From: Fermentimonas sp.
Lineage (GTDB): Bacteria > Bacteroidota > Bacteroidia > Bacteroidales > Dysgonomonadaceae
NCBI GenBank assembly: GCA_028709385.1
Contig: JAQVXD010000022.1
Location: 1 to 43,827, forward strand
Direction of reading: 5' to 3'
Length of the DNA stretch: 43,827 nt
A model generated the notes under the pieces. That model made no database searches. It worked only from the letters and a program-made list of their open reading frames with translations, and had not been told where the DNA came from. A program made the translations under genes and the position numbers. The stretch's first letter is position 1. Each line of letters opens with the position of its first letter. This document shows, one piece after another, positions 1-43,827 of the stretch.

Positions 1-1291
1 CTTTTATCTCTTTGTCAGAGAATATTTTTCCTGTATAGGTATCGACAATGACCATTTTTCCTGGTTTTAACCTATCTCTTGATTTGATATCTGATGCATC
101 AAATTCAATTGTTCCTGTCTCAGAAGCAATAATCATTACTCCTTCATGAGTAATTGTATATCTGGCCGGACGTAGACCATTTCTATCAAGCATACCTCCT
201 GCATAACGTCCATCACTGAATAGAAGAGTTGCGGGGCCATCCCACGGTTCCATCAACATGCTGTGGTACTCATAAAATGCTTTGAGAGAATATGGGATAG
301 GGTTTTTATCATTAAAGCTCTCGGGTACAAGCATTGCCATTGCATGAGGTAACGTTTTGCCTGACATCAACAGGAATTCCAGAACATTGTCTATCGAAGC
401 GCTGTCACTCATGTCTGGTTGTACAATAGGGTAAATTGATGTCAGATCACCAAGTTGCTCTGATTTGAGAACGCTCTCTCTGCTTTTCATCCATTGTCTG
501 TTCCCTCGAATTGTGTTTATTTCACCATTATGTGCAAGCATACGGAATGGCTGAGCCAGATCCCATGTTGGAAAGGTGTTTGTGCTGAATCTTGAGTGAA
601 CAAGTGCCAATCTGCTAGTGAAATTTTTATCTGACAAATCAGGAAAGTATTGTCTGAGCTGCATCGATGTTAGCATCCCCTTATAAATCATCTGTTTTGT
701 AGAAAGGCTCACAATATAAAAACTACGTTCTTTAACAGCCTTGCTTGTTGCCAAATGATTTTCAATCTTCTTTCTTAACAGATATAGTTTTCTATCTAAT
801 TCATCTTGTGTTCCGGGTCCTGATATAAAAAGTTGCTTTATTACAGGTTCATTTGACAGAGCAATTTCGCCAAGGGGATCCCTATTTACAGGCACATCTC
901 TGATATGAAGAAGAGTTAGCTGTTCTCTAGAGATGAAATATTTAATAGTTTCAATGCAATTATCCCTCTCGATTGTATCTTTAGGAAGAAAAACTAAACC
1001 AGTTCCATATTTACCCTCAGAAGGAACAGCTATACCTTGCAGAAGAATAAATTCATGTGGAATCTGTACTAAAATTCCAGCCCCATCTCCGGTAATATTG
1101 TCTGAACTTTCTGCACCCCTGTGGACCATGTTTTCCAATACTTGGAGCCCTTTTTCGATTATTGAATGAGATTTCTCTCCTTTTAATGTAATTGCTAATC
1201 CTACTCCACAAGCATCGTGCTCATTGTTGAATGAGTAAAATGATTTTTGCTCAAAATCATTAAGACGGCTGAAAATATCTTTATTATTCAT
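1..1291 (-). CDS. gltB: Glutamate synthase large subunit, N-terminal part (runs off left edge)
   Basis: This is the amino-terminal part (about 430 codons) of the large subunit of glutamate synthase, which makes two glutamates from glutamine and 2-oxoglutarate. The reverse strand reads from ATG at 1291 through a class II glutamine amidotransferase domain. A 27-residue leader precedes HDACGVG, so Cys28 would be the catalytic nucleophile exposed when the propeptide is cleaved, as known for this family. Further signature strings are MVHRGAESSDN, HSRFSTNTFPTW, AHNGEINTIRGN and NGLRPARY. The frame is open to the window edge, so the FMN and iron-sulfur domains are not visible. It lies 42 bp downstream of glnN on the same strand, giving a GS-GOGAT ammonium assimilation unit. 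The family assignment is secure. Confidence 0.95.
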   Translation of the reverse strand, partial: MNNKDIFSRLNDFEQKSFYSFNNEHDACGVGLAITLKGEKSHSIIEKGLQVLENMVHRGAESSDNITGDGAGILVQIPHEFILLQGIAVPSEGKYGTGLVFLPKDTIERDNCIETIKYFISREQLTLLHIRDVPVNRDPLGEIALSNEPVIKQLFISGPGTQDELDRKLYLLRKKIENHLATSKAVKERSFYIVSLSTKQMIYKGMLTSMQLRQYFPDLSDKNFTSRLALVHSRFSTNTFPTWDLAQPFRMLAHNGEINTIRGNRQWMKSRESVLKSEQLGDLTSIYPIVQPDMSDSASIDNVLEFLLMSGKTLPHAMAMLVPESFNDKNPIPYSLKAFYEYHSMLMEPWDGPATLLFSDGRYAGGMLDRNGLRPARYTITHEGVMIIASETGTIEFDASDIKSRDRLKPGKMVIVDTYTGKIFSDKEIK

Positions 1292-1333
1292 TTTAATAGT
1301 TTTATGAGAAGCTGCGATTTCATATAATTAGTT

Positions 1334-3529
1334 CTAACTTATAAATAGTAATTCTCTATACTTAGGAAGTGTCCACATTCTATTGTCTACAATAAGCTCC
1401 AGCTTATCCACGTGATATCGTATTTTTGAGAAATATACTTCAACAGTATCATGGTAGGCTATTGCTTTTTCACGTGCATCTTCAATTTTATTTGCAACTT
1501 TTCTAGCTTCTACCATGTCATGTACATTTCGGTTTATAGCAGATATATGTTCAGCAATTTCCTCAATTATGGCTGCACCCTCCCAAGATAATTTTTCAAT
1601 TTTATCTTTATCAAATACTGTTTTAATTTTATATAAGTTGTCGAGAAGCATTGACTGATATTCAGTGGCTACAGGGATTATATGATTCAAACACAAATCG
1701 CCTAAGACTCTGCCTTCTATTTGAATCTTTTTTGCGTATGTTTCCCATTTTACTTCATTCCGTGCATGCAGTTCTTTTTCATTTAGCACACCTAAACTTT
1801 CAAACATTTCTACAGATTGTGCAGTTGTGTAAGAGTCATAAATTAGTGGAACGCTTGTTTCACAATCAATTCCACGTTTTGCAGCTTCTTCTTTCCATTC
1901 TTCGCTATATCCATTTCCTTCAAAACGTATTGCTTTAGATTCTTTAATGTAGTGACGCAGGGTTTCATAAATAGCCTTTTCCATTTTCATCCCTTTTTCT
2001 GTCTTTTTATTAATTTCTTTCTTAAACTCTATGAGCTGTGCAGCCACTACCGAGTTAAGTGCTGTCATTGCAGACGAGCAGTTGGCTGAAGAGCCTACTG
2101 CTCTATATTCAAATCTGTTACCTGTGAAAGCAAAAGGAGATGTGCGGTTTCTGTCTGTGTTGTCTATCAATACCTCTGGTATGTGTGCTACTCCCAGTTT
2201 CATTTTTTTAAGCTCATCCACAGAAATTTCATCATCTTCAGAACTGTTTTCTAATTTGTCCAAAACAGCAGATATCTGTTTGCCAAGAAAAACTGAAATT
2301 ATTGCAGGAGGTGCTTCATTTGCTCCTAATCGATGAGCATTATTTGCAGACATAATTGATGCTTTCAACAATGCATTATTTTTATAGACTGCGTATAAAG
2401 TATTAACCAGAAAAGTAACAAAAAGAAGGTTCTCGTGTGAGTTTTTACCTGGAGTAAAAAGACCAATTCCGGTATCTGTACAAAGCGACCAGTTATTGTG
2501 TTTCCCGGATCCGTTTACTCCTGCAAATGGTTTCTCATGCAGCAGGAGTTTAAAATTGTGTTTATCAGCAATTCTATGCATTAATGACATAATTAACAAG
2601 TTCTGGTCAACAGCAAGATTTGTTTCTCCGAATATAGGAGCTAGCTCAAACTGGTTAGGTGCTACTTCATTGTGGCAAGTCTTAAGTGGTATACCATATT
2701 TATATGCTTCATGCTCTACTTCTTGCATAAACGAACCAACTCTTGGAGGTATTGCTCCAAAATAGTGATCCTCGAGTTGTTGATTTTTTGCACTCTCGTG
2801 ACCCAATAGGGTCCTTTCGGTGAGTATTAAATCAGGTCTTGCATAGTATAATGACTTATCAACTAAAAAATACTCCTGTTCCCAGCCTAAAAATGAGTAT
2901 ACTTTTTTAACATCAGGGTAGAAAAGTTTGCATACATCTACTGCTGCGTTGTCAGTTGCACTTAATGCTTTGAGTAAAGGTGTTTTATAATCGAGTGCTT
3001 CTCCTGTATATGAGATAAAGACTGTCGGAATACACAACGTTTCATCGATTATAAATGCCGGTGATGAAGGATCCCATGCTGTGTATCCTCTTGCCTCAAA
3101 CGTATTTCTTATACCTCCACTCGGAAAGCTCGATGCATCCGGTTCTTGCTGAGCCAGTAATTTACCTGAAAACCGCTCAATGATATTATTCCTTTGACCA
3201 TCTGAATAGTCGATAAATGAATCATGCTTTTCAGCTGTACCTTCTGTTAGGGGTTGAAACCAATGTGTATAATGTGTGGCCCCCATCTCTACTGCCCACA
3301 TTTTCATACCTGCTGCCACATGATCAGCAATATCTCTGTTTAATGTTGTACCGCTATCAATTGCATCCAACACAATCTCCATAGTTTCTTTTGAGAGATA
3401 TTTAGACATTTGTGAGCGATTGAAAACATACTTGCCAAAATACTCAGAAGGCATTTTACCTGGTGTAGTTGCATCTACCGGTGCTCTCTTCAATGCTTCT
3501 TCTACTGCTTTAAATCTTAATGTTGACAT
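1334..3529 (-). CDS. glnN: Type III glutamine synthetase
   Basis: This 731-residue protein is a GSIII-type glutamine synthetase, which condenses glutamate and ammonium at the cost of ATP. The length fits GSIII rather than the roughly 450-residue GSI. Visible family motifs are the HYTHWFQPLTEGTAEKHDSF block (residues 86-105), WEQEYFLVD (216-224), HNEVAPNQFELAPIFGETN (286-304), NGSGKHNNWS (339-348) and a later HRLGANEAPPAI segment. The start at 3529 gives the usual MSTLRFKAVEEAL opening. A TAnnTTTG-like box sits about 50 bp upstream. gltB follows after 42 bp, so the two are probably cotranscribed. GSIII is the common ammonium-assimilating synthetase of Bacteroidales. Confidence 0.97.
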   Translation of the reverse strand: MSTLRFKAVEEALKRAPVDATTPGKMPSEYFGKYVFNRSQMSKYLSKETMEIVLDAIDSGTTLNRDIADHVAAGMKMWAVEMGATHYTHWFQPLTEGTAEKHDSFIDYSDGQRNNIIERFSGKLLAQQEPDASSFPSGGIRNTFEARGYTAWDPSSPAFIIDETLCIPTVFISYTGEALDYKTPLLKALSATDNAAVDVCKLFYPDVKKVYSFLGWEQEYFLVDKSLYYARPDLILTERTLLGHESAKNQQLEDHYFGAIPPRVGSFMQEVEHEAYKYGIPLKTCHNEVAPNQFELAPIFGETNLAVDQNLLIMSLMHRIADKHNFKLLLHEKPFAGVNGSGKHNNWSLCTDTGIGLFTPGKNSHENLLFVTFLVNTLYAVYKNNALLKASIMSANNAHRLGANEAPPAIISVFLGKQISAVLDKLENSSEDDEISVDELKKMKLGVAHIPEVLIDNTDRNRTSPFAFTGNRFEYRAVGSSANCSSAMTALNSVVAAQLIEFKKEINKKTEKGMKMEKAIYETLRHYIKESKAIRFEGNGYSEEWKEEAAKRGIDCETSVPLIYDSYTTAQSVEMFESLGVLNEKELHARNEVKWETYAKKIQIEGRVLGDLCLNHIIPVATEYQSMLLDNLYKIKTVFDKDKIEKLSWEGAAIIEEIAEHISAINRNVHDMVEARKVANKIEDAREKAIAYHDTVEVYFSKIRYHVDKLELIVDNRMWTLPKYRELLFIS

Positions 3530-3575
3530 TTAATTGAATTTTGGAGGTTTATAAAAATTGTATTTACTTACACTG

Positions 3576-3583
3576 CAAAAATA
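3576..3583 (-). promoter_or_regulatory. Candidate -7 box of the glnN promoter
   Basis: On the reverse strand this reads TATTTTTG, an exact match to the Bacteroidetes -7 consensus TAnnTTTG. A TTG lies 18 bases further upstream, as a partial -33 element. Transcription would start near 3570, giving a leader of about 40 bases before glnN. The region is AT-rich, so chance matches are possible. Confidence 0.4.
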
Positions 3584-3713
3584 TACAAAAAGATTAATAA
3601 ACAAGTATTATAAGAGAAAAAAGATAGAGAAAGCAGAGAAAAAACATAAAAGTGGTTACTGAAATCAATTTAATGCTTCAAAAAGATATTAAGAGCTCGT
3701 GTGCAGATGATAC

Positions 3714-3752
3714 AAAAAAACCTCCCGTTACTCTATAAAACGGAAGGTTTTT
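3714..3752 (-). terminator. Rho-independent terminator after ccsA
   Basis: A hairpin with arms CCTCCCGTT and AACGGAAGG (one mismatch) is flanked by an A-run on the left and a T-run on the right, so it can act in both directions. It sits 25 bp beyond the ccsA stop codon on the reverse strand and closes the nrfHA-ccs transcript. It also separates that operon from glnN. Confidence 0.85.
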
Positions 3753-3776
3753 TATCTATTAAAAGAAAATGTTATT

Positions 3777-4562
3777 CTATGAATATGTATGTATGCTTTG
3801 TTGAGCAGAAGGCAGGTAATTGACTCCATACCAGCAAATCTGAAGAAGTATAAAAGCAATTATCAGAATTATCATAGATGTTTTGTTAGAGGATCTTTTT
3901 TTAAGGCGGTAATGAATATATATCAGGTAACCCAGCCAAGTAGCTGCTGCCCATGTTTCTTTTGGATCCCAGCTCCAGTAATGTCCCCAGGCCTCTTTTG
4001 CCCATAAGGCGCCCATAAGCATTCCCAAGGTAACACATGCAATTCCTGCGTATACCATATTGTCAGCCATTATCATGATCTTAGTGGTGTTTTCCAGCTT
4101 TTCTCCTTTTACCAGATAGTAAACAGCAACCAGAGTTACAGCCCCTAATAATGCGTAAGAGAACATATAAATAATAACATGGGGGGCAAACCAGGGGCTC
4201 TGCAACGCTGGCATTAGGGCCTTGTTGTGTATGTCAGGGTTTGTAATATTTATTATGATAAAGACTGCAGAAAGAAGTGTTGTGAAAGGGAGTATCCATT
4301 TATAATCCCATCTCAAGTAAGTCAGAAGTCCGGCCAAAGGCAGGAAGAATGAGTACCATAGTCGGGTTTCACCCATTGTTCGCAATGGTGGACGTTCCAG
4401 AGAAATCCAGAGTCCGGCAATAAACAGACCAAATAAAATCAGTCCTGCTGTACTGATTAACAGAGGTATGATTTTTTTTCTGCTGACATATGCACTGATA
4501 TCACTGACGCCCCACAATAAAAGTGAGCCTAACGAAAAATATATAAAAGAGTCCCAGGTCAT
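3777..4562 (-). CDS. ccsA: Cytochrome c biogenesis protein CcsA (ResC/CcmF-like haem handling)
   Basis: This 261-residue membrane protein has about eight hydrophobic segments and the WWD haem-handling signature WGHYWSWDPKETWAA (residues 192-206). Histidines at 128 (FAPHVI) and 217 (YIHYR) match the positions expected for axial haem ligands. With the ResB-like partner encoded upstream it forms the System II cytochrome c synthase, which exports haem and attaches it to CXXCH motifs outside the inner membrane. It is the last gene of the nrfHA-ccsB-ccsA operon, 119 bp after ccsB. The obvious clients are the haems of NrfA and NrfH. Confidence 0.93.
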   Translation of the reverse strand: MTWDSFIYFSLGSLLLWGVSDISAYVSRKKIIPLLISTAGLILFGLFIAGLWISLERPPLRTMGETRLWYSFFLPLAGLLTYLRWDYKWILPFTTLLSAVFIIINITNPDIHNKALMPALQSPWFAPHVIIYMFSYALLGAVTLVAVYYLVKGEKLENTTKIMIMADNMVYAGIACVTLGMLMGALWAKEAWGHYWSWDPKETWAAATWLGYLIYIHYRLKKRSSNKTSMIILIIAFILLQICWYGVNYLPSAQQSIHTYS

Positions 4563-4681
4563 TTTTTAATTTTATCTGTTTCAATCTCCGAGATTCAATA
4601 TTCTTTAAGATTTTCCGTCTCGGCAATTCTAATGTTCCCTACAATACTATCTTTCTCTGCATTTCTATCTTTGTAGTTCTC

Positions 4682-5995
4682 TCAGCTTTGAGATTGTCTT
4701 TCTTCTACGATTTTCTCTTCTATGAGATTATCTGTTTTTGGTCCCGCAACAAAAAGATATATTGCACCCGCAAGAAGCATAGCTATGCCGATGTAAATAA
4801 ACTTCAGCCAAGGATCATACACAAGTTCAAATACTGAGGTGTCGGAGTATTTACCTTTTGAGTCATCATAACTGTATTGATAAATCATCCAGTTGTTGAC
4901 TGATAATGGTTTGTTTACTTCAATTACTGCTTTTTCGGTGTTGCCCTCATCTGTATAGAGTGTTACGTGTGAACTGTATCTTTTTACCTCCTGAGGTGGC
5001 ATGGCGAGACTTCTGTTTTCATCTACCTGCAATGTGCTGTGGGGGAAGATATAACTTCCGTTGCTTATCCAGCCCTCAACAGGTTGGGCTGTACTTTCAT
5101 ATGTAGCCTTAACCTTGAGGGCGGTGGCAGCTCCTTCCATCTGCATGGGAACGATGTTTGAATGAATGCTGTCTCTGAAAACGGCCGCATGGGGCAGGTA
5201 GTCTGTAATTTCCAGATATATACCTGCCAGCTGAGTCTTTTTGCCGATACCCTCATACATATAACTCTCGGGTCTTGTATCAGGCAATATTCTGCCGGTC
5301 TGAGTGTCAATTAATACTAATTTTGGTTCATACTCCTCAATTATAAATGAGTCCAGCTGAATTGCGAGTGGCATTTCCACTACATCACCCCGGTGTGTGG
5401 TACCGCGCCATTCTACATTCCCTTCGCTGACTGTCATGGTAAGTCTTTCCAGGTCGGCACTTCCCAAAATTCCTCCAAGCAGAGCGATAAACAATCCGAG
5501 GTGATTAAGATAGAATCCTATATCGCGCCACGACTGTTTTCTCCCCGTTCGTCTGAGTGTGGTGAAGCCTAATATTATCAGCAGGTAGAAACAGGTGAGT
5601 ACAAATGGCCATGATGTGGTCATCTGATACCAGCCGAGATATGAGAATAGGTCGAAGGGGAGCTGACTCTCATCCGCTGTGACGGGGAGCTGTGGTATTA
5701 ATCCCAGTTTAATACACAGAACCAGTAATAGTGCAATTGCAGGGAGTGTTGAGTAGACTGTCGATAACCACCTTACAATTCTGCTTTTTTTGTATATAAA
5801 ATGTATTGTAAGGAGCCCTATAACAAACAGAGCTCCTATGATTATATTTACTGGATATGCATAAAGATCAGGATTTAATTTTCCTGAGGTCAGTTGCAGT
5901 AATATTCCGGCTAGTACAACACCTGTGGCAACTATAAAACCTTCAGGATATCCCCAGGGACTTTCCCAGACTTTGCGGGAAGAATTATTCATCAA
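4682..5995 (-). CDS. ccsB: Cytochrome c biogenesis protein ResB/Ccs1
   Basis: This 437-residue protein is the ResB (Ccs1) half of the System II cytochrome c synthase. It has four hydrophobic segments in the first 180 residues, including the conserved GFYLNHLGLFIALLGG helix with His165. A large soluble extracytoplasmic domain follows (about 185-395), containing the family-typical VNKPLSVNNWMIYQYSYD, and a final membrane helix spans about 398-418. The charged C-terminal tail is short. It starts 22 bp after the nrfA stop, so it is in the same operon. It would hold apocytochrome c near haem delivered by CcsA. Confidence 0.92.
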   Translation of the reverse strand: MMNNSSRKVWESPWGYPEGFIVATGVVLAGILLQLTSGKLNPDLYAYPVNIIIGALFVIGLLTIHFIYKKSRIVRWLSTVYSTLPAIALLLVLCIKLGLIPQLPVTADESQLPFDLFSYLGWYQMTTSWPFVLTCFYLLIILGFTTLRRTGRKQSWRDIGFYLNHLGLFIALLGGILGSADLERLTMTVSEGNVEWRGTTHRGDVVEMPLAIQLDSFIIEEYEPKLVLIDTQTGRILPDTRPESYMYEGIGKKTQLAGIYLEITDYLPHAAVFRDSIHSNIVPMQMEGAATALKVKATYESTAQPVEGWISNGSYIFPHSTLQVDENRSLAMPPQEVKRYSSHVTLYTDEGNTEKAVIEVNKPLSVNNWMIYQYSYDDSKGKYSDTSVFELVYDPWLKFIYIGIAMLLAGAIYLFVAGPKTDNLIEEKIVEERQSQS

Positions 5996-6017
5996 ATAAC
6001 TTTAGTTTTATACTTTT

Positions 6018-7517
6018 TTATTTAAGACTGACAAGGCGGTTGTTGTTTCTAGCTGTTTCAAGCCATTTGGGGACTACATTTTCCTGGAAGTTTTTCTTGT
6101 TTGTATTCTCCATTTCCATGTCGAGTCCTATATATTCCTGCGCTTTTGCTTTGGTTGATACATCAGGCAGCGGAACATCTCCGGTAAAGCCGATTTCAGC
6201 AAGTACTTTCGATATTTCAAAACGTGCTTTGTGTGCACGGTCGAGACTTAAAGAAAGTATCCTCTGATATTCCACCGGTGAGTGGAATGAACCTCCATGT
6301 GAAGCTACAGCATAATCCCAGCGCCATTGTGATTGACGAATCAGTTGCAGTGCATCGTTCATCTGTGCTTCAGTTGCTCCTTTTTCCCAGGCAAACTGTG
6401 CTTCGAGATGAGCAGCGGAAAGTTCTTTTTCAACAAGATTGCGTATCTGATTTGCACTGCGCTGACGTTCGTAAACTGAGTTTCTAAGATCCTCTTCTGT
6501 CTCACGGTGACACACCTGGCAGGTGTTGTTCATGCTGGCCAGCGGACTTCTAACGTGGTGACTGCTGTACTTTATACCGCCTTCTGAAGTGTATGGCATG
6601 TGACAATCGGCACAGGAAACACCTCTTTGGGCATGGATTCCGGTTTTAAAGATTTCGTAATCGGGATGCTGTGCTTTAATTATTGGTGCTTTGCTTAATG
6701 CATGTGTGTAGTCTGCAAACTGAATACTGTCATAGTACTGTTCAGCTCCTTCCATTGTCATTCCGTTGTGCCAGGGGAAAATAAGATATTTGCCTTCGGG
6801 AGTGAAGTAATATTCAACATGACATTGTGCACAGGCAAGTGAACGCATATCCTGATGTGAGGACTCCTGAATATTCATTCCCATAGATTCGTAACCTTCA
6901 ATAAGAGCAGGGCGGCTGATTTGCAGGTCCATAGTCTCAGCATTATGGCAGTCGGCACAACCTATCGGATTCACGATCTCATGTCCCCAGTGTGCCCACG
7001 GTTTATTATAGAATTCTGCTACACCTACTGAGTCCATTAATCGAGGTACATCAGGGCTCTTACATGTCCAGCAGGTGGCCGGTTGTGGCCCATCTTCAGC
7101 TGTCATTGGCGATCCGGTGCGTAATGTGTGAACAACATCATCTATAGCATGCATGTGCCCTCTTGGAGTTCCGTAATCTTTTGAGAAAGCGTAGCCTGCC
7201 CATAGAATAACCATTTCGGGGCGTTGTTCAAGAACGTCAACTATACTGCTGCCATTAAACTCACTTTGAAAAGTAGTGTCAGCTGTCTGTGTCCAAGACT
7301 CATATTGACGTGGAAAGTCTGTTGCGAAAATTTCACTTCTCGATTCGATGCCGGTGATGTCAACCATTCTGTTGTACATCATGCTGGTGATTTCTGCTCT
7401 TCGCTGAGTGATGGATGCTGCCAGCATACCAAGCAGGAAAACTACTCCTATAGTAACAAAAAATAGTAACCAGCCAACCCAGGGCTTCATCTTGTTTTTG
7501 TCTTGCTTATTGCTCAT
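6018..7517 (-). CDS. nrfA: Ammonia-forming cytochrome c nitrite reductase, catalytic subunit
   Basis: This 499-residue periplasmic pentahaem protein reduces nitrite to ammonium with six electrons. The active-site haem is bound by CWTCK (149-153), with lysine replacing histidine, which is diagnostic for NrfA. Four normal sites follow: CADCH (187-191), CAQCH (229-233), CADCH (302-306) and CQVCH (333-337). An N-terminal hydrophobic segment (about 13-35) could be an uncleaved signal anchor. nrfH lies 40 bp upstream and ccsB 22 bp downstream. CXXCK attachment in many bacteria needs a dedicated lyase. None is seen here apart from CcsBA, which is usual for Bacteroidetes nrf operons. Confidence 0.97.
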   Translation of the reverse strand: MSNKQDKNKMKPWVGWLLFFVTIGVVFLLGMLAASITQRRAEITSMMYNRMVDITGIESRSEIFATDFPRQYESWTQTADTTFQSEFNGSSIVDVLEQRPEMVILWAGYAFSKDYGTPRGHMHAIDDVVHTLRTGSPMTAEDGPQPATCWTCKSPDVPRLMDSVGVAEFYNKPWAHWGHEIVNPIGCADCHNAETMDLQISRPALIEGYESMGMNIQESSHQDMRSLACAQCHVEYYFTPEGKYLIFPWHNGMTMEGAEQYYDSIQFADYTHALSKAPIIKAQHPDYEIFKTGIHAQRGVSCADCHMPYTSEGGIKYSSHHVRSPLASMNNTCQVCHRETEEDLRNSVYERQRSANQIRNLVEKELSAAHLEAQFAWEKGATEAQMNDALQLIRQSQWRWDYAVASHGGSFHSPVEYQRILSLSLDRAHKARFEISKVLAEIGFTGDVPLPDVSTKAKAQEYIGLDMEMENTNKKNFQENVVPKWLETARNNNRLVSLK

Positions 7518-7557
7518 AGTATATTTGTTTTCAGTTAGTCACTTATATATTTTCTTA

Positions 7558-8157
7558 TTATTTATCATCGGACGTTAGATTCTGCAGCCACTGAGGTATA
7601 TTGTTCTCAGGCATAGGAACTCTTGCATTTGGTGTTGAGGAAAGAGATCTGCTGCGTGTGTGGGGCACATTTCTGTGACAGTCCCAGCATACACTTCCAC
7701 CAGTTTCCTGCATCTCTCTCCAGCTATGGCGACCTGTTTCAACAAACTCAGTGTTCAACTGAGTATGACACCTTATGCAGTTGTTCATAATTGCCTGCGA
7801 ATTTATTGGTAACGCCCGCATTGCCTGGTCTTCCGTACGTTTTGTAAATACCACCGCATGCCTGTATCCGTTAAGGCCCTTAACGAAATATTTATTAACA
7901 AAATTATCCTGAGGTATATGGCAATCGTTGCATGTAGCATCTCTGCCGTGTGAGCTGTGCATCCAGGTGGCATAATATGGTGACATTACGTGACAGTTTA
8001 CGCATGTAGCCGGATCATCTGAAAGGTATGTGAATGCGCGGGAAGTAATGAATGTGTAAATAAAAATCCCCACAAATGCGCCTGATATTAATATAGCAGG
8101 AAATTTCCAGCCGCCACGTGGTCTGATAAGATTCCAAAAGTCTCTCAGTTTGCTCAT
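7558..8157 (-). CDS. nrfH: Tetrahaem quinol dehydrogenase, NrfA partner
   Basis: This 199-residue NapC/NirT-family protein carries electrons from menaquinol to NrfA. It has one N-terminal membrane helix (about 20-38) and four haem motifs: CVNCHVM (52-58, the CXXCHXM form typical of haem 1), CNDCH (76-80), CIRCH (127-131) and CWDCH (157-161). It is the first gene of the nrfH-nrfA-ccsB-ccsA operon. The upstream region contains a 16-bp dyad (8220-8235) shared with a divergent Crp/Fnr regulator gene. The assignment is secure. Confidence 0.95.
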   Translation of the reverse strand: MSKLRDFWNLIRPRGGWKFPAILISGAFVGIFIYTFITSRAFTYLSDDPATCVNCHVMSPYYATWMHSSHGRDATCNDCHIPQDNFVNKYFVKGLNGYRHAVVFTKRTEDQAMRALPINSQAIMNNCIRCHTQLNTEFVETGRHSWREMQETGGSVCWDCHRNVPHTRSRSLSSTPNARVPMPENNIPQWLQNLTSDDK

Positions 8158-8190
8158 AGTTGCTAACTTTAAAGATTTTTACGACAATAA

Positions 8191-8198
8191 CAAAGAAA
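8191..8198 (-). promoter_or_regulatory. Candidate -7 box of the nrfH promoter
   Basis: The reverse strand reads TTTCTTTG, one base off TAnnTTTG. A start just downstream (about 8187) would place the centre of the 8220-8235 dyad near -41, the usual class II activator position of Crp/Fnr proteins. A second near match, TATTTTTA (8203-8210), is an alternative. Confidence 0.3.
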
Positions 8199-8219
8199 AG
8201 AATAAAAATATGGAAAAAG

Positions 8220-8235
8220 TGTAATAATTATGACA
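8220..8235. promoter_or_regulatory. Candidate Crp/Fnr operator between nrfH and its regulator gene
   Basis: The 16-mer TGTAATAATTATGACA is symmetric in seven of eight base pairs and has the TGT-N10-ACA form of Crp/Fnr operators. It lies in the 141-bp divergent spacer, 62 bp upstream of the nrfH start and 63 bp upstream of the Crp/Fnr gene. It could serve activation of nrf, autoregulation or both. AT-rich DNA yields chance dyads, so this is moderate evidence. Confidence 0.5.
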
Positions 8236-8298
8236 TTTATAAAAAAAACTGTACATTAGTTACTTGATTACAGCTGCTACAATTAAAATCTCTATTAT

Positions 8299-8985
8299 AT
8301 GAACGGTGAGTATCCATATTTAAAACATGCACGTATGATATTTCAGTGCCCTTTATGCAACAAAGTGCCGGAGGATCAGCGTGAAGATTTTATCAAAGAT
8401 GTACGTTTCACCGTCAGAGAATACGATAAGGGAGATATTATCGTAACACAAGGCTCTTTAAGTGAAACTCTATTTATTGTAATAAAGGGTGAAGTATCGA
8501 CAGAAATGTCAGACGAAAAAGGTGATTTCATGCAGATTGAATATATAAAAGCACCAAACCCCATAGCAACAGGATTTCTTTTTGCCGCTGATAATCGCTC
8601 GCCAGTATCTGCTACTTGTCAAAGTTCATGTAAAGTAATTGCTATACCCAAAGACAATGTTTACCTTTTAATGCGTAAATACGAGTCTTTCATGCACACA
8701 TTCCTATCTTATATATCCAATAAGGTGTTTTTCTTATCAGAAAAATTACGTCTCGTTTCCCTGCGTACTATACGTGCAAAACTTGCTTATTACCTCTTGA
8801 AAGAGTCGGAAGGACAAAAGATATTTCAACTGAAAACATCGAGAGAAGATATGGCCAGACTATTCAGTGTTTCTCGCCCTGCACTCGTTAAAGTTATGAT
8901 GGAGATGGCAGAAGAAGGAGTCATAGATGTTGAACGAAGAAATATTTGTATAAACGACAGGGCAGCACTTCAAAACATGTTTTGA
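8299..8985 (+). CDS. Crp/Fnr-family transcription regulator (HcpR-like candidate)
   Basis: This is a 228-residue regulator with a cyclic-nucleotide-binding-type beta-roll (about 38-120), a long dimerisation helix (about 125-165) and a winged helix-turn-helix. The helix-turn-helix SREDMARLFSVSRPALVKVMMEM spans about 181-203. An N-terminal CPLC pair (Cys17, Cys20) and two more cysteines (107, 111) are present. Their spacing is not that of the E. coli FNR iron-sulfur cluster, so a cluster cannot be claimed. It is divergent to nrfHA with a dyad between them, a layout typical of regulators of nitrite or nitrosative stress in Bacteroidetes. Calling it HcpR is a guess from context. Confidence 0.85.
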   Translation: MNGEYPYLKHARMIFQCPLCNKVPEDQREDFIKDVRFTVREYDKGDIIVTQGSLSETLFIVIKGEVSTEMSDEKGDFMQIEYIKAPNPIATGFLFAADNRSPVSATCQSSCKVIAIPKDNVYLLMRKYESFMHTFLSYISNKVFFLSEKLRLVSLRTIRAKLAYYLLKESEGQKIFQLKTSREDMARLFSVSRPALVKVMMEMAEEGVIDVERRNICINDRAALQNMF

Positions 8986-9024
8986 ACCAATTTAACCTAT
9001 ATTGTTTTTATCAAATATTCACGA

Positions 9025-10266
9025 TCAAATGCTAAGTGGAATATCATAAGAAGGTTTATTACGCTTAAAAAGATATTCACCGTTGCGTACTGATGCTAAT
9101 ACCCCGACTCTCTTGCGTATAGCCTCAAACTCATCAGATTCGTTAAGAACAATAAAATTGGCCGATTTTCCTACCTCCAGCCCATAATCATCTATCATCA
9201 TTGTTTTTGCACCGTTAAAAGTGATCAGGTCAAATGATTTCTCGATCTCTTCGTAAGAGGCAAGATGTGTAAGATGGATTCCGTTATCCAGCACGTTCAT
9301 CATGTTGCCATTACCGAGAGGATACCATGGGTCGTTTATAGAATCCTGGGCAAAGCAGATATTAATACCCTCTTCAAGAAGTTCCTTTACCCTGTTTAAC
9401 CCGCGTCGCTTTGGATAGTTATCCATACGCCCTTGCAGGTACGCGTTCTCTGTGGGAGGAGTGATAAAGTTAATTTTACTCTTCTTGAACAGCCCAATCA
9501 TTCGGTTAGCGTACGCGTTGTCGGCACTTCCAAAAGAACAGGCGTGACTGGCAGTTGTCTTTTTACCTATTCCCTCTATCATGACCAAAGCGTTCAGCAG
9601 TTCAAGAAACCGAGACATTACATCATCAGTTTCGTCGCAATGCACATCAATCATTTTGTTGTATTTCACAGCAAGCTCCACAGTGCTGTGAACAGATTTC
9701 TCACCAATTTCTCTTGCCCACTCAAAGTGCGGAATACCGCCAACACAATCGGCACCCAGTTTAAGTCCTTCCTCCACCAGCTCATAACCATTTTTATAAG
9801 CATACATTCCCTCCTGAGGAAAAGAAACAATCTGAATTGTTACTTTATCTTTAAGTTCCTCACGAAGTTCAAGCATGGCTTTTAACCCTGTCAGGTCTGG
9901 GTCGGTTACATCAATGTGTGTCCGGATATACTGAATCCCGTGCGAAGCCTCCTCGCGAACTCCCTCGAGCGCACGATTTTTAGCATCACCTATCCCTTGT
10001 GTTTTTTTAAAGTGGTGCCAACGTTCAATCCCTTCAAAGAGTGTGCCTGATTTAACATTGCCGCCATCATTACGTCCGGTATATACATAATCAAGATGCA
10101 GGTGAGGATCCACATATGGAGGCATAATTAATTTGCCTTCAAGATCAACTTCATTATCACATATTGGCAAGTTAGTTCCAATCTGTGTGATTTTACCATT
10201 CTCAACTATAAACTCAGTTGCAGAATCATTCCTATAAATCTTAGCGTTAAAAAATTTCTTCTTCAT
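9025..10266 (-). CDS. Cytosine-deaminase-like amidohydrolase (CodA family)
   Basis: This 413-residue protein aligns along its whole length with E. coli CodA as I recall it. Shared stretches include SGTLFEGIERW, HGIQYIRTHIDV, YPKRRG and DPWYPLG. Predicted metal and catalytic residues are all present: His55 and His57 (PHLHLD), His209 and Glu212 (HCDE), His241 (SHACS) and Asp308. The residue after the metal-binding aspartate is serine (FAQDS), where CodA has Asp314, a position known to tune substrate choice. The substrate could therefore be cytosine, isocytosine, creatinine or a related ring. There is no codB permease next door. The gene stands alone, convergent with the Crp/Fnr gene. Confidence 0.85.
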   Translation of the reverse strand: MKKKFFNAKIYRNDSATEFIVENGKITQIGTNLPICDNEVDLEGKLIMPPYVDPHLHLDYVYTGRNDGGNVKSGTLFEGIERWHHFKKTQGIGDAKNRALEGVREEASHGIQYIRTHIDVTDPDLTGLKAMLELREELKDKVTIQIVSFPQEGMYAYKNGYELVEEGLKLGADCVGGIPHFEWAREIGEKSVHSTVELAVKYNKMIDVHCDETDDVMSRFLELLNALVMIEGIGKKTTASHACSFGSADNAYANRMIGLFKKSKINFITPPTENAYLQGRMDNYPKRRGLNRVKELLEEGINICFAQDSINDPWYPLGNGNMMNVLDNGIHLTHLASYEEIEKSFDLITFNGAKTMMIDDYGLEVGKSANFIVLNESDEFEAIRKRVGVLASVRNGEYLFKRNKPSYDIPLSI

Positions 10267-10458
10267 ACTGTTCTGTTTAAAGGGATTTAGTGTTCAGTTA
10301 ATTATATCTTGTAAAGAATTTAAAGATACTGACTATAAATCAATAAGCATAAAAAATCACTTAAATATTATGAAGGAGGCTGAACTTAAAACAGGCAGAC
10401 TGGTTAAAACAGTTGATCATAATTATATATTTTACAGAAAAAATTAAATTAAAAAAAT

Positions 10459-10797
10459 ATGATAGTAGTTACTCGCAATATGAAAGTTGCAAAAGATCTT
10501 ACAGAGAAGGTCTTGGAAGATATATCCCATCCATCCGAAGTTGCCAAATCTGAAGGATTTATCCGTCGTGATATTATAATCAATAAGGATGCTGAGGATT
10601 ACGTTATAATTAAAGTAATCACTTACTGGGATAACAAAGAGTCATTGACCAAATGGCATGGTAGTAAGGAGCATCAGCAAGGGCATATCGAAAGACATAA
10701 ACAGCAAAAAGAATCAGGAAAAGAGCCTGTCAACCGTAAAGCACTGAATCTTACAATTGAGGAATATGATGTAGTATTTACACTAATGGCCGAATAA
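10459..10797 (+). CDS. ABM-fold protein (antibiotic biosynthesis monooxygenase / IsdG-HmoA-like)
   Basis: This 112-residue cytoplasmic protein has the dimeric ferredoxin-like fold of the ABM superfamily. Characteristic are MIVVTRNMKV at the start, the central VIIKVITYWDNKESLTKWHGSKEHQQGH and a final EEYDVV strand. The W-x-x-S-x-x-H pattern resembles haem-degrading monooxygenases of the HmoA/IsdG group, where a Trp, Asn and His act on haem. Substrate and cofactor cannot be read from the sequence. It has no signal peptide and stands between codA-like (divergent) and ptb (240 bp away). A 25-codon ORF ending 11 bp upstream is probably not real. Confidence 0.75.
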   Translation: MIVVTRNMKVAKDLTEKVLEDISHPSEVAKSEGFIRRDIIINKDAEDYVIIKVITYWDNKESLTKWHGSKEHQQGHIERHKQQKESGKEPVNRKALNLTIEEYDVVFTLMAE

Positions 10798-10924
10798 AGA
10801 TTTGGTTTGCTGTTTATTGCAACAGACCGATAAAAGTAATATTGATCAGATAATTAGTGAAATCGAGGGTGCTCATCTTAAAAAAAGTATTTACTTTTGT
10901 TTAAAACTTAAATGCTTTTAAAAC

Positions 10925-11008
10925 ATGAAAAAGTACTTCTCACCATTGTTGTTTTCTTTACTGATACTTTTTCACCACCTGATACTAAACAACCTGATTG
11001 GGTGTTAG
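10925..11008 (+). pseudogene. Short ORF resembling a truncated signal peptide
   Basis: ATG at 10925 opens 27 codons that read like a bacterial signal sequence (MKKYFSPLLFSLLILF) ending in LIGC and a stop. It may be the stump of a lost secreted or lipoprotein gene, or a tiny membrane peptide. A TACTTTTG box (10892-10899), an exact TAnnTTTG match, lies just upstream and could also drive ptb 30 bp downstream. The evidence is thin. Confidence 0.3.
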
Positions 11009-11037
11009 TAATTGAAAAGGAATAAAAAATTACAGAG

Positions 11038-11937
11038 ATGATAAAAGAATTATCAGAGTTTATCCAACTTGCAAAAGAGAAGGCAATCAGAAGGATAGTT
11101 GTAGCTGCTGCAGAAGATGAAGATGTGTTAATTGCAGTGAAAAGAGCAGCTGAAGAGGGGATAGTAGTTCCTATTCTGGTTGGTGATCAGAATAAAATAT
11201 CACGATTGGCACGCAGTGTGAATTTCGATTTGGGTAATATTGAAATTATTGATAGCAATGATAATATAGATTCCTGCAGAATTGCAGTGGAAATGGTAAA
11301 AAAAGGCAATGCTGATATATTAATGAAGGGGCTGACAAAGACGAGCGACCTGTTAAAAGCTGTACTGGATAAGCAAATCGGATTGTCAGCAGGAAAGCTT
11401 ATCAGCCATGTTGCATTTTTTCAGTCGCCTTATTACCATAAGATATTCTGTGTAACTGATGTTGCAATGAATATTGCCCCGACTCTCGAAGATAAAGTGC
11501 AGATAATCAATAATGCTGTATCTGCCTGTCATCAAATAGGAATTAAAATACCAAAGGTGGCTGTGGCTGCGGCAGTAGAAACAGTAAATCCCAAAATGGA
11601 GGCAACACTTCATGCAGCAAGATTAAAAGAGATGAATCTGGAAGGAATAATAAAGGGGTGTGTAGTAGACGGGCCGCTTGCCATTGATTTGGCAGTCAGC
11701 AGAGAGGCAGCTCTTCATAAAGGCATCGTAAGTGATGTTGCCGGTGATTGTGATGTAATTCTTGCTCCTGATATAGAAGCAGGCAATATGTTTTACAAAG
11801 CACTTAATTTTTTGGGTGGTGCTGCATCTGCTGCAATTATTATGGGTGCATCTGCTCCGATTGTATTAACTTCGCGTTCGGATAATGATAAAAGCAAGCT
11901 GCTTTCAATAGCTTTGGCGGCACTAATTAAGAATTAA
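11038..11937 (+). CDS. ptb: Phosphate butyryltransferase
   Basis: This 299-residue member of the phosphotransacetylase/phosphate butyryltransferase family exchanges the CoA of butyryl- or branched-chain acyl-CoA for phosphate. Family features are the opening RIVVAAAEDEDVL, the ADILMKGLTKTSDLLKAVL segment and the C-terminal SAAIIMGASAPIVLTSRSD motif (about 270-288). The length fits Ptb rather than long Pta proteins. butyrate kinase follows 30 bp downstream, so the pair yields ATP from acyl-CoA. In amino-acid-fermenting Bacteroidales this may serve isobutyrate, isovalerate or 2-methylbutyrate as well as butyrate. The actual substrate cannot be read from sequence. Confidence 0.93.
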   Translation: MIKELSEFIQLAKEKAIRRIVVAAAEDEDVLIAVKRAAEEGIVVPILVGDQNKISRLARSVNFDLGNIEIIDSNDNIDSCRIAVEMVKKGNADILMKGLTKTSDLLKAVLDKQIGLSAGKLISHVAFFQSPYYHKIFCVTDVAMNIAPTLEDKVQIINNAVSACHQIGIKIPKVAVAAAVETVNPKMEATLHAARLKEMNLEGIIKGCVVDGPLAIDLAVSREAALHKGIVSDVAGDCDVILAPDIEAGNMFYKALNFLGGAASAAIIMGASAPIVLTSRSDNDKSKLLSIALAALIKN

Positions 11938-11967
11938 TCAAATAAAATCTCATACAATCAAAATAAT

Positions 11968-13047
11968 ATGGCAACAAACACACGAATATTGGTCATCAAT
12001 CCGGGTTCAACTTCAACCAAAATTGCAATTTATCAACAGGAGAAGGTTATATTTCTTAAAACCATTAAGCATTCTCCGGAGGATTTGCGCAGGTTCAAAC
12101 GGATCACTGATCAGTATGAATTCAGGAAGGATGTAATTTATAATGAGCTTAAAAGTGCTGATGTTCCTGTAGAAACAATAAATGCAGTAATTGGTCGCGG
12201 CGGCATGGTAAAACCAATTGCTTCAGGAGTCTACCGGGTTAATGAAGTTATGCGAAACGACCTGTTGGAGTGCAGAAGAGGAGAGCATGCAAGTAATCTT
12301 GGCGCCTTGATTGCAGCTGATATTGCAAAGCTGATACCTTCTGCTGAAGCATTCATTGCCGACCCGGTAGTTGTTGATGAGCTGCAACCTCTTGCCAGAT
12401 ATTCAGGTCACCCTATTTTCGAAAGAAAGTCTGTGTTTCATGCTCTCAACCAGAAAGCAATAGCCCGTTCACATGCCAAATCGATAATGAAGAAATATGA
12501 AGACCTCAATTTGATTGTTGTTCATCTTGGGGGAGGAATTACTGTTGGCGCACATCATAAAGGCAGGGTTATAGATGTTAACCAGGGACTTGACGGCGAC
12601 GGTCCCTTTTCACCCGAGCGCTCGGGTACGTTGCCCGTGGGGCAGTTGCTGAAAGTAGCCTTCAGCGGCGTTTACAGTTACGATAAAATGGCTGAAATGA
12701 TTGTCGGCAAAGGTGGAATGATGGCTTATCTCGGCACAAATGATGCTTACGTGGCAGAACGTGAAGCTAAAGACGGAGATGAAAAATGCCTGGAGGTTTT
12801 GTCAGCAATGGCTTACCAGGTAGCAAAAGAGATAGGAGCCATGGCAACCGTTTTAAAGGGTGAAGTTGACGGTATCCTGATAACGGGAGGTATCGCAAAC
12901 AGCAAATGGTTTTGCAACATGATAATAGAAAGAGTTTACAGGATAGCTCCTGTTTATGTCTATCCGGGACAGGATGAGATGGGTGCCCTGGCGGAAAATG
13001 CTCTTCTGGCAATTAACGGTGAAATCGAAATAAAAGAGTACGTTTAA
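11968..13047 (+). CDS. buk: Butyrate (branched-chain fatty acid) kinase
   Basis: This 359-residue ASKHA-fold kinase converts butyryl-phosphate and ADP to butyrate and ATP. It has the phosphate-1 loop VINPGSTSTKIAIY (9-22), the adenosine-side HLGGGITVGAHHKGRVIDVNQG and GDGPFSPERSGTLP motifs, and the C-terminal GILITGGIANS. Length and motifs separate it from acetate kinase (about 400 residues). It follows ptb by 30 bp and precedes an ATP-grasp gene by 10 bp, so the three form an operon. Confidence 0.95.
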   Translation: MATNTRILVINPGSTSTKIAIYQQEKVIFLKTIKHSPEDLRRFKRITDQYEFRKDVIYNELKSADVPVETINAVIGRGGMVKPIASGVYRVNEVMRNDLLECRRGEHASNLGALIAADIAKLIPSAEAFIADPVVVDELQPLARYSGHPIFERKSVFHALNQKAIARSHAKSIMKKYEDLNLIVVHLGGGITVGAHHKGRVIDVNQGLDGDGPFSPERSGTLPVGQLLKVAFSGVYSYDKMAEMIVGKGGMMAYLGTNDAYVAEREAKDGDEKCLEVLSAMAYQVAKEIGAMATVLKGEVDGILITGGIANSKWFCNMIIERVYRIAPVYVYPGQDEMGALAENALLAINGEIEIKEYV

Positions 13048-13057
13048 GTCGCTCAGA

Positions 13058-14215
13058 ATGTATATTTTTAATCCTGAACATGATCTTGCATTAGCTAATT
13101 TCAGGCCCTATTATACACCACCGACTTCTGCTATTAGGTTGGCAACAGATCTGGCTGTTTTGCCTGTCTGGTATTCAGGAGAGGTCACTGTAATAGCTGA
13201 CGGAGAGGTTAACCGCAAGTTTCTGGAGGCCGTGAAGAGTAAACTGCAATTATCAGCGGGTCTCATTCCTTACGCAGATATCGCTCAACGACCAAACAAA
13301 ATTATCCCCTGGGGCTGGAATCCGGCACTATGCAAAAGGCTGATGTCACATGGAGTACCCGAGAGTCAACTGCCAACTATTGAAGATTTGCAACTACTGC
13401 GTGATTATTCTAACCGGAAAAATGCGGTACAACTGCTTAAAGAACTGAAGCTTGAAAATAGCGATTTCTGTGGAGACAGCCACTATTTTCAGGAGATCAG
13501 CGAACTGCTGTCATACCTACAGTCAACACCGGGAAATAAAGTTCTCAAGATGCCTGTTTCAGGCAGCGGCAAAGGATTGATATGGATATTAGGTGAAATA
13601 ACCGATAAGCAAACCGACTGGTGCAGGCGTGTTATAAAAACTCAGGGTGGGGTAGTTGCCGAACCTGTACTTAATAAGGTTGTTGATTTTGCCATGGAAT
13701 TTTACCTTGAGAAAGGGTTTACTGAATTCAGGGGTTACTCACTATTCCACTCTGCTTCATCGGGTGCATATCTCGGGAATGAACTGATTTCTGATGAAAA
13801 GGCAGAGAGAAAGTTGGCAGAATATGTTTCAAAGGAATTATTGCAACAGCTGAAGAAGTTACTGAAAATAAAGCTGACTGAAATGTTTCCTGCATACAAC
13901 GGATATGCAGGTGTGGACATGATGATTAGCAGTACTGATGAAGTTTTCAGGATTCAGCCATGTGTCGAAGTAAATATGAGAATGAATATGGGTGTAGTGT
14001 CACGACTGTTTCATAATCAGTATATGTATCCAGAATGTGAAGGCAGGTTTGTGGTAGACTTTTTCAAGAAACCCGGTTATGCTCTAAAATTTCATGAGAA
14101 AATGCAACAGGAGTCACCTCTAAAGGTAAACAACGGAAAGATTGTCTCGGGTTACCTTTCGCTGACTCCCGTTACATCAGATACTCACTATGTTGTGCAT
14201 GTAACAGTGAAGTAA
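13058..14215 (+). CDS. Uncharacterised ATP-grasp-like protein in the ptb-buk operon
   Basis: This 385-residue protein belongs to a family I know only from Bacteroidetes, recognised by the opening MYIFNPEHDLALAN. Its second half has ATP-grasp features: KMPVSGSGKG (164-173) as the nucleotide loop, AEPVLNKVVDFAMEF (201-215), GYAGVDMMI (282-290) and the metal-binding-type CVEVNMRMNMG (302-312, Glu-x-Asn-x-Arg). ATP-grasp enzymes ligate a carboxylate to an amine or thiol through an acyl-phosphate. Here the substrate is unknown. No signal peptide or membrane helix is seen. The gene begins 10 bp after buk and so is probably cotranscribed. A link to acyl-phosphate or carboxylate chemistry is inference. 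Confidence 0.7.
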   Translation: MYIFNPEHDLALANFRPYYTPPTSAIRLATDLAVLPVWYSGEVTVIADGEVNRKFLEAVKSKLQLSAGLIPYADIAQRPNKIIPWGWNPALCKRLMSHGVPESQLPTIEDLQLLRDYSNRKNAVQLLKELKLENSDFCGDSHYFQEISELLSYLQSTPGNKVLKMPVSGSGKGLIWILGEITDKQTDWCRRVIKTQGGVVAEPVLNKVVDFAMEFYLEKGFTEFRGYSLFHSASSGAYLGNELISDEKAERKLAEYVSKELLQQLKKLLKIKLTEMFPAYNGYAGVDMMISSTDEVFRIQPCVEVNMRMNMGVVSRLFHNQYMYPECEGRFVVDFFKKPGYALKFHEKMQQESPLKVNNGKIVSGYLSLTPVTSDTHYVVHVTVK

Positions 14216-14216
14216 T

Positions 14217-14540
14217 TTATTTATTCTTATGCTCCAGTTTTCTGACTAATTCAGTTGTTGCAGCATCTGAATAGGTGCCGTAAGCATTTACCAATAACCC
14301 TTTGATATTATTTGCCTCAGAGGATATTGCATATAAGATACTTTCATTATCCAGATCCGACATCTCCTGAAAACGATAAACCTCATCAATCTCAAACTCA
14401 TCAGGTTGCAATCGTAACATGTTTTCTTTACACACTATACAGTCGCTCTCAATGTTGAAGTTCTCTGTATAACCCTTTCTTGTCAGATCGTTAATCGCTT
14501 CAGATAAAGTTGAATAAGTTGCCATATTGTTATTTTTCAT
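14217..14540 (-). CDS. Small conserved Bacteroidetes protein, often mislabelled PRPP synthetase
   Basis: This is a 107-residue acidic, cysteine-poor cytoplasmic protein (two Cys in DCIVC). Homologues beginning MATYSTLSEAINDL-like are widely labelled phosphoribosylpyrophosphate synthetase, but it is far too short and lacks the PRPP-binding loop, so that name is not supported. The start at 14540 overlaps the stop of the upstream dipeptidase gene by ATGA, which favours it over the internal Met6. It is convergent with the ATP-grasp gene with one base between the stops. Function unknown. Confidence 0.75.
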   Translation of the reverse strand: MKNNNMATYSTLSEAINDLTRKGYTENFNIESDCIVCKENMLRLQPDEFEIDEVYRFQEMSDLDNESILYAISSEANNIKGLLVNAYGTYSDAATTELVRKLEHKNK

Positions 14541-15922
14541 TTTTTCTTCGTAGCGGCCATTTCTTCTGCAAAGTATTTATAAAACAGAGGTATTGTCCTT
14601 ATACCATTAAAAAATTGCTCAAGAGGGAAGTTCTCGTTTGGTGAATGAATTGCATCCGATCCTAAACCAAAACCCATCAGCACAGATTTAATTCCCAGCA
14701 CCTCCTCAAAAGTTGCAATGATAGGTATACTTCCACCCGAACGTACCGGTACTGGATCTTTCCCGTACACATTTTTGAACGCCTTTTCTGCAGCTTTGTA
14801 TGCCGGAAGATCAATAGGACAGACGTATGACGGTCCCCCATGCAGGTATTTAACCTTCACCTTTACAGACTTAGGTGCAATGGATTCAAAATAATCCACA
14901 AATATTTTTGCTATCTTGTTGTGATCCTGATTAGGAACCAGCCTGGTGCTAATCTTGGCATAAGCTTTCGACGGCAGTACAGTTTTCGCTCCTTCACCTG
15001 TATAGCCGCCCCAGATGCCACATACATCAAAAGTAGGCCTAATCCCCGTTCTCTCGTTGGTAGTGTAACCTTTTTCACCAAAAACCTCCTTCACATCCAG
15101 TGATTTTTTGTAATCTTTTAGTGAAAAAGGCGCTTTAGCCATTTTTGACCGTTCTTCGTCCGACACCTCAACCACATCATCATAAAAGCCGGGAATTAAT
15201 ATCCTGCCTTCATCATCCATTGTCTGGGCAATCATTTTCGAAAGCACGTTAATCGGATTTGCCACTGCACCGCCAAAAATACCTGAGTGAAGGTCTACAT
15301 TCGGTCCGGTTACCTCCACCTGCCAGTACGCCAGTCCCCTCAGTCCTGTTGTTATAGAAGGCACATTCGGTGCAATCATTGAAGTATCTGAAACAAGTAT
15401 AACATCAGCCTGAAGCATCTTTTTGTGCTTCTTGCAGAACTTAGGCAGATTGGGCGAACCTATCTCTTCTTCTCCCTCAATCAGAAACTTCACGTTACAG
15501 TTGAGCTTTCCCGACTTTACCAGATATTCAAATGCTTTAGCATGCATGAACGATTGTCCTTTATCATCATCAGCACCGCGTGCCCATATCTTTCCGTCTT
15601 TAATTACAGGTTCAAACGGATCTGTATTCCACTTCTCAATCGGGTCAACAGGCATCACATCCATATGAGCGTAAACCATTACCGTAGGTGCTTTAAGATC
15701 AATAATTTTCTCTCCGTATGTTACGGGATTACCGTCTGTTTCCATCACCTCAGCCTTGTCTGCACCGGCAGCCAGAAGAATCTCTTTCCATTTTTCAGCA
15801 GCGCGATACATATCATCCTTGTGGTCGGGTAGTGATGATATTGATGGAATTCGTATCAGCTCGAAAAGCTCCTCAAGAATGCGCTTATCATTGGTCTTTA
15901 CATAATTGTTGATTTCGTTCAT
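14537..15922 (-). CDS. M20-family metallodipeptidase
   Basis: This 461-residue cytoplasmic peptidase is of the carnosinase/CNDP-like M20 branch and hydrolyses dipeptides with a two-metal centre. Predicted ligands and catalytic residues are His86 and Asp88 (YAHMDVMP), Asp119 (GADDDKGQ), Glu151-Glu152 (EGEEEIGS), Asp179 (VSDT) and a C-terminal His in DAIHSPNE. The dimerisation lid lies in the middle (about 195-370). No signal peptide is present. It overlaps the small protein gene downstream by four bases. In an amino-acid fermenter it would finish peptide breakdown. Confidence 0.93.
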   Translation of the reverse strand: MNEINNYVKTNDKRILEELFELIRIPSISSLPDHKDDMYRAAEKWKEILLAAGADKAEVMETDGNPVTYGEKIIDLKAPTVMVYAHMDVMPVDPIEKWNTDPFEPVIKDGKIWARGADDDKGQSFMHAKAFEYLVKSGKLNCNVKFLIEGEEEIGSPNLPKFCKKHKKMLQADVILVSDTSMIAPNVPSITTGLRGLAYWQVEVTGPNVDLHSGIFGGAVANPINVLSKMIAQTMDDEGRILIPGFYDDVVEVSDEERSKMAKAPFSLKDYKKSLDVKEVFGEKGYTTNERTGIRPTFDVCGIWGGYTGEGAKTVLPSKAYAKISTRLVPNQDHNKIAKIFVDYFESIAPKSVKVKVKYLHGGPSYVCPIDLPAYKAAEKAFKNVYGKDPVPVRSGGSIPIIATFEEVLGIKSVLMGFGLGSDAIHSPNENFPLEQFFNGIRTIPLFYKYFAEEMAATKKK

Positions 15923-16012
15923 AATTTCTATTTAGCTTTTTATTATAATTTAATTTACAAGTCGTTTGTTTTTCAGCACTCCTCTTATGTTTTCTTTCAG
16001 ATTAAAAACTGA

Positions 16013-16894
16013 CTACTTTACACCTTTTACATTCATTTTGAGACTGTAAACAGATGTTCGTGCAGTAACAAAAAGGGTGTCTCTCTCTTTTCCTCCAAAG
16101 CATACATTTGAAGGACTTTCGGGAAATTCAATCTCCTGAATCAGTTTACCCTCAGGCGAATAAATCCACAATTTGCCCATAGTCAGATAAATATTTCCCT
16201 TATCATCAATAGTCATTCCATCGGAACCTTCCGGTGCAAAAAAGGTCTTATTGCTAAGCATTCCGTTGGTACCGATGTCATATTTCCAGATCTTGCGATC
16301 GTTTATATCCGCAATATACAAAAATTTCCCGTCGGGAGTGCCTACAAGTCCGTTTGGCTGCAAAAAATCATCCGCTACACGGACAACAGTTCCGTCAGTC
16401 GAAAGATAATATACACCCCTTGTGTCTTGTACTTCAGAATGTCCTTCACTCCAGTAATTCCTGTGATAGTAGGGGTCGGTAAAATATATCCCGCCATCAG
16501 GAGCTACCCACACATCGTTTGGACCGTTGAGATGCTTACCAATATAATTCTCAAAAAGCACACTTATGATTTTATTACTATCAATCGTAATAAGCCGGTT
16601 ATGCAGATCAGCACATGCAACAAGCTTATTGTTGTTACTAAAGTACATTCCGTTAGACCTTTCTGTACCCTCAAGCCATAAACTTATGCCCTCATTTTCA
16701 TCCCACACATAAATCCGGTCGTTAGGCTGATCGGTGAAATAAACCTTTCCGTCAGGGGCAACAGCAGGTCCTTCAGTAAAAGAGTAGCCTGTCCCCAATT
16801 TCTCAACAACAGCGTTTTCTGCAATCAAATTGATTTGTTGTCCGTGTATTGAAACAGTCATTGTTAATAAAATAATTGAAATAAGTGTCTTCAT
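16013..16894 (-). CDS. Exported SMP-30/gluconolactonase-family beta-propeller
   Basis: This 293-residue protein has a cleavable signal peptide (about 1-18) and then a six-bladed propeller of the SMP-30/gluconolactonase/LRE type. Repeated strings of the form PDGxxYFTD and GPNDVWVAPDGGIYFTDP are visible, and Glu41 (FTEGPA) and the NDVW and NGL blocks match usual metal-ligand positions. It would open a sugar lactone in the periplasm. Its start overlaps the stop of the Gfo/Idh dehydrogenase gene by ATGA, so the two are translationally coupled. The likely pathway is sugar oxidation to a lactone and then hydrolysis, which is inference from the pairing. Confidence 0.85.
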   Translation of the reverse strand: MKTLISIILLTMTVSIHGQQINLIAENAVVEKLGTGYSFTEGPAVAPDGKVYFTDQPNDRIYVWDENEGISLWLEGTERSNGMYFSNNNKLVACADLHNRLITIDSNKIISVLFENYIGKHLNGPNDVWVAPDGGIYFTDPYYHRNYWSEGHSEVQDTRGVYYLSTDGTVVRVADDFLQPNGLVGTPDGKFLYIADINDRKIWKYDIGTNGMLSNKTFFAPEGSDGMTIDDKGNIYLTMGKLWIYSPEGKLIQEIEFPESPSNVCFGGKERDTLFVTARTSVYSLKMNVKGVK

Positions 16895-18189
16895 ATTTTC
16901 GGTCTGTTATATCCTTGTCTGTAAGGTCTTGCAAGCAATCTAGATGCTTCTGAATTATTTGAAATGCTACCTTTATGATTATCCCAAACCAGCTTTTCAC
17001 CGGTTTCATACGCAATCATACTGAGCTGCACTGCTGCTGTGGATTTGAAGCCATCTTCGGTGGTACAGCTAATAAGATTTTTATTCTTTGTTCTTACTGC
17101 ATTTACAAATTCTGCAACATGATTATCCTGCATGTCAGGTGTAGGTATTTCAATGACCTCCTGTTCTTTGTCACGATTGTTATGTTTCACTACCAGTCGG
17201 TTATCAGAAGCAAACAGAGTACCGTTTTCTCCATAAAAGAAAACTCCGTTATTAAACTGAGGATCCAGATCGCCAGTCCCCCATAGTCTGTGTTCCCAAA
17301 CTACCGGAATGCCATTAAACTGCATTGTTGCTGTCAGTGTGTCCGGTGTTGTAATCTTACCTTTCAATTTATAAATTCCCCCGTCGGCTTGTATTGTTTC
17401 CGGCATATCAAAATCCATTATTGTGCGTGTAATGTCAATGTTATGAATACCCCAATCGACAAGATGTCCGTTTCCATATTCTTTTTCGAGTCGCCATATA
17501 TTGTGACCAATAGCAGGACTGTAAGGCAGCTTAGGAGCCGGTCCGCACCATGCATCCCAGTCGAGCGATGCAGGAGGATCCTGAGGAGTAGTATCTCTCG
17601 TTGACGGGTTGTAATGTATTTGAGCTCCTATTTGGTGAATCTCTCCGATTTCCCCATCCTTTATAAGCTCTTTAGCCGTTTTAAAAGCCAGGTTTTGTCT
17701 TCGTTGAAATCCGATTTGAACAATATTCCCTGCTTTTTTTTCCCCCTCTGCCATTGCTTTTCCTTCATCAACATCATAAGCAAGCGGTTTTTCGCAATAG
17801 ATAGGCAGTCCTTTTTCACATGCAGCAATAAATTGAAGTGCGTGCCAGTGAGGAGGCGTTACAATCATCACTCCGTCCAAATCCGCTATGTTCAGCAACT
17901 GCTGATAATCTTTAAATCCTTGAGGACTACTCCCTTGAAGTGAAGTGAGTTCTGCAATACTATTACTCAGGTGTTCGCTGTCTACATCCGCCACTGCAGA
18001 AATTACCACTTCTCCTGTCTTAAGTGCTGCTTTCGCAATTACCATACCGTACCACCCGCTACCAATAAGCCCAAATCTTAACACCTTTTTTTGTGAAGGA
18101 TGAGGTGCTGCAAATCCGTAAGTGCTTAATCCGGAGGCCATTGCGACAGTGGCAAGTGATGAGCTTTTAAGGAATTTCCTTCTATCCAT
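16891..18189 (-). CDS. Tat-exported Gfo/Idh/MocA-family oxidoreductase
   Basis: This is a 432-residue NAD(P)-dependent dehydrogenase. The N-terminus MDRRKFLKSSSLATVAMASG is a twin-arginine signal, so the folded enzyme with bound cofactor is exported. A Rossmann start FGLIGSGWYGM (39-49) and the EKPLAYDVDEG motif follow, then a GWGxHNID-like segment (VDWGIHNIDITRT) that carries the usual catalytic histidine. The substrate is probably a sugar or cyclitol released from glycans. It is the promoter-proximal gene of a two-gene operon with the SMP-30 lactonase. Confidence 0.9.
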   Translation of the reverse strand: MDRRKFLKSSSLATVAMASGLSTYGFAAPHPSQKKVLRFGLIGSGWYGMVIAKAALKTGEVVISAVADVDSEHLSNSIAELTSLQGSSPQGFKDYQQLLNIADLDGVMIVTPPHWHALQFIAACEKGLPIYCEKPLAYDVDEGKAMAEGEKKAGNIVQIGFQRRQNLAFKTAKELIKDGEIGEIHQIGAQIHYNPSTRDTTPQDPPASLDWDAWCGPAPKLPYSPAIGHNIWRLEKEYGNGHLVDWGIHNIDITRTIMDFDMPETIQADGGIYKLKGKITTPDTLTATMQFNGIPVVWEHRLWGTGDLDPQFNNGVFFYGENGTLFASDNRLVVKHNNRDKEQEVIEIPTPDMQDNHVAEFVNAVRTKNKNLISCTTEDGFKSTAAVQLSMIAYETGEKLVWDNHKGSISNNSEASRLLARPYRQGYNRPKI

Positions 18190-18637
18190 GTTTTGATTGA
18201 TTTAATGATGTTGATTTTGAGGCGGTTCATCTAGAACTGCTTAACTAGATAAACATGCTGTAAGGTTAAATTGTTTAAAGTTAAATCAGACATAAATAGT
18301 ACAAACAATAGTATTACATTACTATTACCTTGTTCTTAACTCTCTCTTATGTTCTCCTTTTAATTAAGGATAAGATAAGAGAAATGTTATACCTTTCTGA
18401 TATTATTCTTTCTGTTATTAATGAGCATTCTGAGATTCGTATTCAATTTTATAAACGGTAAAGGTCTTATATTTGAGAAAATAAAACTTAGTTAGGGATG
18501 ATCAATTGCACCATTTGAAACGATTGTAACTTCTCAAAGATATAATTAAAACCGGTTTTTTATTCTTTTTTCTTCAATAATCAGTTTAACAATATTAAAT
18601 TTGCACATATTAAGTAAATTATAACCCCTGAACAGAA
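18190..18637. other. Gene-free 448-bp divergent spacer
   Basis: No ORF of note lies between the Gfo/Idh gene (minus) and the metallopeptidase gene (plus). Two exact TAnnTTTG boxes point to the plus strand: TATATTTG (18468-18475) and TAAATTTG (18596-18603), the second about 35 bp before the ATG. Two dyads are visible: ATCTAG (18229-18234) with CTAGAT (18245-18250), close to the Gfo/Idh start, and the perfect 12-mer AAAACCGGTTTT (18548-18559). Either could be a repressor site. Neither is assigned. Confidence 0.45.
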
Positions 18638-20695
18638 ATGAAAGATTTATTATTAGTTGTCTTATCCGCTTTAATCTTGGGATTCATGGCATGCAACACA
18701 GATCAAGCAAACAGTAATGATATGCAAGGAGCAGGTTTTATAACAGACTCAACTGCTGAGAAAGTAATAACAGAGATGAAAGACTCTCTCGGAGATGATT
18801 ATGCTTTCAGAATCGAGAGGGGAGTAAAGCAGGTTTCGCAGCTTTGGCGTGAGAGTGACGGGAGTGCTGATGATTTTGCCGATTTCTGCAGGAACTCTTT
18901 CGTGGCAGATTCAGAAGAGCTTTCAACACTCTTTACAACCCTTGAGCGTAATTTTGAAGTGATCAACGGTTATTACCATAAAATGGATGTGGAACTGAAA
19001 ATGCCGATACAGCTGGTAGGTCCCGATATTACCCCTGTTGACATGATGTTTGGCAGTTACGATGCATCAGCACACATAAATGATGATATGTATGCAAATA
19101 AAATTGCATTTCTGACTGCACTCAACTTCCCCTTCTATTCACTTGAGGAGAAAACTGAACTTGGGGAAAACTGGAGCCGCAAAGAGTGGGCATATGCGCG
19201 TATGGGCGACAGATTTACCTCAAGAGTGCCGGCAAATATTCAGCAGGAGATTTCGAAAACTCTTACTGAGGCTGATGCTTATATCTCAGATTATAATGTC
19301 AATATGGATAAGCTGCGTAATGAAGCGGGTGAGCAGTTGTTTCCTGACGGAATGAAACTGATCTCTCACTGGGGATTACGTGATGAGCTTAAATCAAACT
19401 ATGCTGATCAGGAGAAGGGGCTGGAAAAACAGAGGATGATCTATCAGGTTATGAAGCGTATTGTTGATCAGTCGATACCTCTTAATGTGATTAATAATGA
19501 TGCTTATACATGGAACCCATATACAAACGAGGTAAGGGATAATGAAGTGGTTAATTCCCCTGCCGAAGATTTGCAGAGATATGAGGTGTTCCTGAAAAAC
19601 TTTCATGTAATGAGAAAACTTGATCCATATTCTTCTCATTACCCGACGCAGCTTGACCGTGCTTTTGACGGCACAATGGAAATACCTCAAAAAGATGTGG
19701 AAGATTTGTTTAAAGGGTTGCTTTCATCACCACAGGTGAAAGAAGTTGCAGCATTTATTGAGTCCAGACTTGGTCGCAAGTTAGAGCCTTTCGATATCTG
19801 GTACAACGGATTCAGTGCAGGCGAAGCTCTTTCTGAAGATAAACTGACTGCAATCACATCTGCTAAGTATCCAAATGCTGAGGCGCTTGAGAAAGATCTT
19901 CCGAATATACTGGTAAAGCTGGGCTGGTCACCCGAAAAGGCGAATGAAATATCTTCACTGGTTACAGTAGACGCTTCACGCGGTGCCGGTCATGCCTGGG
20001 GTGCAGCTATGCGTAATGATGTTGCACGACTACGCACGAGAATCGGTGACAACGGTATGGATTACAAGGGATATAATATTGCAGTTCATGAGTTCGGACA
20101 TAATGTGGAGCAGACCATTACCATGAATGATGTGGATTATTATATACTGAACGGTGTGCCGAATACTGCTTTTACCGAAGCGGTGGCTTTTCTTTTTCAA
20201 AAGCGTGGCCTTGAGCTGCTTGGTTTGCAGAATCCTAATCCTGAGGATGAGTATTATCTGGCACTGGATAATTTCTGGTCGAGTTTCGAAATCATGGGTG
20301 TTTCTCTTGTAGATATTCAGGTATGGGAGTGGCTTTATGCTAATCCTGATGCTACACCGGCACAACTGAAAGATGCTGTAATCTCTATATCTAAAAATGT
20401 TTGGAATGAATATTATGCCGACGTTCTTGGCGGAAAGGATGAGATACTTCTTGGAATCTACTCTCACATGATTGATTATCCTCTTTATCTGCCTAACTAT
20501 CCAATGGGGCATCTGATAGACTTTCAGATTGAACAGCAGGTGAAGGGTAAAAATATTGCCTCTGAGATAGACAGAATGTATACTCAGGGCACTGTTATTC
20601 CTCAGCTGTGGATGAAGAATGCCGTAGGCTCACCAATATCTATTGAGCCGCTGCTTAACTCGACTCAAGAGGCGTTGCTTAAATTAAAGAGGTAA
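18638..20695 (+). CDS. Lipoprotein zinc metallopeptidase (HEFGH gluzincin-like)
   Basis: This 685-residue protein begins with a lipoprotein signal (Cys19 in LGFMACN), so it is anchored in the envelope. The peptidase signature HEFGHNVEQ (484-492) supplies two zinc-binding histidines and the catalytic Glu485, and Glu514 in FTEAVAFLF is placed to be the third ligand. That spacing resembles M3-like oligopeptidases more than thermolysins. The first 400 residues are helical and acidic, without a recognised domain. I do not recognise the precise family. It stands alone, convergent with the tolC-like gene. A role in peptide digestion at the cell surface is inference. Confidence 0.75.
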   Translation: MKDLLLVVLSALILGFMACNTDQANSNDMQGAGFITDSTAEKVITEMKDSLGDDYAFRIERGVKQVSQLWRESDGSADDFADFCRNSFVADSEELSTLFTTLERNFEVINGYYHKMDVELKMPIQLVGPDITPVDMMFGSYDASAHINDDMYANKIAFLTALNFPFYSLEEKTELGENWSRKEWAYARMGDRFTSRVPANIQQEISKTLTEADAYISDYNVNMDKLRNEAGEQLFPDGMKLISHWGLRDELKSNYADQEKGLEKQRMIYQVMKRIVDQSIPLNVINNDAYTWNPYTNEVRDNEVVNSPAEDLQRYEVFLKNFHVMRKLDPYSSHYPTQLDRAFDGTMEIPQKDVEDLFKGLLSSPQVKEVAAFIESRLGRKLEPFDIWYNGFSAGEALSEDKLTAITSAKYPNAEALEKDLPNILVKLGWSPEKANEISSLVTVDASRGAGHAWGAAMRNDVARLRTRIGDNGMDYKGYNIAVHEFGHNVEQTITMNDVDYYILNGVPNTAFTEAVAFLFQKRGLELLGLQNPNPEDEYYLALDNFWSSFEIMGVSLVDIQVWEWLYANPDATPAQLKDAVISISKNVWNEYYADVLGGKDEILLGIYSHMIDYPLYLPNYPMGHLIDFQIEQQVKGKNIASEIDRMYTQGTVIPQLWMKNAVGSPISIEPLLNSTQEALLKLKR

Positions 20696-20762
20696 ATTAC
20701 GTTGTGGTTTTGATAAAATAATTTTAAAATAACAACTTTGTATCAACTCGCTTCTTTAAACT

Positions 20763-22082
20763 TTATTTCAAAGAAATCAGGCTGTTGAACAGGTCATAAG
20801 CTGCCTGCAAGAAACTGTGTCTGCTCTGCCTTATTTTTTGTTGTTCGTTAAGAAGTTCTGATTGTTGTATATATCCTTTTTCGTATTGCAACTGAACTGC
20901 TTTTGAGTTCTGACGGCTCAGTTCCCAGTTCTCACTGCTTAGTCTGTAGTTTTCCTGTCTTATCTGAAGGAGTGAAAGTTCGTTTAATCGCTCCTTATCA
21001 AGTTTGTTGCGAATGTCACGAAGGTTTTCAGACTCCATTCGCTGTTGCAAACGTAGTCTTGATACCTCTTTTGTGGTGTTGAGTGATTTGGTAATGGGCA
21101 TCATCAGCGAGAGGCCGATATAACTGTTCCCCCTCCAGAATCTGTTGTTGAAAATTGAGAATTCGTTATTGTAGTAATTGGTACCGTAATACCCGTTGAG
21201 CGATAGGGTAGGTGCATATTTCAATTGTGCCGACTTCACTCTTAGTGCAGCGAGATCAATTACCTCCTGCTGACGCATAATCTCTAAGTCGTTTACAGAA
21301 TTACCGGTCAAAACCATCTGTTCCATTTTTTCCAGCAGTGTGGGGATATCTTCACTCAAAAAAAGAGACTCAATGTTGTCTGTTGTAACATCCATACCAA
21401 TCAGGTAAAGTAATTCAGCTTTCCGATCCACAGCTATCTTTTCAGCTTCGATGTATGCAGCTAAGGATTCATTATAAGCTCTGTGTGCATCATTCTTTTC
21501 AGATAGTCCGATCTTCTCTTTCATATAAAGCTGATTGGCATTATTCAGAAGCTCTTCGTAATAAGCAACATCCTCTTTCAGCAGTTTCATCTGCTCTTCA
21601 GCTATTACGCAGTCTGCATAGGCAAGAGCCACCCTTTCTCTTAAATCTGCTTCGGATATTTCTGTGTCATATTCCTTAATTCTCAACTGATGCTGTTGTT
21701 GTGTGACACTGTTTATTTTTTCAGGATTAAACAGGTCGTATTTCAGATTAACCCCCGCTGAGGAGTTCCACACTGTATTGAATTTAAGGTACATCAATTC
21801 CCCTTCCGCTGCAGAAGAGTCGAAAACATTAGCCGGTACCGGTGTTGCCGGGATGATAAGATTACGCCTTAAATCAGCTGAAAGATAAATGTCGGGAATA
21901 TACTGCAGTCTGCTTTCTTCTACCTGTATAGCAGATTCTTCAAGCTTCATTTTATTTACACTCAGTACTGGAGAATGCTCCATTGCATAACTTATTGCCC
22001 TGTCCAGTGTAACAGGTTCCTGAGCAACTGCAATTGCAGAGAAAAGTATAATTTGTATGTATGTGACTACTGTTTTATACAT
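20763..22082 (-). CDS. TolC-family outer membrane efflux protein
   Basis: This 439-residue protein has a signal peptide ending near VAQE (about residue 21). Two outer-membrane-efflux repeats of long amphipathic helices follow, each opening with a conserved pattern (LDRAISYAMEHSPVLSVNKMK, then the LEIMRQQEVIDLAALRVKSA region). A GYIQQSELLNEQQKIRQSR segment closes the second repeat. It would form the outer membrane and periplasmic tunnel. It is the last gene of an operon with an ABC permease, adaptor and ATPase, 19 bp after the permease. Confidence 0.9.
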   Translation of the reverse strand: MYKTVVTYIQIILFSAIAVAQEPVTLDRAISYAMEHSPVLSVNKMKLEESAIQVEESRLQYIPDIYLSADLRRNLIIPATPVPANVFDSSAAEGELMYLKFNTVWNSSAGVNLKYDLFNPEKINSVTQQQHQLRIKEYDTEISEADLRERVALAYADCVIAEEQMKLLKEDVAYYEELLNNANQLYMKEKIGLSEKNDAHRAYNESLAAYIEAEKIAVDRKAELLYLIGMDVTTDNIESLFLSEDIPTLLEKMEQMVLTGNSVNDLEIMRQQEVIDLAALRVKSAQLKYAPTLSLNGYYGTNYYNNEFSIFNNRFWRGNSYIGLSLMMPITKSLNTTKEVSRLRLQQRMESENLRDIRNKLDKERLNELSLLQIRQENYRLSSENWELSRQNSKAVQLQYEKGYIQQSELLNEQQKIRQSRHSFLQAAYDLFNSLISLK

Positions 22083-22101
22083 TGAGTTTTATAATTTAAT
22101 A

Positions 22102-23238
22102 TTACCTGAATACAGAGGATGGCTCTACCTTTCTTAGCTTACGGATAGAAAAATAAGAACTGCCCACGGAGATTATAAGAGTTGTAAGAAACAGGAAACT
22201 TAACAGGGCAGGGGTGAGACTAATTATCAGTCCCCCTTTAGCCATACCGATCTTTGAAATTATTAATAACATGAGAGAAATAAAATAACCGATTATGGCA
22301 TAAATAACTGATTGTGTGATTACCAGACGGGTGATGTAACCTCCCGAAGCCCCGATAGCTTTCAGAGTACCGTAATCCTTTATACGATCATATGTTACTG
22401 AATACATGGTTAGTCCGATGATAAAGAATCCGCTTATAATTCCGAACAGTACCAAAGTAGCGAAACTCATTCCCATATTGTTGGCAGTCATCACGTTTAC
22501 TATTGTAGCAGTCCTAATATCCTCTGCAGGCCATGCTTTCAGGTCGGGTGCAATTTGGTTTATGGTTGAGGCAACCGACTTTATTTTAGCAGCATCGGGA
22601 ACAGTTACAATTATCCCGCTTACCTGTGACGGTGACATTCCTGAATAATATCGTGCCTTGTCGGCAGTAGTATATATCAGTGGAGAGGTAAAGCCCTTCG
22701 CATCTTTTGTAATTACTCCTGTAGTTGCTGACTTGCCATTTATCTCGAAGCGTGTTCCCAGTTTCACGTCATATCGAAGAGTCTTATTATCATAGAAGTC
22801 GGTCGACACAATCTCCGGTGCAGCCAGATTATTTATAGATCCCGCATAAACAAGTTCGGCATACGGACCTGCAGCAAGAGCAGGGTAATCACTGCCGATT
22901 ATCATTGCCGGGGCATCCTTACCATTTGGGAATCTGGCTGAAACGTTGGTTATTACAAATCCGTGCGTGTCTTCTACTCCTTCAATACTTCTTAACTGAT
23001 TGACCCATCTGATATCGAAAGGTGATAGCTGATTTACGTTTTCGGTCTGTTTTTTAACTACAAAAACCTGAGCATATTTTGGATTTGAATTGCCAACTAT
23101 CCCTCCTATGATATCAGCAAGATAAAAGAACATACCCAGTTCAATGCCAATCAGGTAGATACTGATGACGATTGCAGTGAGTATACCCATACTCTTGGAC
23201 TTTTCAAAGCGAACAAACTTAAAGGCAGTAGATAACAT
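22102..23238 (-). CDS. ABC transporter permease, DevC/MacB (FtsX-fold) type
   Basis: This 378-residue protein has one N-terminal membrane helix (about 18-42), a long extracytoplasmic domain (about 45-260) and three C-terminal helices of the FtsX fold. The DYGTLKAIGASGGYITRLVI segment is the usual coupling helix motif of this family. Layout and size resemble DevC of the cyanobacterial glycolipid exporter DevBCA. It lies between the adaptor (6 bp) and TolC genes. Such transporters move substrate from the periplasm to outside by mechanotransmission. The substrate here is unknown. Confidence 0.88.
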   Translation of the reverse strand: MLSTAFKFVRFEKSKSMGILTAIVISIYLIGIELGMFFYLADIIGGIVGNSNPKYAQVFVVKKQTENVNQLSPFDIRWVNQLRSIEGVEDTHGFVITNVSARFPNGKDAPAMIIGSDYPALAAGPYAELVYAGSINNLAAPEIVSTDFYDNKTLRYDVKLGTRFEINGKSATTGVITKDAKGFTSPLIYTTADKARYYSGMSPSQVSGIIVTVPDAAKIKSVASTINQIAPDLKAWPAEDIRTATIVNVMTANNMGMSFATLVLFGIISGFFIIGLTMYSVTYDRIKDYGTLKAIGASGGYITRLVITQSVIYAIIGYFISLMLLIISKIGMAKGGLIISLTPALLSFLFLTTLIISVGSSYFSIRKLRKVEPSSVFR

Positions 23239-23244
23239 ATTAGG

Positions 23245-24174
23245 TTAGTTTGTTTTTACCCTACATTCCACTTTAGATTCAATAAAAAGTGTTTTATTTA
23301 TCTCATCCAGGGAAACCTCTATTTCACGTACACGGCGATCCTCGAGATCTGTTCCGCTGTCAGAGAAAAGTGATTTCTTTTTTAGGTCTGGTGATATTCT
23401 GCTGATTTTACCGGTTGCTGCTACTTCAGAATCACCATGCAGGTTAATCCGGCAAGCTTGACCCATTTCAAGTTTGTCGGCAAACAGTTCATCAATTTCC
23501 ACCATTACTACCAGCGGTTTGTCGGGAGAAAGCCTGACGTATTGCTGATACATACTTACCGCTTCACCTTCGCGTGGAGCAATATCCAGAAGTATACCAT
23601 CCATCGGGGCACGGAATTGTGTCTTCTCCAGATCATTTACTCTTGAGGCACGCTGGATTCGAAGTTCGTTTAGCTGCGACTGCTGTAATTTATAGTCATT
23701 TTCCAATCTTTTCAGCAACTCAGCTTTCTGGTCGAAATCATTCTGCAGTGTTCGCACATTTTCACCTGTAGCGGCACCTGCAACAAGCAGTTCTTTTGCA
23801 TCATTCAGTTGCCTCTTCAGATCTGTATGGGCAATTCGTTCCTGCTCATTCATAATCTTTGCCGATTCAACAGCCATTTCCTGAGACCGTATACGAGAAT
23901 CGGCTTCCTTTACCGCCAGTTCTTCATCACTGCTGTAAAGAGTAATGATAAGATCGCCCCGGCTAACTTTCTCTCCCGGTTTCACGTTTATATCCTTCAC
24001 AATACCTGATGCCGGGGCAGCAAGTGCAATAACGCCTCCCTGTGGTACCACCTTACCCACTCCTACAACGGACGAAGGCTCAATTGCAGCCGTTTCGGGT
24101 ACAGCTTTTTCCTGTTTGCCTACACAGGAGAATAATATCAGTATGGATAAGAAAAGTACTGTTTTTTTGTTCAT
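23245..24174 (-). CDS. HlyD/DevB-type membrane fusion lipoprotein
   Basis: This periplasmic adaptor bridges the ABC permease and the TolC tunnel. I choose Met at 24174 because it gives a proper lipoprotein signal (MNKKTVLFLSILILFSC, lipid Cys17); an upstream ATG at 24210 adds 12 polar residues and is less likely. The 309-residue chain has a lipoyl half (about 45-85, with SGIVKDINVKPGEKVSRGDLI), a coiled-coil hairpin (about 90-185), the second lipoyl half (FRAPMDGILLDI) and a beta-barrel segment. It overlaps neither neighbour and is spaced 6 bp from the permease gene. Confidence 0.88.
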   Translation of the reverse strand: MNKKTVLFLSILILFSCVGKQEKAVPETAAIEPSSVVGVGKVVPQGGVIALAAPASGIVKDINVKPGEKVSRGDLIITLYSSDEELAVKEADSRIRSQEMAVESAKIMNEQERIAHTDLKRQLNDAKELLVAGAATGENVRTLQNDFDQKAELLKRLENDYKLQQSQLNELRIQRASRVNDLEKTQFRAPMDGILLDIAPREGEAVSMYQQYVRLSPDKPLVVMVEIDELFADKLEMGQACRINLHGDSEVAATGKISRISPDLKKKSLFSDSGTDLEDRRVREIEVSLDEINKTLFIESKVECRVKTN

Positions 24175-24286
24175 CTGTATTTGATTTTCTTTGTCTTTAA
24201 AAAAACTCAATTCTGAAAAACTTATAAATCTTAAAAATCTTCTTATTTATTAGAATCATTCTCAATTTTGGATTTTATTCTCAATT

Positions 24287-25000
24287 TTAAAAATCATCCT
24301 CAATTGCAGTTTCACTGATTCTGCCTTCCGAGACATAAATAGTTCTGTCGGCATACTTTTTCAGTCTCACGTCGTGAGTTACAACTATTACTGCACGATT
24401 ATCCATAGAGAGCTGACTCAGCATCTCCATAACCATTTTAGCACTTTTATGATCAAGAGAAGCAGTGGGCTCATCACAAAGAATCAGTTGAGGGTCTGTA
24501 ATCAATGAGCGGGCAATTGCTATTCTTTGCTGCTGTCCCCCGCTAAGGTTTTTTGGGAGGTTATATATCCTGTCCTCCATTCCAAACTGTCTGATGAGTT
24601 TCATAGCTCTGCTTTTTGCTTCTTTACGTTTCACACCCTGCAGTAGCAATGGTTCCATTACATTTTCCAGAGCATTAAGCGGAGCAAGAAGATTGAATCC
24701 CTGGAAAACAAAACCAATCTGTTGTAAACGCAGGTTTGCCAACTCTTTTTCAGATAGGTCATTTACACAGGTGTCACCCACCCATACTTTTCCCATTGTT
24801 GGGTATATTACAGACCCGAGAAGGGATAAAAGGGTAGTTTTGCCTGATCCGGAAGGACCAACAAGAAGAGTTATCTCACCAGTCCTGAACTCGGTTGTTG
24901 TAGGTTGCAGAGCTACGATAGTAGATTCACCGGTTTTATACTCCTTGCCGGCACCTGAAAGTCGTGCAGCTATATCCATAAAATTGATTTGAGACAACAA
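24287..25000 (-). CDS. ABC transporter ATPase, DevA/MacB/LolD type
   Basis: This 237-residue ATPase powers the adjacent exporter. It has Walker A GPSGSGKTT (48-56), Q-loop FVFQGFN, signature LSGGQQQR, Walker B LILCDEPTASLD and the switch histidine in VVTHDVR. Met8 (24979) is a possible shorter start. It is the first gene of the operon ATPase-adaptor-permease-TolC. The 112-bp gap to the adaptor start contains two copies of ATTCTCAATTTT (24258-24269 and 24277-24288), which I do not interpret. Confidence 0.9.
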   Translation of the reverse strand: MLSQINFMDIAARLSGAGKEYKTGESTIVALQPTTTEFRTGEITLLVGPSGSGKTTLLSLLGSVIYPTMGKVWVGDTCVNDLSEKELANLRLQQIGFVFQGFNLLAPLNALENVMEPLLLQGVKRKEAKSRAMKLIRQFGMEDRIYNLPKNLSGGQQQRIAIARSLITDPQLILCDEPTASLDHKSAKMVMEMLSQLSMDNRAVIVVTHDVRLKKYADRTIYVSEGRISETAIEDDF

Positions 25001-25036
25001 AAGAAAACATTATTTTGCACTTTGGCAAACTTATTG

Positions 25037-25414
25037 TTAACTAAAAGGTTGTGTTCTCCTCAATATTTTCTCCATTTTCTTTCCCTTTGCCAGCTCATCT
25101 ATCAACTTATCCAGATATCTGATCTTCCGGGTTAATGGATTCTCAATTTCTTCAATTCTGTAGCCGCATATCAATCCTTTAATCAATTGAGCATTTGGGT
25201 TAAGTTCTGCATTCTCAAAGAGTTCTTTAAATGTAGCCTTATTTTCGATTAGTTCATGCAGTTTATTTTCATCATAACCTGTAAGCCATTCTATTACCTG
25301 CAGAAGCTCCTCTTTGGTTCTTCCTTTTTTCTCAATTTTAGTTAAGTAATGAGGATAAACAGATGCAAAAGTGATTTTTGCAATCTTCTCGTTGTGTTCG
25401 GGGGTAGTATGCAT
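25037..25414 (-). CDS. DUF2200 family protein
   Basis: This is a 125-residue cytoplasmic protein. I recognise the DUF2200 pattern [39 protein letters not shown] near the N-terminus (in two pieces: [14 protein letters not shown] and [18 protein letters not shown]). The Met at 25414 matches the family start, and an upstream ATG at 25459 would add 15 basic residues not usual for the family. It is highly charged and helical, with no known function. It sits between the exporter ATPase and a metallo-beta-lactamase-fold gene, both on the same strand. Confidence 0.8.
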
Positions 25415-25492
25415 AAATTTGTTTTTATGAAAATATAATCTTTTAGGTAAAAGATACAAGTTGGATTAAGAGAAAATACAAGTAGGTTAGAT

Positions 25493-26218
25493 TTACTCCA
25501 TTTTTCTTATACGAACTTCAACTCCTGAATTTTGCAGTTTGGTTTTTATAAGATTAACGTCAGTATCGCCGAAGTGATACGGGTAAAGAATCTTTGGCGA
25601 AAACATCTGTGCCGCGTTAACAGACTGATCTACAGTCATTGTGTAGGGTTGGTTTACCGGCAGAAAAGCAATATCAATATTTTTCAAATCCTTCATTTCA
25701 GGAATATCTTCAGTGTCACCTGCAATATAAATACGTAAACCGTCGATAGTTAAAATATATCCGTTATCTCGATGCCGGGGATGGAATTTTTCTCTTCCTT
25801 CTGTAGTATTGTACGCCGGAGAAGCTTCAAGATGAATATCTTCTTTCAACTGCAACTTATCACCGTTTTTCATCACATCACCTTTTGAGATAATGCCACG
25901 ACTCGATTGATTAAGTATTAATCTTGTATTATCTTTTGTGAGATTGTCTATTGCCTTAATATCCAGATGATCACCATGTTCATGTGTTATCAGGATAAAA
26001 TCAGCCTTTGGGAAAGTGGAGTAGTCGGCAAACATCGTTACAGGGTCAACCTGTATATGCACACCTTCGTAGGTGAGCATCAGCGAGCCATGTTTAATGA
26101 AAGTAATCACAACATCTTTGTTTGATGATGTTTTAAAGGTGTCGGTTTCAAAATCAGAAGCTACTAAAAGATTAGTAAGTATAATTCCTATAGAGAGAAA
26201 AATATATTTTAGTTTCAT
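25493..26218 (-). CDS. Exported metallo-beta-lactamase-fold hydrolase (UlaG-like)
   Basis: This 241-residue protein has an N-terminal signal peptide (about 1-21). The metallo-beta-lactamase fold follows, with metal ligands in THEHGDHLD (about 78-86), a later histidine pair in the FHPRHRDNG region, AGDTED and a C-terminal YPYHFGDTD. The compact form without extra domains resembles UlaG/YtkL-type enzymes, which hydrolyse lactones or phosphoesters. The physiological substrate is unknown. It is 78 bp upstream of the DUF2200 gene. Confidence 0.82.
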   Translation of the reverse strand: MKLKYIFLSIGIILTNLLVASDFETDTFKTSSNKDVVITFIKHGSLMLTYEGVHIQVDPVTMFADYSTFPKADFILITHEHGDHLDIKAIDNLTKDNTRLILNQSSRGIISKGDVMKNGDKLQLKEDIHLEASPAYNTTEGREKFHPRHRDNGYILTIDGLRIYIAGDTEDIPEMKDLKNIDIAFLPVNQPYTMTVDQSVNAAQMFSPKILYPYHFGDTDVNLIKTKLQNSGVEVRIRKME

Positions 26219-26334
26219 ACGGCTGAATTTAACAGTTGGTAAAAAGAGATGATTAATTAAAAAACAAACAGATCGGAATCTTGTTCAGTTAGTGATTTTC
26301 AATTAATACCTTATACCTGGAAGATATGTAAACT

Positions 26335-27024
26335 TTAAACTACACTTCCTCTCAAAATCTCCCTCTTTCCGGGAGGACCTGGTAACCTCTCCATCTTAAA
26401 ACCGGCTGTCTGGAGCATTCTTCTAACAACGCCTTTGGCACAATAGGTAGTGAAAACAGCATCTTTATCACTCAGAGAATATATTTTGTTGAAAATCTCC
26501 TGTGTCCACATATCAGGTTGTTTTTCCGGTGCAAATGCATCAAAATAGATAAGATTGAAAAGTCTGTCTGATTTGAATTCATCAGGTTTACTAAAATCAA
26601 ATTTCTGTTTCAGAAGAGTGAATGATGGTGTAATATCGACAGCCTTTTCCCAAGGTGTTGTATGGAGTTCCAGGAAAAGGGAAATGTTTACTTGATTATC
26701 CACTAACTCACTGTAGTTTAACTTTTGTGCTTCTTCTATTGTTATAGGGTAGAGTTCTATGCTGTTGTAAAACACATTTACCGGCCATTTTTCAGATTCA
26801 AGCAGGGTCAGGAAAACGTTTAATCCTGTTCCAAAGCCTATCTCAAGAATGTTTATCTCTTGTTGTGGTTGTTTTTGTTTCCTCAAATAATACCTGAAGC
26901 CTTTTTCAATAAAAACATGGTTAGATTCCTGGATAGCACCGTTAGTAGAATGGTAATGTTCATTCAGTTCAGGCACAAAGATTGTGTGTGAACCATCAAC
27001 AGTTGTAATTATTTTATGTTGCAT
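26335..27024 (-). CDS. mnmD: tRNA 5-methylaminomethyl-2-thiouridine methyltransferase (MnmD)
   Basis: This 229-residue protein corresponds to the methyltransferase half of MnmC and lacks the FAD oxidoreductase half, as in many bacteria. It methylates nm5U34 in tRNA. Motifs are the opening DGSHTIFVPELNEHYHS, the SAM-binding LEIGFGTGLNVF and the active-site LIYFDAFAPEKQPDMWT. I take Met at 27024 (MQHKIITTVDGSHT) as the start; the longer frame from 27051 adds nine residues. A 30-bp dyad lies 31 bp upstream of this start, and a TAAATTTG box further up could be its promoter. Confidence 0.88.
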   Translation of the reverse strand: MQHKIITTVDGSHTIFVPELNEHYHSTNGAIQESNHVFIEKGFRYYLRKQKQPQQEINILEIGFGTGLNVFLTLLESEKWPVNVFYNSIELYPITIEEAQKLNYSELVDNQVNISLFLELHTTPWEKAVDITPSFTLLKQKFDFSKPDEFKSDRLFNLIYFDAFAPEKQPDMWTQEIFNKIYSLSDKDAVFTTYCAKGVVRRMLQTAGFKMERLPGPPGKREILRGSVV

Positions 27025-27054
27025 TATTTGCTTATAGGGTAATTTATACAAATT

Positions 27055-27084
27055 CCGTTAACGTAATGACCATTACAGTAACGG
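27055..27084. promoter_or_regulatory. 30-bp imperfect dyad between mnmD and znuA, Zur-box-like
   Basis: Arms CCGTTAACGTAATG and CATTACAGTAACGG are complementary at 12 of 14 positions with a two-base spacer. The core GTAAT-GACC-ATTAC resembles the Gram-positive Zur/Fur-type box CGTAAT-n-ATTACG. It lies in the divergent spacer upstream of a zinc-type binding protein gene. It is nearer to mnmD (31 bp) than to znuA (104 bp), so which gene it controls is open. Confidence 0.5.
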
Positions 27085-27114
27085 CGGTTGCATTATACAA
27101 TTGAGTCTTACAAA

Positions 27115-27122
27115 CAAATTTA
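27115..27122 (-). promoter_or_regulatory. Candidate -7 box for mnmD
   Basis: The reverse strand reads TAAATTTG, an exact TAnnTTTG match. If used, the 27055-27084 dyad would fall in the mnmD leader at about +25 to +55. No good -33 element is seen. Confidence 0.3.
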
Positions 27123-27140
27123 GGAAATCTTTGTTTACTA

Positions 27141-27172
27141 TTTCCGTCAAAGCGTGAAAATTATTACATTTG
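27141..27172 (+). promoter_or_regulatory. Candidate promoter of znuA
   Basis: TTTC (27141-27144), one base off the -33 TTTG, is followed after 20 bases by TACATTTG (27165-27172), an exact TAnnTTTG -7 box. The start would lie about ten bases before the znuA ATG. Confidence 0.4.
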
Positions 27173-27188
27173 CTTACAAATTAACAAG

Positions 27189-28076
27189 ATGCAAAAATAC
27201 ATTACTATACTGTTGTTTATTTCTTTACTATTATCCTGTAATTCGGTTTCCAAAAAAGAGGGTGGTGAGGAGAAGGAACTTCTGACAGTGACAATTGAGC
27301 CACAGCGCTACTTTCTGGAACAGATTGTTGGCGATGCTTACAGAATAAATACTCTGGTGCCTCCGGGAACCAGTCCCGAGACATATGAACCGGCTCCTTC
27401 CGTGATGCTGGATATGGCTAAAAGCAAAATTTATTTTAAAGTCGGAGACCTTGGTTTCGAAAGAGTATGGAGTCAGCGGTTGGCAGAAAACAACCCTGAT
27501 GTAAAGATAGTTGACTGTTCAGAAGGGATTGAACTAATGGAGGGGCATCTGCATAATCATTCGGACAACAGCGGTGATAATCACTCTCATGAGTCGATGG
27601 ACCCACATGTATGGTCTTCTCCAAGAGCGGTTAAAATATTCGCAAAGAATATATTCGATGCTCTGATATCTGAGGATCCGGGGAACGAAGATAAGTTTCG
27701 TGAGAATTTCGAAAGATTCACTGCTAAAGTGGATAGCACAGACATGCTAATCAGCAATTTGCTTGAAAACTCACAGGTCAGGTCTTTTATAATATTTCAT
27801 CCCGCTTTGAGTTATTTTGCAAATGATTACAACCTTAATCAGTACAGTATTGAGTTTGAAGGAAAGAATCCGTCGTTGTCACAAATAAGAGACCTGGTGG
27901 ATATTGCAAGAAAAGAGAATATAAATACTCTGTTCATTCAGAAAGGATTTGACAAAAAGAATGCGGAAGTTATAGCTTCTGAGGCAGGAGCTGAAATATT
28001 CGAAATAGATCCTTTAAGTTACAACTGGGATGAGGAGTTGATCCGCATTGCTGAAATTTTAGCAAGAGAAGATTAG
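27189..28076 (+). CDS. znuA: Zinc-type ABC transporter substrate-binding lipoprotein (ZnuA family)
   Basis: This 295-residue lipoprotein (lipid Cys17 in LLLSCN) is a cluster 9 metal-binding protein. A His-rich loop (119-133, six histidine or acidic residues in HLHNHSDNSGDNHSH) is typical of zinc rather than manganese binders. Expected metal ligands are His139 (DPHVW), His203 (FHPALSYF) and Asp273 (EIDPLSY). The first ligand position, usually His, is Glu63 (SPETYEP). It is followed by a matching ATPase gene 123 bp downstream. The Zur-like dyad upstream fits zinc-controlled expression. Metal identity is inferred. Confidence 0.85.
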   Translation: MQKYITILLFISLLLSCNSVSKKEGGEEKELLTVTIEPQRYFLEQIVGDAYRINTLVPPGTSPETYEPAPSVMLDMAKSKIYFKVGDLGFERVWSQRLAENNPDVKIVDCSEGIELMEGHLHNHSDNSGDNHSHESMDPHVWSSPRAVKIFAKNIFDALISEDPGNEDKFRENFERFTAKVDSTDMLISNLLENSQVRSFIIFHPALSYFANDYNLNQYSIEFEGKNPSLSQIRDLVDIARKENINTLFIQKGFDKKNAEVIASEAGAEIFEIDPLSYNWDEELIRIAEILARED

Positions 28077-28199
28077 TTACAAAATTGATAATTTGAACTT
28101 TACTTGTTTTCTGAGAAAAGAATGAATGGTTTCAGTGATAAAGAGAGTTGTCTTCAATAATGAATGGAATGGTTTTAAGTAATTTTGGAGAAAATATTG

Positions 28200-28973
28200 A
28201 TGAATAAAATAATTGAAATAGAGAATCTTACAGTAGGATACGACAATAAGCCAAATGTATTAAGTGATGTTTCACTTAATATTTTCGAAGATGATTTTCT
28301 TGGAATAATCGGTCCTAACGGCGGAGGCAAGACTACATTATTAAAAACTATTCTGGGACTTATCAAGCCACAGGGGGGCACAATTAAATTTTATGATAAC
28401 GGTAAAAATGTTCCCTCTCTGAATATCGGCTATCTTCCACAAATAAATCAGATTGATAAAAAATTCCCTATCTCGGTTTCTGAAGTTATCCTTTCAGGCA
28501 TTACTCCCCGTAAGCAGTTGATAAGACGTTACTCTGCAACAGACAAACAGAAAGTAAGGAGTGTTGCTGAACGAATGGGAATAGAAGAGATATTACACCG
28601 TCCGATCGGAGATCTTTCGGGGGGACAGTTGCAGAGAGTACTCCTTGGAAGGGCTATTATTGACAATCCAAAGCTAATAATACTTGATGAACCAAGTACC
28701 TATGTTGATAAACTATTCGAGACCAACTTCTATAAGCTTCTGGGCGATATAAACATAGATATTGCCATAATGCTGGTTTCACATGACGTGGGCACAATTA
28801 TTTCTTTAGTAAAAAACATCGCTTGTGTAAACCAGGGCCTTCACTATCATTCTGGCAGCGACATATCACAGGAATGGCTTACAAATGCTTATCAATCCTG
28901 TCCTATCGAGATTTTAGGGCATGGAACACTTCCTCACAGAGTACTAATGGAGCATGATCATTTAAATGAATAA
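28200..28973 (+). CDS. znuC: Metal ABC transporter ATPase (ZnuC-like)
   Basis: This 257-residue ATPase starts best at 28200 (MNKIIEIENLTVGYDN); an in-frame ATG at 28185 is less typical. It has Walker A GPNGGGKTT, signature LSGGQLQRVLLGR, Walker B LIILDEP and switch histidine VSHDVG. The GYLPQ segment and the cysteine- and histidine-containing tail (residues about 205-257, with HGTLPHRVLMEHDH) are typical of the metal-uptake branch. No permease gene follows: its stop overlaps the start of a DUF456 gene (TAATG). The ZnuB permease must be encoded elsewhere or be missing. Confidence 0.87.
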   Translation: MNKIIEIENLTVGYDNKPNVLSDVSLNIFEDDFLGIIGPNGGGKTTLLKTILGLIKPQGGTIKFYDNGKNVPSLNIGYLPQINQIDKKFPISVSEVILSGITPRKQLIRRYSATDKQKVRSVAERMGIEEILHRPIGDLSGGQLQRVLLGRAIIDNPKLIILDEPSTYVDKLFETNFYKLLGDINIDIAIMLVSHDVGTIISLVKNIACVNQGLHYHSGSDISQEWLTNAYQSCPIEILGHGTLPHRVLMEHDHLNE

Positions 28974-29455
28974 TGGGTGATTTAATCTGGATTATTTTAT
29001 CAGCTTTATTGCTGATTATTGGGGCAGTTGGTACAATTGCGCCTGTATTACCGGGACTACCATTATGCTGGGGAGGTTTGCTTGCACTGAAGTTTATTCC
29101 TTCCACACAGGATGAAATTTCATGGGCAACTATCGTAATACTCGGTGTAGTCACAATTGTCATTACAATACTTGATAACTTCCTTCCAATATGGGGTACT
29201 AAGAAAAGGGGAGGTAATAAAAAGGTAGTCTGGGGCGCAACAATCGGTCTGCTGTTTGGCTTTTTTATCGGACCTTGGGGAATAATATTTGGACCATTTA
29301 TCGGTGCTCTTATAGGAGCATTAATATCAGGACACAAATTAAAACCGGCCGCACAACAAGCATCCGGTGCGTTTGCTGGTTATTTGGCCGGTCTTATTCT
29401 AAAGCTGGTTACAGCCGGTTTTATAATCTTCTTCTTTATCCGAACTTTGATATAA
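28973..29455 (+). CDS. DUF456 family membrane protein
   Basis: This 160-residue integral membrane protein has about four hydrophobic segments rich in glycine (for example GTIAPVLPGLPLCWGG near residue 25, and the GPWGIIFGPFIGALIGALISG zipper around 105-125, whose central GPFIGALIGAL is strongly periodic). This matches DUF456. Function unknown. It overlaps the znuC stop by one base, so it is cotranslated. DUF456 is not a known metal permease, and its size and helix count are too small for ZnuB. Confidence 0.82.
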   Translation: MGDLIWIILSALLLIIGAVGTIAPVLPGLPLCWGGLLALKFIPSTQDEISWATIVILGVVTIVITILDNFLPIWGTKKRGGNKKVVWGATIGLLFGFFIGPWGIIFGPFIGALIGALISGHKLKPAAQQASGAFAGYLAGLILKLVTAGFIIFFFIRTLI

Positions 29456-29484
29456 CAAAGATGAGAGTTTTGTACAAGCGCTGA

Positions 29485-30486
29485 TTAAGAGTTTTTGATA
29501 ATATATTCAGCAATCTGTACAGCGTTCAATGCAGCACCCTTGCGAATCTGATCGGATACAGTCCAGAATGTGAGGCCATGCTCGTTTGTAAGATCTTTGC
29601 GTATACGTCCGACATACACTGGATCTGTTCCCTCAAGACCTAATGGCATTGGATACTCTTTTTCTGAAGGGTTGTCAATCAGCTCAACACCATCAGCATT
29701 TCTGAAAGCTTCGCGAGCTTCCTCCAGAGACAGAGGACGCTCAGTCTCAATCCATATAGCTTCAGAGTGAGCACGCATTACCGGGACACGAACACAAGTG
29801 GCGCTAACCTCAATATTTGAGTGCATAATCTTACGTGTTTCGTGATACATTTTCATCTCTTCTTTTGTATAACCATTATCTGTAAACACATCCACCTGGG
29901 GGATAAGATTATAGGCAAGTTGATAAGCAAATTTAGAAACAGTAGGCTTCACTCCATTCACAATTTGTCTGTGTTGCTCTTCAAGTTCCTGCATTGCAGC
30001 GGCACCTGCTCCCGAAGCCGCCTGATATGTTGCCACGTGCACTTTCTTTATATGAGTAATATCTTCAATTGCCTTTAAAGCAATAACTAACTGAGAAGTT
30101 GTGCAATTAGGATTTGCAACGATTCCCTTTGGACGGTTTAAAGCATCTTCCCCGTTAATTTCAGGAACAACCAGAGGTACTTCATCATCCATCCTGAAAG
30201 CGCTGGAGTTGTCAATCATTATAGCACCATGCTTTGTAATTGTTTTAGCAAATTCCAGCGATGTTCCGCCTCCGGCAGAAACAAATGCAATATCAATAAC
30301 CTTGAAATCGTCGTTGTGCTGCAGTTCTTTTACTACAATCTGTTTACCCTTAAAGTTATATGATGTACCGGCACTCCTTGAAGAGCCGAATAATTGTAAT
30401 TCATCCACCGGGAAATTTCTCTGTTCCAGTACCCGGAGCAGTTCCTGGCCTACAGCTCCGCTAGTTCCAACAATTGCAATGTTCAT
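29485..30486 (-). CDS. asd: Aspartate-semialdehyde dehydrogenase
   Basis: This 333-residue NADP-dependent enzyme reduces aspartyl-phosphate to aspartate semialdehyde, the branch point to lysine, diaminopimelate, threonine and methionine. It has the nucleotide motif [12 protein letters not shown] (6-17), the active-site Cys128 (NPNCTTSQL), [10 protein letters not shown] and a catalytic His in VMRAHSEA. Length is normal. It is convergent with the DUF456 gene across 29 bp. A TATCTTTG box on its strand lies about 112 bp upstream. Confidence 0.96.
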
Positions 30487-30597
30487 AATGATTGATTTTT
30501 AAATCTTTAGTTTGAACAAGTTGAATGGTTTTATTCATCAACTTTTAATTAACTCTTTAGAAGAAAGATAACCTAATTATCTGCTTCAATCAATTGA

Positions 30598-30605
30598 CAA
30601 AGATA
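30598..30605 (-). promoter_or_regulatory. Candidate -7 box for asd
   Basis: The reverse strand reads TATCTTTG, an exact TAnnTTTG match, giving a leader of about 105 bases before asd. No clear -33 element. Confidence 0.3.
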
Positions 30606-30624
30606 GAAAAAAGTGAATTAAATT

Positions 30625-30984
30625 TTATCTTATTGCTATTTTCTTTGTTAATTTCCCGATTTTTAAGATGTAATAACCTTTTGGAAGTGAGAGTATGTAC
30701 TCATTTGTGCCCGCATATATCCTTCTGTTGTAAACTTCCACCCCCATGATATTATATATTTCCAGTATTTCATCCTTTGGAAGATCTTCTATTATAAGGC
30801 GGTTTTCAGCAAGCTTTATGATTACACTATCCTGAACGGTATTGATTTGCTGAAATGATGAACTTTGTTGTAATGATACCGTATCCCCAGTAGTTGAATT
30901 TTGATTGTTCCCTCCTGCTTTAGCCGCGACAGATGTTATCCCGGTGAACATTAAAGAGAATAAAACCAAAGAGAAAAGTTTCAT
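30625..30984 (-). CDS. Tiny secreted protein made of a signal peptide and a T9SS sorting domain
   Basis: This 119-residue protein has a signal peptide (about 1-22, cut near VAAKA). A low-complexity Ser/Gln/Thr stretch (about 25-55) follows, then a C-terminal segment (62-119) with the pattern of the type A sorting domain of the type IX secretion system: IYNIMGVEVYNRRI, LSLPKGYYILKIG and a final KKIAIR. There is no passenger domain of any size. It lies 40 bp downstream of rnz on the same strand. It may be a real mini-protein or the tail of a lost larger gene with a new signal peptide. Confidence 0.7.
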   Translation of the reverse strand: MKLFSLVLFSLMFTGITSVAAKAGGNNQNSTTGDTVSLQQSSSFQQINTVQDSVIIKLAENRLIIEDLPKDEILEIYNIMGVEVYNRRIYAGTNEYILSLPKGYYILKIGKLTKKIAIR

Positions 30985-31024
30985 AGTACTAAATTGTTAC
31001 AATGATATTCATTTCAATAAAAAG

Positions 31025-31939
31025 CTAAAGTTCAAATACTTTTCCTTCAGATGCAAGTTCTGTTTCAGGAAATATCTCAGATGCTTCCTTAAGCAGCAAT
31101 CCAAACTCATTATAGCGGGAGGAGTAGTGACCAATTACAAGCTTTTTCACCTCAGCCATTTTAGCTATACTGGCAGCCTGCCTTGCAGTGGAGTGATAGG
31201 TTTCCTCAGCCCTTTTGGCTTCAGTTTCAGCAAATGTAGCCTCATGATAGAGTAAGTCCACATTTCTTATATAGGGAACAATTTCAGGAGCATAAGCAGT
31301 GTCAGAGCAGTATGCATACCTCTTTGAAGGAGTACCGGGAACAGTGATCGTCTCGTTTTTAATTTCTTCACCCTCGGGAGTGGTGAAATCAGCACCTCTC
31401 TTAATGTCATAAATCAAATGAAAAGGGATGTTATGATAATCAATCATTTCCCTGATTATGTGACTTGCCGATTTCTTCTCTTCAAATAAAAAGCCGTTAG
31501 TTTCAATCCTGTGTTTTAGTGGGAAAGATGATATTTTTATTGACTGGTTCTCAAAAAGGAGCTCTTCAGATTCAGGATTCAGATTGATTATATTAATCTT
31601 AAATGTCATGTGCTTGCCCATATAAACCAGGAAAGGTTTAATTAAAAAATCTATTTCCTTGTGAGCATAAATGTTCAGGTCGGCTGTTCTGCCAAGCAGA
31701 CTGAGGGTTGAAAGCAGACCCGGTAATCCGAAAATATGGTCACCGTGCAAGTGCGAAATAAAAACAGAATGAAGCTTGCTCATACGAGCTTTAAATTTAC
31801 GCATCTGAAGCTGAGTCCCTTCACCGCAATCAATCATAAAGAGTTTATCATTCAACTCAATCAGTTGCGAGGGAGGATTGTGGAGTGTTGTTGGCATTGC
31901 CGAACCGCTACCCAGAATTGTGATGCGAAATTTAGTCAT
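31025..31939 (-). CDS. rnz: Ribonuclease Z
   Basis: This 304-residue tRNA 3'-processing endonuclease trims the tRNA 3' trailer before CCA addition. The metal site is HLHGDH (63-68) after VFISH. The N-terminal ITILGSGSAMPT, the DCGEGTQLQ block and the C-terminal HSTARQAA plus VIGHYSSRY are all present. The tRNA-Lys at 36259 carries no encoded CCA, consistent with a need for this enzyme. Its start is separated by one base from the queE stop, so queD-queE-rnz form an operon. Confidence 0.95.
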   Translation of the reverse strand: MTKFRITILGSGSAMPTTLHNPPSQLIELNDKLFMIDCGEGTQLQMRKFKARMSKLHSVFISHLHGDHIFGLPGLLSTLSLLGRTADLNIYAHKEIDFLIKPFLVYMGKHMTFKINIINLNPESEELLFENQSIKISSFPLKHRIETNGFLFEEKKSASHIIREMIDYHNIPFHLIYDIKRGADFTTPEGEEIKNETITVPGTPSKRYAYCSDTAYAPEIVPYIRNVDLLYHEATFAETEAKRAEETYHSTARQAASIAKMAEVKKLVIGHYSSRYNEFGLLLKEASEIFPETELASEGKVFEL

Positions 31940-31940
31940 A

Positions 31941-32522
31941 TCATCTTATTCCGATAAGTTTGTGTATCTGTAAACTCAGTGCCCATAAAGGATTATCCTT
32001 TATAAGCGAAATACAGTAGTCCACATTTTCCTGTATTATTTTGTCATTATCAAAAATAGGACTCAGCAAATATCTGTTTGTCTTAGGCAGCAGTGAAATA
32101 TCTGGAAGAGAATCTCCCTTTTGAATAGGAAACCGAAGTTCATCCACCTCAGGAATCAGCTCCTTTATCAGTTCAAAGTTTTGTTTAGGGCTGCACGTAA
32201 TATAATCAATACCGGAGGGGATTCTTTTTGTGCCGTTAGTCTCGATTGCCTGCAGATATCCCTTCTCTTTAAAAAATGTCACAACTTCATCATTCAGCTG
32301 TAACGCCGGCTCGCCCCCTGTCCATATGATCCATTTGCAATTAAATCTGTCAATCTCATCAAGAACTTCCTGCAGCGTCATTTTCACACCCTTCTCAAAA
32401 TCAGTGTCACAGAAGCTGCATGCAAGGTTGCATTTTGCAAGTCTAATAAATATAGATGCCTGTCCTGTTCTTCCGCCTTCACCCTGCAGTGAGTAAAATA
32501 TTTCGTTAACGTTAAGGTTCAT
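31941..32522 (-). CDS. queE: 7-carboxy-7-deazaguanine synthase
   Basis: This 193-residue radical-SAM enzyme converts 6-carboxytetrahydropterin to 7-carboxy-7-deazaguanine in queuosine synthesis. The cluster motif is CNLACSFC (Cys31, Cys35, Cys38), the CX3CX2C form. The opening VNEIFYSLQGEG and the IIWTGGEP motif are typical. Its start lies inside the 3' end of queD (11-bp overlap). Confidence 0.95.
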   Translation of the reverse strand: MNLNVNEIFYSLQGEGGRTGQASIFIRLAKCNLACSFCDTDFEKGVKMTLQEVLDEIDRFNCKWIIWTGGEPALQLNDEVVTFFKEKGYLQAIETNGTKRIPSGIDYITCSPKQNFELIKELIPEVDELRFPIQKGDSLPDISLLPKTNRYLLSPIFDNDKIIQENVDYCISLIKDNPLWALSLQIHKLIGIR

Positions 32523-32868
32523 AAATTGCTGATGTTTTTGGTGTTTCGCTCACCTCCACAGCATATAGTTCCGGGAGTTGTGGCTTAAAAGCTTCAAACA
32601 GCATCTTTGCAATATTCTCAGCCGATGAGTTTAACGGTGCCGTAATATCGTTCAAATTTCTGTGATCAAGCTTATTGTCGATATACTCTTTTACGAAATT
32701 TAGTTCATTATAATCCCTTACAAATCCCTGCGGATTAAGTTTATCTGATTTCAGGTGAACAGTCACAACATAATTATGCCCATGTAAGCGGGTGCACGGA
32801 TGTTCTTCCGGCAACCCGAAAAGTGCGTGGGCGGCAGAAAAAGAGAATTCTTTACTTATTTTGAACAT
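32512..32868 (-). CDS. queD: 6-carboxytetrahydropterin synthase
   Basis: This 118-residue enzyme makes 6-carboxy-5,6,7,8-tetrahydropterin from dihydroneopterin triphosphate. Zinc ligands are His14 (SAAH), His29 and His31 (RLHGHNY), and the catalytic Cys25 sits in CTRLHGH. It heads queD-queE-rnz. I looked upstream for a preQ1 riboswitch and saw none of the compact type I form. Confidence 0.95.
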   Translation of the reverse strand: MFKISKEFSFSAAHALFGLPEEHPCTRLHGHNYVVTVHLKSDKLNPQGFVRDYNELNFVKEYIDNKLDHRNLNDITAPLNSSAENIAKMLFEAFKPQLPELYAVEVSETPKTSAIYEP

Positions 32869-33030
32869 TTTATTTGTTTTGTTTTATTTCAATTCAATTC
32901 AGGCATTTAACCCCCCGTTAGTAATCAGTTTCCGGATAGGAGTTAATTCCCGGTTACAAGATAGTTCTCAATAATGAGTTTGAATCAAAAATAATCAATT
33001 TATTTAACCGGACAAAGTCCCGCTTGTATA

Positions 33031-34164
33031 TCAATTCGCAACATCAAGTTCCAGCCAAGTTCTTAGGGGATAATGATCAGAGTGTTTAAATCTGTCAACG
33101 TTCGACTGATAAGCCTTAATATTTTCGCTGTGCATTATGTAATCAATCCTGAAAAGGAAAAGATACTCGTTGTATGTGATACCGGGACCAAAAGCATTTG
33201 ACACATAAGCGTCTTTCAATCCCTTTTTCATCTGGTAATATGCGTAAGAGATGGGGGTGTCATTAAAATCACCGCAAATTATTGTGCCTTGTGTACCCTG
33301 TGTCTCTATATAACTTTTAATCTTTTCAACCTGTTTCGCCCTCATTCGATAAGCACTCCCCAGACGGTTGCGTATGTTGGAAGTTACATTTTCCAGCTTA
33401 ACCGAATCCGTATTCTGCAGGAAATCATTGTACAGTTTTTTGTCCTCAGCCATTATACTGTTCGACTCCAGATGAACATTTGCTACCGTATATTTCTTTC
33501 CTTCAATGTTGATAGTATAAACCGCAGCACCGTTGTAGGATGACTCAAACACAACTTCATGAGTATTCTCTATCGGATATTTAGAGAAGCATGCAAGTCC
33601 CATTATATGGTACTTCCCCGATGAATCAAGGCCTGTAACCGATCTGTAAGGATACATATTCAGAATACGGTTCACATCCTGCTGAGAGAAGATCGATTGT
33701 CCCGTTTTACTCACCAGGTACTCTTGCAGACAAACAATATCAGCGTCCACTTCAGCAATATAATCCAGGATAGGATGCTCTTTCGCGTCTTTATTTCTCT
33801 CATAAGGAAACCCTTGCACATTATATGTCAGTATCTGTATTGCATTATCAGGAGCTTTTGGCTGACTTATATGAAGAGGGAAAAATGTTGTGACAGGTTT
33901 GTAGCACAACAGTAATGCGATCAGATTGATTGCTGCATACTTCCAGTTAGATAAAAGAATCCAGAAAACCAGGTATGCAATATTCAATAGCAATATAAAC
34001 CCGAATCCCAGTCCGATATAAGAAAAGAAGTTAGTTTTGAGAGTAGAAACATTCCATGCCATAAATGAACTGAAAAGAAGCATAGTTGCCACTATATTGG
34101 TAATGAAAATCACCAATAAAACGACATCCCTTAATTTTCTTTTTTTATTTCTTGCTGGCATCAA
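33031..34164 (-). CDS. Membrane-anchored endonuclease/exonuclease/phosphatase-fold protein
   Basis: This 377-residue protein has three hydrophobic segments in the first 95 residues (about 12-35, 45-70 and 75-92). The extracytoplasmic EEP domain then shows the catalytic order TYNVQGF, CLQEYL, NVHLESNS, CGDFNDTP, RIDYIM and SDHYPL. The fold cuts phosphodiesters in DNA, RNA, lipids or inositol phosphates. The substrate here is unknown. It overlaps the upstream rhomboid gene by 20 bp, as is common for this trio in Bacteroidetes. Confidence 0.88.
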   Translation of the reverse strand: MMPARNKKRKLRDVVLLVIFITNIVATMLLFSSFMAWNVSTLKTNFFSYIGLGFGFILLLNIAYLVFWILLSNWKYAAINLIALLLCYKPVTTFFPLHISQPKAPDNAIQILTYNVQGFPYERNKDAKEHPILDYIAEVDADIVCLQEYLVSKTGQSIFSQQDVNRILNMYPYRSVTGLDSSGKYHIMGLACFSKYPIENTHEVVFESSYNGAAVYTINIEGKKYTVANVHLESNSIMAEDKKLYNDFLQNTDSVKLENVTSNIRNRLGSAYRMRAKQVEKIKSYIETQGTQGTIICGDFNDTPISYAYYQMKKGLKDAYVSNAFGPGITYNEYLFLFRIDYIMHSENIKAYQSNVDRFKHSDHYPLRTWLELDVAN

Positions 34165-35032
34165 AAAGCTTCTTTTTTTCTTCAGATGATAATCCGCTGT
34201 ACCCCGATTTCTTCAGCTTATCTAGTATAGCATCAATCTCCTCCTGCTCAGAATTCTTCCGGTAATTATAATCCCAGTCACTCTCTTTTTTACTGTGAGA
34301 TACTTTCATCCTTGTTTTCTTTTTGCGAGGCTTAAACAGTCCTGCAAACCAGTCGATCAGGCGACTCATCCAACCGGTAATGTCAGTTCCCTTTTTATAT
34401 TGTACAGCAAAAATATATCCCAACAAAGCACCGCCTATATGAGCAACATGCCCACCCGGATTGGTTGCACTGCCAAGAGACAGGAAGTCGAGTACAAACG
34501 CGAAGATAGCAATATATACAATCTTTATCTGACCAATAAACAACAGGTTCAGTCGCAGATCAGGTCTGTAAAACGCAGCACCCATCACTATAGCCATAAC
34601 AGCTGCCGAGGCGCCAATCATCCAGCCTCTTCCCATATCCAGATAGTAAGGAATAGTGTTAAATGCGATCACGTATAGCAGAGCACCTGCCAGTCCGCCC
34701 AGCACATACAAACTTCCCAGTGTGCGGCCTGTAAAATATTGCATAAAGATCTTGCCAAACCAGTAGAGCCATAACATATTAAAAAGAATATGTAAAAAGC
34801 CTTCATGCACAAACATGTAGGTTATCGGAGTCCAGAGTCTCTTTGCCAGTAATTGTAAATCAGATGGTATACCCAGAAAAGTTATCAGGTCCAGACTATG
34901 AATATTAAACAGGATGAAGATGACATCAACCACCTTTAATATTACAAAGACCAGTACATTTATAAATATTAGTTTAGTCAGAACACTGCCCGATCTGTAT
35001 TTCAATTTCAGATTGTCAATAATATCTGCCAT
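34145..35032 (-). CDS. Rhomboid intramembrane serine protease with hydrophilic C-terminal tail
   Basis: This 295-residue protein has about six membrane helices. Residues matching the rhomboid core are HEGFLHILFN (His76, His81, Asn85), the catalytic serine in GAS (Ser142) and the catalytic His198 in HVAHIGG. The serine motif reads GASAAV instead of the usual GASG. A charged cytoplasmic tail (about 225-295, many Lys and Glu) is unusual for a minimal rhomboid. It overlaps the second rhomboid gene upstream by 17 bp and the EEP gene downstream by 20 bp. Confidence 0.87.
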   Translation of the reverse strand: MADIIDNLKLKYRSGSVLTKLIFINVLVFVILKVVDVIFILFNIHSLDLITFLGIPSDLQLLAKRLWTPITYMFVHEGFLHILFNMLWLYWFGKIFMQYFTGRTLGSLYVLGGLAGALLYVIAFNTIPYYLDMGRGWMIGASAAVMAIVMGAAFYRPDLRLNLLFIGQIKIVYIAIFAFVLDFLSLGSATNPGGHVAHIGGALLGYIFAVQYKKGTDITGWMSRLIDWFAGLFKPRKKKTRMKVSHSKKESDWDYNYRKNSEQEEIDAILDKLKKSGYSGLSSEEKKKLFDASKK

Positions 35033-35693
35033 GGGATTTATCCTTTTTTCTCCAGTATAAAATCATAAAAATGCCAAACAGCATACCACCAAGATGAGCA
35101 AAATGTGCAACATTGTCACCGGTACGGTTTGATACACCAAAAAACAGTTCCAGAAGGCCGTAGCCAATTACAAACCATTTTGCTTTAATCGGGAAGGGAA
35201 ACGGAATAATGAATAACTGTGCATTAGGGAACAACATTCCAAAAGCAAGCAGAATGCCGAATACTGCCCCCGAGGCACCTACTGTAACCGTGTTGACTGC
35301 GTAAAACATTTCAGCAGGCACAACTGCTTGTATCCTCAGGTACATCACCAGGATCTGCACCAGTCCTGCACCTATCCCCGTAACCATATAATAAGTCAAA
35401 AAACGTTTAGGTCCCCAAACCTGTTCAAGTGTACGTCCGAACATAAAAACCGCAAACATATTAAAGAACACGTGCGAGAAAGAGTAGGGGTCGTGGAGAA
35501 ACATATAGGTCACAAGCTGATATATTCTGAAATTGTCAGAAAGCGGGAAATGTAACCCAAACTGCTGGGTCAGATCAATATCTGCCCTTCTTAATAAAAC
35601 AAACTGTGCCAGCCAGACTATAACATTAATAATAAGTAAATTTTTTGTTACAGTCGGCAACATGCCGGAAAAGCTATTTCTATAATTGTTCAT
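35016..35693 (-). CDS. Rhomboid intramembrane serine protease (canonical GASG)
   Basis: This 225-residue protein starts best at 35693 (MNNYRNSFSG); an ATG at 35720 adds nine residues. It has six membrane helices, HDPYSFSHVFFNMF (His67, His74, Asn78), catalytic Ser141 in GASGAVFG and His200 in AHFAHLGG. It heads the operon rhomboid-rhomboid-EEP. Rhomboids cleave single-span membrane proteins. No substrate is evident. Confidence 0.9.
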   Translation of the reverse strand: MNNYRNSFSGMLPTVTKNLLIINVIVWLAQFVLLRRADIDLTQQFGLHFPLSDNFRIYQLVTYMFLHDPYSFSHVFFNMFAVFMFGRTLEQVWGPKRFLTYYMVTGIGAGLVQILVMYLRIQAVVPAEMFYAVNTVTVGASGAVFGILLAFGMLFPNAQLFIIPFPFPIKAKWFVIGYGLLELFFGVSNRTGDNVAHFAHLGGMLFGIFMILYWRKKDKSHGRYY

Positions 35694-35806
35694 GATTTGA
35701 AATCTGCTGTTGAGGCGCAAAATTACGTATTATTTTGTAGCTATTGAGGATTTTTGGTACTTAAAAAGCAAATTTTCAGAAAAATCAAATACTTTTTACC
35801 TTTTTT

Positions 35807-35838
35807 CTTGATTGTTTTCATTTTATAATCTATATTTG
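35807..35838 (+). promoter_or_regulatory. Candidate promoter of the HU gene
   Basis: TTG (35808-35810) is followed after 20 bases by TATATTTG (35831-35838), an exact TAnnTTTG box. The leader then carries a small hairpin GGGCT-TG-AGCCC (35850-35861) before the ATG at 35902. Confidence 0.5.
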
Positions 35839-35901
35839 ACGCCAAATCAGGGCTTGAGCCCACACTTAAAGTATGTTTAATTTCTTTATTTACGATTTCT
35901 T

Positions 35902-36168
35902 ATGAATAAATCAGAACTAATTAGCGCTATTGCAGAGAAATCTGGTCTTAGCAAAGTTGACTCCAAAAAAGCATTGGACGCAACCTTAGAAACAATTTCG
36001 GAAGAAGTAAAAGCCGGTGGCAAGGTAGTATTAGTAGGTTTTGGAACATTCTCTGTTTCAGAAAGAAGTGCAAGAAAAGGTATCAACCCACGCACAAAAC
36101 AACCTATCAATATTCCAGCTAAGAAAACAGCTAAGTTTAAAGCCGGTTCAGAACTTTCAAATCTCTAA
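35902..36168 (+). CDS. hup: HU-family nucleoid DNA-binding protein
   Basis: This 88-residue basic protein has the full HU pattern: SELISAIAEKSGLSKVDSKKALDA, the VVLVGFGTF turn, the DNA-inserting arm with GINPRTKQPINIPA, and the KFKAGSEL ending. It binds and bends DNA as a dimer. A strong terminator follows 18 bp after the stop, so it is monocistronic. Confidence 0.96.
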   Translation: MNKSELISAIAEKSGLSKVDSKKALDATLETISEEVKAGGKVVLVGFGTFSVSERSARKGINPRTKQPINIPAKKTAKFKAGSELSNL

Positions 36169-36185
36169 GGATGTTGACTCGGAAT

Positions 36186-36222
36186 AAAAAAGGAACAAAC
36201 TTTTTAGTTTTGTTCCTTTTTT
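36186..36222 (+). terminator. Rho-independent terminator of the HU gene
   Basis: A-rich arm AAAAAGGAACAAA pairs with TTTTGTTCCTTTTT around a short T-rich loop, ending in a T-run. It lies directly after the HU stop and before tRNA-Lys. Confidence 0.85.
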
Positions 36223-36258
36223 ATTTTCAGAATTAATGTACCTTTGCGGTCAGTTTAT

Positions 36259-36331
36259 GACTCCGTAGCTCAGCTGGTAGAGCAATTGACTCTTAATCAA
36301 TGGGTCGAGGGTTCGAGTCCCTCCGGGGTCA
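36259..36331 (+). tRNA. tRNA-Lys (anticodon CTT)
   Basis: The 73-nt cloverleaf has acceptor GACTCCG/CGGGGTC (with one T-G wobble), D-arm GCTC/GAGC, anticodon arm ATTGA-CTCTTAA-TCAAT and T-arm GAGGG-TTCGAGT-CCCTC. The loop gives anticodon CTT (lysine codon AAG). CCA is not encoded. Confidence 0.97.
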
Positions 36332-36342
36332 CATTGATTATA

Positions 36343-36380
36343 AGGCACTTATAAGTTTATACTTATAGGTGCTTTGTTGT
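36343..36380 (+). terminator. Terminator after tRNA-Lys
   Basis: Arms AGGCACTTATAAGT and ACTTATAGGTGCTT pair along 14 positions with two G-T wobbles around a TTAT loop, followed by TGTTGTTT. Confidence 0.7.
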
Positions 36381-36381
36381 T

Positions 36382-36401
36382 TAGTCGAGCTCTAGTCGAG
36401 C
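36382..36401 (+). repeat. Direct repeat of TAGTCGAGC
   Basis: Two exact 9-base copies are separated by TC, just after the tRNA-Lys terminator. They could be arm-type integrase sites or chance. Confidence 0.4.
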
Positions 36402-36742
36402 AATCACCCCAAAAAATTAATAGCTGCATTATTCAAATATTAAACTGATACTGTTTATTTTATTGAAAATGCTGACGGTACGTAAAAAAGGATTGGTATA
36501 AGGTAAACAGTTCTTTTCCTTTTGTTTATATAATTATATTTAGTAGGTTTGTAGTATTATTATTACTAATCATGAAAAACTTTATTTATATATGAAGAAT
36601 CTAAAGTGCAGAAGTAGCAAAAAAAGATAAAGCAGAATGTGAAACAACCGGAAAAACTCTTCGAATTGTAAGAGGTATAAAATGATTTTAAGATTTTTAA
36701 TTTAATTGACTTGATGAAAATATCAAAAAAATGAGAATTAGT

Positions 36743-37114
36743 ATGAAAAGAAAAATTGTGTTTCTAGTTATAATTTGTTTAGCTGTACTAATCTCGTGTG
36801 ACGATGAAAAATTGGATAATCCGATGATAAATACGGAATGGATGGAAATAACTAATACTTATTCGTTTCAATTTTCTGAAGAATTAGTTGCGATTAAAGT
36901 AAAAGATAAAACGGTTTATATATTGTCTTATATTTTTGATGACGGTAAAATATTTGCTCAAGGAGGAAAAAATTACAACGATAGAGATATTTATTTTACA
37001 GCAGAGATTAATGAAGGTGATGAGTATGGAATAAATGTCGGCCAAGAGTATCTCTTACTAATAGAAAACGGAGTATCATCCACTATCAAAAATGAAAAAT
37101 ATTATAAGAAATGA
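36743..37114 (+). CDS. Small lipoprotein of unknown function
   Basis: This 123-residue protein has a lipoprotein signal from Met at 36743 (MKRKIVFLVIICLAVLISC, lipid Cys19). DDE directly after the cysteine resembles the acidic lipoprotein export signal that sends Bacteroidetes lipoproteins to the cell surface. The rest is acidic beta-type sequence with no family I recognise. An upstream ATG at 36731 adds four residues. It is AT-rich compared with its neighbours and overlaps the next gene by 23 bp. Its place in an insert after a tRNA suggests acquired DNA. Confidence 0.65.
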   Translation: MKRKIVFLVIICLAVLISCDDEKLDNPMINTEWMEITNTYSFQFSEELVAIKVKDKTVYILSYIFDDGKIFAQGGKNYNDRDIYFTAEINEGDEYGINVGQEYLLLIENGVSSTIKNEKYYKK

Positions 37115-37547
37115 ATTTATAACCGTAATGGTTTTCGTATTATTCCTTTGTGTGAATAATATATCCCTTGCACAGCAAAAGGGACCGATAGTACGGATTT
37201 CAGAAATTGAGGTGTACCCTCAATATTTAGAAGAATATAAAGCAATACTCCAATATGAAGCAGAAGCATCGGTTAGACTTGAAGAAGGTGTTATTGCTAT
37301 CTTCCCGATGTTCCAAAAGGACAACGCTACACAGGTGCGGATATTGGAAATCTATTACGACCAGAAAGCCTATCAATCCCACTTGTTAACAGAACATTTC
37401 CAACAGTACAAGACCGGTACGCTCCACATGGTCAAATCATTGAAACTTGTAGATATGGATGCGCTTGATTTAGAAACGGCCTCCCGGATTTTCTGTAAAA
37501 TGCCTCATCAACAACCCGGAACGTATGGTCATACTGGCGCCCGGTGA
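37092..37547 (+). CDS. Secreted ABM-domain (quinol-monooxygenase-like) protein with altered C-terminus
   Basis: This 151-residue protein has a signal peptide (about 1-28, cut after SLAQ) and an ABM domain (about 34-125), with ISEIEVYPQYLEEYK, EEGVIAIFPMFQ, RILEIYYDQKAYQSHL and FQQYKTGTLHMVKSLKLVD. Homologues usually end soon after that last motif. Here about 25 further residues (from ALDLETAS to the stop) look unrelated. The +1 frame over the same bases is open and looks more coding-like, so the end may be a fusion with a decayed gene. Function is not known beyond the family. Confidence 0.7.
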   Translation: MKNIIRNEFITVMVFVLFLCVNNISLAQQKGPIVRISEIEVYPQYLEEYKAILQYEAEASVRLEEGVIAIFPMFQKDNATQVRILEIYYDQKAYQSHLLTEHFQQYKTGTLHMVKSLKLVDMDALDLETASRIFCKMPHQQPGTYGHTGAR

Positions 37548-37590
37548 ACCATATACTCTGAAGCTGATTAAAGATGTCGATAAACATTAG
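37474..37590 (+). pseudogene. Possible frameshifted tail of a lost gene
   Basis: In the +1 frame relative to the ABM gene, 38 codons run without a stop to TAG at 37588 and read like a normal protein end (PERMVILAPGEPYTLKL, then IKDVDKH). No start or full gene is present. I could not name the parent family. Confidence 0.35.
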
Positions 37591-37598
37591 GATGTTTT

Positions 37599-39605
37599 TT
37601 ATCTTCTCCTCATCATTTGCATTAGTCCTCCTCCATTTTTTACATTTGTGTAACCCATTTGCCTTAGTAATTGCTGAGCATATGCCGAGCGGGCACCCGA
37701 AGCGCAGTAAAGAGTGATATCACGATCCTTGCTGCCAAGCTCATCTATCTTTGTTTCTAATTCATCTAACGAAATGTTGATGGCATTAGGATATGCTCCG
37801 CCTAAAAATTCCACAGGTGTGCGAACGTCAACCACTAATGGTGTATTGCCATTAATCGATACAGAAGAGTCTTTTTTCTCATCCATAACAATATCTTCCC
37901 TGGTCTCATCTACCGTTTTCTTTTCCACTTTTGGTAAATTTACCCGAAAGTTTTGGAACCCGGTAGCATAGGCTTGGCGCTGTAATGAGATGAACCCTCC
38001 TGAAATATTATACACACTATCCACACCTGAATTTTTGAGCATGCGCAGCGCTTGGTGACCTTTCTTGCCAGTTTCGTCGTAAACTAAAATACTGGAATCT
38101 TTAGGGATCGCATTAAGTTCCTCATGAAGCATTTCCAAAGGCACATTGTAGGCACCGACGATATTTCCTTTTTCAAACGAAAACATGTCACGCACATCAA
38201 TTACAATCGGTTTGTAAACTTTTACCCATTCATCCAACTCGCCTACTGTTATTGAGGAACTGAATCCGCTTTTCTGATTTTCGGCAGTATAAGCAGCCAT
38301 GTTAATGACATCATTAGCCGTTCCAAGTGGAGGAGAATAAGCAAAATCGATGTCTGCCAGATCATGGATAGTGAGATTACCTGCAATTGCAGCTGCTATT
38401 ACGTCGAGACGGCGGTCGGCCCCCTTGTACCCTGCAGTTTGTCCCCCCAGCACAGCTCCCGTTTCGGTATTGTAAACCAGCATCACAGAAACATTTTCTG
38501 CTCCCGGATAATAAGCAGTGTGATGCTCTTTATGTACAACTACTGCATCCGCAGGAATACCTTCAGCAAGTGCTTGTTTAAGAGACAGACCCGTGATCCC
38601 TGCAACAGCTTCAAATACACGAAGTATAGATGTTCCCATTGAACCATTGTAGGCATGCTTGCCTCCCATTATATTTTCGGCTGCAATCCTTCCCTGACGA
38701 TTGGCAGGTCCTGCAAGCGGAATTCTAACCCTTTTGCCTGATACCCGGTTTTCTACCTCCACCATATCTCCTGCAGCATAAATATGTTCATCTGAAGTTT
38801 GCAAGTATTCATTAACAAGTAAACCTCCTGATTCGCCAATTTCAAGACCAGCCTCAGTTGCAAGTTGCAAAGTAGGGCGAACTCCAATCGACATCAGCAC
38901 CATTTCGGCATTTATAATAGTGCCGTCTTTTAATTTTACCGATTTTGGTGTAATCCCTGTCACACTCTTTCCCGTATGAATATTCACTCCATATGAAAGC
39001 ATTTCCTGTTCAATAAATCCTGCGGTTTCAGCATCCATCACAGACATCACGTGCGGCATCATCTCAACCAGATGCACATTCAACTCACGTTTCACTAACG
39101 CTTCAACCATCTCAAGACCGATAAAACCACCACCTATTACGACTGCGTTCTTGGGCGATTTTTCTTCAATGTGCCGATGTATATTGTCCATATCATTTAG
39201 CGTCCATAAAGTATAGACATGGTCAAGATCAGCACCCTCAATCTTGGGCTTAATCGGGCGTCCCCCCTGCGCCAGCAGCAGTTTGTCATATTTGTGATTC
39301 CTGATCTCTCCGGTTCTGACGTTCAAAGATGTAACTGTTTTGTTTTGTCTGTCAATGCCGGTGATACGTGTGTTCACCTGTACATCCACCTGATATTGTT
39401 CGTAGAAGCTTTCAGGACTTTGCAGAATCAATTTTGAACGACTTTTGATGTCGCCACCAATATAGTAAGGCAGACCACAATTGGCAAAAGAAATGTCGGG
39501 CCCTGCTTCAAACATCGTGATACTTGCATCGGACGAAAGTCGGCGTACCTTTGCTGCAGCTGTTGCTCCTGCGGCTACACCGCCCACAATAATTATTTTT
39601 TCCAT
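37599..39605 (-). CDS. CoA-disulfide/polysulfide reductase with two rhodanese domains
   Basis: The Met at 39605 gives MEKIIIVGGVAAGATAAAKV, the FAD-binding start; the frame extends 23 residues further upstream without similarity. The 668-residue enzyme has the CoADR/Npsr flavoprotein core with active Cys43 (FANCGLPYYIGG), the NAD-binding GGGFIGLE (158-165), the second FAD motif IYAAGD (275-280) and the dimer domain tyrosines (365-366 and 423). Two rhodanese domains follow. The first (about 455-545) has Asp510 where the catalytic cysteine should be. The second (about 585-665) has Cys634 in the normal CASGARS loop. The family reduces CoA-disulfide, CoA-persulfide or polysulfide with NAD(P)H. 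Confidence 0.9.
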   Translation of the reverse strand: MEKIIIVGGVAAGATAAAKVRRLSSDASITMFEAGPDISFANCGLPYYIGGDIKSRSKLILQSPESFYEQYQVDVQVNTRITGIDRQNKTVTSLNVRTGEIRNHKYDKLLLAQGGRPIKPKIEGADLDHVYTLWTLNDMDNIHRHIEEKSPKNAVVIGGGFIGLEMVEALVKRELNVHLVEMMPHVMSVMDAETAGFIEQEMLSYGVNIHTGKSVTGITPKSVKLKDGTIINAEMVLMSIGVRPTLQLATEAGLEIGESGGLLVNEYLQTSDEHIYAAGDMVEVENRVSGKRVRIPLAGPANRQGRIAAENIMGGKHAYNGSMGTSILRVFEAVAGITGLSLKQALAEGIPADAVVVHKEHHTAYYPGAENVSVMLVYNTETGAVLGGQTAGYKGADRRLDVIAAAIAGNLTIHDLADIDFAYSPPLGTANDVINMAAYTAENQKSGFSSSITVGELDEWVKVYKPIVIDVRDMFSFEKGNIVGAYNVPLEMLHEELNAIPKDSSILVYDETGKKGHQALRMLKNSGVDSVYNISGGFISLQRQAYATGFQNFRVNLPKVEKKTVDETREDIVMDEKKDSSVSINGNTPLVVDVRTPVEFLGGAYPNAINISLDELETKIDELGSKDRDITLYCASGARSAYAQQLLRQMGYTNVKNGGGLMQMMRRR

Positions 39606-39649
39606 ATATATCTTTATAGTTTTCTTTTTGATTGATTTTAAATCTTGTG

Positions 39650-39657
39650 CAAAAGTA
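39650..39657 (-). promoter_or_regulatory. Candidate -7 box of the CoADR gene
   Basis: The reverse strand reads TACTTTTG, an exact TAnnTTTG match, 45 bp before the ATG. The dyad at 39665-39684 covers the -33 side. Confidence 0.45.
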
Positions 39658-39664
39658 CAAAGAA

Positions 39665-39684
39665 ATATGTACATACGTTCATAT
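39665..39684. promoter_or_regulatory. ArsR/SmtB-like operator candidate upstream of CoADR
   Basis: The 20-mer ATATGTACATACGTTCATAT is symmetric in eight of ten pairs. Read on the reverse strand it has the ATATGAAC...CATAT form seen in ArsR/SmtB-type operators. It adjoins the -7 box, where a repressor would block transcription. ArsR-type proteins (BigR/SqrR) control rhodanese and sulfide genes in other bacteria. No ArsR gene is in the window. Confidence 0.4.
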
Positions 39685-39764
39685 GTTATATAAAGAGTAT
39701 TGATGGGTTATTGATGTATATTATTAGTTGATTAAATTTTATTTCACCCATATCCCGTATATGT

Positions 39765-39838
39765 TCCGCTTATGTCCGGCTTATATCCGGCTTATATCAT
39801 CTCCTATATTTAATAAGGTAAACATAGCCCGGATATAA
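39765..39838. repeat. Tandem and inverted TCCGGCTTATA-type repeats
   Basis: TCCGCTTATG (39765-39774) is followed by two exact copies of TCCGGCTTATA (39775-39785 and 39786-39796). An inverted partner CCGGATATAA (39829-39838) matches TTATATCCGG (39781-39790) exactly. The repeats occupy the divergent spacer between the CoADR and patatin genes. Their role is unknown; an operator array is one option. Confidence 0.6.
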
Positions 39839-39921
39839 ACAGAATATATACCTTTTAATACTGATTTTACATTGAGTCACTGACGTCTCAATTTATAATA
39901 AATATGTTTATATTTGTATAT

Positions 39922-42171
39922 ATGAAAAAACGACTCGCTATAACATTACTCTTCTTGTCACTTTTGATTGCTGTTTTTGCTCAGGAAGTTCATCAGGACT
40001 CAATCCACATACATGATCAGCAGCGAAAAAAGGTGGGTGTGGTTTTGAGCGGAGGCGGAGCAAAAGGGTTTGCTCATGTGGGGGTATTAAAAGTACTTGA
40101 AGAATTTGGTATCCCGATTGATTATATTGCAGGCACCAGTATGGGGGCTGTCGTGGGTGGTCTTTATGCTTTGGGCTACACTACAGATATGATCGACTCG
40201 TTGATACAGGTCCAAGACTGGAATCATTTGATGAGCGACAATTCTTATAGAGAAAATATACCTGCTTCGAGGCGAAATGACCAAAGCAGGTATGTGGTGT
40301 CACTGCCCTACCAAATACCTTTTGGCAGTGAATCAGGCGGAGTGTCACTACCAGCCGGGGTATATACCGGTCAGAATATTAATAATCTTTTCCTGAATTC
40401 AACAATCGGATATCATAATAACATCAGTTTTGATGATCTGCCTATACCTTTCGGTTGCATTTCCGCCGATGTGCGTTCCGGTGAGGAGATCGCCATGCGC
40501 GAAGGAAATCTTGCAGAGGCAATACGTGCAAGTATGGCAATACCGGGAATGTTTACTCCCGTGGAGAAAGACAGCATGCTGCTTATTGACGGCGGTGTGA
40601 TTAATAACTACCCGGTGGATCTGGTTCGTGAGATGGGTGCAGATATCGTTATAGGTGTTATTTTTCCTATTGATAAAGATGAAATTGAACAAAGCAGAGG
40701 CACCATCTCAGAGATAACCCAGCAGATATGGAATTTCATTGGTCAGGAAAAACGTAGCAGCAATATCTTGGATACCGATATTTTGATTACTCCGGATGTT
40801 TATCCTTACGGAATGCTCGATTTCCAGAGACCGGCTATTGACAGTATTATTTCTAGGGGAGTAACAGCTGCATTTGAAAACAGGGACAAGCTTATTAATC
40901 TAAAAGAATTACTTAGCATTGCTGAGTCTTCGGATGTCTCTTTAGCCTTGAGCAACCCCTACATTAACCTTGATACGCTGATTATCAATAATATTTTTGT
41001 GGAGGGTATCACACAAAGGGAGAGAGGCTATCTGAACAGGTGGATATATATTGATGAAAAAAAGATTACCAGGTCTGAACTAAACGAGATGATTTCGAAA
41101 ATATATGGCAGTGGTATGTTTACCAATGTTAATTACAGACTTGTAGGAACCAATCCATTTGACCTGATTTTGGACGTGGAAGTGAAGAAATCCAACCATT
41201 TAAACCTGGGTATACATTTCGACACTAATGATATGGCGGCAATTCTAGCAAATACCACGATACGGCTTAACAGTTCGCTCAATTCAATGTTTGATATTAC
41301 GACAAGGCTTAGCCGTGATCCATATCTTATTATTGATTACTCTATCAACAGAGGAATATTTTTCAAAGGTGGAATTAATTACAAAATCAGTAAAAACGAT
41401 CTTAGTTTCTATGACAGAGGAGTGCTGTCATACAACCTTGGGGTTACAAAAAACTCCCTTAATCTGGTATTTTCTGAATTTTACTTTGGGAATATAATGC
41501 TGCACCTGGGTGCTCAAATGGAACATTTTCATTTTTACAAAGCTATGGGCAGTATTTTTGATCCGCCACAGTCTGAGTTGAAAGATCAGCTATATTTTAA
41601 TTATCTGCTCAACGGTGTGTATGATAACCTCAACACTGTTTATTTTCCCACATCCGGTCAATATTTTTCATTTCAGTACTCACTGCATACTGATAATTTT
41701 GTGAGTCTGGAGGATGAAGCCCCTTTGAGTGTGGTCAGAATGAATTTCTTCAAGCCCTTTGCAATTAGTGAAGATGTGTATCTTACACCACGCGTGACAG
41801 CCCGATATGCTTTGAATGACAGTGTACCCCGTATGTACCGAAACCTGGTGGGCGGAAGAATTGATAGTCATTATATGCCTCAGCAGATATCACTTCAGGG
41901 GTCAACCGGAATGGAGTTTATGGGAAACATGGTGCTTTCTGCCGATGTTACCCTCCATTATAATTTCACCAGAAATAACTATCTGTATACCAATCTGAAT
42001 TTTACAGCACACAACAATCACCTCCACACACTGTTTGAAGGTGAATCGTTCCTCGGTATTAATATGGGTTACTCCTACATGACGGTTGCGGGACCATTGC
42101 GACTTGAGTTTGGATATTCAGGCCTCTCCCGGCGGTTTCACCCTTACGTCAGCTACGGCTATTATTTCTGA
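39922..42171 (+). CDS. Patatin-like phospholipase fused to an Omp85-type barrel (type Vd-like)
   Basis: From Met at 39922 the 749-residue protein has a signal peptide (about 1-20, cut at VFAQ) and a patatin domain (about 37-330). The patatin domain has the oxyanion glycines GGGAKG (44-49), nucleophile Ser73 in GTSMG and Asp223 in DGG. A POTRA-like segment (about 345-425, with KITRSELNEMISKIYGSGMF) and a 16-strand Omp85/BamA-type barrel to the C-terminal aromatic (SYGYYF) follow. This is the layout of PlpD-type proteins that secrete or display a lipase through their own barrel. It is divergent to CoADR and lies 144 bp before dsrE2. A functional link to sulfur is not evident. Confidence 0.88.
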   Translation: MKKRLAITLLFLSLLIAVFAQEVHQDSIHIHDQQRKKVGVVLSGGGAKGFAHVGVLKVLEEFGIPIDYIAGTSMGAVVGGLYALGYTTDMIDSLIQVQDWNHLMSDNSYRENIPASRRNDQSRYVVSLPYQIPFGSESGGVSLPAGVYTGQNINNLFLNSTIGYHNNISFDDLPIPFGCISADVRSGEEIAMREGNLAEAIRASMAIPGMFTPVEKDSMLLIDGGVINNYPVDLVREMGADIVIGVIFPIDKDEIEQSRGTISEITQQIWNFIGQEKRSSNILDTDILITPDVYPYGMLDFQRPAIDSIISRGVTAAFENRDKLINLKELLSIAESSDVSLALSNPYINLDTLIINNIFVEGITQRERGYLNRWIYIDEKKITRSELNEMISKIYGSGMFTNVNYRLVGTNPFDLILDVEVKKSNHLNLGIHFDTNDMAAILANTTIRLNSSLNSMFDITTRLSRDPYLIIDYSINRGIFFKGGINYKISKNDLSFYDRGVLSYNLGVTKNSLNLVFSEFYFGNIMLHLGAQMEHFHFYKAMGSIFDPPQSELKDQLYFNYLLNGVYDNLNTVYFPTSGQYFSFQYSLHTDNFVSLEDEAPLSVVRMNFFKPFAISEDVYLTPRVTARYALNDSVPRMYRNLVGGRIDSHYMPQQISLQGSTGMEFMGNMVLSADVTLHYNFTRNNYLYTNLNFTAHNNHLHTLFEGESFLGINMGYSYMTVAGPLRLEFGYSGLSRRFHPYVSYGYYF

Positions 42172-42200
42172 TTTTTACACTCACACTTTTGTTGCATGAG

Positions 42201-42220
42201 TATGTGACTTATGTCACATA
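42201..42220. promoter_or_regulatory. Perfect-arm Crp-type operator upstream of the dsrE2 operon
   Basis: The dyad TATGTGAC-TTAT-GTCACATA has perfect 8-base arms and contains TGTGA-N6-TCACA, the classical Crp/HcpR-type form. Outer CAT (42195-42197) and ATG (42224-42226) are symmetric around the same centre. It lies 96 bp before the dsrE2 ATG. A TTAATTTG box (42274-42281, one base off TAnnTTTG) would put it near -74, a class I type position. Confidence 0.65.
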
Positions 42221-42315
42221 TTTATGTAGGGAGTCTCACGTGCCAAAAGGAGATTAATAAAAGAAATATTTCCTTAATTTGCTTGTAATTAATTAACAAA
42301 ATAATATCGGGCTTT

Positions 42316-42807
42316 ATGGAGAATTCAAAAGAAGATCAATTGTCTGTAGCTATCATTTCCGGCGATATGGATAAAATCATGGCGGTGATGATAATTTCAC
42401 TTGCTGCTGCTGCCATGGATACCAAGGTGAAACTGTTTTTTTCGTTCTGGGCTATCGGAGCCCTGCGCGATCCAAAGAAAAAAGCTAAAGGGAAGAATTT
42501 TATTTCAAAAATGTTTGGAATGATGTTGCCAAAAGGGAAAAATAAGCTGAAACTCTCAAAATTCAACATGATGGGAATGGGACCGGCAATGATGAAAGGT
42601 CTTATGAAACAGCAGGGAGTGATGTCTCTTGACGAGATGTTTAAGCAGGCAGGAGAACTGGGTGTGGAAATAACCGTTTGCGAAATGACTATGAACCTGA
42701 TGGGATTTAAGAAAGAGGAGATTATTGATTATCCTCACCTGCGTTATGCCGGAGCAGGAACATTTGTTGTAGATGCTGGAGAAAGTGCTATGCAATGGAT
42801 GGTTTAA
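42316..42807 (+). CDS. DsrE2-type (DsrE/F/H-like) sulfur-carrier protein
   Basis: This 163-residue protein of the DsrE_2 group has the opening VAIISGDMDKIMAVMIISLAAAAMD (in pieces: VAIISGDMDKIM and AAAMDTKVKLFFSFWAIGAL), a Met/Lys-rich middle (about 55-105) and the conserved cysteine in EITVCEMTMNLMG (Cys122). Proteins of this group carry sulfane sulfur on that cysteine and pass it to TusA, as shown for DsrE homologues in sulfur oxidisers. It is first in an operon with tusA 42 bp downstream. A hydrophobic N-terminal helix may associate with the membrane. The direction of sulfur flow here is unknown. Confidence 0.87.
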   Translation: MENSKEDQLSVAIISGDMDKIMAVMIISLAAAAMDTKVKLFFSFWAIGALRDPKKKAKGKNFISKMFGMMLPKGKNKLKLSKFNMMGMGPAMMKGLMKQQGVMSLDEMFKQAGELGVEITVCEMTMNLMGFKKEEIIDYPHLRYAGAGTFVVDAGESAMQWMV

Positions 42808-42849
42808 AAACAATTAGATTAAAATTATAATAAACTAAACTTTACAACT

Positions 42850-43101
42850 ATGACTACAGAAGAATTAAAGAAAATTACCGTTTCAAAATCAGTTGACGCC
42901 CGCGGAACAGCGTGTCCAGGACCACTGCTGGAAGCTAAAAAAGCTATTGGAACCATCGGTTCGGGTGATATAATGGAAATTCTTTCGGCAGATGAAGGTA
43001 CTAAATCGGATATCCCTAAATGGTGCGGAAAGCAGGGCCATGAGTATCTTGGCGCTTTGGAAGAAAACGGATATTTTAAAGTGTATATGAAGAAAAAATG
43101 A
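42850..43101 (+). CDS. tusA: TusA-family sulfur carrier protein
   Basis: This 83-residue protein has the SirA/TusA core DARGTACPGPLLEAKKAI, with the persulfide-carrying Cys22 in CPGP. The usual beta-alpha-beta-alpha order follows, with a second cysteine (59, in WCGKQGHEY). The pairing with a DsrE2 protein is the standard sulfur relay of Dsr and sHdr systems. It overlaps the next gene by four bases (ATGA). Confidence 0.92.
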   Translation: MTTEELKKITVSKSVDARGTACPGPLLEAKKAIGTIGSGDIMEILSADEGTKSDIPKWCGKQGHEYLGALEENGYFKVYMKKK

Positions 43102-43514
43102 CAGGCAACTTTAATAAGAGTGCAAAAATTCTTGTCTTTTCGACAGAGAAGATTTCAGATCCGGCTATTGATATGGCCGGACTGCTGAAATTGCATTATC
43201 CGCCTACCGTCTACACTATTACACTTCCTTGCTCAAGTGGTATTAAGCCGGGCTGGATTCTTCATGCCTTTGAAAAGGGGTTCGATGGTGTTTTTATCGC
43301 AGCTGACGGGAGTGACTGTGTTTACGGAGAGACTTGTACCGAGAAAACAGGTAATTTGGTATCGGCTGCGCATGAACAGATGAAAGCAAGAGATATTGAA
43401 CCAGCACGTCTGCGTATGGCAGCTATCTGCTCTGTGTGCAGCGAAGCATTTGTAAAGCAGATTCGCAGTTTTAATGAATACTTGATAAAAACCTTACACG
43501 CACAAGAGATATGA
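43098..43514 (+). CDS. FlpD/MvhD-like hydrogenase iron-sulfur subunit
   Basis: This 138-residue protein matches the MvhD/FlpD family, which accepts electrons and passes them to HdrA. Visible are LPCSSGIKPGWILHAFEKGFDGVFIAA (Cys45 and the GFDGVFIA helix, given here in part), GSDCVYGETC (Cys74, Cys80) and SVCSEAF (Cys111, Cys114). The N-terminal CxxC usually found in MvhD is absent, so the cluster set differs from the archaeal protein. Both ends overlap neighbours by ATGA (with tusA and hdrA), so expression is tightly coupled. The electron donor is not shown in the window. Confidence 0.82.
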   Translation: MTGNFNKSAKILVFSTEKISDPAIDMAGLLKLHYPPTVYTITLPCSSGIKPGWILHAFEKGFDGVFIAADGSDCVYGETCTEKTGNLVSAAHEQMKARDIEPARLRMAAICSVCSEAFVKQIRSFNEYLIKTLHAQEI

Positions 43515-43827
43515 GTAGTGAGATCAAAACAATAAAATATGATGCCCTTGTTGTGGGAGCCGGCATTGCCGGAGGCGAAGCTTCACTTAACCTGGCAAAC
43601 TCAGGATATAAAGTATTGTTGGTTGAGAAAGAGCGTTCCATCGGGGGAAAGATGATATTACTGAGTAAGGTTTTCCCGACACTTGACTGCTCCGCGTGTA
43701 TCACCACTCCTAAAATATCTGAAATAGCACGTTATAAAAATATTACAATCTTCACAGAGAGTGAGGTTACCGATATTTCCAAAAGAGCAGATAATGATTT
43801 TGTTGCACATATCACTAAAAAACCTCG
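43511..43827 (+). CDS. hdrA: HdrA-like FAD/iron-sulfur oxidoreductase, N-terminal part (runs off right edge)
   Basis: The first 105 codons are present. They show the FAD-binding VVGAGIAGGEAS (14-25), VEKERSIGGKM (38-48) and the HdrA-type cluster motif LDCSACITTPKI (58-69, Cys60 and Cys63). This is the start of a heterodisulfide-reductase subunit A homologue, close also to QmoA. HdrA bifurcates or relays electrons between FlpD/MvhD and a partner such as HdrBC. The start overlaps the upstream stop as ATGA. Later domains and any hdrBC genes lie beyond the window. Confidence 0.88.
   Translation, partial: MSSEIKTIKYDALVVGAGIAGGEASLNLANSGYKVLLVEKERSIGGKMILLSKVFPTLDCSACITTPKISEIARYKNITIFTESEVTDISKRADNDFVAHITKKP

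Follow-up and report, generated by a model that had tools for sequence, protein, structure and literature searches.

Four genes lie on the forward strand at the 3′ end of the window, by which we mean the whole 43,827-nucleotide stretch of Fermentimonas sp. DNA that was analysed. The first (42316..42807) encodes a DsrE2-family sulfur carrier of 163 residues with a single invariant cysteine, Cys122, and the second (42850..43101) encodes TusA, an 83-residue sulfur carrier whose Cys22 sits in a CPGP motif. They are followed by a 138-residue FlpD/MvhD-like subunit (43098..43514), which carries a C-terminal CxxC (C111, C114) and is without the N-terminal CxxC of MvhD, and by the first 105 residues of an HdrA-like flavoprotein (43511..43827). 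As the window is an entire contig (G000:C45), it ends within HdrA, the rest of which is found on contig C16 (locus L040). DsrE2 and TusA are separated by a 42-bp gap, after which come two 4-bp overlaps (TusA/FlpD and FlpD/HdrA). An initial annotation, made from the letters of this DNA, had read the same four frames, overlaps and cysteines, and the ORF list, Pfam searches and alignments confirmed all of them, coordinates included.

The Pfam matches (DrsE_2, 142.6 bits; TusA, 78.8 bits; FlpD, 95.9 bits) each exceed the gathering score. The HdrA fragment gives 113.4 bits against NCBIfam hetero_SS_HdrA2, whose cut-off of 1100 applies to the whole protein; full-length homologues of the short form are mostly 431–443 residues long. 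Against the NCBIfam DsrE2 equivalog the window protein reaches 61.6 bits, below the cut-off of 210, and its nearest solved structures by sequence are 3pnx and 2qs7. The Cys122 column is cysteine in 69 of 69 aligned sequences and the Cys22 column in 97 of 97, the columns being counted from reference proteins on contig C109 that start 25 (DsrE2) and 21 (TusA) residues longer. Membership of the DrsE_2 family together with one strictly conserved cysteine makes this DsrE2 DsrE2B-like on both counts, unlike subgroup DsrE2A, which is described with two conserved cysteines (PMC4175335).

A seven-gene operon with a QmoC-like subunit

Contig C16 of the same genome starts with 223 bp that match window positions 43605–43827 at 99.1% identity (two mismatches), and we infer that it follows C45. 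On C16, HdrA continues to base 1214 and is followed by a 573-residue HdrA2, a 92-residue winged-helix protein and a 352-residue QmoC-like protein, with a convergent Crp/Fnr-family gene beyond. The closest relative, G023, whose DNA is 89.3% identical to the window over 4093 bp, carries the identical gene order uninterrupted on one contig. The order on C16 and the synteny in G023 thus define an operon of seven genes, DsrE2-TusA-FlpD-HdrA-HdrA2-wHTH-QmoC-like, of which the window holds the front end. Pfam searches of the operon proteins encoded by the window and C16 found no hydrogenase (MvhA/MvhG) and no HdrB (CCG), and a methanogen-type hydrogenase–Hdr set was rejected on this ground. The view of the initial annotation stopped within HdrA; with HdrA2, the winged-helix protein and a QmoC-like membrane subunit in place, the picture of a soluble Hdr system becomes one of a Qmo-like membrane complex.

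Both HdrA and HdrA2 align along most of their length with methanogen HdrA from solved complexes. The CSxC motif region is kept in HdrA and lost in HdrA2, which retains the N-terminal CHCG part. A tree was built from 42 HdrA-like proteins, with 11 rows each for the operon's HdrA and HdrA2. Each of these two forms one group (97/99 and 100/100) with matching inner grouping, and the canonical Qmo rows (one QmoA, two QmoB) fall outside both; some references sit on long branches and the Qmo references are few, which leaves the deep branching order uncertain. At its N-terminus the QmoC-like protein resembles HdrC, and over nearly its full length it matches NCBIfam qmoC, at 146.8 bits and under the cut-off of 300. 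Eight cluster-type cysteines and His142, 145, 215, 315 and 334 are invariant or more than 90% conserved in this subunit. A Foldseek search with its model (mean pLDDT 78) returned nothing at E ≤ 0.001, HdrC ranking top and NarI and EtfD lower.

The winged-helix protein has an ArsR/SmtB-like predicted fold (pLDDT 87; best Foldseek E 2.8e-4), and the conservation alignment shows no conserved cysteine in it. It is homologous to a domain fused at the end of HdrA2 elsewhere (hhalign probability 98.6, L053), which is present in 13 HdrA2 proteins (L053–L059, L150, L155, L156, L165, L169, L175). Judged by this homology, it is probably a subunit of the complex and not merely a regulator. HdrA also varies: 13 loci (L051–L059, L150, L156, L165, L175) have an inserted NAD(P)H domain in it, identified as GltD-like in the L053 protein, and of these loci 11 also have the winged-helix domain fused to HdrA2 and two are cut by contig ends. 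Short and long HdrA forms are both present within the window's genus. All 77 sequences of the Crp/Fnr-family regulator have cysteines at positions 6, 9 and 106, and 99% have one at 142, a pattern that we take to be reminiscent of FNR. Truncated or odd-length rows were excluded by length from the conservation alignments. Several loci of the window's genus (L042, L043, L044, L054 and others) have, by reading, a thioredoxin reductase, a thioredoxin-like small gene and a second Crp-like gene beside the regulator; the thioredoxin-like small gene had no Pfam match.

Another full operon set is present in the window's own assembly, on contig C109 (L003). Over 16,001 bp, C109 shares 99.88% identity with G013, a genome from another species of the genus that itself has a single FlpD match, whereas the window DNA adjoining the operon is only 67% identical to G013 where alignable. 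A true second copy was rejected for this reason. C109 is probably a misbinned contig, contamination being the simplest account, and may alternatively represent a very recent transfer. The genome is estimated to be 88% complete with 2.44% contamination, and since C109 is probably misbinned, genome-wide counts for G000 may include foreign genes.

Conservation of the operon in Bacteroidales

Among 61 genomes (the window's own and relatives), 22 have an FlpD match at E ≤ 1e-3, 19 of them close (at least 57% identity) and three weak. Within the window's genus a close match occurs in 14 of 37 genomes, own included; the operon is absent from a 4.4 Mb one-contig genome of the genus and is therefore accessory. 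In an even draw of 393 Bacteroidales the FlpD profile was found in 72 genomes at E ≤ 1e-15 and in 68 at E ≤ 1e-35, and a phylum-wide draw, mostly of other orders, gave 5 of 395 at E ≤ 1e-15, with the own genome included in each count.

Named genome contigs yielded at least 486 encoding stretches, of which the best 80 were kept; loci other than the window and C16 were annotated with the operon's own proteins as queries. Labels in these best 80 of at least 486 loci are Bacteroidota in 79 and include two strains of the isolate Seramator thermalis (L065, L104); L132 is labelled Candidatus Theseobacter exili. In 78 of the same 80 gene strings TusA precedes FlpD, and in 77 a DsrE-family gene does. 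Three of them (L068, L102, L132) begin close to a contig edge, and L070 is without a detected TusA. Because the best 80 loci are the nearest relatives, we also sampled the even draw of the order: of its 68 genomes that have this FlpD, 40 contributed one further locus each, every one under a different family label. By rule-based scoring, DsrE and TusA stand upstream of FlpD in 39 of the 40, and the downstream genes are present in 38 (HdrA), 37 (HdrA2) and 36 (QmoC-like), with the complete set in 34; among the rule failures, contig ends truncate L176 and L179, and L167 fails only by start-codon choice. With the arrangement kept in 39 of 40 sampled loci, a chance neighbourhood was rejected. A Crp/Fnr-family gene (at least 150 bits) lies divergently on the DsrE side in 27 of these 40; Crp and CDR matches below 150 bits were omitted from the gene strings and are shown question-marked in one listing of the 80 loci.

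Outside the order, L190 and L191 have TusA-FlpD-HdrA-HdrA2-HTH-QmoC-like, and profiles detect a DsrE-family ORF immediately after the QmoC-like gene at each locus, with a further one ahead of TusA in L191; the operon unit thus extends beyond Bacteroidales. On the metagenome contig L112, HdrA and HdrA2 are split into several broken ORFs, through either sequencing error or decay. The initial annotation had made its sulfur system depend on the genes past position 43827 and on whether the synteny was unique to this contig. Downstream lie the rest of HdrA, HdrA2, the winged-helix gene and the QmoC-like gene rather than a methanogen-type hydrogenase–Hdr set, and the DsrE-TusA-FlpD-HdrA unit is conserved across Bacteroidales, so neither of the outcomes it had held against the system occurred.

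Control loci and the cysteines of FlpD

Ten same-phylum loci with other FlpD, HdrA or QmoABC-like genes (L192–L201) served as controls. Neither TusA nor DsrE was found in any of the ten with single queries at E ≤ 1e-4, nor with profiles of TusA and three DsrE families at E ≤ 1, L198 spanning only 4 kb. The cysteines of FlpD differ as well. In alignments, methanogen MvhD has an N-terminal CxxC, a CSG cysteine and a DC cysteine; the N-terminal CxxC is absent from 138 of 138 operon-family FlpD proteins, the CS and DC cysteines are retained in the conservation alignment, and a C-terminal CxxC (ICSVC and alike) is present in 138 of 138. These 138 combine three partly overlapping sets, with FlpD below 90 bits or 120 residues left out; three of them have CSSC at the CS site, which is not the N-terminal CxxC.

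The TusA-linked outgroup FlpD proteins of L190 and L191 also have the C-terminal CxxC (2/2) and have lost the CSG and DC cysteines too, whereas none of ten control FlpD units (seven free, three fused; nine loci) has a C-terminal CxxC. The CxxC is therefore the site that travels with TusA linkage. Taken together, the control loci and the cysteine change link this complex to the sulfur carriers. We infer that the C-terminal CxxC of FlpD receives or reduces sulfane sulfur; alternatively, in Bacteroidales it could form part of a rebuilt iron-sulfur site.

Proposed function and relation to known systems

The operon very probably encodes a Qmo/Hdr-like membrane oxidoreductase with a sulfur-carrier partner. 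With modest confidence we favour the fuller reading, in which this complex would reduce TusA/DsrE-borne sulfane sulfur to sulfide. DsrE2 Cys122 and TusA Cys22 would carry the sulfane sulfur as persulfide, a chemistry taken from relatives of these two families. The carrier would then dock on FlpD, whose lineage-specific CxxC would take up or reduce the sulfane sulfur. Electrons are predicted, by homology, to move between FlpD and the flavin and iron-sulfur pair HdrA/HdrA2. The QmoC-like subunit, with its HdrC-type clusters and a membrane part that bears histidines, would connect this pair with the quinone pool, in either direction; in the variant that has the GltD-like domain in HdrA, NAD(P)H may enter there. 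Most likely, persulfide derived from S0 or polysulfide would be turned into sulfide as an anoxic electron sink under the Crp/Fnr-type regulator. More tentatively, the complex could act as an oxidoreductase between sulfane sulfur and quinone (or NAD(P)H), with TusA/DsrE2 persulfide going to the remade FlpD CxxC rather than to HdrB; it would then be a Psr-independent sulfur reductase of Bacteroidales and a new respiratory complex.

Ten operon-bearing genomes were searched for other enzymes of sulfur and nitrogen metabolism. Three have a molybdopterin oxidoreductase (two NarG, one of DMSO-reductase type and unsure function) and seven, the window's own (88% complete) among them, have none; no candidate for a molybdopterin polysulfide or thiosulfate reductase was found in nine of the ten, some of which are incomplete. 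NIR_SIR occurs in one of the ten. Other known sulfur-reducing routes are therefore few. The remark in the initial annotation that no dsrAB was seen extends to the own genome, in which, at 88% completeness, no siroheme sulfite reductase domain was found. It had also called the host nitrite-respiring, and nitrite ammonification is plausible: at 6018–7517 the window encodes NrfA, a cytochrome c nitrite reductase that forms ammonia, with a score that passes the NCBIfam cut-off. The menD gene scores above cut-off in six of the ten, with one more as a contig fragment, so that by this one route a menaquinone partner is not assured in all. A CoA-disulfide reductase-like protein with two C-terminal rhodanese domains (37599–39674, below the NCBIfam cut-off) is encoded two genes upstream of the operon and is a possible persulfide or polysulfide enzyme. 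It was rejected as part of the system because its distance from the operon is some 9 kb greater in G023; a match of at least 150 bits near the operon was found in none of the best 80 of at least 486 loci and in one of the 40 sampled (L143).

Petrimonas sulfuriphila belongs to the same family as the window organism. It is described as reducing S0 to H2S (PMC5940944), and reduction to sulfide would fit this phenotype at least as well as withdrawal of electrons from persulfide. The operon's first genes are present in a MAG labelled Petrimonas sp. (L079), which links the operon to that genus rather than to P. sulfuriphila itself. The HdrB (CCG) subunit is the known disulfide-reducing site, and its lack among the operon proteins stands against the favoured reading. 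Clear CCG proteins are encoded elsewhere in three of the ten operon-bearing genomes (G651, G058, G038); in the seven genomes of the window's family the domain is absent or weak, the own genome having one weak match (2.7e-6) in a 950-residue frame. Reduction of S0 by menaquinol alone is also uphill, and a low-potential donor or an energy input would be needed.

The main idea of the initial annotation was the opposite direction, in which TusA/DsrE2 persulfide would feed electrons through FlpD-HdrA to menaquinone and on to nitrite reduction by NrfA. Electron flow from persulfide to menaquinone is downhill, NrfA is present in seven of the ten operon-bearing genomes, the window's included, and other reports of DsrE-TusA-Hdr linkage concern sulfur oxidisers (PMC4175335). 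We nevertheless consider an oxidative run rather doubtful, as the lack of HdrB among the operon proteins and of NIR_SIR in nine of ten genomes leaves no known sulfite-making enzyme, NrfA is absent from three of the ten, and the reported sulfur phenotype of the family is S0 reduction (PMC5940944). What stands of the earlier proposal is a single conserved operon tied to sulfur carriers; for its electron flow from persulfide, the reverse fits at least as well.

Thiol or persulfide housekeeping, with thiols regenerated or reactive sulfur species detoxified by NAD(P)H and no energy conserved, would suit the GltD-like NAD(P)H domain of one HdrA variant and the thioredoxin reductase and thioredoxin-like genes that, by reading, adjoin the regulator in several loci of the window's genus. 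It is unlikely, given that a QmoC-like membrane subunit is encoded downstream in 36 of 40 sampled loci (contig ends truncate some of the remainder) and that an occurrence in 68 of 393 genomes is patchy for a housekeeping function. That TusA and DsrE2 merely share the operon with an Hdr-type complex that acts on some unrelated substrate and receives their sulfur for building its Fe-S clusters or cofactors seems very unlikely: the complex has many Fe-S sites, and NifX-like, DUF134 and DUF89 genes (labels by reading) recur in some loci, but ten other FlpD/HdrA/Qmo loci are without TusA and DsrE, and the cysteines of FlpD vary with carrier linkage.

The favoured reading, reduction of carrier-borne sulfane sulfur by a Qmo/Hdr-like membrane complex, has parts in common with several known systems. 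Like canonical QmoABC, the operon encodes two HdrA-type flavoproteins and an MvhD-type unit, and its QmoC-like protein may correspond to the QmoC-type HdrC–cytochrome fusion. It differs in that FlpD is a separate ORF of 138 residues, whereas L196 has an MvhD-like unit fused to the end of QmoB, in its DsrE/TusA genes and extra winged-helix protein, and in HdrA and HdrA2 grouping apart from the QmoA and QmoB rows of the tree of 42. By reading, aprAB was not seen among the translated ORFs at window positions 36000–43827 and on C16. As a separate observation, L196 (G043:C54, 5841–12634) reads as aprB-aprA-qmoA-qmoB(MvhD-fused)-qmoC in a Bacteroidales genome that is 99% complete and that has a TusA-FlpD-HdrA operon elsewhere (L048). 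Type II Qmo is described as nearer to HdrA than to QmoAB, with a role that is open and calls for experiments (PMC10504309); we liken the operon to it by that description.

In the sHdr system of sulfur oxidisers, tusA-dsrE2 is linked to hdrC1B1AhyphdrC2B2 (PMC4175335). DsrE-family and TusA carriers are likewise encoded here beside an Hdr-like complex (39 of 40 sampled loci), and in place of HdrB1/HdrB2 (CCG) there are two HdrA-like proteins, FlpD and a membrane QmoC-like subunit. FlpD, HdrA and the HdrC-type sequence are homologous to parts of methanogen MvhAGD-HdrABC (5odc), from which the operon differs by its proteins without hydrogenase or HdrB, its membrane part and its changed FlpD cysteine pattern. 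The HdrA/HdrL of Desulfurivibrio dismutans resembles the long variant in having an NAD(P)H-binding domain added to an HdrA-type protein and an adjoining MvhD gene, and lies, unlike it, beside formate dehydrogenase and Wood–Ljungdahl genes, with no adjoining TusA/DsrE mentioned in the available parts of the report (PMC12142623). The YTD cluster of sulfur disproportionators also joins TusA with a DsrE-family gene in anaerobes, and is described as yedE, tusA, dsrE and conserved hypotheticals, without an Hdr or Qmo-like complex (PMC12998232, in its available parts). TusA near Hdr genes in Cloacimonadota was interpreted as oxidation (PMC8542988), and the asr locus adjoins hdr, with Bacteroidota among its carriers (PMC9040765). 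The operon is not described in the available portions of PMC12998232, PMC12142623, PMC4911364, PMC8542988, PMC4846661, PMC5684752, PMC11664143, PMC10991894, PMC8470020, PMC9040765, PMC10266427 and PMC13293266. In literature outside most subscription papers and all preprints we found no published description of it, nothing on FlpD together with TusA, and nothing joining the sulfur reduction of P. sulfuriphila with a genome.

The proposal points to single residues that can be tested: FlpD C111 and C114, TusA C22 and DsrE2 C122. One branch of the Qmo/HdrA-like complexes, a group with a role described as open in PMC10504309, may be explained by this operon. It is a concrete and widely distributed candidate for an elemental-sulfur-reducing (or -oxidising) enzyme of anaerobic Bacteroidales.
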